DNA of 64,000 nt from Tubiluchus corallicola (Eukaryota > Priapulida > Priapulimorpha > Priapulimorphida > Tubiluchidae): NCBI GenBank assembly GCA_030141605.1, contig JAQGDQ010000198.1:47501-111500 (forward strand). The letters are read 5' to 3'. Of the stretch, positions 1-64,000 are shown piece by piece. Each line of letters opens with the position of its first letter. Position 1 is the first letter of the stretch. A model generated the notes under the pieces. That model saw nothing but the letters and a program-made list of their open reading frames with translations. It made no database searches and was not told the origin of the DNA. Made by a program: the position numbers and the translations under genes.

Positions 1-94
1 ACAACTGTTTTTGGCAAGAATACTTATTTTTTATTATCTATTATTTTTTAATTAATTAAAGTGAGGCGTGCAGTAATTATGTTTATGCTTTCAG

Positions 95-808
95 GGTTTA
101 TAGTGAGAGATCGACAGCAGAAAGAATCCGCTTTGTCACAACTGGTGAAAAGATCAGGTAAAGTCCAAACTGAAAATATATAATATATATATACAAATGC
201 AGGTCACAAAAACAAACATGGGCAAGGTGTATAAACTCTAATTCTAAGTAAGCAAATTTAAAGCACACAAAAACAAATAAGTAAACAAACAAATACACAA
301 CAAACAAAAAATAATATGTTTTCAGTAACTTTTTATCCTTGGAAAATCTTTGTGTTTTCAAGACATGTACCAGGGTATAGTTTGGCCTGGGACAGGAATA
401 TAGGAATAAATTTGCACATACACCTGCATTCATAACACAATTTAACCAAAAAATATCATGGAGTTACATTTGTACAGCTATTTTGTTAATTCTTTGGATG
501 AAAACTGAAAGTATAATCTACGTCATGTAATGTGTATTAGCAGCATAGTATATACAAAGCAATGATATTCTCACAAATAAGGACTCTGTGAAGGTACCTT
601 CAGCGCTTGAAATTTTTAATTCGTAATTCTAATGTGTCTTTCAGGTTTCTTGGTTAAAGTTGGATTATTTGACTCTGGGCCAGAAATTTTTGAAGACAAT
701 CAATATTGGGAAGTACCAGATGCAGAGAGTTTAGAAGCCATTAAAGTTAATCCATCACTTGTGTTCACCAAAACTCCTTCAGATGCTCTTATCTCATCTC
801 GAATGTAA
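95..808 (+). CDS. C-terminal part of an unrecognised protein (two last exons)
   Basis: Two exons are seen, 95-157 and 645-808. The first follows a TTTCAG acceptor and ends CAG|GTAAAG; the second follows a TTTCAG acceptor and ends with TAA at 806-808. The phases fit: two bases begin the first exon, one base is left at its end, and two bases begin the second. Together they give about 74 residues, first a basic helix-like stretch (RDRQQKESALSQLVKR), then an acidic aromatic stretch (EDNQYWEVPDAESLEAI), ending in SSRM. The gene begins before the window. I do not recognise the family and see no catalytic motif. The other frame of exon 1 would hit a stop soon after the junction. An exon chain is likely; its identity is unknown. 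Confidence 0.6.
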
Positions 809-2150
809 AACTAGTGCAAGGGTTCATCTTATAGGCACCTATAATCAGTAAAATATCGTTTTAGCGCCCTGTCTACTGTGGGTAAATGGAAAAAAACTTG
901 ATCCCGCAACTCGTCAATTTGGCCATTTTGGACTGACTAACAGTGGGCCAGTAGGCAAATGACTACAGAAACATAAGTGTGAGAAAAAGTGGATATGCTG
1001 CGACTGCAAAAGTAGAGGGGGAAGAAAGAGCAAACAGAGGAGAGAGAGAGAGAGAGAGACAATAGAAGTGGGCCAGACCACAGAGGAGGCAAGAGGAAAA
1101 GTGGAGACAGCAGAGGGGGGAGACAAGAAGAGCAAAAAAGAACAGACAGGAAAAAGAGTAGAAAATTTAGTTAAGTGGAAAAATATACCAGGAACGTTTT
1201 TAACATCACATTTCATGCGGCAAACTGTGAAAAGTTAAGCACTATAAAGATTGTTATGATCACACAAAACAAATGTAAGCACTTCATATTCATAATTCAC
1301 TACAAGTTCTAAATCTCAAACATACGTGAGCAAATAACATGCATAATGGTTAAGAGTTGAGCATAATTCACCACATTTGGCACGTTTACCGCACCAACGT
1401 AAAATGCAAATAAGTTGGTAAGCTTTTGTGTTTAATTAATTACGCATGATTAGGAGAAAGTAGCTACAAATATCACATATCACAATGCCTCAGCCTCAGA
1501 TCTTTCTTGATTGTCTTATACTGTAACTTGTAGTGTAGTAGTTAAAATGTATTTCTCTTACAAGTGCAACGAATTATTTAAATATGAGATTATTTGGTCA
1601 ACCAAATGATTTTTTTAATCAATTACGCGATGGACATTTTTGGGATTAAGGATTTTCTGGTGAGTGTCTCGAGTCCTGTACAGTTGCCCATATAACCCGG
1701 GCACTAAAACGATATTAAATTTGCTTCATCGTCATTATGTTGTTAGAAAAAACATTCTTCTATTATTGTAGTGGGTTTGTAGTTAAAATCATTTAAATAA
1801 TCACGTTATTTATTGTAATGCACCCATTAATTTAGTTAGAATGAGAGCAACTTTACTATATACTGAAATATAGTGTAGTATAACACAAATTGTTGACTCA
1901 CGGCAATACTACAATACAAATAAATTGCATCTAACCATAAGAGCTTTTACCAAATATATAGACGAAAAGGGAACAAAGTGTTTTCTCAAGGTTTATACAA
2001 GCTTATTTTGGTTCTCAACTAGTGAATAGTGCACTAACGAACCAATATTTACTTATCTCTTTGGATTTTAGCTTTGTAAATAAAAATAGCAATAGGCATT
2101 CTATAAATTCAAACTAGAACATTGTAGCATTATAAAGTAATATAATAACA
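809..2150. other. intergenic stretch between two convergent genes
   Basis: This holds the 3' flank of the gene ending at 808 and the far 3' flank of NAA50. Apart from a purine-rich tract at about 1005-1165, I see AT-rich sequence with no supported exon. Confidence 0.5.
1005..1165. repeat. purine-rich (GA) tract
   Basis: About 160 bases are almost all A and G on the + strand, with a (GA)n core at about 1040-1059. The open frame read from the other strand is low-complexity and is not a gene. Confidence 0.85.
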
Positions 2151-2151
2151 G

Positions 2152-2157
2152 TTTATT
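2152..2157 (-). terminator. candidate poly(A) signal for NAA50
   Basis: The minus strand reads AATAAA about 215 bases past the NAA50 stop codon, the first canonical signal seen downstream. Confidence 0.45.
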
Positions 2158-2371
2158 TTAAACAAAAACGGCACCTTTTAGCGTTTTATGTATTCTGAAT
2201 TAGCAAAAACATTAAAGTTTATGTTCTTCCAACAGGTGGTGAGAGCGGCAATAATAACTGTGTGACAGCAAACGAATTAAGATTTTACAATTGTGATTCT
2301 TGAATTGTTTAATAACCAACTAACATCTAACATAAAGCCTACCAAATCTACAAATTAAGTTAAAAGTATAG

Positions 2372-5253
2372 TTAAGAACCCTGATCAGACTTGATTATTT
2401 CCAAGCAATCGGCTTTGTCTCCATTGACGATTCCACCATGCAATGCTTTTTCTAGAACAAATGCATCCGCTGGCTCAATGCGTTTGTAATAATGTTCTTT
2501 TGTTTCTCTGATCTCAAAACCGTATTTCTTATAAAAGTTTATGGCTTGCTCATTATTAATCTGAACATGCCTGAAAGAAAAAACACGACAAAAATGTAGC
2601 AAATATTTAACTAGTAGCTTATTAGACAATTTCTTTAAAAAGTCAGTTCTAAAATTAATACAAAACATAGCAAGAATTTACAATCTAGATACTTTTTGTA
2701 TAGTTAGATCTGCTGCAAAACACTACATTTAGAACCAATTTACTAAATTAAAAGAACGTAAGAAGGAGGCCAAGCATAAGTTTAAAAAAAATTCCATTAT
2801 GTGTGTTTGTTCAGTGCCATCAATATAATAGATTGGTAATACCTCTTTGTTAGCCAAACAAGAAGCCGAAACAATAACAGACATATGTTATATAAGCTCA
2901 ACAGATACTAGCTATGCACCACACAGGTTACAATCATCATTAACAATCTGCCAAAGTCAACCATTTCAAGTTACATAATACTGAATGAAAAACCAAAATT
3001 TGACTTTTTTGCTGTGGATATAAAACATTTACTTTAGTAACAAATTAAAAATACAAAAGGAAAATGTATTTACAGTATCAGTACAATACAAATCAAAATA
3101 CTAACTTATATAAAAGAACAATACTAATCAGAACAAATGCTCAGACAGAAAATATTGAATTGTCAAATCTGAATATATAAATCATAACTTAATGTAAAAA
3201 TTGTTTTAGTGCTCCTGCCATTTTCATTTTTTTTCAAATCTACATGGAAAGTACAATGAGCATTTCATTGCTTCTATATCTGTCATTAGTTTCCTGTAAC
3301 ACGAGACACTTCATCCAGTGACGACTGTTCCTTATCGTCATGCAGTTAATTCAAACACTATACATATTCAGTTAGCTCAGATAACAATTATACTATTCTA
3401 TGCATGATCATAACGTGCAAAGACCATCATCATATACAATTTGCAATTTTAAGAAAATTTGTAGATTTTCTTCAAGTCACTGATGGAAAATTTGTCAACA
3501 AAAGTACGTGTAAAAAATTAGCATAAATGTTTCTGTTTCGAATCAGAAAATACAACAGTGGGTGTTATGCATTACACAGCCATCTAACACAGCCATCCAG
3601 ATACACTTATGGATAAAAATTAATAAACAATCGAATTTTATCTACTTACAAAAATATGCTGTCTATGTTGCCATCTCCAGAGCAGATTTCAAACACATGG
3701 TCTAACATCTTTGCTCCTACAATATTCATGTAACCTTTAAAACTTGTTTTCAAATTATTTACTTGGCTGTTTGCCTATCTACAGGTTTCTCAGCAAACAT
3801 GTACCAAAACTGCTTACATTGTCAGTAGAATAAACACAGAAATCAGCTTTTTCAGAGTGTACTGAGGAAAATATCTAAGGAGAGATGTGCCAACTGATTT
3901 CCTTACATCCAGTTTAATTTATAAAATGACTTCATGTCCTCTTTTAACACACTCTTTTTTAAGACAAACACAAAAGTATTTCACCATACTTTATCTGAAA
4001 ACTTCACCTGTTAGTTTGTTTTTATAAAGAAATGTAGCTTTACAAATGGCTGCTAGAAGAAATGATCACCACTAAATATGATGTATTTTGCTAGAAACAT
4101 GAAACCTACTTCACAAATTCATGGCAGCCTCCAACATAGATATAACTTCTTGTATAAAACGTACTTCGACGAATTATACGTTCGAACTGAATCGACAAGT
4201 TTTTCACGCTCTAACTTCAAAAATTCCTTGTGAGTGACTGCCATTATTAACGAATTATCAAAACATCTGGCCAGATTTCCATTTGCATTTCTAAGTAAGC
4301 GCAGAGTATCCAGCAAGGGTCCATGCTTTCCAGGGTGTTCATTAACATTTTTCCATATTTCACTACATGTAACTTTCCACAATTTTAAAATTTTTCACTC
4401 TAAGATGCACAGGCTAAGAAAATCCAAATTTTGCAATGCCACTACTTCCTTGAATCTCATTCCCTAATGAAAAATTATTCAGCACTTACCTATACCAAGG
4501 CGCCTGTAGGGAGCTAGGCAACCAAGAGTCATTATATATAGTTTTCTTTGTTTGTCACTGATGTCAATCCGACAGCAAACAGCACCAACGACTATGTCAT
4601 TATAAAATGCTAAAAAACAGGTAATAATAATTACTAGTGTTTAATGAGAAAAAAATCATAAAAATGATATATTATAATAAAGTAAAACTAGCTATATTGA
4701 TCAGTTATCAAAGACTATATCACAGAAGTAAAAAAACCTAAGTAAAAGCATATACAAGAGCATAGATTCTATATTTCATAACAAAAACAACCTAACATTT
4801 CCAACAATAACAGAGATCTCTTTGTTACATTACATATACTTCACAAGTCATAAAACAATAAACACCTAATAAAAAGTTATTGAACTAAAACTCAAAAATA
4901 AGTGTTTTGTATTTCAACCAGATGTTCGACAAATATAAGGCTATGACTTGAAAACAATACTATAAAAATTAAATATGCACAGCAACTGTATCAGTTAACA
5001 TGCTGAAACTTGTTCTTTTTTCATGCACTAAGTACAGAATTTGTGAACATCAGAATATTGTTAATTAATGCATACTTGCACACTTATCACTTATAGCTTA
5101 CCCAGCTTAGCTAGTTTTCCAGCTTCTAAAACATCTTTGTAGAATTTATCATTATAGGAAACCGGGAAAACGACCTGATTTAGCCGCTTGAGTTGCTTGA
5201 TATTATGTGGTGTCACATCACCCAATTCTATCCGTCCTCCTCTTGGACAAAAA
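2372..5253 (-). CDS. NAA50: N-alpha-acetyltransferase 50 (NatE catalytic subunit), first exon not located
   Basis: NAA50 is a GNAT-fold enzyme that transfers acetyl from acetyl-CoA to N-terminal methionines of nascent proteins; it works with the NatA complex and supports sister-chromatid cohesion. Four exons join in phase on the minus strand: 5253-5102, 4609-4490, 3716-3650 and 2570-2372, with the stop at 2374-2372. The product reads very close to vertebrate NAA50: RIELGDVTPHNIKQLKRL, then FPVSYNDKFYKDVLE, the acetyl-CoA loop in GCLAPYRRLGIG, the HVQINNEQAINFYKKYGFE strand and the YYKRIEPADA motif. About 160 residues are covered, nearly full length. The start codon lies in an upstream exon I could not fix; the open frame before 5253 (MFSILAFLF...) is only the pyrimidine tract of the acceptor. 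A decayed LINE lies upstream, so exon 1 may lie beyond it near 8.9-9.2 kb. Confidence 0.95.
4119..4382 (-). other. open frame of 87 codons inside a NAA50 intron
   Basis: An ATG-to-stop frame in NAA50 sense lies between exons 4490-4609 and 3650-3716. The predicted protein is mixed and not low-complexity (for example HGPLLDTLRLL, THKEFLKLEREKLVDSV). I recognise no family and see no clear flanking splice sites. It could be a remnant of an inserted gene or retroelement, or chance. Confidence 0.2.
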
Positions 5254-6539
5254 CTGCAAATAAAGAGAAAAGCTAGAATACTGAACATGCTCTGCTATAA
5301 TTTTGCATAAAAATAAGAGTAGAAATGGAATGGCTTCAACTGTCTTAAAGAAGCCAAGAGAAATTAACTCTAATACAAAATAGTCATTTTACTGTATGAT
5401 TGCATAAATGTTTATTGGCTTTTCTTCATCAATTGCAGCTGAGCTGTAGTCAAAGCAACACAAAAATTTATCCCTGGGTCATAACCAAACTTCTGATGAG
5501 CAAATAGGAATGAATACTATATTAGCAAAAACAAGTTTTACTGGGCTTGTGCTACTACTGTTAAAACATCCTTGATAAAAATTGAACTTGAGAAGCGAAC
5601 ACATTCAAACACCACAAAACACAGTACTCTTTTAAATTCATAGATATGCAAAGCTAAACATGGCTTAATTTACAGGCCCACCAATGCTTCATATTCATGT
5701 GAACACAAATTTTTTGTCAAATGTGCAATATGCAAAACCACTGCTAGATTAATGGTTTATAGAGACTTCATTGAGACTTCATTTTAGAATGCAAAGGCAT
5801 TACCACTCGTACAAAAATATTTAAAGCTGCTTAATGCTTTAAAGCTTATTGTGACCACTATTGCTGGGAAAAAAATCGTATGATACATTAAATAGTAAAA
5901 TCCACAGTTCATTAAATCCTAACTTCATTTTGTAATCCAAATTGCACTCTGAGAAGACAACAAAATTGTCTTAAGACCACATGATTGTCCCGCATTTCCA
6001 ATTCAGCTATTTCAGCAATTTTGTTTTAAGCACATTTTAACACCTTTGCATTTTTTCACTTAATGACCTATAACAACAAAACTGGTGATGATAGCAACAA
6101 ACTGGGAATTACTGTATTAGCTGCTGAAATGCAACACGTGCTGGAAACACTTCACCATAAACTGCAGAACAGTGACAATTCAAACAGGCAAACTCACCGA
6201 ATTCAGACAAGACATTGAAACGCATCTTGGAAAAAATCTACTGAAACAGACTACACTGGACATATTTTGACTTTATACTTGCATGCTATATAATGGTAGA
6301 CCTATTGCATCTTCTTATGCATGTATACATAATTAGGTCAAACTGAAATGCCTAATCTAACTGAGAAGCGATTGCACACATGAGAACGTTGATGACCCAA
6401 ATATATGAATGCTGAATCATCGCTGATGTTGAAGTTATATGTATTGTAAATTTGTAAAATTGGCATGCAGTTTGTCACATGATTTAAAAGGTAATCGCAC
6501 CACAGATAAAGGATACATACTTTACATGAATTACTTTAA
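5254..6539. other. intron or upstream sequence of NAA50, no feature seen
   Basis: AT-rich sequence upstream of the first located NAA50 coding exon. I see no exon or repeat I can support before the LINE starts near 6540. Confidence 0.4.
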
Positions 6540-6543
6540 TCAT

Positions 6544-8872
6544 TAGAATCCTACTTTATTGGACTTACTGATTGTTAACAATCTGCACATTGTATCAAAC
6601 CTGCAGTCACATTCACCAATTGGCAAAAGTGACCACTTAGTTATATCATATAGCATCGAAGCTTCCTGGGAAGTAAAAATTACTAATCATAAGAAATATA
6701 ACTTTTACAGAGCAGATCATACAGCTATAAAAAACTACTTAAATTCAAAAGATTAGGATGTAATTTTTCGAGATAAAGATTTATTTACCTGCAACAGTGC
6801 ATTGGAGGAAACATGGCAAAATCAAGGCAACAGTACAAAACCAAAGTGGTTTAATAATGAAATAAAATTGAAACTTAGGCAGAAGAAAGCTGCATGGAAA
6901 AAATATCAAAGAACAGCTTCTCGTGACAATTATGAATGATACGCTCCAACTAGGAATGATGTTACAATATTAGTTAGAACAGTGAGAAGAAACTTTGAGC
7001 AAAAATTGTCAGAAGAATGTGGTAGTAATCCTAAAGCGTTCTGGGCATATGTAAATTCTAATTTAATGAAAAAAAAGAAGGAGTAAGATCCTAAAAAGAG
7101 AAAATGGTAGTATTGCCACTACTGATTAAGAAAAGGCTAATGAATTACAGAATTTTTTCACATCTGTTTATATAAACGAAGATACAATCCAAATTCCTCA
7201 ACTACTACCAGTAACTGAGTATAAACTTGATGTATGTAGCATCAGTGAATTAGAACTTAGAACAAAAGTTAAAAAAATGAAGGCTAATGAATCTATGGGC
7301 CCTGATGGAATCCATGCAAGCATAATGAAGAACAATGAAGATATCCTTATAAGTCCAATGCTACAAATAATGAACCAAAGTTTATCCAGTGGTATAATAC
7401 CACCGAGTTCGAAAATGGCCAGAGTTTCTGCTATCCACAAGAAAGGTGAAAAAGACTTAGCAAAAAATTACAGACCTATCAGTCTGACATCAGTTGTTTG
7501 TAAATTGCTAGAAGGAAAACAAAGGAATAAAATCTACAACTTCATTCCTGAACATTATCTCATTCGTGATAGTCAACACAGCTACAGAACTGGCAGATCT
7601 TGTATTACAAATCTATTAGTTTCACTTAAAGAATGGATGGATTTACTTGATAATAAAGGCGAAGTTGATGTTATCTTTTACGATTTTTTAAAAGCGTTTG
7701 ATCGAGTACCCCATCTGAGACTGCTTTAAAAACTTGAATCATACGGAATTTGTGGTCACCTGCTAACATGGATTAATAGTTTTCTCTGTGGGAGAAGGCA
7801 ATGTGTAGTAGTCAATGGGCAAGAATCAGAATGGGCAAATGTGACCAACGATATACCACAGGGAAGTGTGCTTGGACCTATTTTACTTACTATTTACATA
7901 AATGATCTTCCTGAAGTTTTCAACTGCGGTAAAACCCTGTTTGCAGACGACATTAAAATATATGGAAAAGCATGTTGCCTGGTTGATTTTGAGATCATGC
8001 AGAATAATATTAACTATGATGAGCAATGGTGTCGCCAATGGCAAATGGAATTTAACACCGAAAAATGTAAGCTCCTGACTATTGGAAGGCATGATATTGC
8101 AGGTCGAACATATAAAATGGCACATGGACAAAGTTCTACAGAAATTATAAGCGTCACAGAAGAAAAAGATCTGGGTATTACCATTTACAGTATGCTTAAT
8201 TTTCAAACACATATAAACAACGTTGTTAATAAAGCACATGGAAGACTGACTTTAATCAAAGGTAGTTTCTCTTATCTTGATGGATCTATGATGACCAAAC
8301 TATATAAATCAATGGTTTGCCCTATATTGGATTATGGTGATCTGATATGGAGCCCAAATCGTCAAGACATGATAAGGAAAATTGAAAGTATACAACGTCG
8401 AGCTACCAAGACTCGTACCTGCTGTTTCTCATTCACCATATGCTGCAAGACTTAAGAGTCTAGACCTTAGAACTCTGAAGTACAGATGCAAAAGACAATA
8501 TTTAATCCAAACATTTCATATCCTTAAAGGTATAAAAACCATCAACAGCGAAATATTTTTCCATCGACAGACATACCATGGTACAAGAATTCACTCCTAC
8601 AAAATTAAGAAGAGAACAGTTTCCCAAAGGTGGAGTAGGAGGTTCACATTTGCAAGGCGAGTACTTAATGAGTGGAACACACTGCCTGACACTGTAGTCC
8701 AAACCTCCAATCCTGCACAGTTTAAGTCTCGTCTCGATAGACACTGGAAATGCAATCCTGAAAAAATATACACCCCAGGTTGCCACAATGGCAACAAGAA
8801 AACTTGTGCTACGCTTCAAGATCGCAGTGTGGCCACCTATTTTGTTCATTTTTTATATTAATAGGGTAAACA
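6544..8872 (+). mobile_element. decayed LINE of the CR1/L2/Jockey group, 5'-truncated
   Basis: The element begins inside the C-terminal end of an APE-type endonuclease: about 6560-6660 reads LLDLLIVNN then IGKSDHLVISYS, the SDH motif. A linker follows, then reverse transcriptase from about 7270 to 8450 with PDGIHASIMK, KNYRPISLTSVVCKLLEG, the DFLKAFDRVP block, IPQGSVLGPILLTIYINDLP and the FADD catalytic box near 7945. The tail at 8390-8860 (YAARLKSLDLRTLKYR, RVLNEWNTLPD) is typical of CR1-like elements. It is dead: in-frame stops near 6754, 6940, 7085 and 7727, and a frame change near 8400. Its 3' end is near 8870. It lies in opposite orientation to NAA50. Confidence 0.93.
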
Positions 8873-8925
8873 AGGAAGAGTGGAGAGTTCCATAATCTAT
8901 TTATGCTTAAAATCTATCCTTCAAC

Positions 8926-9250
8926 GGTAACGGAAAGTGCGCGTGCGACGACTCTGATCACGTGAAATAAAACATCGCAATGCATTACCTTGTCATATTA
9001 TTTAGTTTTTCACGTTCTACAACCACCAGTATATGTGGCAAGTCATATCTTAAACGCCATGAAAGAATCGGTGAACTATAATAAGTAAAAATAATAAATT
9101 ATAAAAGCAGTCATTAAATTGGCGCGAAGACTGACAAGACGGAAACACTTCGATTCCCATTGAACAGCTACAATTCATCCATCATAGAGATTGCTCGACT
9201 TCCTTGTGACTCTCACAATCATTTTTTCTATCTGAGCGAACTCAGCGAAG
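8926..9250 (-). promoter_or_regulatory. CpG-containing stretch, possible NAA50 promoter or first exon
   Basis: In an AT-rich neighbourhood this stretch has an unusual number of CpG dinucleotides, a run gcgcgtgcgacgac at about 8938-8951 and a CACGTG E-box at about 8960. It lies upstream of NAA50 beyond the LINE. No start codon with a donor of the right phase could be fixed. This is an inference from composition only. Confidence 0.2.
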
Positions 9251-11125
9251 TACATCACCTAGCTTCAAGTTTCAAACAGCCTTATAGCTTTTAACTATAC
9301 TAACTGCCAAATATCATATAGAATAAAAAATCTTCAGTGCTTCAATAAGAATAATTATAAGAGTAGAATAATAAGACGATTTTTAAAGGAATTACCAACC
9401 TTCTTGGATGTTAGGGCTTGTCCCAATGTTTGCAAAAATATTAAAGGATATAGTTATAAAAGTGTGACAAATGCCTCATGCAATTAGTAAAATTGTTTTA
9501 AAATCCCATTCATTTCATGTTTAGGCGCTCCTTCCTTGAACATCCGTTCTTCCACCAGTAACATACAATAAGTGTTAACAATAAATTAGATAACTAATTT
9601 TGTGGTATTTTTGCATAAACATTGGGCAAACTGCAGAAGCTTGGACTCGTTTAAGCAGCACGTTGCCTAAAATCACAAAGTCCACCAATTGCATCATAAT
9701 GACGGCTACTACTATATGCCTGAAAATGTTCATACTATAGCAGTAATCGAAATTAGCTTTGTGCTTTATGAAATTTAAAGTTTTATTGTAAGGAAACCCA
9801 TCTCACGTTTGCAAACAGTAAATTTCCACAGGTTGTTAAAGTTAAATAAAAATCAATAATTTTAGACAGCAGGGAACTACACATAACATTTAAACTTTTA
9901 AACATTAAGTATTATTATGTTTCAATATTTTACTGTCAGCAATCTTCTTCAGGTCATAAGGTTGTAAGGGGTATACAGTTACAATTTTTTGTTATGATTG
10001 TGCATGCTTGTTTGATTTTTTTATACATTGTAAACTGATAAGTATAACTGCATGATGAAATTTTTCTATATTTTTTGTTATGACACAGTCAGTAACTAAA
10101 TAAAAAAGTATTTAATTAATATAATTTTAAATATTTATAGATAGATAGATATAGATAGGTAATATATATACAATGATGAAATTAAATTAAATACTTTTTT
10201 ATTTAGTTACTGACTATATCCACAGATCGGGATGGTGATTGTGCATAACTTTTTCATTTACAATACCAAATGAATAGTAAGTTAAATTGCATGTCATTAT
10301 TTCCGACGTTTATTGAATTATCATTAATTAACGTTCATATATAGCATGATCTGCATAATATCGTACACAGATATACTTTACTTTTTCTTCTAATGTATAT
10401 AGTTTACTATATCCTTCTAATATATATATATATACTGGAATGTATGTACTATACTAATATTAAAAAAGATAATATATAGGCCCTATACTTCGGAAAATAT
10501 ACATTTAATAGCATTGTATACTACTAATTTAAAACTCAGTTTGAGGTGGCTGATTCGATGACTAATGTATTTTGCCACCCCTTTGCATTTGTTTGGCTTT
10601 TTAATTTATATTTTATTTTCTATGTATTATTATTAGGAAAATAAATGATTTGATAAAGAGTTTTAGAATAAAATTTTTACACTTTGTAAGAACCCGAGCA
10701 GTTTGCTACCTGTACACAGGACTTAAATGGATTTGGCATTAAATCTTGTGTGTACAATGTTTGCTAAAATGTCAGATCAACTTTATCACATAATTATACA
10801 CGATCCCAGTAATTTATCCACATGCCAATCTGCTTATTCAAGAACTTATATAATTAGTACTTCAATTATAAATATTTGTAAACGTTGGCGTATAATTAAT
10901 GGTGCAGCAGTTTTTGACTGCTCTGGGTTATTCTTGAATTTTGATTAAGTATGTCTGGAAATCAGGCGTTATCAGTGGCATAACTCGCAGTCGCGTGTTT
11001 TTTACTTTACTACACTTGTCGAAAGTCTTGTTAACTATTTGGGTAAGCAGAAGCTAATAATTGATACAAAGGGGACAAATTTATATGCAAATAATTTATA
11101 CATGTATATGATAAATTTTAAACAG
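9251..11125. other. intergenic AT-rich stretch
   Basis: No supported gene. It contains the inverted repeat at 10087-10215, a GATA-type microsatellite at about 10137-10160 and a (TA)n run near 10424. The 73-codon frame at 10727 has no coding character I trust. Confidence 0.5.
10087..10215. repeat. inverted repeat with 34-bp arms (fold-back or MITE-like)
   Basis: The left arm at 10087-10120 begins AGTCAGTAACTAAATAAAA; the right arm at about 10181-10215 is its reverse complement with one inserted base. The loop of about 60 bases is a GATA/TA-rich microsatellite. No target-site duplication is evident. Confidence 0.85.
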
Positions 11126-11261
11126 TAGCTTCGGAGAACAATACGTCCATTTGACTGCTCAGTGGTTGCCGTATACGAATTGTGTGGAGTGTTCATCGGT
11201 GGATTATACCTTGGAGGAGTCTACGTGGGTCGGTGGAGCGTCTGCAGAGGAGTGTAACTAA
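11126..11261 (+). other. possible short terminal exon or GC-richer island
   Basis: After an AAACAG acceptor-like sequence, a 45-codon frame runs to a TAA at 11259-11261 (SFGEQYVHLTAQWLP, then a cysteine-containing stretch). Its base composition is clearly less AT-rich than its neighbours. It could instead be part of a promoter or untranslated first exon for ACAT2 downstream. No family is recognised. Confidence 0.2.
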
Positions 11262-11309
11262 TGGCAAGGTGTACACTTTGCTGATGTACACTCTATCAAC
11301 GTATCGTCA

Positions 11310-11550
11310 GATGTAGATAAATGTATTTATCTCTTGTAATACACGGAAAATCAAGTACATAGCAAAATAAGTTATTAGTAGTTAGAGAAAGGGTGGCGAA
11401 AAAACCCTAAGAGGTTAGCAAATCAGTCACCCTTACTTAATTAAAATTAGTGCAAAAGAATCTAGCGACAATTTAAGCCAGGATAAAACAAAGAAAATTC
11501 TTCCTGTCAAACTGAAAAAAATTTAATAATGAAGAAATGGTAACAAAAAC
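11310..11550 (-). mobile_element. 3'-end fragment of a LINE related to the 11.7-14.7 kb copy
   Basis: A hairpin sequence at 11388-11434 (AAAGGGTGGC paired with GTCACCCTT) and a tail reading GTATTACAAGAGATAAATA on the minus strand match the layout of the 3' end of the neighbouring LINE. No coding part remains. Confidence 0.6.
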
Positions 11551-11729
11551 ATTAATAAATTACTTTTATTAAGTGGCAAAGCAATATAAAAATAAAAAAA
11601 ACAAACATAAGCAAAACAGGTAGAGAAACAAAACAAAAACTATCAGAAGTGAATAAGCATATAAAGTTACAATAAATAATAATGGATATAAAGATAAGCA
11701 TATTTAAGGAGTGAAAACTGAAATAAGCA

Positions 11730-14685
11730 CTGAAAACATAAACTGAGGGAATCAATTCAGCAAAAAGGATAATAATAATCATAATCTTCTTTATTTATCT
11801 TGCAATACACTTACAATTATAATACAATTAATTTTGAAAAAAAATTGTGAAGAAAGGGCAGCGAAAGACCAATTGGTCATCTAGTCAGCTGCCCTTTGGT
11901 TAGTGATGAACATTTTTACAAATGCTGTGCTACAGTGTATTAGTGTTAGTACTGCTTGTTGTTAGAATTTAATTCTTACAAATGACATTAAATTGATTTG
12001 TTTATAACTTGTCATATATAATATATTAATACAATTCATACGCAGTAATAAAAAATCAAACAAGAACTGAAAATAAAAATCTGACAACGGAAAAATAAGA
12101 ATAATGGCAACTGAAATATACTTCATGACACAAGCATAGTATTTGACAGCCATAAATAAATTATCATGGAAATAATGGTACTGAAAATCAGGTGTATCTA
12201 CATCGGGCGTTAATTTTCATGCACAGGCATACAGAAATTATAATTTACATAACAAAAAGCTGATCATGTGGGAAAAAACAGCCGGAATAAAAAAAATACA
12301 TTGTAAACAATATTGTATGTTGTGTGTTATAGTTGTGCAGAAGCAAACGAATGTATAATTGAGTCGTTAAAAAATTACAGAGCAATTTTAGATGATCTGT
12401 GTTAAAATAACTAGGTACAGAAAATCACCTAGACTTTGCAAACTTGAAATTGATCTACCGAAGTTAGACAATAAACAAATTAAATATTGAAATTAATTGA
12501 ACCTGCTATAATAGTAATTGCTCTTGCATGCAGTTAGACAAATTATTGTAGTGGGCGAAAGGAATAAAAGTTGTTGGAAAAATACTGTAAGCCTGCATGT
12601 CGTTAATCTCAGTAATAAGTTTGCAAGGGTTGATATTTATATAATTTACTCAAGTGACAGATACTAATTGATTGCTTAAGATCGTCCGAAAGGGTATTCC
12701 ATAGAATTGTACTATTGTGTTTTGAAGTTTTTAGATCTCTGTTGTGTTAAATCTTTCCTGAAAATAATATTTAGTAGCTTGCACTCGTAGAATATTGCAC
12801 TAATCGTTCTGAAATAATTGCTGTATAATTTAGGTAGAATGCCCTTTTTATAATTGAACATAAATTTTGCTAACTCAAGCTTATAAATTTCATTTATTTT
12901 TAATAATTGCAAAGCATAATAAGAAGGGGTATCATGATATCGGAACCCAGCAGAAGTCCTTTTGTTTTGATAATTTTTTTATGTGCTGCTGTAAGTGGTT
13001 TCACAACAGATTTTTTTTGCTGTGTCCTACAACAAGGCACAATAGTCAATATGTGGGTGCACAATGGCAAAGTAAATCATTTTTAGGATATCCGTGCTCA
13101 AGCAATGCCTCAATTTATAAAATATAACTGTAACTTTGCTTACTTTGTAGGTAATATTTTTTGTGTGTTGGCCAATTAAGTGTGTCATCTACGTAAACTC
13201 CCAGATATTTTATGTCTGATACTTGTTCTAATAAACAGTCTTGCATGGATACTGTTATATTGGAGTTTTCATTGTTTTCAAATTTATTTCTTATGATCAT
13301 AAATTTTGTTTTATTATAGTTTACTGTTAACTTATTTGTTCACATCCATATGTTAATTTTGATCAGTTCTTCATTACTTCTAAGCTCGAGATTATGTGTG
13401 TTGTTATCTACTAAGAAGAGGTTAGTGTCATCAGCAAAATGTCATGTTTGCATGTTAGTACAAAGAGGTAGGTCATTTATATATATCGGGAAAAGAAGTG
13501 GACCCAAGGTGGATCCTTTAGGTACACCACATTATATTGGGCATGGGTCGGAAGCAGAATTGTCAACTATGGTAAATTGGTGTCAGTTCGTAAGATATGA
13601 CTGAAATAGTTTTTGAGCGATTCCACGGATACCATAATAGTCCATTTTTTTGAGTAAAATGTCATGTTGAATGGTGTCAAATGCTTTTGTTATTGTCTAG
13701 GTTTGTCAGAAGATTGTCTATGATTTCAGCAGTTGCTAATATTGTGGAATGATTTTTGCGGAACCCGAATTGAAAACATGATATTATATCATTTTTTATT
13801 AAATATGTCATCAGACGTTTATATAAGAATGACTTAAAAATTTTAGCAATGGGTGATACAAGTGAGATGGGTCGATAGTTATTCAGCTCATTTGGGTCAT
13901 CTTTTTTATATATGGGGATTATTTTTGCCAGTTTTAAAGTGTCAGGGAATGTCCCAGTCAAAAGTGATGCATTAAACAGATTAGTAAGCGGAGCTAAAAT
14001 TATGTTTTTTGACATTTTGAAACATGTAATTTGGATGTCATAAGGGCTTTTGCTTTATTAGTCTATCAATTAGGATTTAGTCTATCACTAGTTTGCGAAA
14101 TCTCGAATTTTGTTGGGGATGCACCAGATAGTCTGTATACTTACAGTTTTTGGGTTGTGTTATGCGTGATGCCAATGATATACCAATGTTTGCAAAAAAA
14201 ACTGTTAAAAGCATTAGCTTCATGGTGCGGGTCACATGAAGTTGTGCCTTGGTAACAAGCTTTAGTAGGCATTATACTAGTTGTCTTTTTTAATTTTGAG
14301 AAGTTCATTGATAGTGCTCCAAGTTTGCTTCATGTTATTTTTGTTTGCAAGCAAGATCTGGGAGTAGTATTTCTTTTTGGATGCATGTTTGATGTGATTA
14401 ACTTTGTTAGAATATGTTTTATATAAATTTTTCTTATGCAATGAATTGGATTACTTATGTGTTACATGGCTTCTTGTTTTAATAGAATTGAGAATGCCGG
14501 GAGAGATCCAAGGTTTAGCTATAGTTTTTGAATTTTTACTTGATAATTTTGTTTACCATATTCGACGAGTAGTGTTTTTAATGAATCCATGAATTGTGAG
14601 CAGTAAGAGTGTATGTTTGCTTCGACATCATTCAGTGTTAGGTTACTTATATTAACTTGAAGCTTGCTTATAATGTATGGTAAAG
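11730..14685 (-). mobile_element. decayed LINE (Jockey/CR1-like), minus strand, with 3' hairpin
   Basis: On the minus strand the element reads from about 14685 down. Around 14510-14330 is the linker after the endonuclease (PWISPGILNSIKTR, KKKYYSQILLANKNNMKQTW). Reverse transcriptase spans about 14010-13100: NNYRPISLVSPIAKIFK, FGFRKNHSTILATAEI, the block near 13640 ending in HDILLKKMDYYG, GVPKGSTLGPLLF near 13500, FADDTNLFL near 13430, and DIKYLGVYVDD near 13210. Several stops and frame changes break it. The 3' UTR holds a hairpin at 11853-11897, and an ATT-rich tail lies at about 11764-11790. The 12-base word CTGAAATAAGCA occurs at both edges (11718-11729 and 14686-14697) and may be the target-site duplication, although about 34 extra bases lie between the tail and the left copy. 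Confidence 0.9.
11853..11897 (-). promoter_or_regulatory. LINE 3' UTR hairpin
   Basis: AAAGGGCAGC at 11853-11862 pairs perfectly with GCTGCCCTTT at 11888-11897. Inside lies the 12-base palindrome GACCAATTGGTC (11867-11878). It sits about 100 bases from the LINE 3' end. In L2/UnaL2-type LINEs a 3' stem-loop is recognised by the reverse transcriptase; that role is inferred here. Confidence 0.6.
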
Positions 14686-14699
14686 CTGAAATAAGCATA

Positions 14700-15470
14700 C
14701 AGCGAGAAAATCAAACTGAAATAACACTATAAACAATGAAACAGATTGTTTTGTGTGTAGTATTATAATAATTGGCAAAAACAAAAGCAAAAAACAAAAT
14801 CATAAACAAAGCAGCGACAAAATATCATTGTTGTTTAAGCATAGAAAGCAAGAGCTTGCAACCTGGAAGAAGATGCATCGTCAAGGTACGTCCTGCCGCA
14901 GTACATGGCGACCACCAAAAAGTCAAATGCGCATGAAGTTACCATGTAGTATTTAATTGTAAAACTATAATAGCACAAAGCTTCACGGTGTCAAAGTGAA
15001 GAACTTTTTAGTAAATCACTGTTAGGGGTGAGCATCGAACTTTCGAGTTTTTTTATGGACTTAAAATTCTAAACTTGAATAATTCAGCTCTTCAACTACA
15101 TACACCCTTTATCATTAAAATGTTTGAAATATCATGCAATCAGCACAGTTTAGCTGTGCGATTTTTGTACACAATTTTTAAACAAGTTAAATAATAATAA
15201 TAATTAGTGTTTTTACTGTAGAACATAATCAAGCGATGTGCATGATTTTGTGAGATCGCTGCTATATTAGTTACATTAGCAAGAAAGTGAGATTTATTTT
15301 CTAGAAACTACTTTACACTCATAACGAGATTAATCAAAACTTTTTACAATGCATTGTAAAATTTTATATGTGGTATCTTAAGTAGAAGGAATTTAAAATC
15401 CACTGTAAGTAAATGCAAGTCTTCCATAAAGCAAATTGTGGCAATTATTTGGCAACTGTAACATGTTTTA
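14700..15470. other. intergenic upstream region of ACAT2
   Basis: AT-rich sequence with no exon I can support. An untranslated first exon of ACAT2 is expected upstream, because a splice acceptor precedes the exon carrying the start codon. Confidence 0.4.
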
Positions 15471-15521
15471 TTTGCAGTACATCTGTCAGGAAAACTATTT
15501 GAATACTAAAAGGAAGAAAAC

Positions 15522-22543
<7,022 letters not shown>

Positions 22544-22762
22544 AACTACAGCGCTTATTATTCGCTTGCTAACGAGGAAAGGGATGGCTGTTCCATGAGT
22601 AGGCAACATGAGCCTGAAATAGAATAAGATTGTAATTTTCCCTGGAGTAGGGAACAAAGTGCCTGCACTTTTACTTACATGGCATGATTACATTCCTTCT
22701 GCATAATTATAACTGAAATTGTAAATAGGTTAAAATTGGTGATGGGGAAAACGAATTGTTAA

Positions 22763-22768
22763 AATAAA
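22763..22768 (+). terminator. candidate poly(A) signal for ACAT2
   Basis: AATAAA 220 bases after the ACAT2 stop codon, the first canonical signal downstream. Confidence 0.5.
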
Positions 22769-22769
22769 A

Positions 22770-24329
22770 ATAACAGCTAGCACCCACTTAAGCACAGACA
22801 TGTCTTTGCCTAAATGATTGCTGGCTGTTATGTTTAAGTTGACAGTTGTTTTTATTCTTGTGTATATTATAAGTTAATTAGGGTGTTCTGCTAATTGAAA
22901 ATGTTGCATTGCTATTCAAATTATGCTCCAAGATACAGCAATTGCAAACTTTAACTAGTGCTTGCTAACATTAACTAATACTTTAAAAGATGCCTGGTTA
23001 GTCATGTAAAAAGTAAAATGAATTTCAAAAATCACTGTTTTATGTGTGCATATGGTTATTTTAAAAATTACTGACAGATGAGGCTACAAGTTTGCTGATG
23101 GTTTCTATAATGTGATTTTTTGTTTCTGCTAATTCTGCCAGTCTGTTTAGCATTTTACTTTTTTAATTTTAATTCTGCCAGTCCATTTTTTAATTTTATT
23201 TGTAGAGTGAATTTGTTATTTTAGAGGTTATTTTCTCAGCATTACGATAACCAATCTTTTTCTGGTGCTTCTGCTGCACAGCTCAGTTTGCTTGATGTGG
23301 CGATGAAAAATAAGTAATATTTAATATGCCAGTAGGCTGTGCATTCTGCTGTGGTTAAAGAACTCAGACCTAAATGCTAAACGAAAGCCATTGTTCATGT
23401 ACAAGCACTGAAGGTGATCGAACCAATCACTTACTCGTTAAGGCCACACTTATCCACACTACCTACAGCCACTCACAATAGAAAACCTGACTAGGATTTC
23501 GGTCACTTATTTCATGCAGTTTTGCCATTTTATTGTTCTTTTTTCTTGTTAAAACATTTCAAATAATGTTAATGCAAATTGAGAGTGCATATCATGTGGT
23601 CTGCTTTTGTTAATTTTTTAGAAAGTTCGAAACAATATTTTTAAGAAGAACTATTATTTAAAAGTTTATGATATGTTTGTAAAACTCACATGAACATAGA
23701 TATTACACTCTGCACTGAATAGCTTATTAATATATGGCTGCAATGATAACAAATAAAATAATTTCATAATGTAACCTTGACCAAATAATGGTCTAGTTTG
23801 TCAGACTTTGGATTCCTCTCATCATAATGAGTTCCAAGTTTTTGTTTTGCCAGCAAAATCATATGTTGCTTAACAGTGAAATTTCTCTTCTAGGCTTTTT
23901 CTGTTAAGAATTAACTGATTTTATTATCTGATGATAGTTCATTGTGGTAAGGTATATTAGTATATTTTTATAATTATGTGTCACTGTTTGATGTAATCTT
24001 AGTAAACTACTGAGATATTTTTTATTCATGTAATTAGTATTGGGGTGTACATAGTTGTGAAGTTCTGTATAGTAGTACACTGTTGTTGTTTTGATTATTG
24101 TTATTAAACCAAAACGACTAGGAACTATTATTATTTATCACCTGTAATATGAATCATGTATATTTAACACACGTTTCTTCTGAAATAGTAAAATCCTTTG
24201 CTAAACATTATATTTTCTCTTTGCGATAATTTTTGAACGAGTTTACAACTAATACTGGCTTTTGACAGAATTACCCGAAACCGCTTCAAAATCAAACTAG
24301 TCCGAAATGCAAAGCATTTAGTTCCTGAT
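22770..24329. other. intergenic, no feature seen
   Basis: AT-rich sequence 3' of ACAT2. Longer 3' UTR forms are possible (another AATAAA near 23752), but nothing else is supported. Confidence 0.45.
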
Positions 24330-24425
24330 CTGCAACGGCTTCGATTTGTGAATTACTACAACGGCAAAACACTTTTGTCCAAATATCAGCTTCCTAACTG
24401 CTCTACAAGCTGAGCTATAGTCGTT
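24330..24425 (-). mobile_element. tRNA-like SINE head
   Basis: The minus strand from about 24422 reads TATAGCTCAGCTTGTAGAGC, a near-perfect tRNA D-arm and A box. About 60 bases later a degenerate B-box-like segment (ATTCACAAATCG) follows. Confidence 0.5.
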
Positions 24426-24582
24426 TTTCAAAACTAGTTACTCTAAAAGCCTTAGTAGAGCTTTCTCACGCATGCATGCACATTTTCCTCAAACGCATTT
24501 GTAAAATATACAAACTTCAGTAACATCCTATGTTTCGAAAGATGCCCTTCCGTCGGTTCCTAAGTCATTCAATAATTTTCTG

Positions 24583-24605
24583 CTATACTATACTATACTA
24601 TACTA
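24583..24605. repeat. (CTATA)n microsatellite
   Basis: More than four direct copies of a five-base unit. Confidence 0.9.
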
Positions 24606-24640
24606 GTGCTTTATTATACATTATATTAAAAATAAACCCC

Positions 24641-24907
24641 TCACCACGTCATCAAAGTTGTCAAAACAACAAAAACATTTGCATAATGCTGAAATTGCGT
24701 GAAATGAGAAACGGTAATAAATTCATCCACGAATGACCAATAATTCAAAATTATTTTTTCGTCGTTCACAAGTACAATTGACAAATTTACATTTAAGTTG
24801 TAGTGTGTGATGCACACAATTTGGTCTTGGAGCTGGTTTGACAGAGACCAACCTGCATGTGAAAATGCCGCTAAAATAATACATAAACAAAAAATGTGAC
24901 GTAACAA
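24641..24907 (-). CDS. possible small secreted protein or first exon with signal peptide
   Basis: The frame begins MLRHIFCLCIILAAFSHAGW, which has the shape of a signal peptide: a basic residue, a hydrophobic core and an AXA-like end (SHA). A donor-like sequence GCAG|GTTGGT lies just after it, so this may be a first exon rather than an 88-residue gene. The remainder is AT-rich and not recognised. No partner exon was found on the minus strand. Chance is a real possibility. Confidence 0.2.
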   Translation of the reverse strand: MLRHIFCLCIILAAFSHAGWSLSNQLQDQIVCITHYNLNVNLSIVLVNDEKIILNYWSFVDEFITVSHFTQFQHYANVFVVLTTLMTW

Positions 24908-24949
24908 AAAATCTAGGCGAAAAGCTATGAAATGTACAAATCTGCAAAG

Positions 24950-26732
24950 AATGACTTAATGAAGATAAAAAAAGTAAAAATGTTTGTTAGAGGGCTGGGG
25001 CTGAATCTGTGGGAAAACAAGGAACGTGTGGTTACCATAAACTTGTGGCATGAATTTCTTATCAAGAGGTAAGGTGTTATAAAAAATAGGGGATTATTTA
25101 ATAGCTACAACATATTTTTGTTTTGCTACAACTTACATTCTGAAAGAGAATTGCTACATTTTGCATCATCAGTATTCACCTCGCTCCATGGTATTGGACC
25201 CATATAAGTATTGAATTGTTTTGCCAAATTTCTTTTGCATCGTCGTGTAATATATTCAGTATGTCTGGTACTATATTGCGCAATGTTCGCGCACTACAGA
25301 ATGCGCATATTGCCCAAACATTCTACCTAATCTTTGCTTTCTGCTCTTGAAAGGATGGTATTATTGCATGAACATTCTGCATGGACTTTGCTTATGCTCC
25401 TAAGATAATGGTAGTAAACTAACTGTTAACAAATACAAAATTTGCAGTTGTCGTAGCTCAAATTTTCGTGAAAAATTAGAACTTGGCACATTGGTACACC
25501 GCAAGCCAGTAACTAAAAGATGATTTTCAGGTTATTTTCTTGCTGCATTGAAACCTATACAGGTGGTACGTTGCTTTCCCGCTCATAGTACTAAAAGTGC
25601 AACTTTTCACATAAATTCTTTGCATCACTCAATCGCGTACAATTTTTACCTTGTTACAGAAGAAAATGCGGTATTGTGAATAGAGGTAGTAGTCCAGGGT
25701 TTGCACAATCGAGTCCTTGATTTCATTTACACGTTTCATGTAATATTCACGCGCTTTTATGCTATACAAAAATAAATAAACAAAGTTGGGTAACACATGT
25801 AGTAGTAACCCATGTAAGTTATCGTTTGCCAGAAACCATCTATCACGTAACCTACACTTTTTAAATTAAAATAAATAATGCGGATTCTCTTTTTGCTATG
25901 GGCCTACGCGACTTTTTCGTAATTATGTTGGATTTTTCTCTTCTCGGCTCTATGTAATCATTTGTTTAACTCATCAGCAGGCTCGCAATTGCATTGACTG
26001 GTAGACAAGGTGGTGACGTAAGGAATGAAAGCAACAATTCATGACAGATTGGCAACAAAAAAATCACTAAAGGACTGATTTGTTTGAATGATAGTGTCGC
26101 TGATATACAAAATCCGCGTGAATGAAGTCACTCTACAATAAGTGAAAGTGTCGACTGTGTGATCTATAAGTGGCAAAAGTTCAAAGATGCAGGTGAATGT
26201 TCATTTATATTGACATGCGCTGTGTCAATATTAGTACTAGATGGCTTCACCAGCTAGTGGACTTGCTACGCTTGCTTCTTCCATGACGCTTCTGCTCAGT
26301 TCCCACGCAAGCACATCGTTCTTTCACAGAAGTCGCTTAACAAAGTGTATGGCAACAACTAACTTAGTAGTAGACTATTTTGCTAATGTTATGCGTACTT
26401 CTGTCTAGATTATGCCAAATAAACTTGTTCAGTATCGCATTTTTCAGCATAAATGGCGAAGAGAATATTTTACTGTTTTTGTGCCAATAATTGTCTATTG
26501 GCAATGATTGAAAGACCCAACTTACGGAGGTTGGCTCTACATACATTACGATTGATTTAGAACTGAATATCTATGTGCCAAAGTAAGTTTCTTGTGCGCT
26601 GGCATAACCTGTTATTGTTGGACAGTTACAAGTTACCAAACATTATTTAGTGTTGCCCTAACTACTATACTTTCAAGATTAACTAAAATTAACAATGATA
26701 TAAGGTCAAACCAACCTCAACGGTTCCTCGCA
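24950..26732. other. intergenic region upstream of the beta-subunit-like gene
   Basis: No exon or repeat is supported. It should contain the promoter and 5' UTR of the gene starting at 26733, but I see no reliable core-promoter motif. Confidence 0.4.
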
Positions 26733-29700
26733 ATGTCCGACGGGCATGTAGAAGAGATCATATCAAACAAGTGTTGTCTCATGTGTTCCAGGAAGGCCTT
26801 ACGCCAATGGTGTGACGACAGTAACCGAGCAGCAAGGGCTTTTATATGCGTGTTCATTGTAACCTGTACCGTGGCATCAGCCCTGGTGATATGTGGCTGC
26901 TTGGTAGTGAAACCCTACCTCATGTCACGCGATTATCAGCCAACCGAATGTCGGACACTGAACGTGACTTTCTGGCAACAATGGTGCTGTTTGCGAATAC
27001 TTGTACGATTCAGAGATTTGAACAATGAAAGACACCTAGCCTATATAATAGAAGATGAGTATTCGCTGCTGGATGGACATCATGCTGCTGTAAGTATGAC
27101 AGTGTACGAGCTTGTCAAATTTGTGCATAATACCTCCTTGATTTTACAAGCAATATTAAAATCAGAAAAGCCGGCCCTCCAGATAAAATCATGAGGTGTG
27201 AATGATATCAGGTGATGAAAGGTTCCAGTTAAATTAAAACCTTATTTTAAGTAAACAGCCTAACTCAATACAAATTATAGTTTACCAGCTTATCCAGATT
27301 GCCATAATCACTCCACTTCACTATCAATATTGGATTCTTATAAAATACATTTTATAAGCTTAAAATGATTGCTATTGTTTTATTACAAAACCCTGAAGCC
27401 AAAACCAGCAAGTACTTGTTATTACTATGTAGTCAACGGTCACGGTTTCATCACTTTCATATTTTCAAAGAGTAGTGACGAATAGCTAGTTTTAGCGTAA
27501 GGCGGATTTAAGCAGCTGGAACTGAACAAAATGTTTCATAACCATCAAAACTTTTTTCGAAAATTTTGAAAATTCAAAACGATGTCCATGAATTTAAAAA
27601 TTATGTGACTAGTGTCCCTTCCGTATCAATTCTCTTGTCGTTTGATACTTTGGTTCACACTTTTTAAATCATTAATTCGTACTGGCGTTCTGGAAACCCA
27701 GCGAAGCTGGAATTGCTTGACGTTGTAGGAATGAGAGCAATTATCACGGTAAAATGGGAATATACCACCATTTTAACTAAAATTATAGGCAAGTAATGTA
27801 TAATGAACTTGTCAAATTCAATCAGGCTTTGGTTTTAAAAGGCTAAAGTAAATATCACAAATACATACTTGCAACACACACTGCTCGTATTCTATTCCCT
27901 AACCGCTGAGCTACGCAAAAAATCCATTCTAATTTCCAGAATAATTTACCATAACCGTGTAAATCAACCATCGACCGCGTGCGTTATCAACCATGCAAAT
28001 TAAAACATTCATAATTTAGCACTATACCCTCGGGAAGTACCAAAAGTAATATTATTATATTTAGCGGGAAGCCATGCACACTCGCATGGTCACCAATAGA
28101 TTCTCAATTGCGCTGTTTTGATTTCTCTTGGCATGCTTACCGATAATAGTAGAACAATGCGGTGCACTTTCAACTTTATCCTTTTATCCAAATAAATCGC
28201 ATGAATTAATGGAATTCTGTCGAACATTGACTTCTTTAAAGTTGTCAAGCAGTATAGACTACGCTGTATTCCCAAATTTAATACAACGCAGGCACTGTGC
28301 ATGTTAACGAAATGCCGGTTTTGCAGTAGTCATCAAATTTTTTTTAGTGATGACGGCATAACATTCTCAAGCAGGTTTTTGATGCTTTACCTTAAGTAAA
28401 TCATAATATCCTGTTTATATGATCTGTGTTATACTCACACACGCGCGCGCACAAACACCCACACATATAAAGGCCTAAAAATTGCGGTTTAAATGATATC
28501 GGGGCGAATTCTAGGTTAGTTTAAACTTCATTTATTTAAAACTGATTTACAATAAAGATTACATCCGATGAAAGTATCTCCCGATGCAAGAGCTAAGTGC
28601 AAGGTGCTAATAAAAGAATAATGGACATCGCAGTTAAAGGAACACTTCATTTGATAAAACAATTGGCTCAGTTACAAAGTAGAGATAACGGACAGTATAT
28701 AAAGTTAATTAAAAAAGTTTAAACAAATTTTAAATTAAAACATTAAAACAACAACTGTAGTAACAAGAATACATTTACGAAACAACTTAGCTGACTAATC
28801 ATCTAATTGTAATTTTCTAAGGTATTGTAAATCGGGCGGTTGATTTAATAAGCTACTATAATAAGCTGTGGCAATATAGCAAGATTAATGGCCAGTTTTG
28901 AATTTTTCAAATGCATTTCTGTATAATACTGCAAACTTATAATTTTGTAAAGATTCATGTGTTACAATCTGGTGGGTGAGTAGGATATCTAATAATGCCG
29001 CTCTGGCTCTATCATACTTCAAGCATTCAAACAAGTAATAGCACGAATTTTCTCTAAAATTCGCCACAGCTACATTTGGAGGTCGTCAATAAAGTTTCTG
29101 TTAAAAACTCTCCTTTCAACTGAGAAAAATTTGCAATAAATCTTTTAGTTAATATTTTATTGGCCCGAGCATTATGGTATATTGAGAACATAATGTTTTG
29201 GTAGGAAAAATTCTACAAGGTAATAATTTTGCTTTTGAATGAATTTTAGGAACTACGTGTTCTTCAAATTCTTTTGGTAAAGAGTTCCAAAATTCCTACG
29301 CCTTTTTAAGAAAACTGTTATACAATTGTTTTGTGGGTTTTAAGTGAGAAGGATAACGGGTGGGATAATGCTCTACATGTCGACGAAAGTCATTTATTAT
29401 TTCAACTAAGTAATCTTCAAAAAAAATTTCTAGAGCACAGTTTGACCAAATTACAATCCCGTGTTCAATTACTGGTCTTACAAATGCTTTACGAAATTGT
29501 ACTAAGCTGTCTTGAATTTGAGCAAATAAAGTGAATGGAGTATTTTGTTGGCTTTTTGTTCAACAATGACTAATGTGGACGTTCCAATTAAGCGCGGAAT
29601 CGAATATTAATCCCAAATGTAGTTAATAATTTCAGCTTGAGCATTGCCGAAGACGAGATCATTTACTGCTGATGGCAGTCCTTTCCGCGAATATAAAATT

Positions 29701-32700
29701 GATTTTGAATTTTCGATATTTATTGGATGGAACACCCAATTTTGCTTATATCTTGATTTAAACTTTCACCACTTAAATGTATAATGTTAGTTAGACACAT
29801 TAAGATAGTACCATCTGCAAACAAGTGCATTACGTTTCCTAAGTTGTCGGCTATGTATTATACTCATACAGGCGCAGGCATGCACGCACACGCATATAGG
29901 CCTACATATTACGCCTGAAATGATATCGCGGTCAAATCGTAGATTATATTTACACAATGCTTAGCCATCTTTCTAGTCTGTATTTGCAGGCTTTTTGATA
30001 AGCCCAGAGTAAACTAACGTTTCTTTGTCGATATATCCACCGCTAAATGATGTCAGATGGCAATTTTACCATGCTTTCAGTTTACATTTTCTACACACAT
30101 CAAGTCAAGTTATGACAATAATAGTTGGAAAATACCCTATATGGAAAAGGAAAAAACAAAAAAACAATAGAAACTAAACGCTGAAAGAAGAGACAATTTT
30201 GGAGTACATACATGTATACATCGAATTTAAAGGTATTAGGAAAATCAAACTGCTGTCGAAATATTGTGTAAAGCTGTTACATTGAGAACAAGCTGAAATG
30301 AGATAACGTCCCAGAATGCAGTGTGCAACGTGAACCAAGCAAACAGTGAGGTTATGAACCGTGACTTTAAAGCAAAGCGCTCCCAAAAAGAAGATGAACA
30401 GAGACGCAAGTAAAAATACCTACTGCACATCCAATTCTGAGAGATAAAAGTGACACTGTTTAAACAGTTGGCTTGAGTTTAGGTATTCCACAGGGCTCCA
30501 CATTGCCTCCACTGTTATTTCTAGTTTATAAGTGGTCAGAAAGGTTGTCTATATGTTCGCCATTAAACGGTTTTGTTCAAAAAGTTCAAACAAACGTCTT
30601 CAAACTAATGGAAGAATGAGCGCTATAAATAAAAGATTGAACAAGTGGCTGCAGCAACGATGGCCGCGATGTTTATTCAGCGGCACATTCTTTTTTTGCT
30701 GTTGTTCTGCTAATCTATTAATCAAGCACATAGAGATCTTAGAATTTTTGTACCTCGTAACTTACAATAAATGCATACGTATATCTTTTGAAACTTCGCA
30801 ACAAATTTGTCTTGTAAAAGTTATTTGCAGGCTGCAATTTTCTAAAATACAAACGTTTTATCACGCCCAACAGACATAACAAAGTCTAGTTGAAAGTGAC
30901 TTTAAAAAACAAACGGTCTACACGCTTATTCAAGCCTGTACTGGCTAATAAACCCGGACGCTTAGATACTCGTGTTTCTCTCTAGTGTTTTACTTTTATG
31001 AAACAACTCATGTCTATCCTTTAAATATAGGGTGTCGCAAAAGTCACTATACATTTTACACTTTTTAACAAACAATTCAAAATATCTAAAAATCGATACG
31101 AGAAAACTAAAGCTTTAGGTCATTCTTTTTGTCTAGTTTTTTATTGAAGTCCAACTGCTATAACGATGACAGTAACGTTAGAAGTGACGTGCAACACCGG
31201 CTTGGCATGAGATTCTTTGGCCATCAATTGAAGTTCGGAAGAAATTCAGAGCACCATGTAGACCACACTATTCACAATGTAGTTGTTCAATAAGGTGCAG
31301 CACTTCCTCACCTCTCATAGGCTGTGAGAGGCCCGACTTGCCATTTTTTGTAATGTTCTGTAATTGGATTGGTCTGTAAAGGTTTTGAGGTCCCTGGAGA
31401 AGATAGCAAATATAGCTAAGTCTTCTAGTGCAGTATTTCTTTTCACATTTCCGTCTAATTTAGCTAAAAGAATTGTCCAAGGCTTTACTTGTTTGAACCA
31501 ATTTTCAAATATCTTGCTTTGTTTGTTAAAAATATAGAAAACATAAAGTGTACTGTGACTTCCGGAACAACCTGTATAAATATTGTATATGGCGAAAGTC
31601 TTGCTCCCGTCAGTATTGGCAGAACAGTTGAATATATTTTTGAGTTTAAACCTAGATGCAAAAAATCTCGAACCCGCCATTGAAGGTTTTGATCCCCCTC
31701 TCCCAATCTGGGACCTTTCGGAGCTAGTCCGCAGATTATTACGTATAATTTGGGTTTATGAAAGAAAAAATTGTGACTTCGGCAAAATGCGAAAAGAATA
31801 GCCAAAAATAGTTACGGCGTGCACATGCTGGACTTCGAAAATAAGCAAAGTTAGGCGCGACCATTTACAAACAGATGGTTACTTCAAAACTGTTTTAGCA
31901 TGAGAGAAACCATGCATAATCATCTGAACGTTAATAAGGCATCTTTGTCTGTTCAGTGTATTATTTACAAATATTGATTACCCTTGGTTTGATTAACCTT
32001 GGTCCGCCCACAGTTAACTGCATTAAGTGGGCACTGAGATTTACTCGTGGATCCCGGCTTGCAGTGTTCAGCTTATTATTCACAACTAGTACAGTACTGT
32101 TGTGTTTTAATAGCTTATTATTTGTGACACAAAACCCATTGGAGAAGCCATTATTATTTGAGTGCATAATCAGCTTTTTTAATTATGTTAATTTGCTGCG
32201 TGTGAAATGTTTGTGAAGCTTTCAATGCGGCTGCCGTCATAATGACAACACAGCGCTGATTATTATTCATATGTAGGTGATGTTGCTGCGAGCCATTATA
32301 ATCATACTGCTTTGTTCTTCGCCATCATGCCAGACCATGAGAGTAAGAGTCTAAGGTTTCGTCTACTTGCCTCAATATATAAAACAAATTTGATGAAATC
32401 GTTGATATTAATAAGTGGATCTGAAACTTGCTCATTTGTGCAAGAGCAGGATGATATTAGAGTGTCTATTTTAAAGTAACTGTTGCCTGGGGCGTACATA
32501 TTACTAAAGTTGCCTTGATGGTAATAGGTTTTAAAAAAATAACTAACTAAATAATAAAATGGCAATGTTTTTCGCGATATTCTTGGAGAATCACTCAACG
32601 ATTAAATTTGGATATAGTATTGTTTGCTTTTAGATCTATTTACATTTTGGATTGATTTTATTCTGTACCATTTACACTCTATTTGCACTCTACAGAGCAA

Positions 32701-35700
32701 AATAAATTCACAAATGGTCACGGAAATGCCTCATTCCTTGGCAAGCGTTCGAACTGCGTAACTCTCAAGTTTTGACCAAGTAAGGTGTCAAAACTCACCG
32801 GCGGACCGTCTGTCGGACTGAAAAATATGTTACTCGACGCTTTAGATCACGGAAGCACTTGCACTATTCCAGGTAATTTACAGTCACTTTAAAAAGTCTA
32901 CTGCGAATTGATTCACGTAGTTAGTATCGCATTCCTATTTGGCATCAGTTTATTAAAATTACAGCAGAAAAGTATACGTGTTGCGTTTGCTTATTAGTTG
33001 TTTAGTCCGTTACGTGTTTAGCCCCAGGTGAGAAAATCGTAATCCAGTCGCAGGCATATCTCAGTAGATTTGTTGACTAAATAGTTCATCTTCACGACTA
33101 TTAATAACAACAACAAAAATTTGACATTTATTTTTTCAGTATCGAAATTTCGTTTTATAGTTAGAATTTGACTGGCTTCACTAGAAAACCGCATGTCCGC
33201 AATGACAAACATGGATGTAACCATCAGAAACGTTATTTCTCGTTATTTCAACAATTCAGCACTTGAGTATCGTGCTTTCGACGGCACATCGTTGCAAAAA
33301 TTCTCCTCATCTAAACTTCGGAAGCCGATAAATTCACTTGTAATGATGGCATTCCTGCAAAGCTATTGTTGAGAACACAAAATGAGCAACGTTTATTTCT
33401 AAATTGATCTCTAATGAGATTCTTTTCCTTCCCAAGAGACAAATGCCTCCCATTCAAAATTCTACGGCAAAAGACTTTCATAAATGTTTTGTGTCTTTCT
33501 TAATTGTTCATTCCACGAATGTTCAGCGTTAGAGAAGTATTTGTGTAGACATGTTTCCTGTCTAGTCGCGTTTATTGTCTATTTCAAGGCCAAGAAAGGA
33601 CGCCTTCGTTAAAAATGAGCAAAAATGCCCTAAGAACTTTTAAAGGGTAAAATTTTCATTTATTTATAAATTTTCACCTGCTGCTCTTTGTGCCACAGTC
33701 TGATGTTACAAATGTTGTACTTAGGTCTCTTAAATTATTTAGAGACAGGCGGTGATCACTATGTCTGCTTACATACAAACGTTAAGGTGCACGTAGCCTG
33801 GTTAGCAAATAGACAAAAGGTCACTGAAAGGACTGCTTCTGGACAGTTTTATCTGCCACATTACTTGTGGTTACTTCTCTTGTTTTGGGATGATGTCTAA
33901 ACGTGATGGGAGTGTATCAAGGGGAATTAATCTTGATAATTGGATGCCGTACTTCCGTACACATTCATTACCATCTTTTTTATATTATTCGACACACTAC
34001 AAATCGAAATCTAACACTGATGTTTGTTTGTGGCTAGGTTGGCACCTGACTCCTTGTCAACGTTAATCTTCTAAGATGAGCACTGTACCAGTAGATGTAG
34101 CTTAGCCACGTTCCTATTTATATATATATTCATCTTCCCTCAAAAAGGTTAGCATCCAAAAAGGTAAGACAAATTAAGCCGCTAAGATAGCATATTCAAC
34201 ATAACGATCACAAGCCATTCACTGACAGTCCCGTTGCCTTGATTTGGGTACTTGGAACGAAACACAATTGTAGTGACCACTGAACTATTCAACCCGCCCC
34301 ATGAATTTGAATATAGTAGATCCTAGCGGGAGCTATCCCCTCCAAACCCTCCAAGGGAGAAATTGAAATTCGGGCTACGTTACACCCTTGATTTGCGTTA
34401 CGTGAAAACCGCCTTCAGTTTTACAAAGAAATGGCAGAGAAGCTGCACTTAAAAAGTTTCGGAGGTTACCTCCAAAAGTACCCCCGAAATGTAGAAAGCC
34501 GCGAAGAACTCTTTTTTTGATGTGTCGGTAGTTCCCCAGTGTACACGCCTACCACAATTTATCATGATCCAATCGCTCATTACAAAGCTTTAACACTTTC
34601 TAAAAGCTGTGTACTATAATAACAACAAGAACTCGAGTAAGTATTTGACATCGTTCCTACGCCGGTTCAAAAGAAATTTTAACAGAAACTAAGACATGCA
34701 GACTAAACACTTATGTTATTCTATATGTTTTTATCCTGGACGGTTAATGACAACTTTTAGTTTCGTAAAAGCACTAGTTACCGGTTAATGGAATTCATTT
34801 TCAGTATGATTACAGTGACAGGTTCGGGGCATTCTCCGCGCAAATTATGCAGTTGTTTACAGAAAAGTAATAACATGCATAGAAGCAATATAATTAACAG
34901 TAACATTAGGCCTGCTATCATTTTCCAAATATGTTACCACCCTACTTTAAGTCTATTTCCTGTTATTCAGTATGACAAATAAATGCATTAATGCAAAGAG
35001 GGGTGCATTTAAATTATTGCTTAGATCCATGTTTATTTTGTCAGCTGTATGGGGTTTCGTATTTCAACTATGCGACTGATATGGGTGAAATTATTTATCG
35101 ACTCATGAAAATAAACGTGGCAGTCGTATGCTTTCTGATTTTGACCAGATTCGATATCGTGAATCACAGATCCATAATTTTAATATAAATTGATTGATCG
35201 CCTCATCAGCTTATCTTAGAGTTTTAATTTTAATTTTATAAATTAATCCCCGCAGTTAGTAAAATTAAAGTTTGTGAGAAAGCATACGAGTGGTAACCCA
35301 CTACTTGTTTATTGTAGCGCCGTGTTTGTAGGAAAATGTTATTAAATCCCTAAAAAGAATAGGACAAGTGTTGTAGTACTCAGTAGAAAGTACTCAGTGG
35401 AAGGATAATTACTATAGAAGTCTTTTGATATTAATGAAGTCAGTCTCAAAGGCATCGCTGCCTGGTGGATTGCAGTTACATTTTTTCATACTGAAACTTT
35501 TAGAAAACGATTAGCAGTCAAGAAAAGAGATTTGTCCTTCAGCACATTGCAGTTTTTAATATCCAGTTGGGTTTTAAATACTCATCAGTCTTACTCAGAA
35601 ATGTATAAAGGCAGTACCAACAGAATACTTCAGTAATTACACTGTTCGAGTTCTCTGTTTGGCCTCAGAATGGCTCATACGAGAGCAAGAATCTCAAACC

Positions 35701-38700
35701 TTTAAAGCACAAGAAAACCCTCCACTTACATAAACCTTTAAAACTTCGTCTTGAAATTTTATACCACTAACATACTGCCTTTTTGCATTCAGAGCTTGCG
35801 TCGGCAGTAACACTATATAAAACTTGTAAATTTAAACTCCCGCGTTGACAGTTAGGCTCAGCCATTTTAATGGTAGGTCGTTTGAAACAAGTTTAGATAA
35901 CATTGCGTTAAGTTTGAAAAAATAATCAGAGCATACGTAGCACACATGTTGCTAACTAAGTAAAATTTTAAATTACTGTTTCTTGTCACTAAGATAAAAA
36001 ACACGTTTTTCGTTAGTGAGTGGTGCACTCCGGGAGGGTGAGCCAGCGACATTTTACCAATTGGCACGAACATTTTAAATTATTATTTCCAGTTACATAA
36101 GACCTTCCAGCAGGTAAGCGAAACGTAAAGTAATATAGATTTGCGGGGAAAGTTTTTAGGGACATAATTTAACATTTCCTTTTCCTCCTCTGATTTACAT
36201 TGTGCGTAGGTGACGTCATGTAATGGTGCGGTCGGAACAGTAGGGGGATTTAAAATGAAAACAAACAAGAATTCCTTTCAAAGCGAGTACGATATACGCA
36301 TAAAAATGCTGTAAAGTAATAAAATTTTTAAGGCGATTTTTCTGGCAGCTACTTCAGGTACCCGTTTCTTGTCCTTTAAGTCGAAGTTACTGAAACTGAC
36401 ACACGTACGCACATACAGTTCTTTTTTTAATTATATTTGAGATTCCAAAATAATTATACACACACTGTGCAGGATGCAGGCGCATCATTGATGTGCATAT
36501 GCTTCATGTTTTAAAAACAAGAAATTAAGATTCTGAGAACACTAGTGTTAATTTACGGATGTAATTTAAAACCTGATAGTATATCTCACAGAAAAACCGT
36601 GCAGAGAGATCTGTATTTTCGTATGTTAAGCCATTACCTTGGCCTAATTAATAAATTATGGTCGCTTCATTAGTATTATTATATAGGCCTAGACTAGCAT
36701 AATTCATATATAGATTAATTGATTCTTGCATTGAAATCTGTAAGCTCTAAGTGTGTCAGCATGTATTATTCAAGCCATTGCTGTTATTTTCAACAACAAT
36801 CGTGCCACCTACTGTAACCACGCAGAATTAATTATGCCAAGCCAATCGTTCAATATTGCTCATTAAGGGACATTGAGATGCATATAGTTTGTTGATTTTT
36901 GCCATAATGGGCTTCCCAGTACATTGTAAATTTGTAGAATCAGGTCTACCGTCGACTGTCACTTTCTCACGATTAATTTAGTCTAAATTCATGCATAGGT
37001 ATAGAGTTAAACATTGTAAAAAATTAAATGTCTAATTAACCGTTAAAACTAAATTATAATTTTGAATAGCTCGTATGAGCATAACTGTTTAAGTTTCATT
37101 TAGGAAAACTACATTATTACTTTAAATAACTAATACGACGTTTTGGTTTGGCATTTTTTCGTCTGCGTTTCTTGCTAGTTGCTACAGATGAATATCTGTG
37201 ATGAACTGATTTGTGTATACTTTTTTCCTGTAAAAATTCCTTTTGTCTGCCATCGTGATATTTTTATGACATATATGTAATATAGCAGAACAGTAAATTC
37301 GAGTTGTCGGCATCTCACTTAAATGGTACTTGTGAATTTCGCGTCGCTTGCCGGACAAGCCCACTTTCATTTTTTATCGGAAAATTTCGGAATGATTTAT
37401 ATCACGTAAGCGTCGTAAGCAAGTCGAGCATGAATCAATAATTTATTTTTAAGGATGCTTTCACATCTTCCCATCTTTCTACAAGAAAATTAATGATTCT
37501 ACTCTCACATTTACCGTAATTGTATTCGCAAAGAACTAAACTCTGTGGGTGCAGCAGTGCAAAGCAATAAGCAAACGCGCTGCTAAACAATTCTATACCA
37601 TTAAATCAATATTACAAAACAATAGTTCTCAAGCGTATGAAGAAACCATCGTATTGTACAGCAAAGGTAAAAAACGTGGTCGCCAGTTTATAATGTAAAG
37701 TATTTATTACATTTCTTATTCATTTGTGTAATTGCTGGAAAAGAGAGAGACCAGGGAATATGGATTACGAATCTTAAACCATAGTAGAGAAGCTTATGTC
37801 AGTAGTTGTTGGATTTGCTGCGCTGTCTAAAGCCAAATGCTTAGGATGACTTTGCTGTCTTTTCTGTTTCAGTTCTGCCAGAATTTTGTGTTCGCTAGCA
37901 TTAAAACAAAAACCTGAAATTAACTCCATCGATTGGTAAATTGCTACAAAAACTTGTTAGTTCTAACAAACGTACAGATGTTCTTTATCATGGAACATTA
38001 TATATCGTGAAAATTTATAATTGCCAGACAAGAGGCCAAGTATGTGGCGGATCCATCACGCGGTTAGCAGTCTTACACTCATATTATCGTACAAACAGTG
38101 AACACAAGAATTAGAGGCGTAAGTCTAAGCACAGGAAAAGTATACAATGGGTAGATATTCCAAGAACGTGCCTTTATGAGCAGAGCTAGGCACGCTAACC
38201 GCTAACAGGTTAAGTTTCCACATAATCGACTTCTTGTGACAATAAGATGCGTAATATCCATAATTTACGGTATTTTCTATTGCGAAAGGTGTTTTCTATT
38301 CCATATCTACTAGTCTTTAAGTTTTTATTTAAATGAATCAAAACGGAATGTTTTATTCAACATCGGATAAGGAGAATAAAATGCCAGACTGCCTGCATTA
38401 AGTTACTGGTATCCAAAACTGATTTTCAACAAAAACTAATTTTTATCGTCATTAAAAAACTTGAATTCAAAGACGCAATTTCGCGATAACAATAGACTAA
38501 ACTGGAAAACTAAACATTATCAGAATAGTGTTTACAGTTCGTCCTAATAATTATGAAAAATTGGTTTTGGGCTCGGACGCTGACATTTGTAGACTTAAGA
38601 CAACCGTGATCGATATTAATTTTAGGAAATTTAAACGGGAAGATATCATTAGTTGCGTGAGTGTGTTTTCAATTTAATCTGGTATCAAACTAGTGGAAAA

Positions 38701-41700
38701 AGTATGTTTTGCATAGCTAATCTTTTAATGGCACTCAGAAATTCAGCCAAACTATACAAATACTGGCTTAACTTATTTATTTATTTATTTATTTATTATA
38801 ATTTTATTTCAGACATATAAAGTCCTTATGAAATGCAATACATAAAATTGTATAACTTCAGATTTGATGCTTTGGCAGCCGCTAATCAGCAGAGATGCTA
38901 TTTGCTTTCTAACAACGCCTTCTTTTTCCTGCAAAGATTTAGATCATACTAATCTTATGCGTTAAAACTGACACGTTGACTTGCATGTTTTCCAGGAAAA
39001 ACGGACGAAGTATAAACCAGGCCTTAACCAAGTCAAAACAACAGCACATGTGACATAAAAGAACATCTCACGTAAAACAATCTCAAGCCTATGATGCAAT
39101 AATTGTTACTTCCGGCATTTGAATATTACATTGCATTTAGATAAGCCCTGTGTGCTTAGTTTTGGATAGTGATATGCCGCACATGATTTATTTACTTATT
39201 TAGTTTTCCATAAACTATTTTGAAAGATGGCTGTCCGACCTCGACCCAGTTCTTTTTTCGCCAAAATCTTCGTATATCTCTAGTTCTTTGGTTGATTAAT
39301 CAATAATCGTTATTAACAATAAGTCAATCATTGCATTTAGGCTCAAACCCATTACTCTTGGTCTATAACTCTCTGTTGTATGCATGTCTATTTATATTAA
39401 TAGCGTTGCTGAACATTAATCATTCTCGCATTAGCTATAATGAACTACGAAGTAACGCCCTAAGCTAAAGTATATTCCATAGATATTTATTGCATGGGTA
39501 AATCCACAAGCGTCTATTTACATGCTTGCGGGCAATCATCTGTCACAGCTATTTGTATTGAACAACCTACATCTCCCAATATTTGTGCCCATTAGGAAGA
39601 GCTACTGGGAATACTTGTTTTAATAAACATGATTATGTAATCAATACCTCTGGGACAGTTCTGACGAATGCTTGCGCGCTAAGACGCAAGTCTTTTCACA
39701 GACCCAAAATGAACTCCCTCCACTTACGCAGAACCATAGTGTACGAATTTGGGGACTGGTTGGGATGAGTTTCGTTTCACTGTTTATTTGCCAATTATAG
39801 GATAAACTTACTATGCCAAAAATGATGGACCCATTTTAGAGTGACACCAAGAGCTTCATGGTGTCGCACGATCTTGCTGGTAAAAAGAAATTCACTAATA
39901 AAGACACGGGCGGAAATACTGTTTTACCCCAAAACATTTTCCAGTTCCAACTGAGCACATAAACAGACAACGCTAAACCATCTTTTTAACAAAGACAATG
40001 GTATACGTCAAAAGTAAATAAATGGAAAGCAGTATAAGAATTACCCAGTGAATTTTTGTCACTTATTTCTCTGGCGATGGGAGAAAACCAAAGTGATTTC
40101 ACAGTAGACATAGAGATTTTTTCTTTATCTCCTAGTTAACACCAGAATTACAAGATAAACAGTAAAAGCTATAATTAACTAACAATTGGGATAAATATAT
40201 ATATATATAAGAAAGTGTCATGGGGTGCAGGAGAAAGGTGTAGCGAAAGACCAATAGGTCATCAAAGTCAGATACCCTTCTCAGATTAATGTAAATTATA
40301 ACAAAATTTCGTAGCGCTGTTATAATGTAGAGTGGATTATAATCACTGTTCCTGAAGATCTATAGAGGGAACAATTATGCATGAAAACGAGATAATTAAA
40401 AATACTACGTGGTAAGCAAACAATGTAATAATATGAAATAGTACTCAACCAAATCTGTAAATTATATAACTAACTGACTAAACTATAAAACAAGGGTACC
40501 AAATCAGATCCAACCAAAGAGGAAAATAAATTATAATTGAAGAATCAATAATGGAAAACAAAATATGCATGACAAAAGGAAACTAAATATAATGGAACGA
40601 ATTAATGAAATGATATTCTGTCAAATATGTCAAATATAATGCTGAATAAACTGTGGAACAAGAGAACTTATATAAAGAAATAGAGATGAAATAAACAAAT
40701 GATAACTGAATGACTAAATAGACTATGAATAAAGGAAGTGAAGGAACATGATATAATAGAAATTAAAGGTAACTTGAAACAACGAGCAAATAATATAATA
40801 ATATGAAGATATGAATGATAAAACAGAATATGTAAGCAAAAGTAAAAGTGGAACAGCAAAATATAATTTTTACAATGAATTTTATTTTTTGTTTTACTTC
40901 TATTTTTGCTTACATGTCCTGTTTTATAATTAAATATCTTCATCTCTTTATATTATTTGCTCATTGTTTCGTACTAGTGCTTTAATATGGAATGGATGCC
41001 ACCCTGATTTGTGATGGGTAATGAATGAGGAGAGGAGCACTGAGGTTGAAAAGGGTGAGGACAAAGGCTTAAAATACCAAAATTTGTCGGTAAAAACTTA
41101 ATAACATTATTGTAGCAATACATGTACTTTATTATGGTCATAACTTTATTATAACCTTATACTTATCATGGAGTCTATATTTTTAGACCTTGTTTGATTA
41201 CCTACTTACTTACTTACCTATTTAATTACTTAGGCTTACTTACTTACTCACCCACGCACTCATTCACATACGCATTCACACTCACTCACTTACACACTCA
41301 CGCACGCACCCCTCCCTCACTCAAGAAAACGCTTAAACTTTCATATCCGGAACACGTACAATAATCATTCTCAGTTTTAATACTGGATCTCATATGTCAT
41401 TCAGTTTGATCTATATTAAGTCAACACTTAACTTTTCTGACATGTCTATATTGAATTCTTGTACAAAGGCTTTATGTTTTCCGAGGTAAATTAATCTCAA
41501 GCTTCTTAGTCTTCATTTTGATTTTATGCGACGCCATTGGGAATTTGGCAGCAATTTAAAACTGTCTTTTAGAATTCAACAATAATAGACTCTGAATAAC
41601 TTCATTCGAGTATTTTATGCAAGCTTACGCTTTTCTTATGCAGTGAAAGTCTATTTAATAAGATTAGTTCCCAAATTTCTAAACGGAAAAATCGCTCATA

Positions 41701-43316
41701 TTGTGGATTTCACTAAAATGCAGCTAACAGAATTTTTGGTGAAAACCTGCCACGATATTGGTCAAGTCATTTCTAGTAAATGCGGATGATGAAATTCTCC
41801 GTTCTGTAAACACATTACTCTGTGTTGCAATACTAAAAACAACAGTTACAATGGTTAGTATGGCTGTCACAAAGCAGAAGGCCTTGGATTCGAGCTCCAG
41901 TGAACCACTAACTTTTTCAGGCTTTTATTTAGTAATGTTTTGGTAGTAGTAGAATAGTAGTAGTAGTAGTAGCAGCAAAATTTTATTTATTGTCAAATTT
42001 TACAAAAGTTAACATTAGCCGATGCCGATAGCTATTTTACGACAGGTTAATTATGGTTGCGGTTCACGGAATAGTAGTACAATGACATGGGCATACATAT
42101 GTAGTATTTAGCAGGTCGTAAGACCCTACAACAACTCGTAACAGCTGCCTAGCTGCCTACTCATACACACTGTAATCGGTAATCAGTGAAAATATGGTCG
42201 GTAATTGACTTCATAACCGCGAAAACAGTGATGAAGTATGGCACTTGAAGGAAACTCGATCAAGCAATCAAGCAGAAGACACACGTTCCTACATCAAATC
42301 AATGATAATCGAACTTTGATTCGATACTCGCAAGCTGCCGATGACAAAGCCCTGCAAACAAGCCTGTATATCAGATTATTCCATTAGAGCCAGACTCAAT
42401 CAAACACAAGGAGATGTTAGGCACTCAGAAGCCAGAAACACCTTGTGTAAATGGCAAGAACTGCTCGAAAAGTAGTGAACATTTAACCGCTTTAACTGGC
42501 CGTCATAATCAATTTCACATCACGTATTTGATATGATAATGTAAGGTTACAATTTGTTAGTTTCAAAATTCTCTTTGTGTCAATTTTTATTTGTTTTATT
42601 TAATGTTAACATACAAATAGATCCCATCACAAAGTTCATTAATAAATCTACAGATTTATATTACAAAAGAAAATTAAAATAACCTAACAGGTGAATAGGG
42701 ATTTGCTGTGTTAATACCGGACGATTGGCGACCGAAATTAAGCAACGCGGGGCCTGGTCAGTAAATCGGCGAACAACCTATTCTGGAAAGCTGTTTTGGG
42801 GTAGTTCATGCTACTACGCTGCTTATGGTTATATGTTTTTGGTTAAAAAGGGATATATTGCGAAATCGAACTGCATTACCAAAAAGAATACAAATGTAAT
42901 TTACTTAATCCACACCAGTTTCACTAAGGAATTGACTGTTTTTTGTATTTCAGTGTACGTACGTGTCATGTGTAAACAGCAAAGTTGCGGCATATGCAGG
43001 TGACTGGGAAGACATTGGTCAACCTCTTTCTTGCTTTTACAATCCCAGAGACTACAAGCAAGTGATTCGACGTAAACGGTTCACTCAGGCAACTCTGTTA
43101 CATTCAGTACTGTGGCCATCAGTTCTCATTGCAATAGGTGTAGTGGCCATGTTGTTGCTCAGACGCATGGCAAAGTTGAACTTTGGTGGGAAAACTGATT
43201 CATTCTACATTACCCCAACCCCAGTTGACTCAGGACTCACAGAGCGCGAACTCTCTATTCGACTTCGAGATGTTGTCACTGTGACGTCACAGTCTCCAGC
43301 TTCCAACTCACAATAG
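26733..43316 (+). CDS. two-membrane-segment protein resembling BK-channel beta subunits (KCNMB/TipE-like)
   Basis: Beta subunits of this type sit in the plasma membrane and tune the calcium and voltage response of Slo1 channels. Exon 1 is 26733-27089 (donor GCT|GTAAGT) and exon 2 is 42954-43316 (acceptor TTTCAG); both are phase 0 and join to 239 residues. Seen in order: short cytosolic N-terminus with cysteines; membrane segment at about 35-59; extracellular loop with an NVT glycosylation site at 77 and cysteines at 73, 85 and 86; CTYVSC exactly at the exon junction, matching the conserved C-Y-x-P-x-C element; PLSCFYNPRDYKQV; second membrane segment at about 166-188 with HSVLWPSVL, as in KCNMB proteins; and a polar C-terminal tail. 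ATG 26733 is the first in-frame ATG. The loop is shorter than in vertebrate members. Whether it pairs with Slo1 or a sodium channel cannot be told. Confidence 0.8.
27850..27920 (-). mobile_element. tRNA-like SINE head
   Basis: The minus strand from about 27918 reads GCGTAGCTCAGCGGTTAG, a clear tRNA D-arm and A box, followed after about 30 bases by TGTTGCAAGTATG, a decayed B-box region. Confidence 0.5.
28520..29870 (-). mobile_element. heavily decayed LINE fragment, minus strand
   Basis: On the minus strand from about 29840, FADGTILM resembles a mutated FADD box. It is followed through several frame changes by reverse-transcriptase C-terminal patterns: AFVRPVIEHGIVIWS near 29480, then a basic stretch and FLKRRRNFG near 29310. 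The 3' end lies near 28520 with TTGTAAATCAG and an AAATAAATG-type tail. Confidence 0.6.
30470..30870 (+). mobile_element. eroded reverse-transcriptase fragment, plus strand
   Basis: LGIPQGSTLPPLLFLVY at about 30477-30530 is the canonical motif just upstream of the catalytic aspartates. The rest is out of frame; a later frame holds LNKWLQQRW near 30640. No FADD box survives. Confidence 0.55.
31026..31577 (-). mobile_element. Tc1/mariner (IS630)-type deletion derivative with diverged inverted repeats
   Basis: The left end reads TATAGGGTGTCGCAAAAGTC. The right end, reverse-complemented, reads TACAGGTTGTTCCGGAAGTC, and both continue with similar sequence (ACTATACATTTTACAC against ACAGTACACTTTATG, then TTTTTAACAAACA in both). 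TA dinucleotides flank the element. Reading the minus strand, an eroded C-terminal transposase pattern (SIDGQRISCQAGVARHF near 31200) precedes the left end. The same terminal family occurs at 52061. Confidence 0.5.
38775..38900 (-). mobile_element. LINE 3' end with (TTTA)n tail
   Basis: The minus strand reads toward the left as GTATTGCATTTCATAAGG, then TATGTCTGAAATAAAATT, then repeated AAAT units (38778-38800). This is the usual layout of a LINE 3' terminus, with no coding part left. Confidence 0.5.
38901..40195. other. intronic stretch, no feature seen
   Basis: AT-rich; the 61-codon frame at 39583 lacks support. Confidence 0.4.
40196..40300 (-). mobile_element. LINE 3' end carrying the shared hairpin
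   Basis: GAGAAAGGTGTAGC at 40231-40244 pairs with GATACCCTTCTC at 40271-40282 around GACCAATAGGTC, matching the hairpin at 11853-11897. A (TA)n tail lies at about 40196-40210. Confidence 0.6.
40776..40970. repeat. inverted repeat with arms of about 79 bp
   Basis: The left arm at 40776-40854 starts GAAACAACGAGCAAATAATA. The right arm at 40891-40970, reverse-complemented, starts GAAACAATGAGCAAATAATA. Similarity continues to the ends of both arms at roughly 85 percent by eye, with a loop of about 36 bases. It lies just beyond the LINE 3' end at 40.2 kb. Confidence 0.85.
41205..41325. repeat. degenerate (ACTT/ACTC)n microsatellite
   Basis: About 120 bases of four-base units (ttac, tcac, gcac) with frequent variants. 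Confidence 0.8.
41845..41908 (+). mobile_element. tRNA-like SINE head or tRNA remnant
   Basis: AATGGTTAGTATGGCTGTC resembles a tRNA D-arm region. GGATTCGAGCTCC at about 41886-41898 fits the B box, and AGTGAACCA follows at the position of a tRNA 3' end. Box spacing is about that of a tRNA. Confidence 0.5.
41943..42010 (-). mobile_element. LINE 3' end with (CTA)n tail
   Basis: Reading the minus strand, TTTGACAATAAATAAAATTT runs into GCTGCTACTACTACTAC, a simple tail at 41943-41975 of the kind found at LINE 3' ends. Confidence 0.45.
42714..42802 (+). pseudogene. 5S rRNA pseudogene or 5S-derived SINE head
   Basis: ACCGAAATTAAGCAACG at about 42731-42747 and GGGCCTGGTCAGTA at about 42750-42763 match animal 5S rRNA, including the internal promoter region. 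ATACCGGACGAT before it and CCTATTCTGGAAAGCTGTTT after it align with the remaining parts. It has many substitutions and small deletions. It lies about 150 bases before exon 2 of the beta-subunit-like gene. Confidence 0.75.
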
Positions 43317-45660
43317 CATTGTTTTCATTTAAGCATCATCAATTGCCTGTGCACACTGAAAATGATGTAAAAGGTTTACTTAAGCGGTTTGTTTGGCGCG
43401 CCTGTACATCCGAATTTTTGTTCCTTTTTACAGATTAATAAGAACGGTATTGTACAGATTCATGGTATCTGCCTGTGTCAACGATAGTTACTAGACTGCT
43501 AGTATTATTTATTTAAACCGTAATCTCGTCAGTCAAGTAAAAGGCGTTCCTATTAATATTGTTATTTATAGGCGGATTTAATAGGATCCTGTCAGCGAAG
43601 ATACAAGTTTTTTCTGTAAATAGTCTTTGATTTTGCTATGATGTCAAGTACAGATTAATTGTACAATTTGTACTGGCTTAGCAGCACTTTTCCGGACATG
43701 AATATGTCCAGCTATATCGCTATGTAGACATAGTTATACCGAGAAATGGTTCAACAGGAGCTTTTTTCCTTTCCTGCCTAAGAATCGTACCATGTAAACA
43801 CCTGTTCCGTAATTATGATCAGCGTTGAGGAACGTAAGAAAAGATTCTGGCTAATTACTCACTCTAATTTTCTGTTTAATTTTTCACATTTTGGGTCAAT
43901 TTCTCACCTACAAACGAACCTAAGCACCTGTTCCGTAATTATAATGAACGTATTTTTTTCAACGTATTTGTTCTGAATTTGTGCTTTATATAGTTACTAC
44001 GCCAATTCATTGTTGTTAGGCGTAATTGTGTATCAATTGCCCACTAAAGCATATTTCTGAATGTTGTAATGATTGAATATGTGCAAAAAATATTTAGTCA
44101 TAATAATTAAGTTACGTATTAATTTTTCAAACGCGCATGCGTGTAGGATAGTAATTGTTTGATGTTTTGCAATTTATATGCATATTCAGCATGTTTTAAT
44201 TTGTATTCCGTATATAAAATTATAATATTTCTTTAACTGTTATAAAAGCTTGACGTTAGCTTTTGTGTATGTGAAACAAACCGTGAATATATATGAAATT
44301 AGAACTTTCGTACTAAAAAATTTCAATAGTAAATAATCACACGATTTAAAAAAACATATAGGTATGATCGTCTAAATCTGACCGAAAAAGACCTCACTCA
44401 AATAGTGGCTGGCTTCGATAGCTTTCCGTATCGCCTTTTAGTTTGGTTAGTTATTTTTATCGCTTCATGGTAAAAATTTTGTTGGGGCAACTCAATGTTC
44501 ACTAATTGGAATTCGTAGATCATGGAAGCAGCCGCTTTATCACTACTGTAAATCCAAAGAAGTTCCAAAAACAACATTTAGAGCAAAACGTATAGCTTAC
44601 AGCTTCCTCTTAACAGCAAAAGTCCAATTACTCAGACTGTTTTAATGGTTCTTGATATCAATAACTTACTACGTCTTGTCTCACTTCATCATAGCACAAC
44701 AAAACATAAAGAACTCGAACTTGCAGCAAATGCGAGTAACAATGACTGATTAAACACTAAATGTTGAATGTATGTTTCTTAATGTTTGTAATGAGAAATC
44801 ACTTATAGGGATTAATTTGGGGTGTAGACTCGTTTCCCAGCAAAGCTTTTGCCAGACCATTTTCCTCCGCCAAAAAAACTTCACAGAAAAGTTTTTTGCT
44901 AGAAAAAAATTCGCAAAAAGATTTTTCATTTCCTAGAATAGCCATTTCCCAGAAATTTCCCCAGAACCGTCATTTCCCAGAAAATAAAATTCACAATAAA
45001 TGTAATAAAATCTATTTAAAACGCAGTTACATGATGCGAAATAAAAAATACAGTAGTTTATTTTGAACTGCGTGTATTGATTAATACGGATTATACGATA
45101 AAAAAATTTGGTTAACTCGTTAAAGCAAGAAAGTAGATATGTAACGTCAGAACGATTATAATTATATCGAATCATGTTGATCTTTGTATACACGCAACAG
45201 TGTGTAATCAGGGCATGTGGTTGTATACCTAAGTGAAGCAATGTTAGGTAACTCCTTAAGAATCTCACTTTGGACAGTTCCTTGGAAGATGAGGATTATT
45301 TTAAAAATGAACTAGGATCTGATCCTACCATAAAAGGACCTGTAAAAAATCTTGTGAAGGAACATAATTTATTGGGCAAATTTAGAATCCAACATTAGGC
45401 TCAGTGTTTTCATTTTCTAGACTGTCTACTAAACTTTATTTCAAATCCTTTGAAAATCAATTAAATTTGAGGTTATTATACGGCAAACGATACAATGCAA
45501 ATTGATTCTAATTCAATGCTGAAATGAATTGCAATGCGCGGGGAAAATATCAACACGAGTTTGAGTGCTAAAAGTGCGGCATTTTCTAACAGCATTTTCG
45601 AACTCCATACATTGCGTCATTTTCAATGATTCTGATAGTCCTTAACTAATGCGCTATAAA
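43317..45660. other. 3' flank of the beta-subunit-like gene and intergenic DNA
   Basis: Includes the 3' UTR of the gene ending at 43316; no clear canonical poly(A) signal stands out nearby. A run of imperfect cccagaaa units lies at about 44835-44985. No gene is supported. Confidence 0.45.
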
Positions 45661-45664
45661 TAAT

Positions 45665-45830
45665 TAAAAACAGAAAGAGAGAGGGATAGGGGCATTGAGG
45701 AGGACAGAGAGAACAGAACAGGAATAGAGCAGGAGAGAGAGAAAAAGACGGGAGACAGGGAGGGAGAGAAGGACAGCGGAAGAGAGAGGGTAAGGAGGTA
45801 GAGAGGGAGACGCAAACAAAAAGAAACCGA
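45665..45830. repeat. purine-rich (GA/GGA) tract
   Basis: About 160 bases are nearly pure A and G on the + strand, like the tract at 1005-1165. Confidence 0.85.
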
Positions 45831-46924
45831 AGGCTTTGTCCTACTAAAATAACAGAACTTGTAAGTAAAAACGCAACTGCGATTTTTCTATCGAAATTTG
45901 GCCAACTTCAAACTATTTTGATTGAAATAGTAGCAAACATTTTAATGTTTTTCAGTACATGTGCGCGGCTAAAATAAATTTGCCTATTAATTTTGTTTTA
46001 GTCTCCGTGCTTCCAGTCTAACAGTTCAGCTTCTTAAGCAGGATTATACCTGAACAAAGCTTTTCATCAGATAAGGCGCAACTTTCTTATCAAAGCAGCA
46101 CAGGTAATTACCCAGGTAATATATTATTTTCATTCGGCACGATAATAGTTACCGCCAAAAGAATTTAATTAAGTGTATGATACAGTGAATGACTACAGTA
46201 AATGTGAAACGCGTTAGTCCGACTATACGTTGCTACTAGAGGTTAACACAGGACTAATAATGTTTCTGAGACCAGTTAAAATTGCTTTTAAAATCTGTAC
46301 TAGCTGCTTAATTTACATCTAGCAAATATTTAATTTATACTTTTACATTTAATTTGATTGCTGTTGTGCTACTGTGATTGTTCGTGTCGATTTATGTTTA
46401 CTATTAAATAAACTATTAATATCAATCCACATGTATAATAAAGCACGAATGTGAACGGCTTTTCATTAGCTGGCACGTCAGCAGTTACAAGCAGCAGTCT
46501 TGGGAAACCTTGTTCAAATCACTACTACGGAAAATTTTCATCAAATCTTCACAATTGCGTATCTCACACGTAATCGAAAGATAATTACAAGTATTAATTA
46601 CAGCATACAATTATTAATTAATGTATCACTAAACTCACCAACAAAAAGGAAATTAAAACATTAAATATTTGTCTCGATAGTACAAAAAAATATATTAGTT
46701 TATTTTATTTACTCTTGTTTTCTTTAACAATTAGTTATTTAAAGCCTACATGAAATCAGTAAATTTGGCATAAAGCAGAATGTAAATAAAATAATTAATA
46801 ATAAGGAATGAGAAGCCAGATGATTATAAATAATAATGCAAATGCAAAGAAAATCAAATTTTGACTGTGCGAACTGATTAGCAACTTCCACAATGGGCAT
46901 TTACTTAAAAAACAATTAATCTTC
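45831..46924. other. intergenic, no feature seen
   Basis: AT-rich sequence with no supported exon or repeat. Confidence 0.4.
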
Positions 46925-46995
46925 TAGAGGTAGGAGTCGAACCTCTCAGTAAATGAATATTGCAGCTTACACTTTACAATAATGGAGCCCAACGA
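46925..46995 (-). mobile_element. tRNA-like SINE head with intact B box
   Basis: The minus strand has GGTTCGACTCC (46943-46933), an exact B box. Upstream TGGGCTCCATTATTG (from about 46992) resembles an A box, with tRNA-like spacing. Confidence 0.45.
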
Positions 46996-47413
46996 AAGTG
47001 TCTAAAAGTGAAAAGGTGTGTGTCATTTTCATCATATTTCTGTTTGTCCGAAAGTGCATTTAGGACCTATATATATATATATCTGGCTAAACAAGCTCCA
47101 GTATATTTGCTGCATAAAATTGGAAGAATATTATAAAAAAACAATTGCGTATCAATGCGCAGACAAGTGGGAAAAATAGCACCCAGTATCACAGAAGCTA
47201 AATTAGTCAGAAAAATTTTGGTCGATATGCCGATAACTGTAATGTTTTTTCAATATGTCAAGGAAATTCTTTACCAAAATAAAGAAAAGCGAAGCTCAAC
47301 CTTGAAACTATCAGGTTATTTAGCACTGTGAAATTATAAAGCCAAGATATATAATAACTCAGAACCTCCAAACAAAATGGATTACGTTTTGTTACAAACG
47401 TCGGTGTCTATAA

Positions 47414-47555
47414 ATTAAAGGCACGACTACCCCACTTTTTGAAGTTTACAAATGAGACGATTAAAGGCACGACACTATCCCACTTTTTGAAGTTTACAAA
47501 TGAGACGATTAAAGGCACGACACTACCCCACTTTTTGAAGTTTACAAATGAGACG
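47414..47555. repeat. three tandem copies of a 46-48-bp unit
   Basis: Units at 47414-47459, 47460-47507 and 47508-47555 each run from ATTAAAGGCACGAC to CAAATGAGACG. The first lacks two bases; the others differ by a single base. This suggests a young duplication. Confidence 0.97.
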
Positions 47556-47635
47556 ATCTACAGAACAGTAAACAAACAGTTAAAGAAAAAGCGTAACAAT
47601 GTTTAACAATCATCAGAGCTGACAAGCTGATTTAG

Positions 47636-47797
47636 AAAAGAAGCCGCAAGTTGGTAAGCAGCTCATCGGGTGATTATCGGCTAATTCAAGCTGGCATGGA
47701 CAAACCAAACCTTCCGGAGTTGAAAGCAATCAAGAAAATGTTTAAACCACAAGTGACATGCCGCCCAGAATACACAATGTTTGTCTTGTTTTGTTGA
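47636..47797 (+). other. possible terminal exon of an unknown gene
   Basis: After an acceptor-like GATTTAG, 53 codons run open to TGA at 47795-47797. The translation is well mixed (GDYRLIQAGMDKPNLPEL, then KAIKKMFKPQVTCRPEY). It is less AT-rich than its surroundings. No partner exon or family is recognised. Confidence 0.25.
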
Positions 47798-48330
47798 CCA
47801 GTTGAATTCTTTAGAATTACTATCTCTGTACTACAGAATGTCTCAGCATTTATAGATGAGCTTCAGTAAATTGATTTTCTAAACAATAGCTACAGTAAAC
47901 AACTAAACTACATAGTTAAATTACACAGCGCTATTAGGAAACCACAATATGAAGATTTACAAATGAGCTACAGCAGCAAATAATACAATATCAAGTAGTC
48001 CATTAATAAATTCATTTAACTTAATATAAATACATTGTGGGCTTCATAAATCAGTTTATGTTGCTATAAGAACTCAACAACATGTATTATTAACAATATT
48101 TACAGTAGTAATTTGAATAAAAATGAAAAAGTAACACATTTTGAATTTAAATGTTCCTCTGTTTACTGCCGCAACTATATGCATATTTAAGACATTACTA
48201 AAGTTTAACATCTTTTAGAAAGGTTAACCTAAACAAATGAGAAAAGAAACAGTACAAACGACAAACTTTTACACTTTAAAGAAATAAACAGAGACACAGA
48301 AAGAGCACAAATGAGATGCGATGCCAGGCT

Positions 48331-51300
48331 TTAGCTTCGCTCCTCCGGGAGCATATTTTCGAAACTGGTAACTTGTCCCCTTTGCAACATGCTACGCCAC
48401 TTATCTTTCAAATTCACATTGGTCCTATGCGGAAATTTGCACACAGACAGAATTCGCCTCCACTGTCCTTCACCATATTTCTTTACAGCCTTAAAAAATC
48501 TAATCTGGAAAATTGTAATAAATAATATTTCAGTGTGAAGCCACTTTTACGAAAAACGACAAGTAGTTCTAGAACATTTGTATAATCAAGCACTTTAAGC
48601 ATACTGCTTTCACAATACTGTGAACTGTAAAATTACTGTGTGCTGGAGATGTTTGCGAATTCTGCGAGCAGGGCCAGACAAAAAATATCGATGTGTATAA
48701 ATTACACTGCTATTTAAGTGAGATTGTTTGATAGTACTTGTTTAGTTTATAAAGCTAAAACTTTTATGGAACAATTTATCTATAGAAAGGAAATCCTGGT
48801 TTTTGCTTTTATTAATGCAGCTGTAAGTTTTTTATGCTCACAAATGTAACAAGTTAAATGATTGGTTATTCCACAGATTTTCCTTTCTTTACTCTAGGTC
48901 TATTACGAAAGGGTCAACTGGCAATGTGTTAACACTGTAAAATTAGGGCTACCGGGTCAGCACCAGATTAAGCCATAAGCAAAATAAGGACATGTTTAGG
49001 GTCTCTGGGAAGAGATGCACCAACACAGTTTTCAATATGACGGTACAGATGAGAATCGAGATTCTTGCTATTGAGCAGCCTGAACTGCTCACTGCCCATA
49101 TGATCACGTTGACTGGTAATATAATGGGTCACAATATATTTCAAGCATGGTAATACTTACAAAAATGTGACGATACTGAAAACAAGATAATTTTGCTTTT
49201 GACTGTATGTATATTGTCACATGGTGGTGACGATGACTACGTGACTACTATAAATAAGTCTTACTGCAAGGTTTTTTCAAAGATAAAAGTTACTTTTGCA
49301 GCTTACTATCATTTTTATTCTCAATTACACACATACGGGGGCACCATAATCTTTTCGGTGCTTAGGGCCTCCTGAGATCTTAATTTGCCCCTGCCACGTT
49401 TGTTACGAATTAATCTGCTATACATATAACTACCTGCCTAATAACGGGGCAGCCAGAGGCTATGGCAGCCATATGATCAATAATTAGAAATACCTGTTTT
49501 TTTTAGCAAAACCCTAGCTTCACTCAGAAAACCTAAAGTTTTGCTACCGAAACTATAGTTTTCTGAGAGAAATTATGATTTTCGAACAAAACTCGAGATT
49601 TTTAAACAAAACTACGGTTTCCTAACAAAACCCATCATTTCTGAATAACATTGAGCTTTTCAAATAAAATCCAAGATCTTTGAGTGAAACTATGGTTTAA
49701 AGACAAAATCTATGATTTCAGTGTAATGATGGCATTCCTCGTGGGTGGTGGCAATTAGTAATTTATGCAATACTAGTAAGCGCACTTAACTCTTTGTTAG
49801 CGTTACGAGACTGAAACTAAGCTTCTGAGTACGGAGTTTTCCTAGCGGTATATGTGTACCTGTTTCTTTTATTCTAATAATAGCCAATTTGAATAAGCAC
49901 GAAAAAAGAAAAAATACATTATAACAACTGGCCATTTCAAGAACTACAATAGGAGTTTTTGCTATCAGACAGAGTCAACCCCGACAGTAACTGGAGTTTT
50001 CACAGTTTAAAAGAGTTTGTGCACAAGATTCCACCAATCTGCGTAATCACAACTGAGTTCAAATGTAAACTGTTACTTATCTCTGGAGTGAGTGCTCACT
50101 ACATCAGTCAATTGGCAATCATGGTGGCACACCCATCATCTCTCCATGGACCACCCGAAAGTCTCCGAAACACCACATTCCGTGGCTTGACAGTGCTAGG
50201 TGTCAGTCCGTCCACCACAATGACAACTACTGCAAGGCTGTGTGGAAGGTTCAAAATGGTTTTTCCTTCACTCAGTTGCATTACAAGACATTGTCCATAC
50301 AAGTAGTATTATACCATTTATAACTAACTTAACTAACTGTCCAGGATTTTCACCAATAAAATGTCAACTCAGCCAATTTCAACAAATAAAACATAAATGT
50401 GTCCTCAAAATTACAAGCCCAACATTATAACTGCCATATTTTCCAGCTTATCCAACTTGTCTATATCAAAAAGTGCATTCTCTCAGTTACAGGAAGAGTT
50501 CATTTCATTTCAAGGTAGTTTGATATCTTAGACTAGTAACTATAGCACTATAAAGGCTGAATGTGAGTGTAAAACACCCCTGCAAATAGAGCCAAAACCA
50601 ACACACTTTTAAAATAACCTTCTTAATACTGACATTTAGGATAACTGTGAGTGCCTAATATATTATTAAAACAACAGCAACAAAAAATGAAGTAAACTAT
50701 GCAGGTAGTTTCCTTGTACAAAAGCAAACTTAGTTAGGTCTCTTTAATCGAACAAAACATTTGTCACTGAACCAAGTTGTATAAAATAATGTACAAAGGT
50801 GGTTGCTTGTAATGCGCAAGAACACAATTTAGCTAAGGGCTGACATAGTCTGGTCCATCACATTCAGGAGTGAAACTGAGATTTAACAACAAAAGGCCAG
50901 TTTCACAAAGCAGTCACTAAGTTAATGAGGTCGTTACTATGATTTTAATGAGTTCATTAACATTTGCATTTCACAAAGCTATCAATACTTTAAAGACGTC
51001 ACTATTTAGCGACAAAATTAGTGGCGAGCAAAAGTAGTTGTTAAGCGATCACAACACGATTATAGCAAGCAGCTGGATAATAGCCTTTTTGAGCAGTATT
51101 TATTTTTTCTTTAAAAAAATTCTTTATTATTACTGCATAAGAATCATACAAAATTCTTAGCACAGTATGTCAACCAATTTACAAAATTTATACAAACCCA
51201 TACTGACTAAACTCATAACTAGAAGAAATTATTATACTATTTACCTGCGATTTTTAGGCTCTAAAGCATGTGGTACTAAGCAATACTACGGATTTCCCCT

Positions 51301-54300
51301 TTTCAACCTCTGTAATCATCATTTCCAATTCTTGTTTACTAAATAATTATATGGTTTTCGCTTTTTCAACCTCTGTAATCATTATTTCCAATTCTTGTTT
51401 ACCAAATAATTACATGGCCTTTCTTTTTTCAATCACTGTGATCATTGCTTTCAATTCCTGTTTATTTCGAAATAATTATATGACTTCCAATTTTCAAACT
51501 CTGTAATCATTATTTCCAATTCTTTAACAGCTAATTTTGGTCGTTTGATTTCCTGTCCGTTTGAGCTGAAGCTAAAATATAATTTGGCATTGACTTGGCT
51601 TATTATTGAAAAATCAAGAATTATTTTTGTTATTACATGATGCTTAATGGTTAATGGAAAGTAATTTTATTTTTTTAGCAGAAAAGACTTAAGACTAGTA
51701 TAGAATAATTAAAAAACGAAATGCTTTTTCGGTGCATAGGTGGCAAAAAATATGTTGCCCGCCTAACATTTTTTGATCATCTTTGAACCTTCTCCACCCT
51801 TATCACAAATACGCAAACTGCCAGGATTATATTATTAATTATATACACCAGCTATTAGCTCAATTAGCCACTTCCATTTTCAAAACACAAATTTAAGTCT
51901 GCTATAATCACACATATGGTAGAATGTCTAAGTACAGATAAAGGGTTATGTTTCTAGTTCAGATGTGGAAAAACGTTTAAATATCACATTCGTGTAAACT
52001 ATCACTTGATAAGAAGTGTTTTACAGACGGTTTATTATCTCTCTTTTGTCACTCTATACTATAGGGTGACACAAAAGTCACTTTGCCCTAAAAAGTTGAA
52101 AGTTAGTTTCATTTTATTGGTGTTCATTAATAAATATTGAATTTTAAAAGAGTTTACCATGATGAAATACACAAATTCTCAAACAATGAAGACTGATATC
52201 AAATTTTGCTTCGAAAACAATTTCACTTATCCTGAGACGGATCACAGGCCTGACATATATTGTTACAGGTGTCAGCAGAGCAGAGCAAGTGCCCATAAAG
52301 TAATAACAATAAAGCTTCATTGCTGCACATTTATTAGCAAATATTATTATTGTTATTACTTATTTAGGCACAAATAAGTACAATAAAGAAAAAGTGAAAA
52401 AGCAGACAAAGAACATAAAAAGGCATATGAACAATAAGGGTTTCACTAGTGTGCCAGGGCCAGCAGCAACCAATTTAATCCCCAAACAGCAAGCTGCCTG
52501 CTGGCCTATACTAAAGAAATGAATAAGAGAATTAGTGATAATAAATGAAAACTAAAACAAGATAAAATGTACAAAAATTAAACAAAAAACACAAAATATC
52601 AGATATAAACACATTTTTAAATAAACTGATTAAGAAAAGTAAAAACTGTAAGAAAACCATTGTGAAATTAAAAAAACTGTTGAAATACTAACCAATTGCC
52701 GTACTAGCACCCAAGTAAAAACATATTCGTTATTCATCTAGTAATTTACAGCTTTACTAACTCAGACAGTGGAACAGAAATTAACTGACTATGCTGTTTG
52801 CCTGACTTGAGAGAACCATTTTTTCTTTGGGTGTCATAAGGAAAGAAGAAGAAGAAAAGCCCAATGCTAATTAGGATAGATGGATAGGGCACCTATTTTT
52901 GTACCCTCAGCACCCAAGGCTCGCCCATTGCTCATCTACCTTCTTTTCCTAGTACATAACCAGGTACACAAATAAGGCTGAGTAAACCTAAGACGGCTAG
53001 TGAGTCTTGCATGTAGAAAGGATTACGGAAAGGTTTAAAGAAAGGTTTTATATGACTACACCTCAAACACTTCAAAAGGTACAAAATGATATTTGACAAG
53101 AAAGCAAAGCTGAAATTTTACATACTGTTAGGGCATACCATTCCAAGAATAACAATAAATATATTTAAAAGAATTTTTGCTTATGGCTTTTCATTGAGAA
53201 CGTTTTTTGTTTTTAATTTTTCAAAAGAAAAGTGGCTTGGAGCCATCCTGAATTAAGCATATCTCCTAATTTACATGTTGATTTAAGACATGACGACAAT
53301 TATACATGTACAAACAAGAATAAGCAACATGGCAAAGAGATACCAAATATAATATATAACAGTAAAGTCTGTAATATAAAGTTAATATGCTAAGACAGTG
53401 TGATCGAGAATAGTCTTAAGTTATTCCTTCTTGCTCATGGTACTGTGTTAACTTCATCAAACTGAAGGCCCTAAAACATAGATGTGCTCTTAACTTTGTG
53501 AATGTCATACCAGCACGAAAACTTCATCCAGTGCTCAAGCTACTGCAAATGTGCAGTAACAAAAGGAGAAAGCAAAAATATCCAAACTCCTCCAGACAGA
53601 GACCCTACACCGTACTCAATATGCTATTGTTTACCTTAAGCCAGTTCAGAAATTCTGGTGGAGCGTATTAAATTAATTTAAGCAAACACATTTATGAAAC
53701 AATTACAGCTGTCACCTGCAAATGAAATTGAAATGAATCACAATAGCAACTAATAAGAAATGTTAGTTATTTGAGTTCAGGGTTGCCGCTTGTACGGATA
53801 GTGACTTAAGTGACTAAGACTTAGTTTCTGACTTACATAGGGCTTCGCTCAGAAATATCAGGTATTTCTAATTATTGAACATTTGGCTTGCCAGCAGTTC
53901 TTTATTACAATGCTGTGCTGCAGAAACAGGCTTTGAAGCTCACTTTGCAAACAAGACGTTAAAGCTCAGTTTACGCATATTTGAATCAGTTTTTTTCTGG
54001 TTTATAGTATTCAATTCTGCCCTTGCTAACATGGCAGTGAATGTTTTTGAATAAACATTTTGTATGTTATAAACTAGTGTACATGATACTGCGTGAATCA
54101 TTGTCTAAAAGTCTTCAAATGTGTTAAATACAAACCTCTTCATCCTGTGTCCATTTTCTGCGTCTGTGTCGATATTTACCACGTTCACGCTTTGAACGAC
54201 CTAAAAACAAATAACTTTAAATAAATTAATGTCTGAAAAGCAAAATCTATATAAGTTTTGATGCTTTTTTCGTAATCTGCTCTGAAATTATTCATGAACA

Positions 54301-57300
54301 AAAGAGTAAGATCATCTTGGCTTATGCATGATAATGGCAGTTTATTATTGCATAAAAAGTGAAAATATATTGCACCTACTGAAAAGCGTCAGACAACACA
54401 AATGCATTTACTGTAATATTAACGGGTTGCTATTTACTGATAGGTTGCTTCAATGTGCATTCAAAGCCACTTAAGTGGTCAGTAAAAAGTTAAAGGCTTA
54501 CAGCAAAAAATTAAGAATGAAAAGCAAAAACAAGGTTATTCTCAGCCTGAACTTCCATTAGAGAGTTGCCAACTCATTCATACATTAGTTGTAGTCAATT
54601 GTTGGTCACATTAAAGAGCAATGGCCAAGTTGAGAGCATGAGAATTGTCAACCACTTACAATACGCTACAGTGAACATGATGTGTTGGGTATTCATCGAT
54701 CTTGAGTTGCTTGCATGGCCAAAGAATAAGTGATTTCAGAAGAGAAGCTAACTTGTGTTAAGAAAATTTTGGCTTCACGGTTTTTTGATCAGATTTTATA
54801 AACATAAATCAAAATTGATTTGCCTACAATCAGTGGATAATCAAAAAATTACCTAAAAGAGGTGCTGAAATACAAATGATCTTGTTACTTAGAACCCTAT
54901 CAAGTACAATAGAAACACACACACAAATACAAAGGAAACTTAACTTCAAAAGAGGCTAATATATCTTAGAAGTTTTCATTATACAGCACTGTGCAAAAAT
55001 GTTGGTGCAGTTGGAGAAATTCTTGTAACAAATGTAATAAACTCACCTGCTCGATTTGATGATGATCCCTGTTGAGGTGCACGACTTGAGTTGGATTCTA
55101 CTTCACTGCCTGTTTCGGAAGTACTCCTCTGCCTATCAGACAATGAAAATTAAAATAGCTTATACGTACAGATCCTACTTAACAACGGTATGCAGCCTAC
55201 AGGAAGTCCTACAACTATATGACTAATAGCAATTCAGTTTTTTTCTACAATTCTTCATGATATTGTGATGTACAGTTTGTGCCAAAGAAGCAACTTCCAA
55301 AAAAGTAAATACGAGTAGACTGTCATCTTTAACAAGAACTAAAAAATGACACTTGATACTTGTGTTATTAAGCTTGCTTTAAAAGCACTTTGCTAAGAAA
55401 ATGTGATTCATTGTAATAATTTATACATGGGAACCAGTAATTAGCAGATATTTGCTTTTTTTATTCTGGTTGTACATAAAAAGGAAAGGAAAGACACAGT
55501 ATTTACTATATTTTGAACGTTTCTAGGACATTCTTTGCAAAAGTTATGACTCTCAGATGTATAAATTGCTTCGAAATAGGCCATCCTACATTGGGCGTTA
55601 TACCGCTAGCTGGAAATCTTCCATAGTCAGCATTTCAGCAATAGCTCTAAGTAATCCAAATGATTTTTTTTCAAAATTTTACTTTAAACCACGTACAAAT
55701 ACTTCTGGACGTTCTTGTACAACTATCTTGTATTAGCTTTGAGGCTCTTTGGAAAGAAAAAGAAGAGGGCTGCAGGGCACCGTGTGTCTCTTACAGAAAC
55801 AAGCATGCATTTTTGTCATCACATCAATTATTCATTGCTGAATGAACAGGGGCTGTAGCAGACTTAGCTATTTTTTTAAGCCATCTGTGGCGGTACTGTA
55901 AAGCTTTTAGTTTTGGACAGCTTTCAGTTGTTGCCTGCTAGTCAGTCACCTGTCTGTTCACTCACCTGTGCTCTGAACAGTCAAGTATTTCCACTTTATG
56001 GAACATTTAATGTGCTGATTTCGTTAAAATAAAGCATTCAGTGGTATTAACCTCTGTTGAAACGTTTCTGTCATGACAGGGATGTATCAAGACTTTATGA
56101 TAACCTAGGCTGACAGTACTGTCCCGCACACCTCCATTGTGAATTTATGGTTGCTTATCAATGAGTAGTCCAAACAATTACTTGTGGTGTATTAGAAACA
56201 TTATTATCATAGTTTGTACGTAGTCATTATTAAATACATGTATTTGCGTTGAGCTAATATTCAACCAGGCTGAGCAACTGCTTGTTATGTAATACCGTCT
56301 ACCTGTTCATTATGTGGCACTTATATAAAAGCTGAACTCAGTAACTGCCTATGGTGTGTTATAAAATGTGCCATTTACATAAATATAAAAGTAAACATAT
56401 CTTCCAAGGAGAACAAGAATTTTTTCTAAAATATGACGCCGCTCAAACTTTGGCACCCTGGGCTATAGTCTAGTTAGCCTAATGGTTAATATTCACCCTG
56501 TGAAAAAATACTAATATGAGAACAACCAATTACTATCAATAAGCACAATACATTTTTAAGACGACATTGCTTCTCTGTTGTATTACATCTCTCTATATCA
56601 GAAATCATATTTGCCCATTTTTGGTGCCTCTGCCACTGTCAGTCAGACGTTCATTCAACAGAGGATGTTACAGGTACGGTTTGCTTTTTATAAGGCAGAA
56701 GTTTTTGAACTATTCTTTGAAGGTTCCCATCCAAATTTCATAAAATACTTGCATAACAGTTTCCAGGGAAGAGTGACCTTTGAAATTATCTGTGAGCTCA
56801 GTGTACACGGTACAACATTTCATAGAAAAACACATTGAATGACAGATTAGAAAGGGCACAATTCAGGTTTAAAATTTAGCCATTTTTCATTGAGAATTTA
56901 TAATACGGCTTAAATTTATCAGAAGCTCGCGTTTTTGCAAGTGAAAATACACACGCACGCTCGCACGCACACACACACACACTTTATATGTGCTCTAATA
57001 ACTTGTATCATACCGGTGTGATGTTGAAGCATTAATATTGATGTTATTCAAAAATTCAGGCGTGTTTGGTTGTTGTTCATCACCTGCAAATAAATGTAAA
57101 CCTTCCTATAACAATGTACAGTCAGTATTCCCAACCAGACATATACTGCACAAAACATAAAAAACTGACATATACTGTAGATAAGCAAATGGAAAACAGT
57201 GCATGCAAAATGGAAAAAAGACTGACCTTCCAGAAATTTTGTGCTTGACTTAGCCTAGCAAACTCTTCAGTTTTACGGATAACTGCTGACCGTACTAAAT

Positions 57301-58671
57301 GCCGAGTATCATAAAAAATGATAAAATATGAACCAATAGTTTTAGCCACTAGCTACTTTAAAATAGCAATAAAGATAATATTTAGCGTACACAGAATATT
57401 TGATTTGTAATTTCATTTTTTTAATACTACAATGAGGCGCTGACCAATGAACACAAGTTATTTGTTACGTAATCTACATTTACATTTATTATTATGACAG
57501 GAATCAGTGTTTTATTTTGTATCACCTGAAAGCAGCAGTGATTTAAAAGTATCCAAGATTTTTTTAGCGCAGTTGAGGTCTTCAAATGTCAGGAACGCTT
57601 TTAATACAAATGTTACCAAAAATATTATTCTTAAACATGGTCTATAACAAACAAATATTTCATAAATACTGCTTTTAATTACTAAGACATATCTACCACT
57701 TATGCTGCTGATTTCAAATGCTTCTTCATTTTCCTCGCTAAAAAGTTTACGCTTAGATGGCCTCTTTATGACAGGTTTGGGTGAGTTGGAGCTATTGTCA
57801 TCAATACTACAGTTTTTCTTGTTCACTGAAAAAAATAGTATTTCTTTGTCATTTTAACAATTTGCTAATCACTATAATGAATAAGTGCTGACAAACTGAT
57901 TTACTTACTTTTAATGTGTTCCTGTACACCGATAATGTTATATTTTGAAAATTAATACGAACTGTTCAAAATCTTTAAACAATTCAACAATAAATTAAGT
58001 GAAAAAATAAGATATCTGTCTTCAAAATAATATGGATAACGGCGATATATGTAATATCAATAAAAACATGCCTCGTGGATTTGATTCTGGTGTAGAATTT
58101 TGTTTGCTAGCACTAGATTTCACTTCAGAACCGCTTTTCTTAGCCTGCTTTTGAGATTCATCTGAACCACTCCTAGCACGTTTGGGAGGTTCAAAGTTTT
58201 TATTATCTGTTTCAGCATCAAAAGAATCTTCGTTTGACTGACGTTCACGCCCTTGTTTCTATAAAAAATGAACATCTGTTTTTAAAAAACTGAAAAATTT
58301 TCTAAGAAAACTATATATATATATATACAACATATACATACATATGTGTGTGTGTACTATAGTAATTATCTAACTATATTTTACCATATAATATATATAT
58401 ATAGTCAATTATAGTTAGATAATTAGTTAAATGTATCTGTAATTATTTCAAATACACACACATATAGGAACCGCCATATGCGCCCACGGATGATATATAT
58501 CATCAGTGGGCGCCGCTATGCTTACTGCATATACACATACAACGTCTTTTGTGTTGGAAAGCACTTCTGGACCATACAGACCTGACTTGCATCTAATTAG
58601 CCTTACAGAATCTGCAAAACCAATTGAGGACCTAAGTCGACGACTACCTGCATGTATATTGCTTGTACAGA

Positions 58672-58724
<53 letters not shown>

Positions 58725-58731
58725 GTGTGTT

Positions 58732-58773
<42 letters not shown>

Positions 58774-61335
58774 TCCATTTAATCATCACACCATTTTGTT
58801 TTTATTAACTAATAACATTGATTCTCTTATTAAACGTATTGTAATAAGGCAATAAATAAATTACTTACTTACTACTTAATAAACAAATACATGTTTCATG
58901 ACATACATGGCAAAACAATCAGTAAAGCTAAGAGAAGATCAACTAGCTCAACAAAATTAGATCAATCATTTAAAAAATGATATCCAAACAGTAGGAAACA
59001 CTAGCAATAAAGATGAAACAGACAAAATACCGGAGGAGTAGCCTTGTTCTTTTTTGCACTAGGCACTAACTCAGAAGTGGTTCTACGTGACACAACTCTC
59101 CTCTCTGTTTGTGCTACAGAAGTTGATCTGCTTGATAGTAAAACAAAAGAAAATTTTTTATTAGTAATCAGTAAAAACATCACTAATTAAAGTGAACAAT
59201 TTAATTACTGAAAATGGATCTACCAAATTCGCCATGGCAAACAACCTACACAATCACAAAACCACTGACAGGCAATCTGAGTATTAGATGGAATGGAAGT
59301 TGAAATTCACATTGAATCATGACAATTTTAACCAAATACAAAAATACCAATCTATGATGAAAAATTTAAATGTCAATATCTTAAATCGATAACAGAAAGC
59401 ACTGTGATAGCACTGCAATGATACAACAAAAGTCATTCTACTCGTTGTGTAACATACTTTTCAGTGGGATGCGCTTTTCGTTTTGATGGCTTCCCATTTT
59501 GATGACTGAATGCAGCATTTGTGCTAGCTAATAACTTTGTTTCCCCAGAATTGCCTGAGTCAGAGCTTCTTAACAGCTTGGATGAAGCAATGCTGCCTGA
59601 CCTCGTAGCTATGCGTTCTTTTTCTTTCGTAGTTGCTAGGGAAAATTCGCCACATGCAGAACTTTTCTGCAAATGTATAACCATATTTCAATAAAGATAT
59701 GCTGAAGTGACTTTTTATACCTTTTAGTTACGCCTTTTGCAAGAAAGTTAGGCATGTGACAGCAGGACCTATTTAATGTAGATGGTTGCGAAGGAAACGC
59801 ATTTACTATCTGTTTCCTATCATTTGAAGCCTTGAAACATGAACAACAACAAAATATCTAGCTATCTTAAACAAGCAAGACCTACTTGCTTGACAGTCAC
59901 GTCAAACCAGCATCACGTCTTGACACTAGTTGGGGTCATGTCGAAAAAGCAAAAATATGGCCGTAATTTGAAATTCAAGTGATATAAATTTGAAATATGA
60001 TGTAATTATAAACTTGAAACTTATTTATTAAAGAACTAGATATATTTGCTGACGTTTGCTTGCTCCATAAAATATTAGTCATATAACAACCAACACCTAT
60101 AATCAGCTAGATTTCAATTGTAATATGATCTCTCAGACCACTAGATAGTCAAATTTACTTTTTATTCCTATTGTAAAATCTAATTCAGGTACAAAACAGC
60201 TTATCGCCAGATCAAGCAAGCATTACAATCAGCACGCAGTGAAACTGAATTAAGTAAAATTACAATATTTGAAACATTTAAAAATTTTGAAAAAAAAAAC
60301 TCAGGGAACTACTTATAAATAGTTTCATTAGTTAACAATGTATTTTATTTTCTTTTTAACTCTAATCAAGCTTTACAACCATGCTTTTATGCAACATTAA
60401 TTAGGATATCTCTTTACTTTTTATATTTATTATTTATATTTTGTACTTCCATACGCTATTATAAACTGTGCAAAGAAAAATCTCATTTATGGGGCCTGTA
60501 CACGTAATGTAAAAATAAAAAAGGAAATAAAATAGACTCTTGAGCCACAGGCTTCTAATATACATGTCCTTGTGAGAAAAACATAAATCACAATCACCAG
60601 AAGAACAACAAAGTGAACATACCTCTGAGCATTCATCCGATGCATCATTCCCTTTCTCAGATTCACACTGTTTCGTATGTTCTGTATAAACTTGAATGTA
60701 CTTTTCTCCAGCCTATCAAAATTATGTTCAAGATAATTAAAACAAAAAAAACAGCAAATCAATCAAAAATACAACTATGCTCATGTGTATTTGATGAAAT
60801 AGTAGACCAACACTACCAACCTTGCAGCAAAGGCTTAAAGATCAGATATTAGTTATTACAAAAACGATTACCCCATTATACATATTTACCTTAAACAGCT
60901 TGATGAGTTTAATAAAAGGTGAATTTTTATCAATATTGTAAGTCCGTCATTTAGGTTACAGTGGTATTAGTTTTTGTTATTTTGTTTATGCAATTAACAA
61001 GCAAATATATACTTATCACTACTGGTGAACACGCAGGTATTAAAATTTTAAATTGTGTAATGGCCAAGATAACTATTAAATATTGTTGCAAATGTATTAC
61101 GAAAAAGGTCATTAGTAAATACATCATAATCTGACTGACTTACATTTTTACAAAATACATAAAGTTAGCACATATAGCAAATTGTTAATTTACCAATTGT
61201 ACGGTAAAATGACATACTTGAGAAACAATTATTCCCATCTCATATGAGCACAAAATGGCAGACCTGTGCAAAGACTGTTAATTCCATTTGCAATGAGTCA
61301 GCTAATGAATTGTTAATTTCCTTGGAAATAATTTC
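48331..61335 (-). CDS. telomere-repeat-binding-factor-like protein with C-terminal telobox Myb domain; 5' end not found
   Basis: TERF1/TERF2-type proteins bind double-stranded TTAGGG repeats through one Myb domain. Eleven exons join in phase on the minus strand: 61335-61264, 60712-60623, 59666-59458, 59127-59031, 58258-58072, 57825-57697, 57597-57526, 57083-57014, 55132-55047, 54200-54136 and 48504-48331 (stop 48333-48331), giving 416 residues. The last two exons encode RRRKWTQDEE joined to IRFFKAVKKYGEGQW, then CKFPHRTNVNLKDKWRSM. The spacing and the telobox core VNLKDKWR match TRF Myb domains. The middle is a long Ser/Lys/Glu-rich linker with basic clusters, as in TRFs. The TRFH dimerisation domain is not identified. 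The exon at 58072 uses a GC donor. Exons 61335-61264 and 57597-57526 are the least certain. Symbol withheld because TERF1 and TERF2 cannot be told apart. Confidence 0.82.
49506..49716. repeat. degenerate tandem array of about 20-bp half-palindromic units
   Basis: About ten units of 18-22 bases. Most centre on a word like AAACTATAGTTT, AAACTACGGTTT or AAACTATGGTTT joined by short linkers (for example CTAACA, AAGACA). It lies in the last intron of the TRF-like gene. Confidence 0.75.
49959..50306. other. less AT-rich open stretch of unknown nature in a TRF-like gene intron
   Basis: A 115-codon frame is open on the plus strand, and a 64-codon frame on the minus strand (50108-50302; AVVVIVVDGLTPSTV, then VVFRRLSGGPWRDDG). 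The composition is coding-like and differs from its flanks. The minus frame looks more protein-like, but it ends at a stop without a donor. It may be an old retroelement or gene fragment. No family is recognised. Confidence 0.3.
51295..51526. repeat. four imperfect tandem copies of a 63-65-bp unit
   Basis: The word TTTCAACCTCTGTAATCAT or close variants recurs at about 51301, 51364, 51427 and 51492, each followed by TTTCCAATTC and an AAATAATTA-type segment. The copies differ at many positions, so the array is older than the one at 47.4 kb. The 78-codon frame across it is a by-product. Confidence 0.93.
52061..52260 (+). mobile_element. Tc1/mariner (IS630)-type 5' end with eroded transposase start
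   Basis: ATAGGGTGACACAAAAGTCA at 52061-52080 matches the terminal sequence of the element at 31026. About 80 bases inward the frame at 52159 begins MKYTNSQTMKTDIKFCFEN, resembling the N-terminal helix of transposases of this group. The match fades after about 30 codons and no opposite end is seen. Confidence 0.5.
52330..52510 (-). mobile_element. LINE 3' end with hairpin
   Basis: GGCCAGCAG at 52458-52466 pairs perfectly with CTGCTGGCC at 52498-52506. The tail on the minus strand (ACTTATTTGTGCCTAAATAA, then AATAATAAT-type sequence) has the layout of the other LINE 3' ends in the window. The hairpin bases differ from those of the 11.8-kb family. Confidence 0.5.
52511..54135. other. intron of the TRF-like gene, no feature seen
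   Basis: AT-rich intronic DNA between the last two exons. The short frames lack support. Confidence 0.4.
56465..56530 (+). mobile_element. tRNA-like SINE head
   Basis: TAGCCTAATGG at 56475-56485 fits the A box exactly in a GTTAGCCTAATGGTTA context; the B-box region (ATATGAGAACAAC) is decayed. Confidence 0.35.
56948..56982. repeat. (CA)n/(CG)-interrupted microsatellite
   Basis: ACACACGCACGC-type units grading into pure CA. Confidence 0.9.
58310..58470. repeat. nested inverted repeat with TA and GT/CA tracts
   Basis: AGTAATTATCTAACTATA (about 58359-58376) is mirrored by TATAGTTAGATAATTAGTT (from about 58408). Outside these, ATGTGTGTGTGTA and TACACACACAT form a second complementary pair. Together they make a fold-back of about 150 bases. 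Confidence 0.75.
58480..58513. repeat. 34-bp near-perfect palindrome
   Basis: The GC-rich ends GCGCCCAC and GTGGGCGC enclose GGATGATATATATCATCA. Only one base pair is mismatched over 17 pairs. Confidence 0.95.
58674..58774. repeat. compound (GT)n(GA)n microsatellite
   Basis: About 74 bases of GT with two interruptions run directly into about 27 bases of GA. The Cys/Val-rich and His/Thr-rich frames over it are artefacts. Confidence 0.98.
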
Positions 61336-61598
61336 CTAAGTTTATGAGCACACAAAAATAAAATCTCCAAGGCAATTCTCTATAGTGTTAATTGACACTC
61401 TGACAAGATCATTTAATCACATACACAGGGCAACAAAACATTGCATGATTGTTTATATTTTCCAGTTAGTAACTTAACCTTACTTAGGTTCAAACAAATA
61501 GGTACTAAAGATGAAGTTGTAGTCAAGTTATCACCTATTTGTTCTATTCAATAATATTTCCATCGGCTTTTTTTGCAATAGCATTTGAAACTGCTGGT

Positions 61599-61622
61599 TT
61601 TATATATATATATATATATATA
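61599..61622. repeat. (TA)n microsatellite
   Basis: A dozen TA repeats. Confidence 0.9.
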
Positions 61623-61639
61623 AAATTAAAAATTTAACA

Positions 61640-62470
61640 AACTGATATAAAAAATAATTATTTTAATGTATTTTATTACTCCTCATAAATAGTCTGTTTA
61701 AACAAAAATGCAAAACAAACCCAAATGAAGGTCAGTCTTGCAAAACGTTCATTACAAAAGGTAAATTAATTGCAAACAACACATTAAAACAACTGTATTA
61801 CATAAAGCAGCTTATTTATTTCAGAAGCAAGCTATTTGATTCAAACAAAAATGACGTATATGCAAGACAGTACATTTTTTCACAAATGTAAGAACTATGT
61901 TCTACAAAAAAATATCAGCAAACATTAAAATAACACAGAATTACATTTCGTTACATACCAATAAAAAATAAACAATTACAAACATCAAATCTAAGGCGTC
62001 GTTAAATAAAATAACCATTAAGCGAAACTAGTGTTAATTAATAGTGACCTCAGTTGAATGTGTAACATTGACAGAAACTAACTAATGCACTCAAACCAGA
62101 ATTATTGCACACTTGTACCGTTAGCAAATGTATTACTACAGCTCCTCCAGCATATATTTTACTTCATTATCATTATGCTCGTTATTTTTTTAAAGAAAGA
62201 AAACCAAATGCAACTAACATAAGTTCCAGCAAAACTGCAGTCAAAATTAAACATATACATGTTATTTCATATTTACATGTTAACAATTTAAGTTTTGTTC
62301 CATTATGGTGAGGTAGCAAAAATGTTTTCCCACTTCGTTGGTTATGTATGAGTTATATGCTACATTCAAATTCTATTATGGTCTTTAACCACGCAAGCCT
62401 TACAGTACTGGTAGCTTAACAATTAACAACAAAATACAGCCTTTTAAATTTAAAACAAAAACAAAATTAA
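61640..62470. other. gap between the TRF-like exons and the next gene, no feature seen
   Basis: AT-rich sequence. I looked here for upstream exons of the TRF-like gene on the minus strand and found none with acceptable splice sites and coding character. Confidence 0.4.
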
Positions 62471-62475
62471 TAAAG

Positions 62476-62485
62476 TTTATTTATT
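62476..62485 (-). terminator. overlapping AATAAA motifs at the stop codon
   Basis: Two overlapping AATAAA words on the minus strand (62485-62480 and 62481-62476) coincide with the stop codon of the gene ending at 62477. If used as a poly(A) signal, the 3' UTR would be only about 20-30 bases. Confidence 0.3.
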
Positions 62486-63905
62486 TCTTGAATACCATGC
62501 AAATTTTGGATTAACTTTAGCTTTATGAGGATTGCTGTCTGTTCTGTAATGTACTGCATTGGTAGACTTCACTGGACAAATTAAATCTTCAAAATGCTTT
62601 ACATATCTCATGGAGTAGTTGACATAATCCTGGCATGAAGGCTGTGTGAACAAGCTTTTAACCGTATCAAGCAAATCGGATATAATCCTAAAAACGAAAG
62701 TTCAATTAAATTTCATGTAATTTCATAGTGTACATTTTAAACTGTTGATATACTAATAATTAGACAGTGCTATAATGCTAACAGAAGAAAAAAAAATACT
62801 ATGCCAAACTTACTTGCAGTCATCTACAGACAAAGGCTTGCCATGTGTTAACCAATTGATCTGCAATAGTTTTGCAGCCTGTTTTTGCATTGTCATGGTG
62901 AATTTCTCAATATTACGTGAATTTGGTCCCTCATCACCAAATGTTGATGTCATACAGGCCATTGTATTTTGAACTGCAAAAAGCATATTCATAAGTTTTT
63001 TTTTATGAAACCAATATCGATAAAATGTAGCAATGCTTACAACATTTTTTAGAAAAAAACGGCTTCAGTCAAATATTTTCTAGTCTCAGCTAATAAAAAA
63101 GTTGAAAATGACAAGGCATGATTGGAAAAATAGTCAAAAGACTGTTAATACTGTATTTACCATGATGGAATGAACACACTGGCTGACATTATTCAAAAAC
63201 CAAAATTATATATAAAATGAAACATACGTTATTGCAACATGCATGTGAGCTACTGCTACATCACCTACTTGTTTCTGTTGAAACTATGACAATAAATAGA
63301 GAGTTTAAAAGCAATTTGCTGACAAAAAACTTTATTTTTAATATACTTTTGCACAAAAAAGCATCTTAACATCTGAAGTACTCACACTTTTCATCACTCA
63401 AGAGGTAAGCAGGATCACTCAAACATTGATCTTTTGCAGTCACGAATAAAGCTGATGTGTAGAATTTTAAATCAGCAACAGTAATTTCTTTAATAATGTG
63501 ATTCAGCTCATCTGGAAGGTATTCCAAGCCCAGGCTTGACTTCATTTCTTCTGGAACAGCTTTAAGCATGTCTTCAACAAATTTGTCATCATCTTTGCAT
63601 TTGGCAACCTTTAACAAACCGTCCAAACAACCCGGAAATGGTTCAATTATGCCTCTGCAAAACAATTAACGCATTTATAAAAAATTATTTAAAACTCGGT
63701 GAAACATGTAAAAAATTAGGAAATTTTATGAAAGGTGCCTTATATTAGTAGATTAATCAAATGTTCAGTAACAGCCTCAACAAACTACAGACTAAACAAC
63801 AGTCAGGAATGAAATAAAAATGCCTTAACAAAAATCATACAGGATGCACACAATCCAGAATCTGTCTGAAGCAACATGTTTGAGAAAGATTTTTGCTCAC
63901 CTACG
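62477..63905 (-). CDS. unrecognised protein, last four exons (5' end outside or near window end)
   Basis: Three exons join well: 63654-63386, 62973-62814 and 62687-62477, with consensus donors GTGAGT and GTAAGT and stop at 62479-62477, giving about 212 residues. A further upstream exon probably ends at 63905 (phase fits a CC|GTAGGT donor; a G|GTGAGC donor two bases on would break the frame) and runs toward 63990. The product is helical-looking with scattered cysteines: GIIEPFPGCLDGLLKVAKC, KAVPEEMKSSLGLEYLPDE, KLLQINWLTHGKPLSVDD, IISDLLDTVKSLF. There is no signal peptide or membrane segment in the visible part. I do not recognise the family. It could be a separate gene, or an alternative 3' end of the same locus as the TRF-like exons downstream, where a dimerisation domain is missing. 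Confidence 0.65.
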
Positions 63906-64000
63906 GGTTTGATGAATGCTGTTCCACCATCTTTCTTACAAGCAGATTTTTATTGAACGTGATTAATTTTTTGTCTTCTCAGACAAACTGTTCAAGTTCA

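Follow-up and report, generated by a model that had tools for sequence, protein, structure and literature searches.

The question raised by this stretch of DNA from the priapulid Tubiluchus corallicola is why a short, two-part hairpin should occur in it several times, and what kind of element, if any, the hairpin belongs to. The original prediction had placed three copies of common layout on the minus strand of the window (the whole stretch analysed here, 64,000 nucleotides) and had taken them for LINE 3' ends. We found the three hairpins where they had been placed, as well as a fourth one that the prediction did not include, located on the plus strand (Table 1). On the strand of the element, the minus one for h1 to h3, the layout is AAGGGnnnC, U, GA, an asymmetric loop, GACC-loop-GGTC, UU, UC and GnnnCCCTT. 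The variants described for the outer stem were confirmed, and so were the GACC/GGTC and AACC/GGTT versions of the inner stem.

Table 1. Hairpin copies, the signals following them and reverse-transcriptase (RT) remnants, in positions of the window.
Feature	Position	Strand	Description
h1, hairpin copy 1	11387..11436	-	Outer stem AAGGGTG.C/GC.CACCCTT, inner stem AACC/GGTT, 6-nt loop
h2, hairpin copy 2	11852..11898	-	Most regular copy; 10-bp outer stem, inner stem GACC/GGTC, 4-nt loop
h3, hairpin copy 3	40230..40282	-	Inner stem GACC/GGTC, 4-nt loop; one bulged A and mismatches in the outer stem
h4, hairpin copy 4	10540..10584	+	Outer stem GGTGGC/GCCACC; little left of the inner stem
Signal after h1	11325..11343	-	TGTATTA-CAAGAG-ATAAAT; GATAAA begins 55 nt past the hairpin
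Signal after h2	11793..11809	-	TGTATTG-CAAG-ATAAAT; GATAAA begins 52 nt past the hairpin; followed by GATTAT/ATT-type repeats
Signal after h4	10623..10646	+	TGTATTA-N11-ATAAAT; AATAAA begins 55 nt past the hairpin
Broken LINE RT remnant upstream of h2	12609..14054	-	RVT_1 matches in two frames
Second LINE RT remnant	7130..8861	+	Two open frames match RVT_1, at E 6e-10 and 2.5e-10

That the hairpins are real and related to each other is confirmed by comparisons of several kinds. The local alignments between hairpins had p≤0.01 in all six pairs that can be formed among h1 to h4 (300 dinucleotide shuffles each). Between h2 and h3 the identity is 85% along 48 nt; this match had E 1.1e-7 when a 0.55-kb query was compared with the window and E 1.3e-5 when the whole window was compared with itself, a comparison that gave no longer alignment of their flanks. 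With h2 and h3 as its sole sources, a covariance model run unfiltered on both strands of the window, gave 19 matches at E≤10, of which the top two were its own parents and the next best was h1 (22.6 bits, E 1.7e-4). The same model also picked up h2 on its reverse strand (E 0.0015), which a nearly symmetric stem would lead one to expect, and the site of h4 (13.8 bits and E 0.09, at 10545-10579 of the plus strand), all remaining matches having E of at least 1. With a model of the four copies no fifth one was found in the window, the only extra matches below E 1.9 being h2 and h1 again, on their reverse strands. At the level of letters, GACCNNTNGGTC is present at two sites only in the window, within h2 and h3, for a chance expectation of 0.04 matches. 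We also used a descriptor, composed after the copies were known, that asks for CTGA and TTTCG or TTTTG inside a stem with a net length of at least 6 and at least three G-C pairs. It had exactly three matches in the 64 kb, i.e., h1, h2 and h4, compared to a background mean of 0.42 per simulated window, and none of 60 first-order Markov windows reached three. Copy h3 escapes this descriptor, probably owing to the bulge and the mismatches in its outer stem. A looser fuzzy pattern was discarded as uninformative (17 matches in the window vs. 6–28 in 20 simulations); h1 to h3 were zero-error matches of it by construction and h4 was missed.

That short hairpins in A+T-rich DNA should be alike by mere chance would be compatible with the weakness of h4 taken alone, with the best local alignment between h1 and h2, which covers only 15 nt, and with the behaviour of GCGAAAGACC, which with one mismatch allowed has two matches in the window, i.e., the chance level (31 of 100 shuffles reach two). 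However, the E value of the h2-h3 match, that of h1 under a model that does not contain it and the agreement of the 3' signals between copies (see below) all go against chance, a reading that is already disfavoured and that we consider extremely improbable. The flanks were compared in the same way. The upstream ones are without significant likeness (the lowest p among the six pairs was 0.04, for h2 and h3), and the downstream ones gave p 0.01 for h1 and h2 and 0.037 for h1 and h4, the other pairs being above 0.17.

Downstream of the hairpin there is a signal, TGTATTR...ATAAAT, that is found on one side only and that sets the strand of the element. The window contains three instances of the pattern TGTATTR-N(4-14)-ATAAAT, one behind each of h1, h2 and h4 and on the strand of that hairpin, and no others. 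The expectation was 0.31 and none of 100 shuffles reached three, a probability that is flattering, as the pattern was composed after seeing the copies; its absence from the rest of the window is the stronger point. Measured as [AG]ATAAA, a hexamer with a frequency of 0.0022 per position and a chance of 0.009 of filling a given 4-nt slot, the signal begins 52–55 nt past the hairpin in three of the four copies. At h3 there is only a GATAAA, 100 nt downstream and beyond an intervening TA repeat, and the TGTATTR signal is missing. The proximity of the hairpin to what would be the 3' end of an element, as originally proposed, was thus supported in three copies, and the presence of TGTATTR...ATAAAT in them supports a retrotransposon 3' end. 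The exact repeats found within 4 kb, with a minimum length of 10 nt, included no clear target-site duplication (11 nt of the ATT repeat at h2, 10 nt at h3, 10 nt at h4 and none at h1).

The strand assignment rests on this one-sided signal and not on folding, because the opposite strand folds and pairs comparably. The folding z-scores were -1.26, -4.48, -2.44 and -0.78 on the element strand (h1 to h4, respectively), with equally good shuffles in 22 of 200 cases for h1 and 42 of 200 for h4, vs. -3.37, -3.20, -2.93 and -3.14 on the opposite strand. Likewise, 51 of the 59 paired cells of the four-copy alignment are kept on the element strand (86.4%, the shuffle mean being 81.8 and 1 of 500 shuffles as high), vs. 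53 of 59, three of them as G-U, on the opposite one. These figures, by which the opposite strand beats the shuffles in all four copies, could be taken to indicate that the hairpin is not the tail of a LINE or SINE but the end of a DNA transposon, a retroposed host RNA element or an RNA of the opposite strand, and the missing signal of h3 and the presence of other palindromic repeats in the window would be in line with this. However, TGTATTR...ATAAAT stands on one side only and on the same strand in three of the four copies, and no Rfam family reached its gathering score in the window, so that we regard such an origin as improbable.

The search against Rfam covered both strands of the 64 kb and gave no match at the gathering threshold. 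At E≤5 there were 2, 2 and 6 matches in three stretches around the copies, all far below the gathering scores; a match to sau-53 overlapping h2 had 19.3 of 100 bits. A hammerhead or other ribozyme, a candidate prompted by the GAAA and CTGA runs, was rejected, with no such match in Rfam; the order of the core does not fit either. Candidate phage or viral relatives were dismissed as chance by eye. They were three near-identical phage-like contigs (L001-L003), which match inside coding ORFs, and another hit (L004), which matches in the 5' letters only and without the hairpin. Exact patterns had no matches in viral contigs, and another exact pattern had none in prokaryotic genome contigs.

Compensatory changes in the stems had also been put forward for these hairpins. 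Changes on both sides with the pairing kept were indeed found in 4 of the 15 base pairs over the four sequences (14 of 500 shuffles reach four). Both the covariation score of the alignment and the number of cells with changes on both sides were reached by 1 of 500 shuffles, and for the count of further pair types, one of five measures, there was no excess (426 of 500 shuffles reach the observed number). Six slid versions of the alignment contained no changes on both sides. RNAalifold counted four such pairs among 14 predicted, with a slightly unfavourable covariation term (+0.19). The four-copy alignment misplaces the loop insertion of h1, and one mismatch in the inner stem of this copy is an artefact of it. 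The shuffle tests ignore kinship and involve four copies, and because related sequences can surpass shuffles without any structure, the paired changes are to be read as suggestive, i.e., they point toward structure without proving it.

To which element the hairpins belong was addressed through the reverse transcriptases of the window. The remnant on the strand of h2 matches RVT_1 with E 5e-18 (about 13193-13693) and, under the Pfam cut-off, with E 3e-6 (13695-13907), and by eye its C-terminal part and a stop lie near 12609-12611, about 0.7 kb before the hairpin. The remnant on the plus strand, for which Pfam matched nothing in the last frame (8382-8861), ends 1.68 kb upstream of h4. The two are 26% identical over a piece of 125 amino acids. 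At E≤0.1 and in three frames, Pfam gave no match over the 2 kb that precede h3 or over the last 1.7 kb ahead of h4. The region upstream of h1 was inspected by eye only; at most about 330 nt separate the tail of h2 from the h1 hairpin. A dispersed repeat is present in opposite orientations at 9383-9658 and 16984-17308 (74% and 77% identity in two pieces), and its first copy, lying between the plus-strand remnant and h4, may be a later insertion separating them. One search of the PDB with part of the plus-strand RT gave a single match of no use (E 0.15). The LINE protein patterns had matches in 1, 9 (viral contigs) and 122 (prokaryotic genome contigs) stretches, none confirmed by tblastn, and the collections searched being viral or prokaryotic, the absence of LINE relatives there says little.

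The designation as LINE 3' ends found an RT remnant in the context of h2 and none in the 2 kb upstream of h3. It is best grounded for h2, with the remnant on the same strand, and plausible for h1 and h4, from the common 3' signal; for h3, which offers the hairpin but not the signal, it is no more than possible. Alternatively, the copies could derive from the tails of a SINE or another short, non-autonomous retroposon, which would have taken over the hairpin of a LINE partner and with it the same function, so that few of them would be true LINE ends. The little space available before h1, the missing RT match upstream of h3 and the lack of significant likeness between the upstream sequences would all suit a short element of this kind. 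However, ARAGORN finds no tRNA gene in the window, and no tRNA, 5S or 7SL family appears at E≤5 around the copies (11001-12400, 9900-10800 and 40000-41200), a search that a badly decayed tRNA-like head could escape. The unlike upstream sequences, on the other hand, likewise give no common SINE body. We see this origin as conceivable, if rather unlikely.

The fact that the upstream sequences are without significant likeness, together with the two different RT remnants found upstream of h2 and h4 on their respective strands, is also the reason to consider that a single tail hairpin might be common to different retrotransposon lineages, LINE clades having exchanged it or non-autonomous elements having taken it up. 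We find this quite unlikely. A hairpin common to several LINE lineages would bear on the joint evolution of RT specificity and tails.

Other repeats and frames were observed along the window, which has a G+C content of 33.7% and contains microsatellites. Four self-complementary stretches, at 40776-40970, 10087-10215, 22748-22852 and 58363-58425 (80%, 79%, 77% and 88% in reverse self-alignment, respectively), look like short palindromic or MITE-like elements. There are tandem arrays at 51274-51527 (63-bp unit, about 3.7 copies) and 47414-47569 (48-bp unit, three copies). Open frames at 2375-2677 (minus strand), 16070-16354 and 19610-19861 (both plus strand) resemble by eye the exons of genes presumably encoding a NAA50-like N-terminal acetyltransferase and an acetyl-CoA acetyltransferase.

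In summary, the four copies are scattered and decayed; they have the hairpin in common, carry it before the 3' signal in three cases out of four and show some paired changes. The explanation that we favour is that a family of stringent-type non-LTR retrotransposons, either a LINE or a non-autonomous relative, probably has in this hairpin the RNA-recognition element of its 3' tail; the initial reading, a hairpin of LINE 3' ends, is the likeliest one, yet proven for no copy. In the RNA of such an element the hairpin would lie about 50 nt ahead of the ATAAAT, which is similar to a polyadenylation signal. Together with the bulged U and the asymmetric internal loop, the outer stem and the short apical stem would make the binding site for the RT of the element itself, and this binding would precede target-primed reverse transcription. 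Selection for RT binding would then preserve the hairpin while the remaining 3' region drifts, and truncation from the 5' end would leave only the tail at most insertions. We infer the ownership by a LINE, the binding, the truncation and the role in retrotransposition from sequence features. If they are right, the variation that preserves pairs in such a compact hairpin would be a natural substrate set for studying how LINE proteins recognise RNA, for which excerpts of one article name few experimental cases: UnaL2, ZfL2-1, ZfL2-2 and SART1 (PMC5135761).

The likeness to these and other known systems is taken here from excerpts of the articles cited. Known tails of stringent-type LINEs have an asymmetric internal loop or bulge located 4–6 bp from a terminal loop of 5–7 nt (PMC5135761). 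In h1, h2 and h3 a 4-bp apical stem is likewise followed by an asymmetric loop, and in h4 the apical stem is mostly lost. Among L2-clade elements, UnaL2, ZfL2-1 and ZfL2-2 are similar in that their 3' tails form a hairpin interrupted, a few bp below its terminal loop, by a bulge or an asymmetric internal loop (PMC4176376, PMC5135761), and in the ZfL2 elements the region between endonuclease and RT binds the stem and loop of this structure (PMC4176376). Set beside them by their descriptions, the present one is a two-part hairpin of 45–50 nt that precedes [AG]ATAAA by 52–55 nt. The loop of UnaL2 is GGAUA and its repeats are (TGTAA)n (PMC5135761), whereas the terminal loops here are AAUU, UAUU and UCUUAG. 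No TGTAA repeat was seen by eye in the 150 nt after each of the four hairpins, and with neither this repeat nor the GGAUA loop a UnaL2 tail proper is ruled out.

SART1, a member of the R1 clade, targets telomeric repeats. Compared by description, it is alike in possessing a central stem-loop in the 3' UTR that is essential for retrotransposition (PMC5135761), and it differs by ending in poly(A) (PMC3747384). The L1s of plants and the SINEs of monocots studied by Ohshima carry a conserved 3' hairpin of about 50 nt with compensatory changes, in which the letters of the loop and flank are conserved and those of the stem are variable; however, its 5'-CGAG-3' flank and UCU loop are unlike the letters of the present hairpin (PMC3747384). 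In an octopus RTE element the 3' UTR is mostly microsatellite (PMC9115989). We met no description of the present hairpin in the excerpts of the literature searched, which cannot establish it as unpublished. Its shape resembles that of stringent-type LINE 3' stem-loops, with differences in the loop and the spacing, and the hairpins of T. corallicola are most likely a fresh example of a known arrangement, in which a reverse transcriptase recognises its own RNA through a hairpin at the 3' end.
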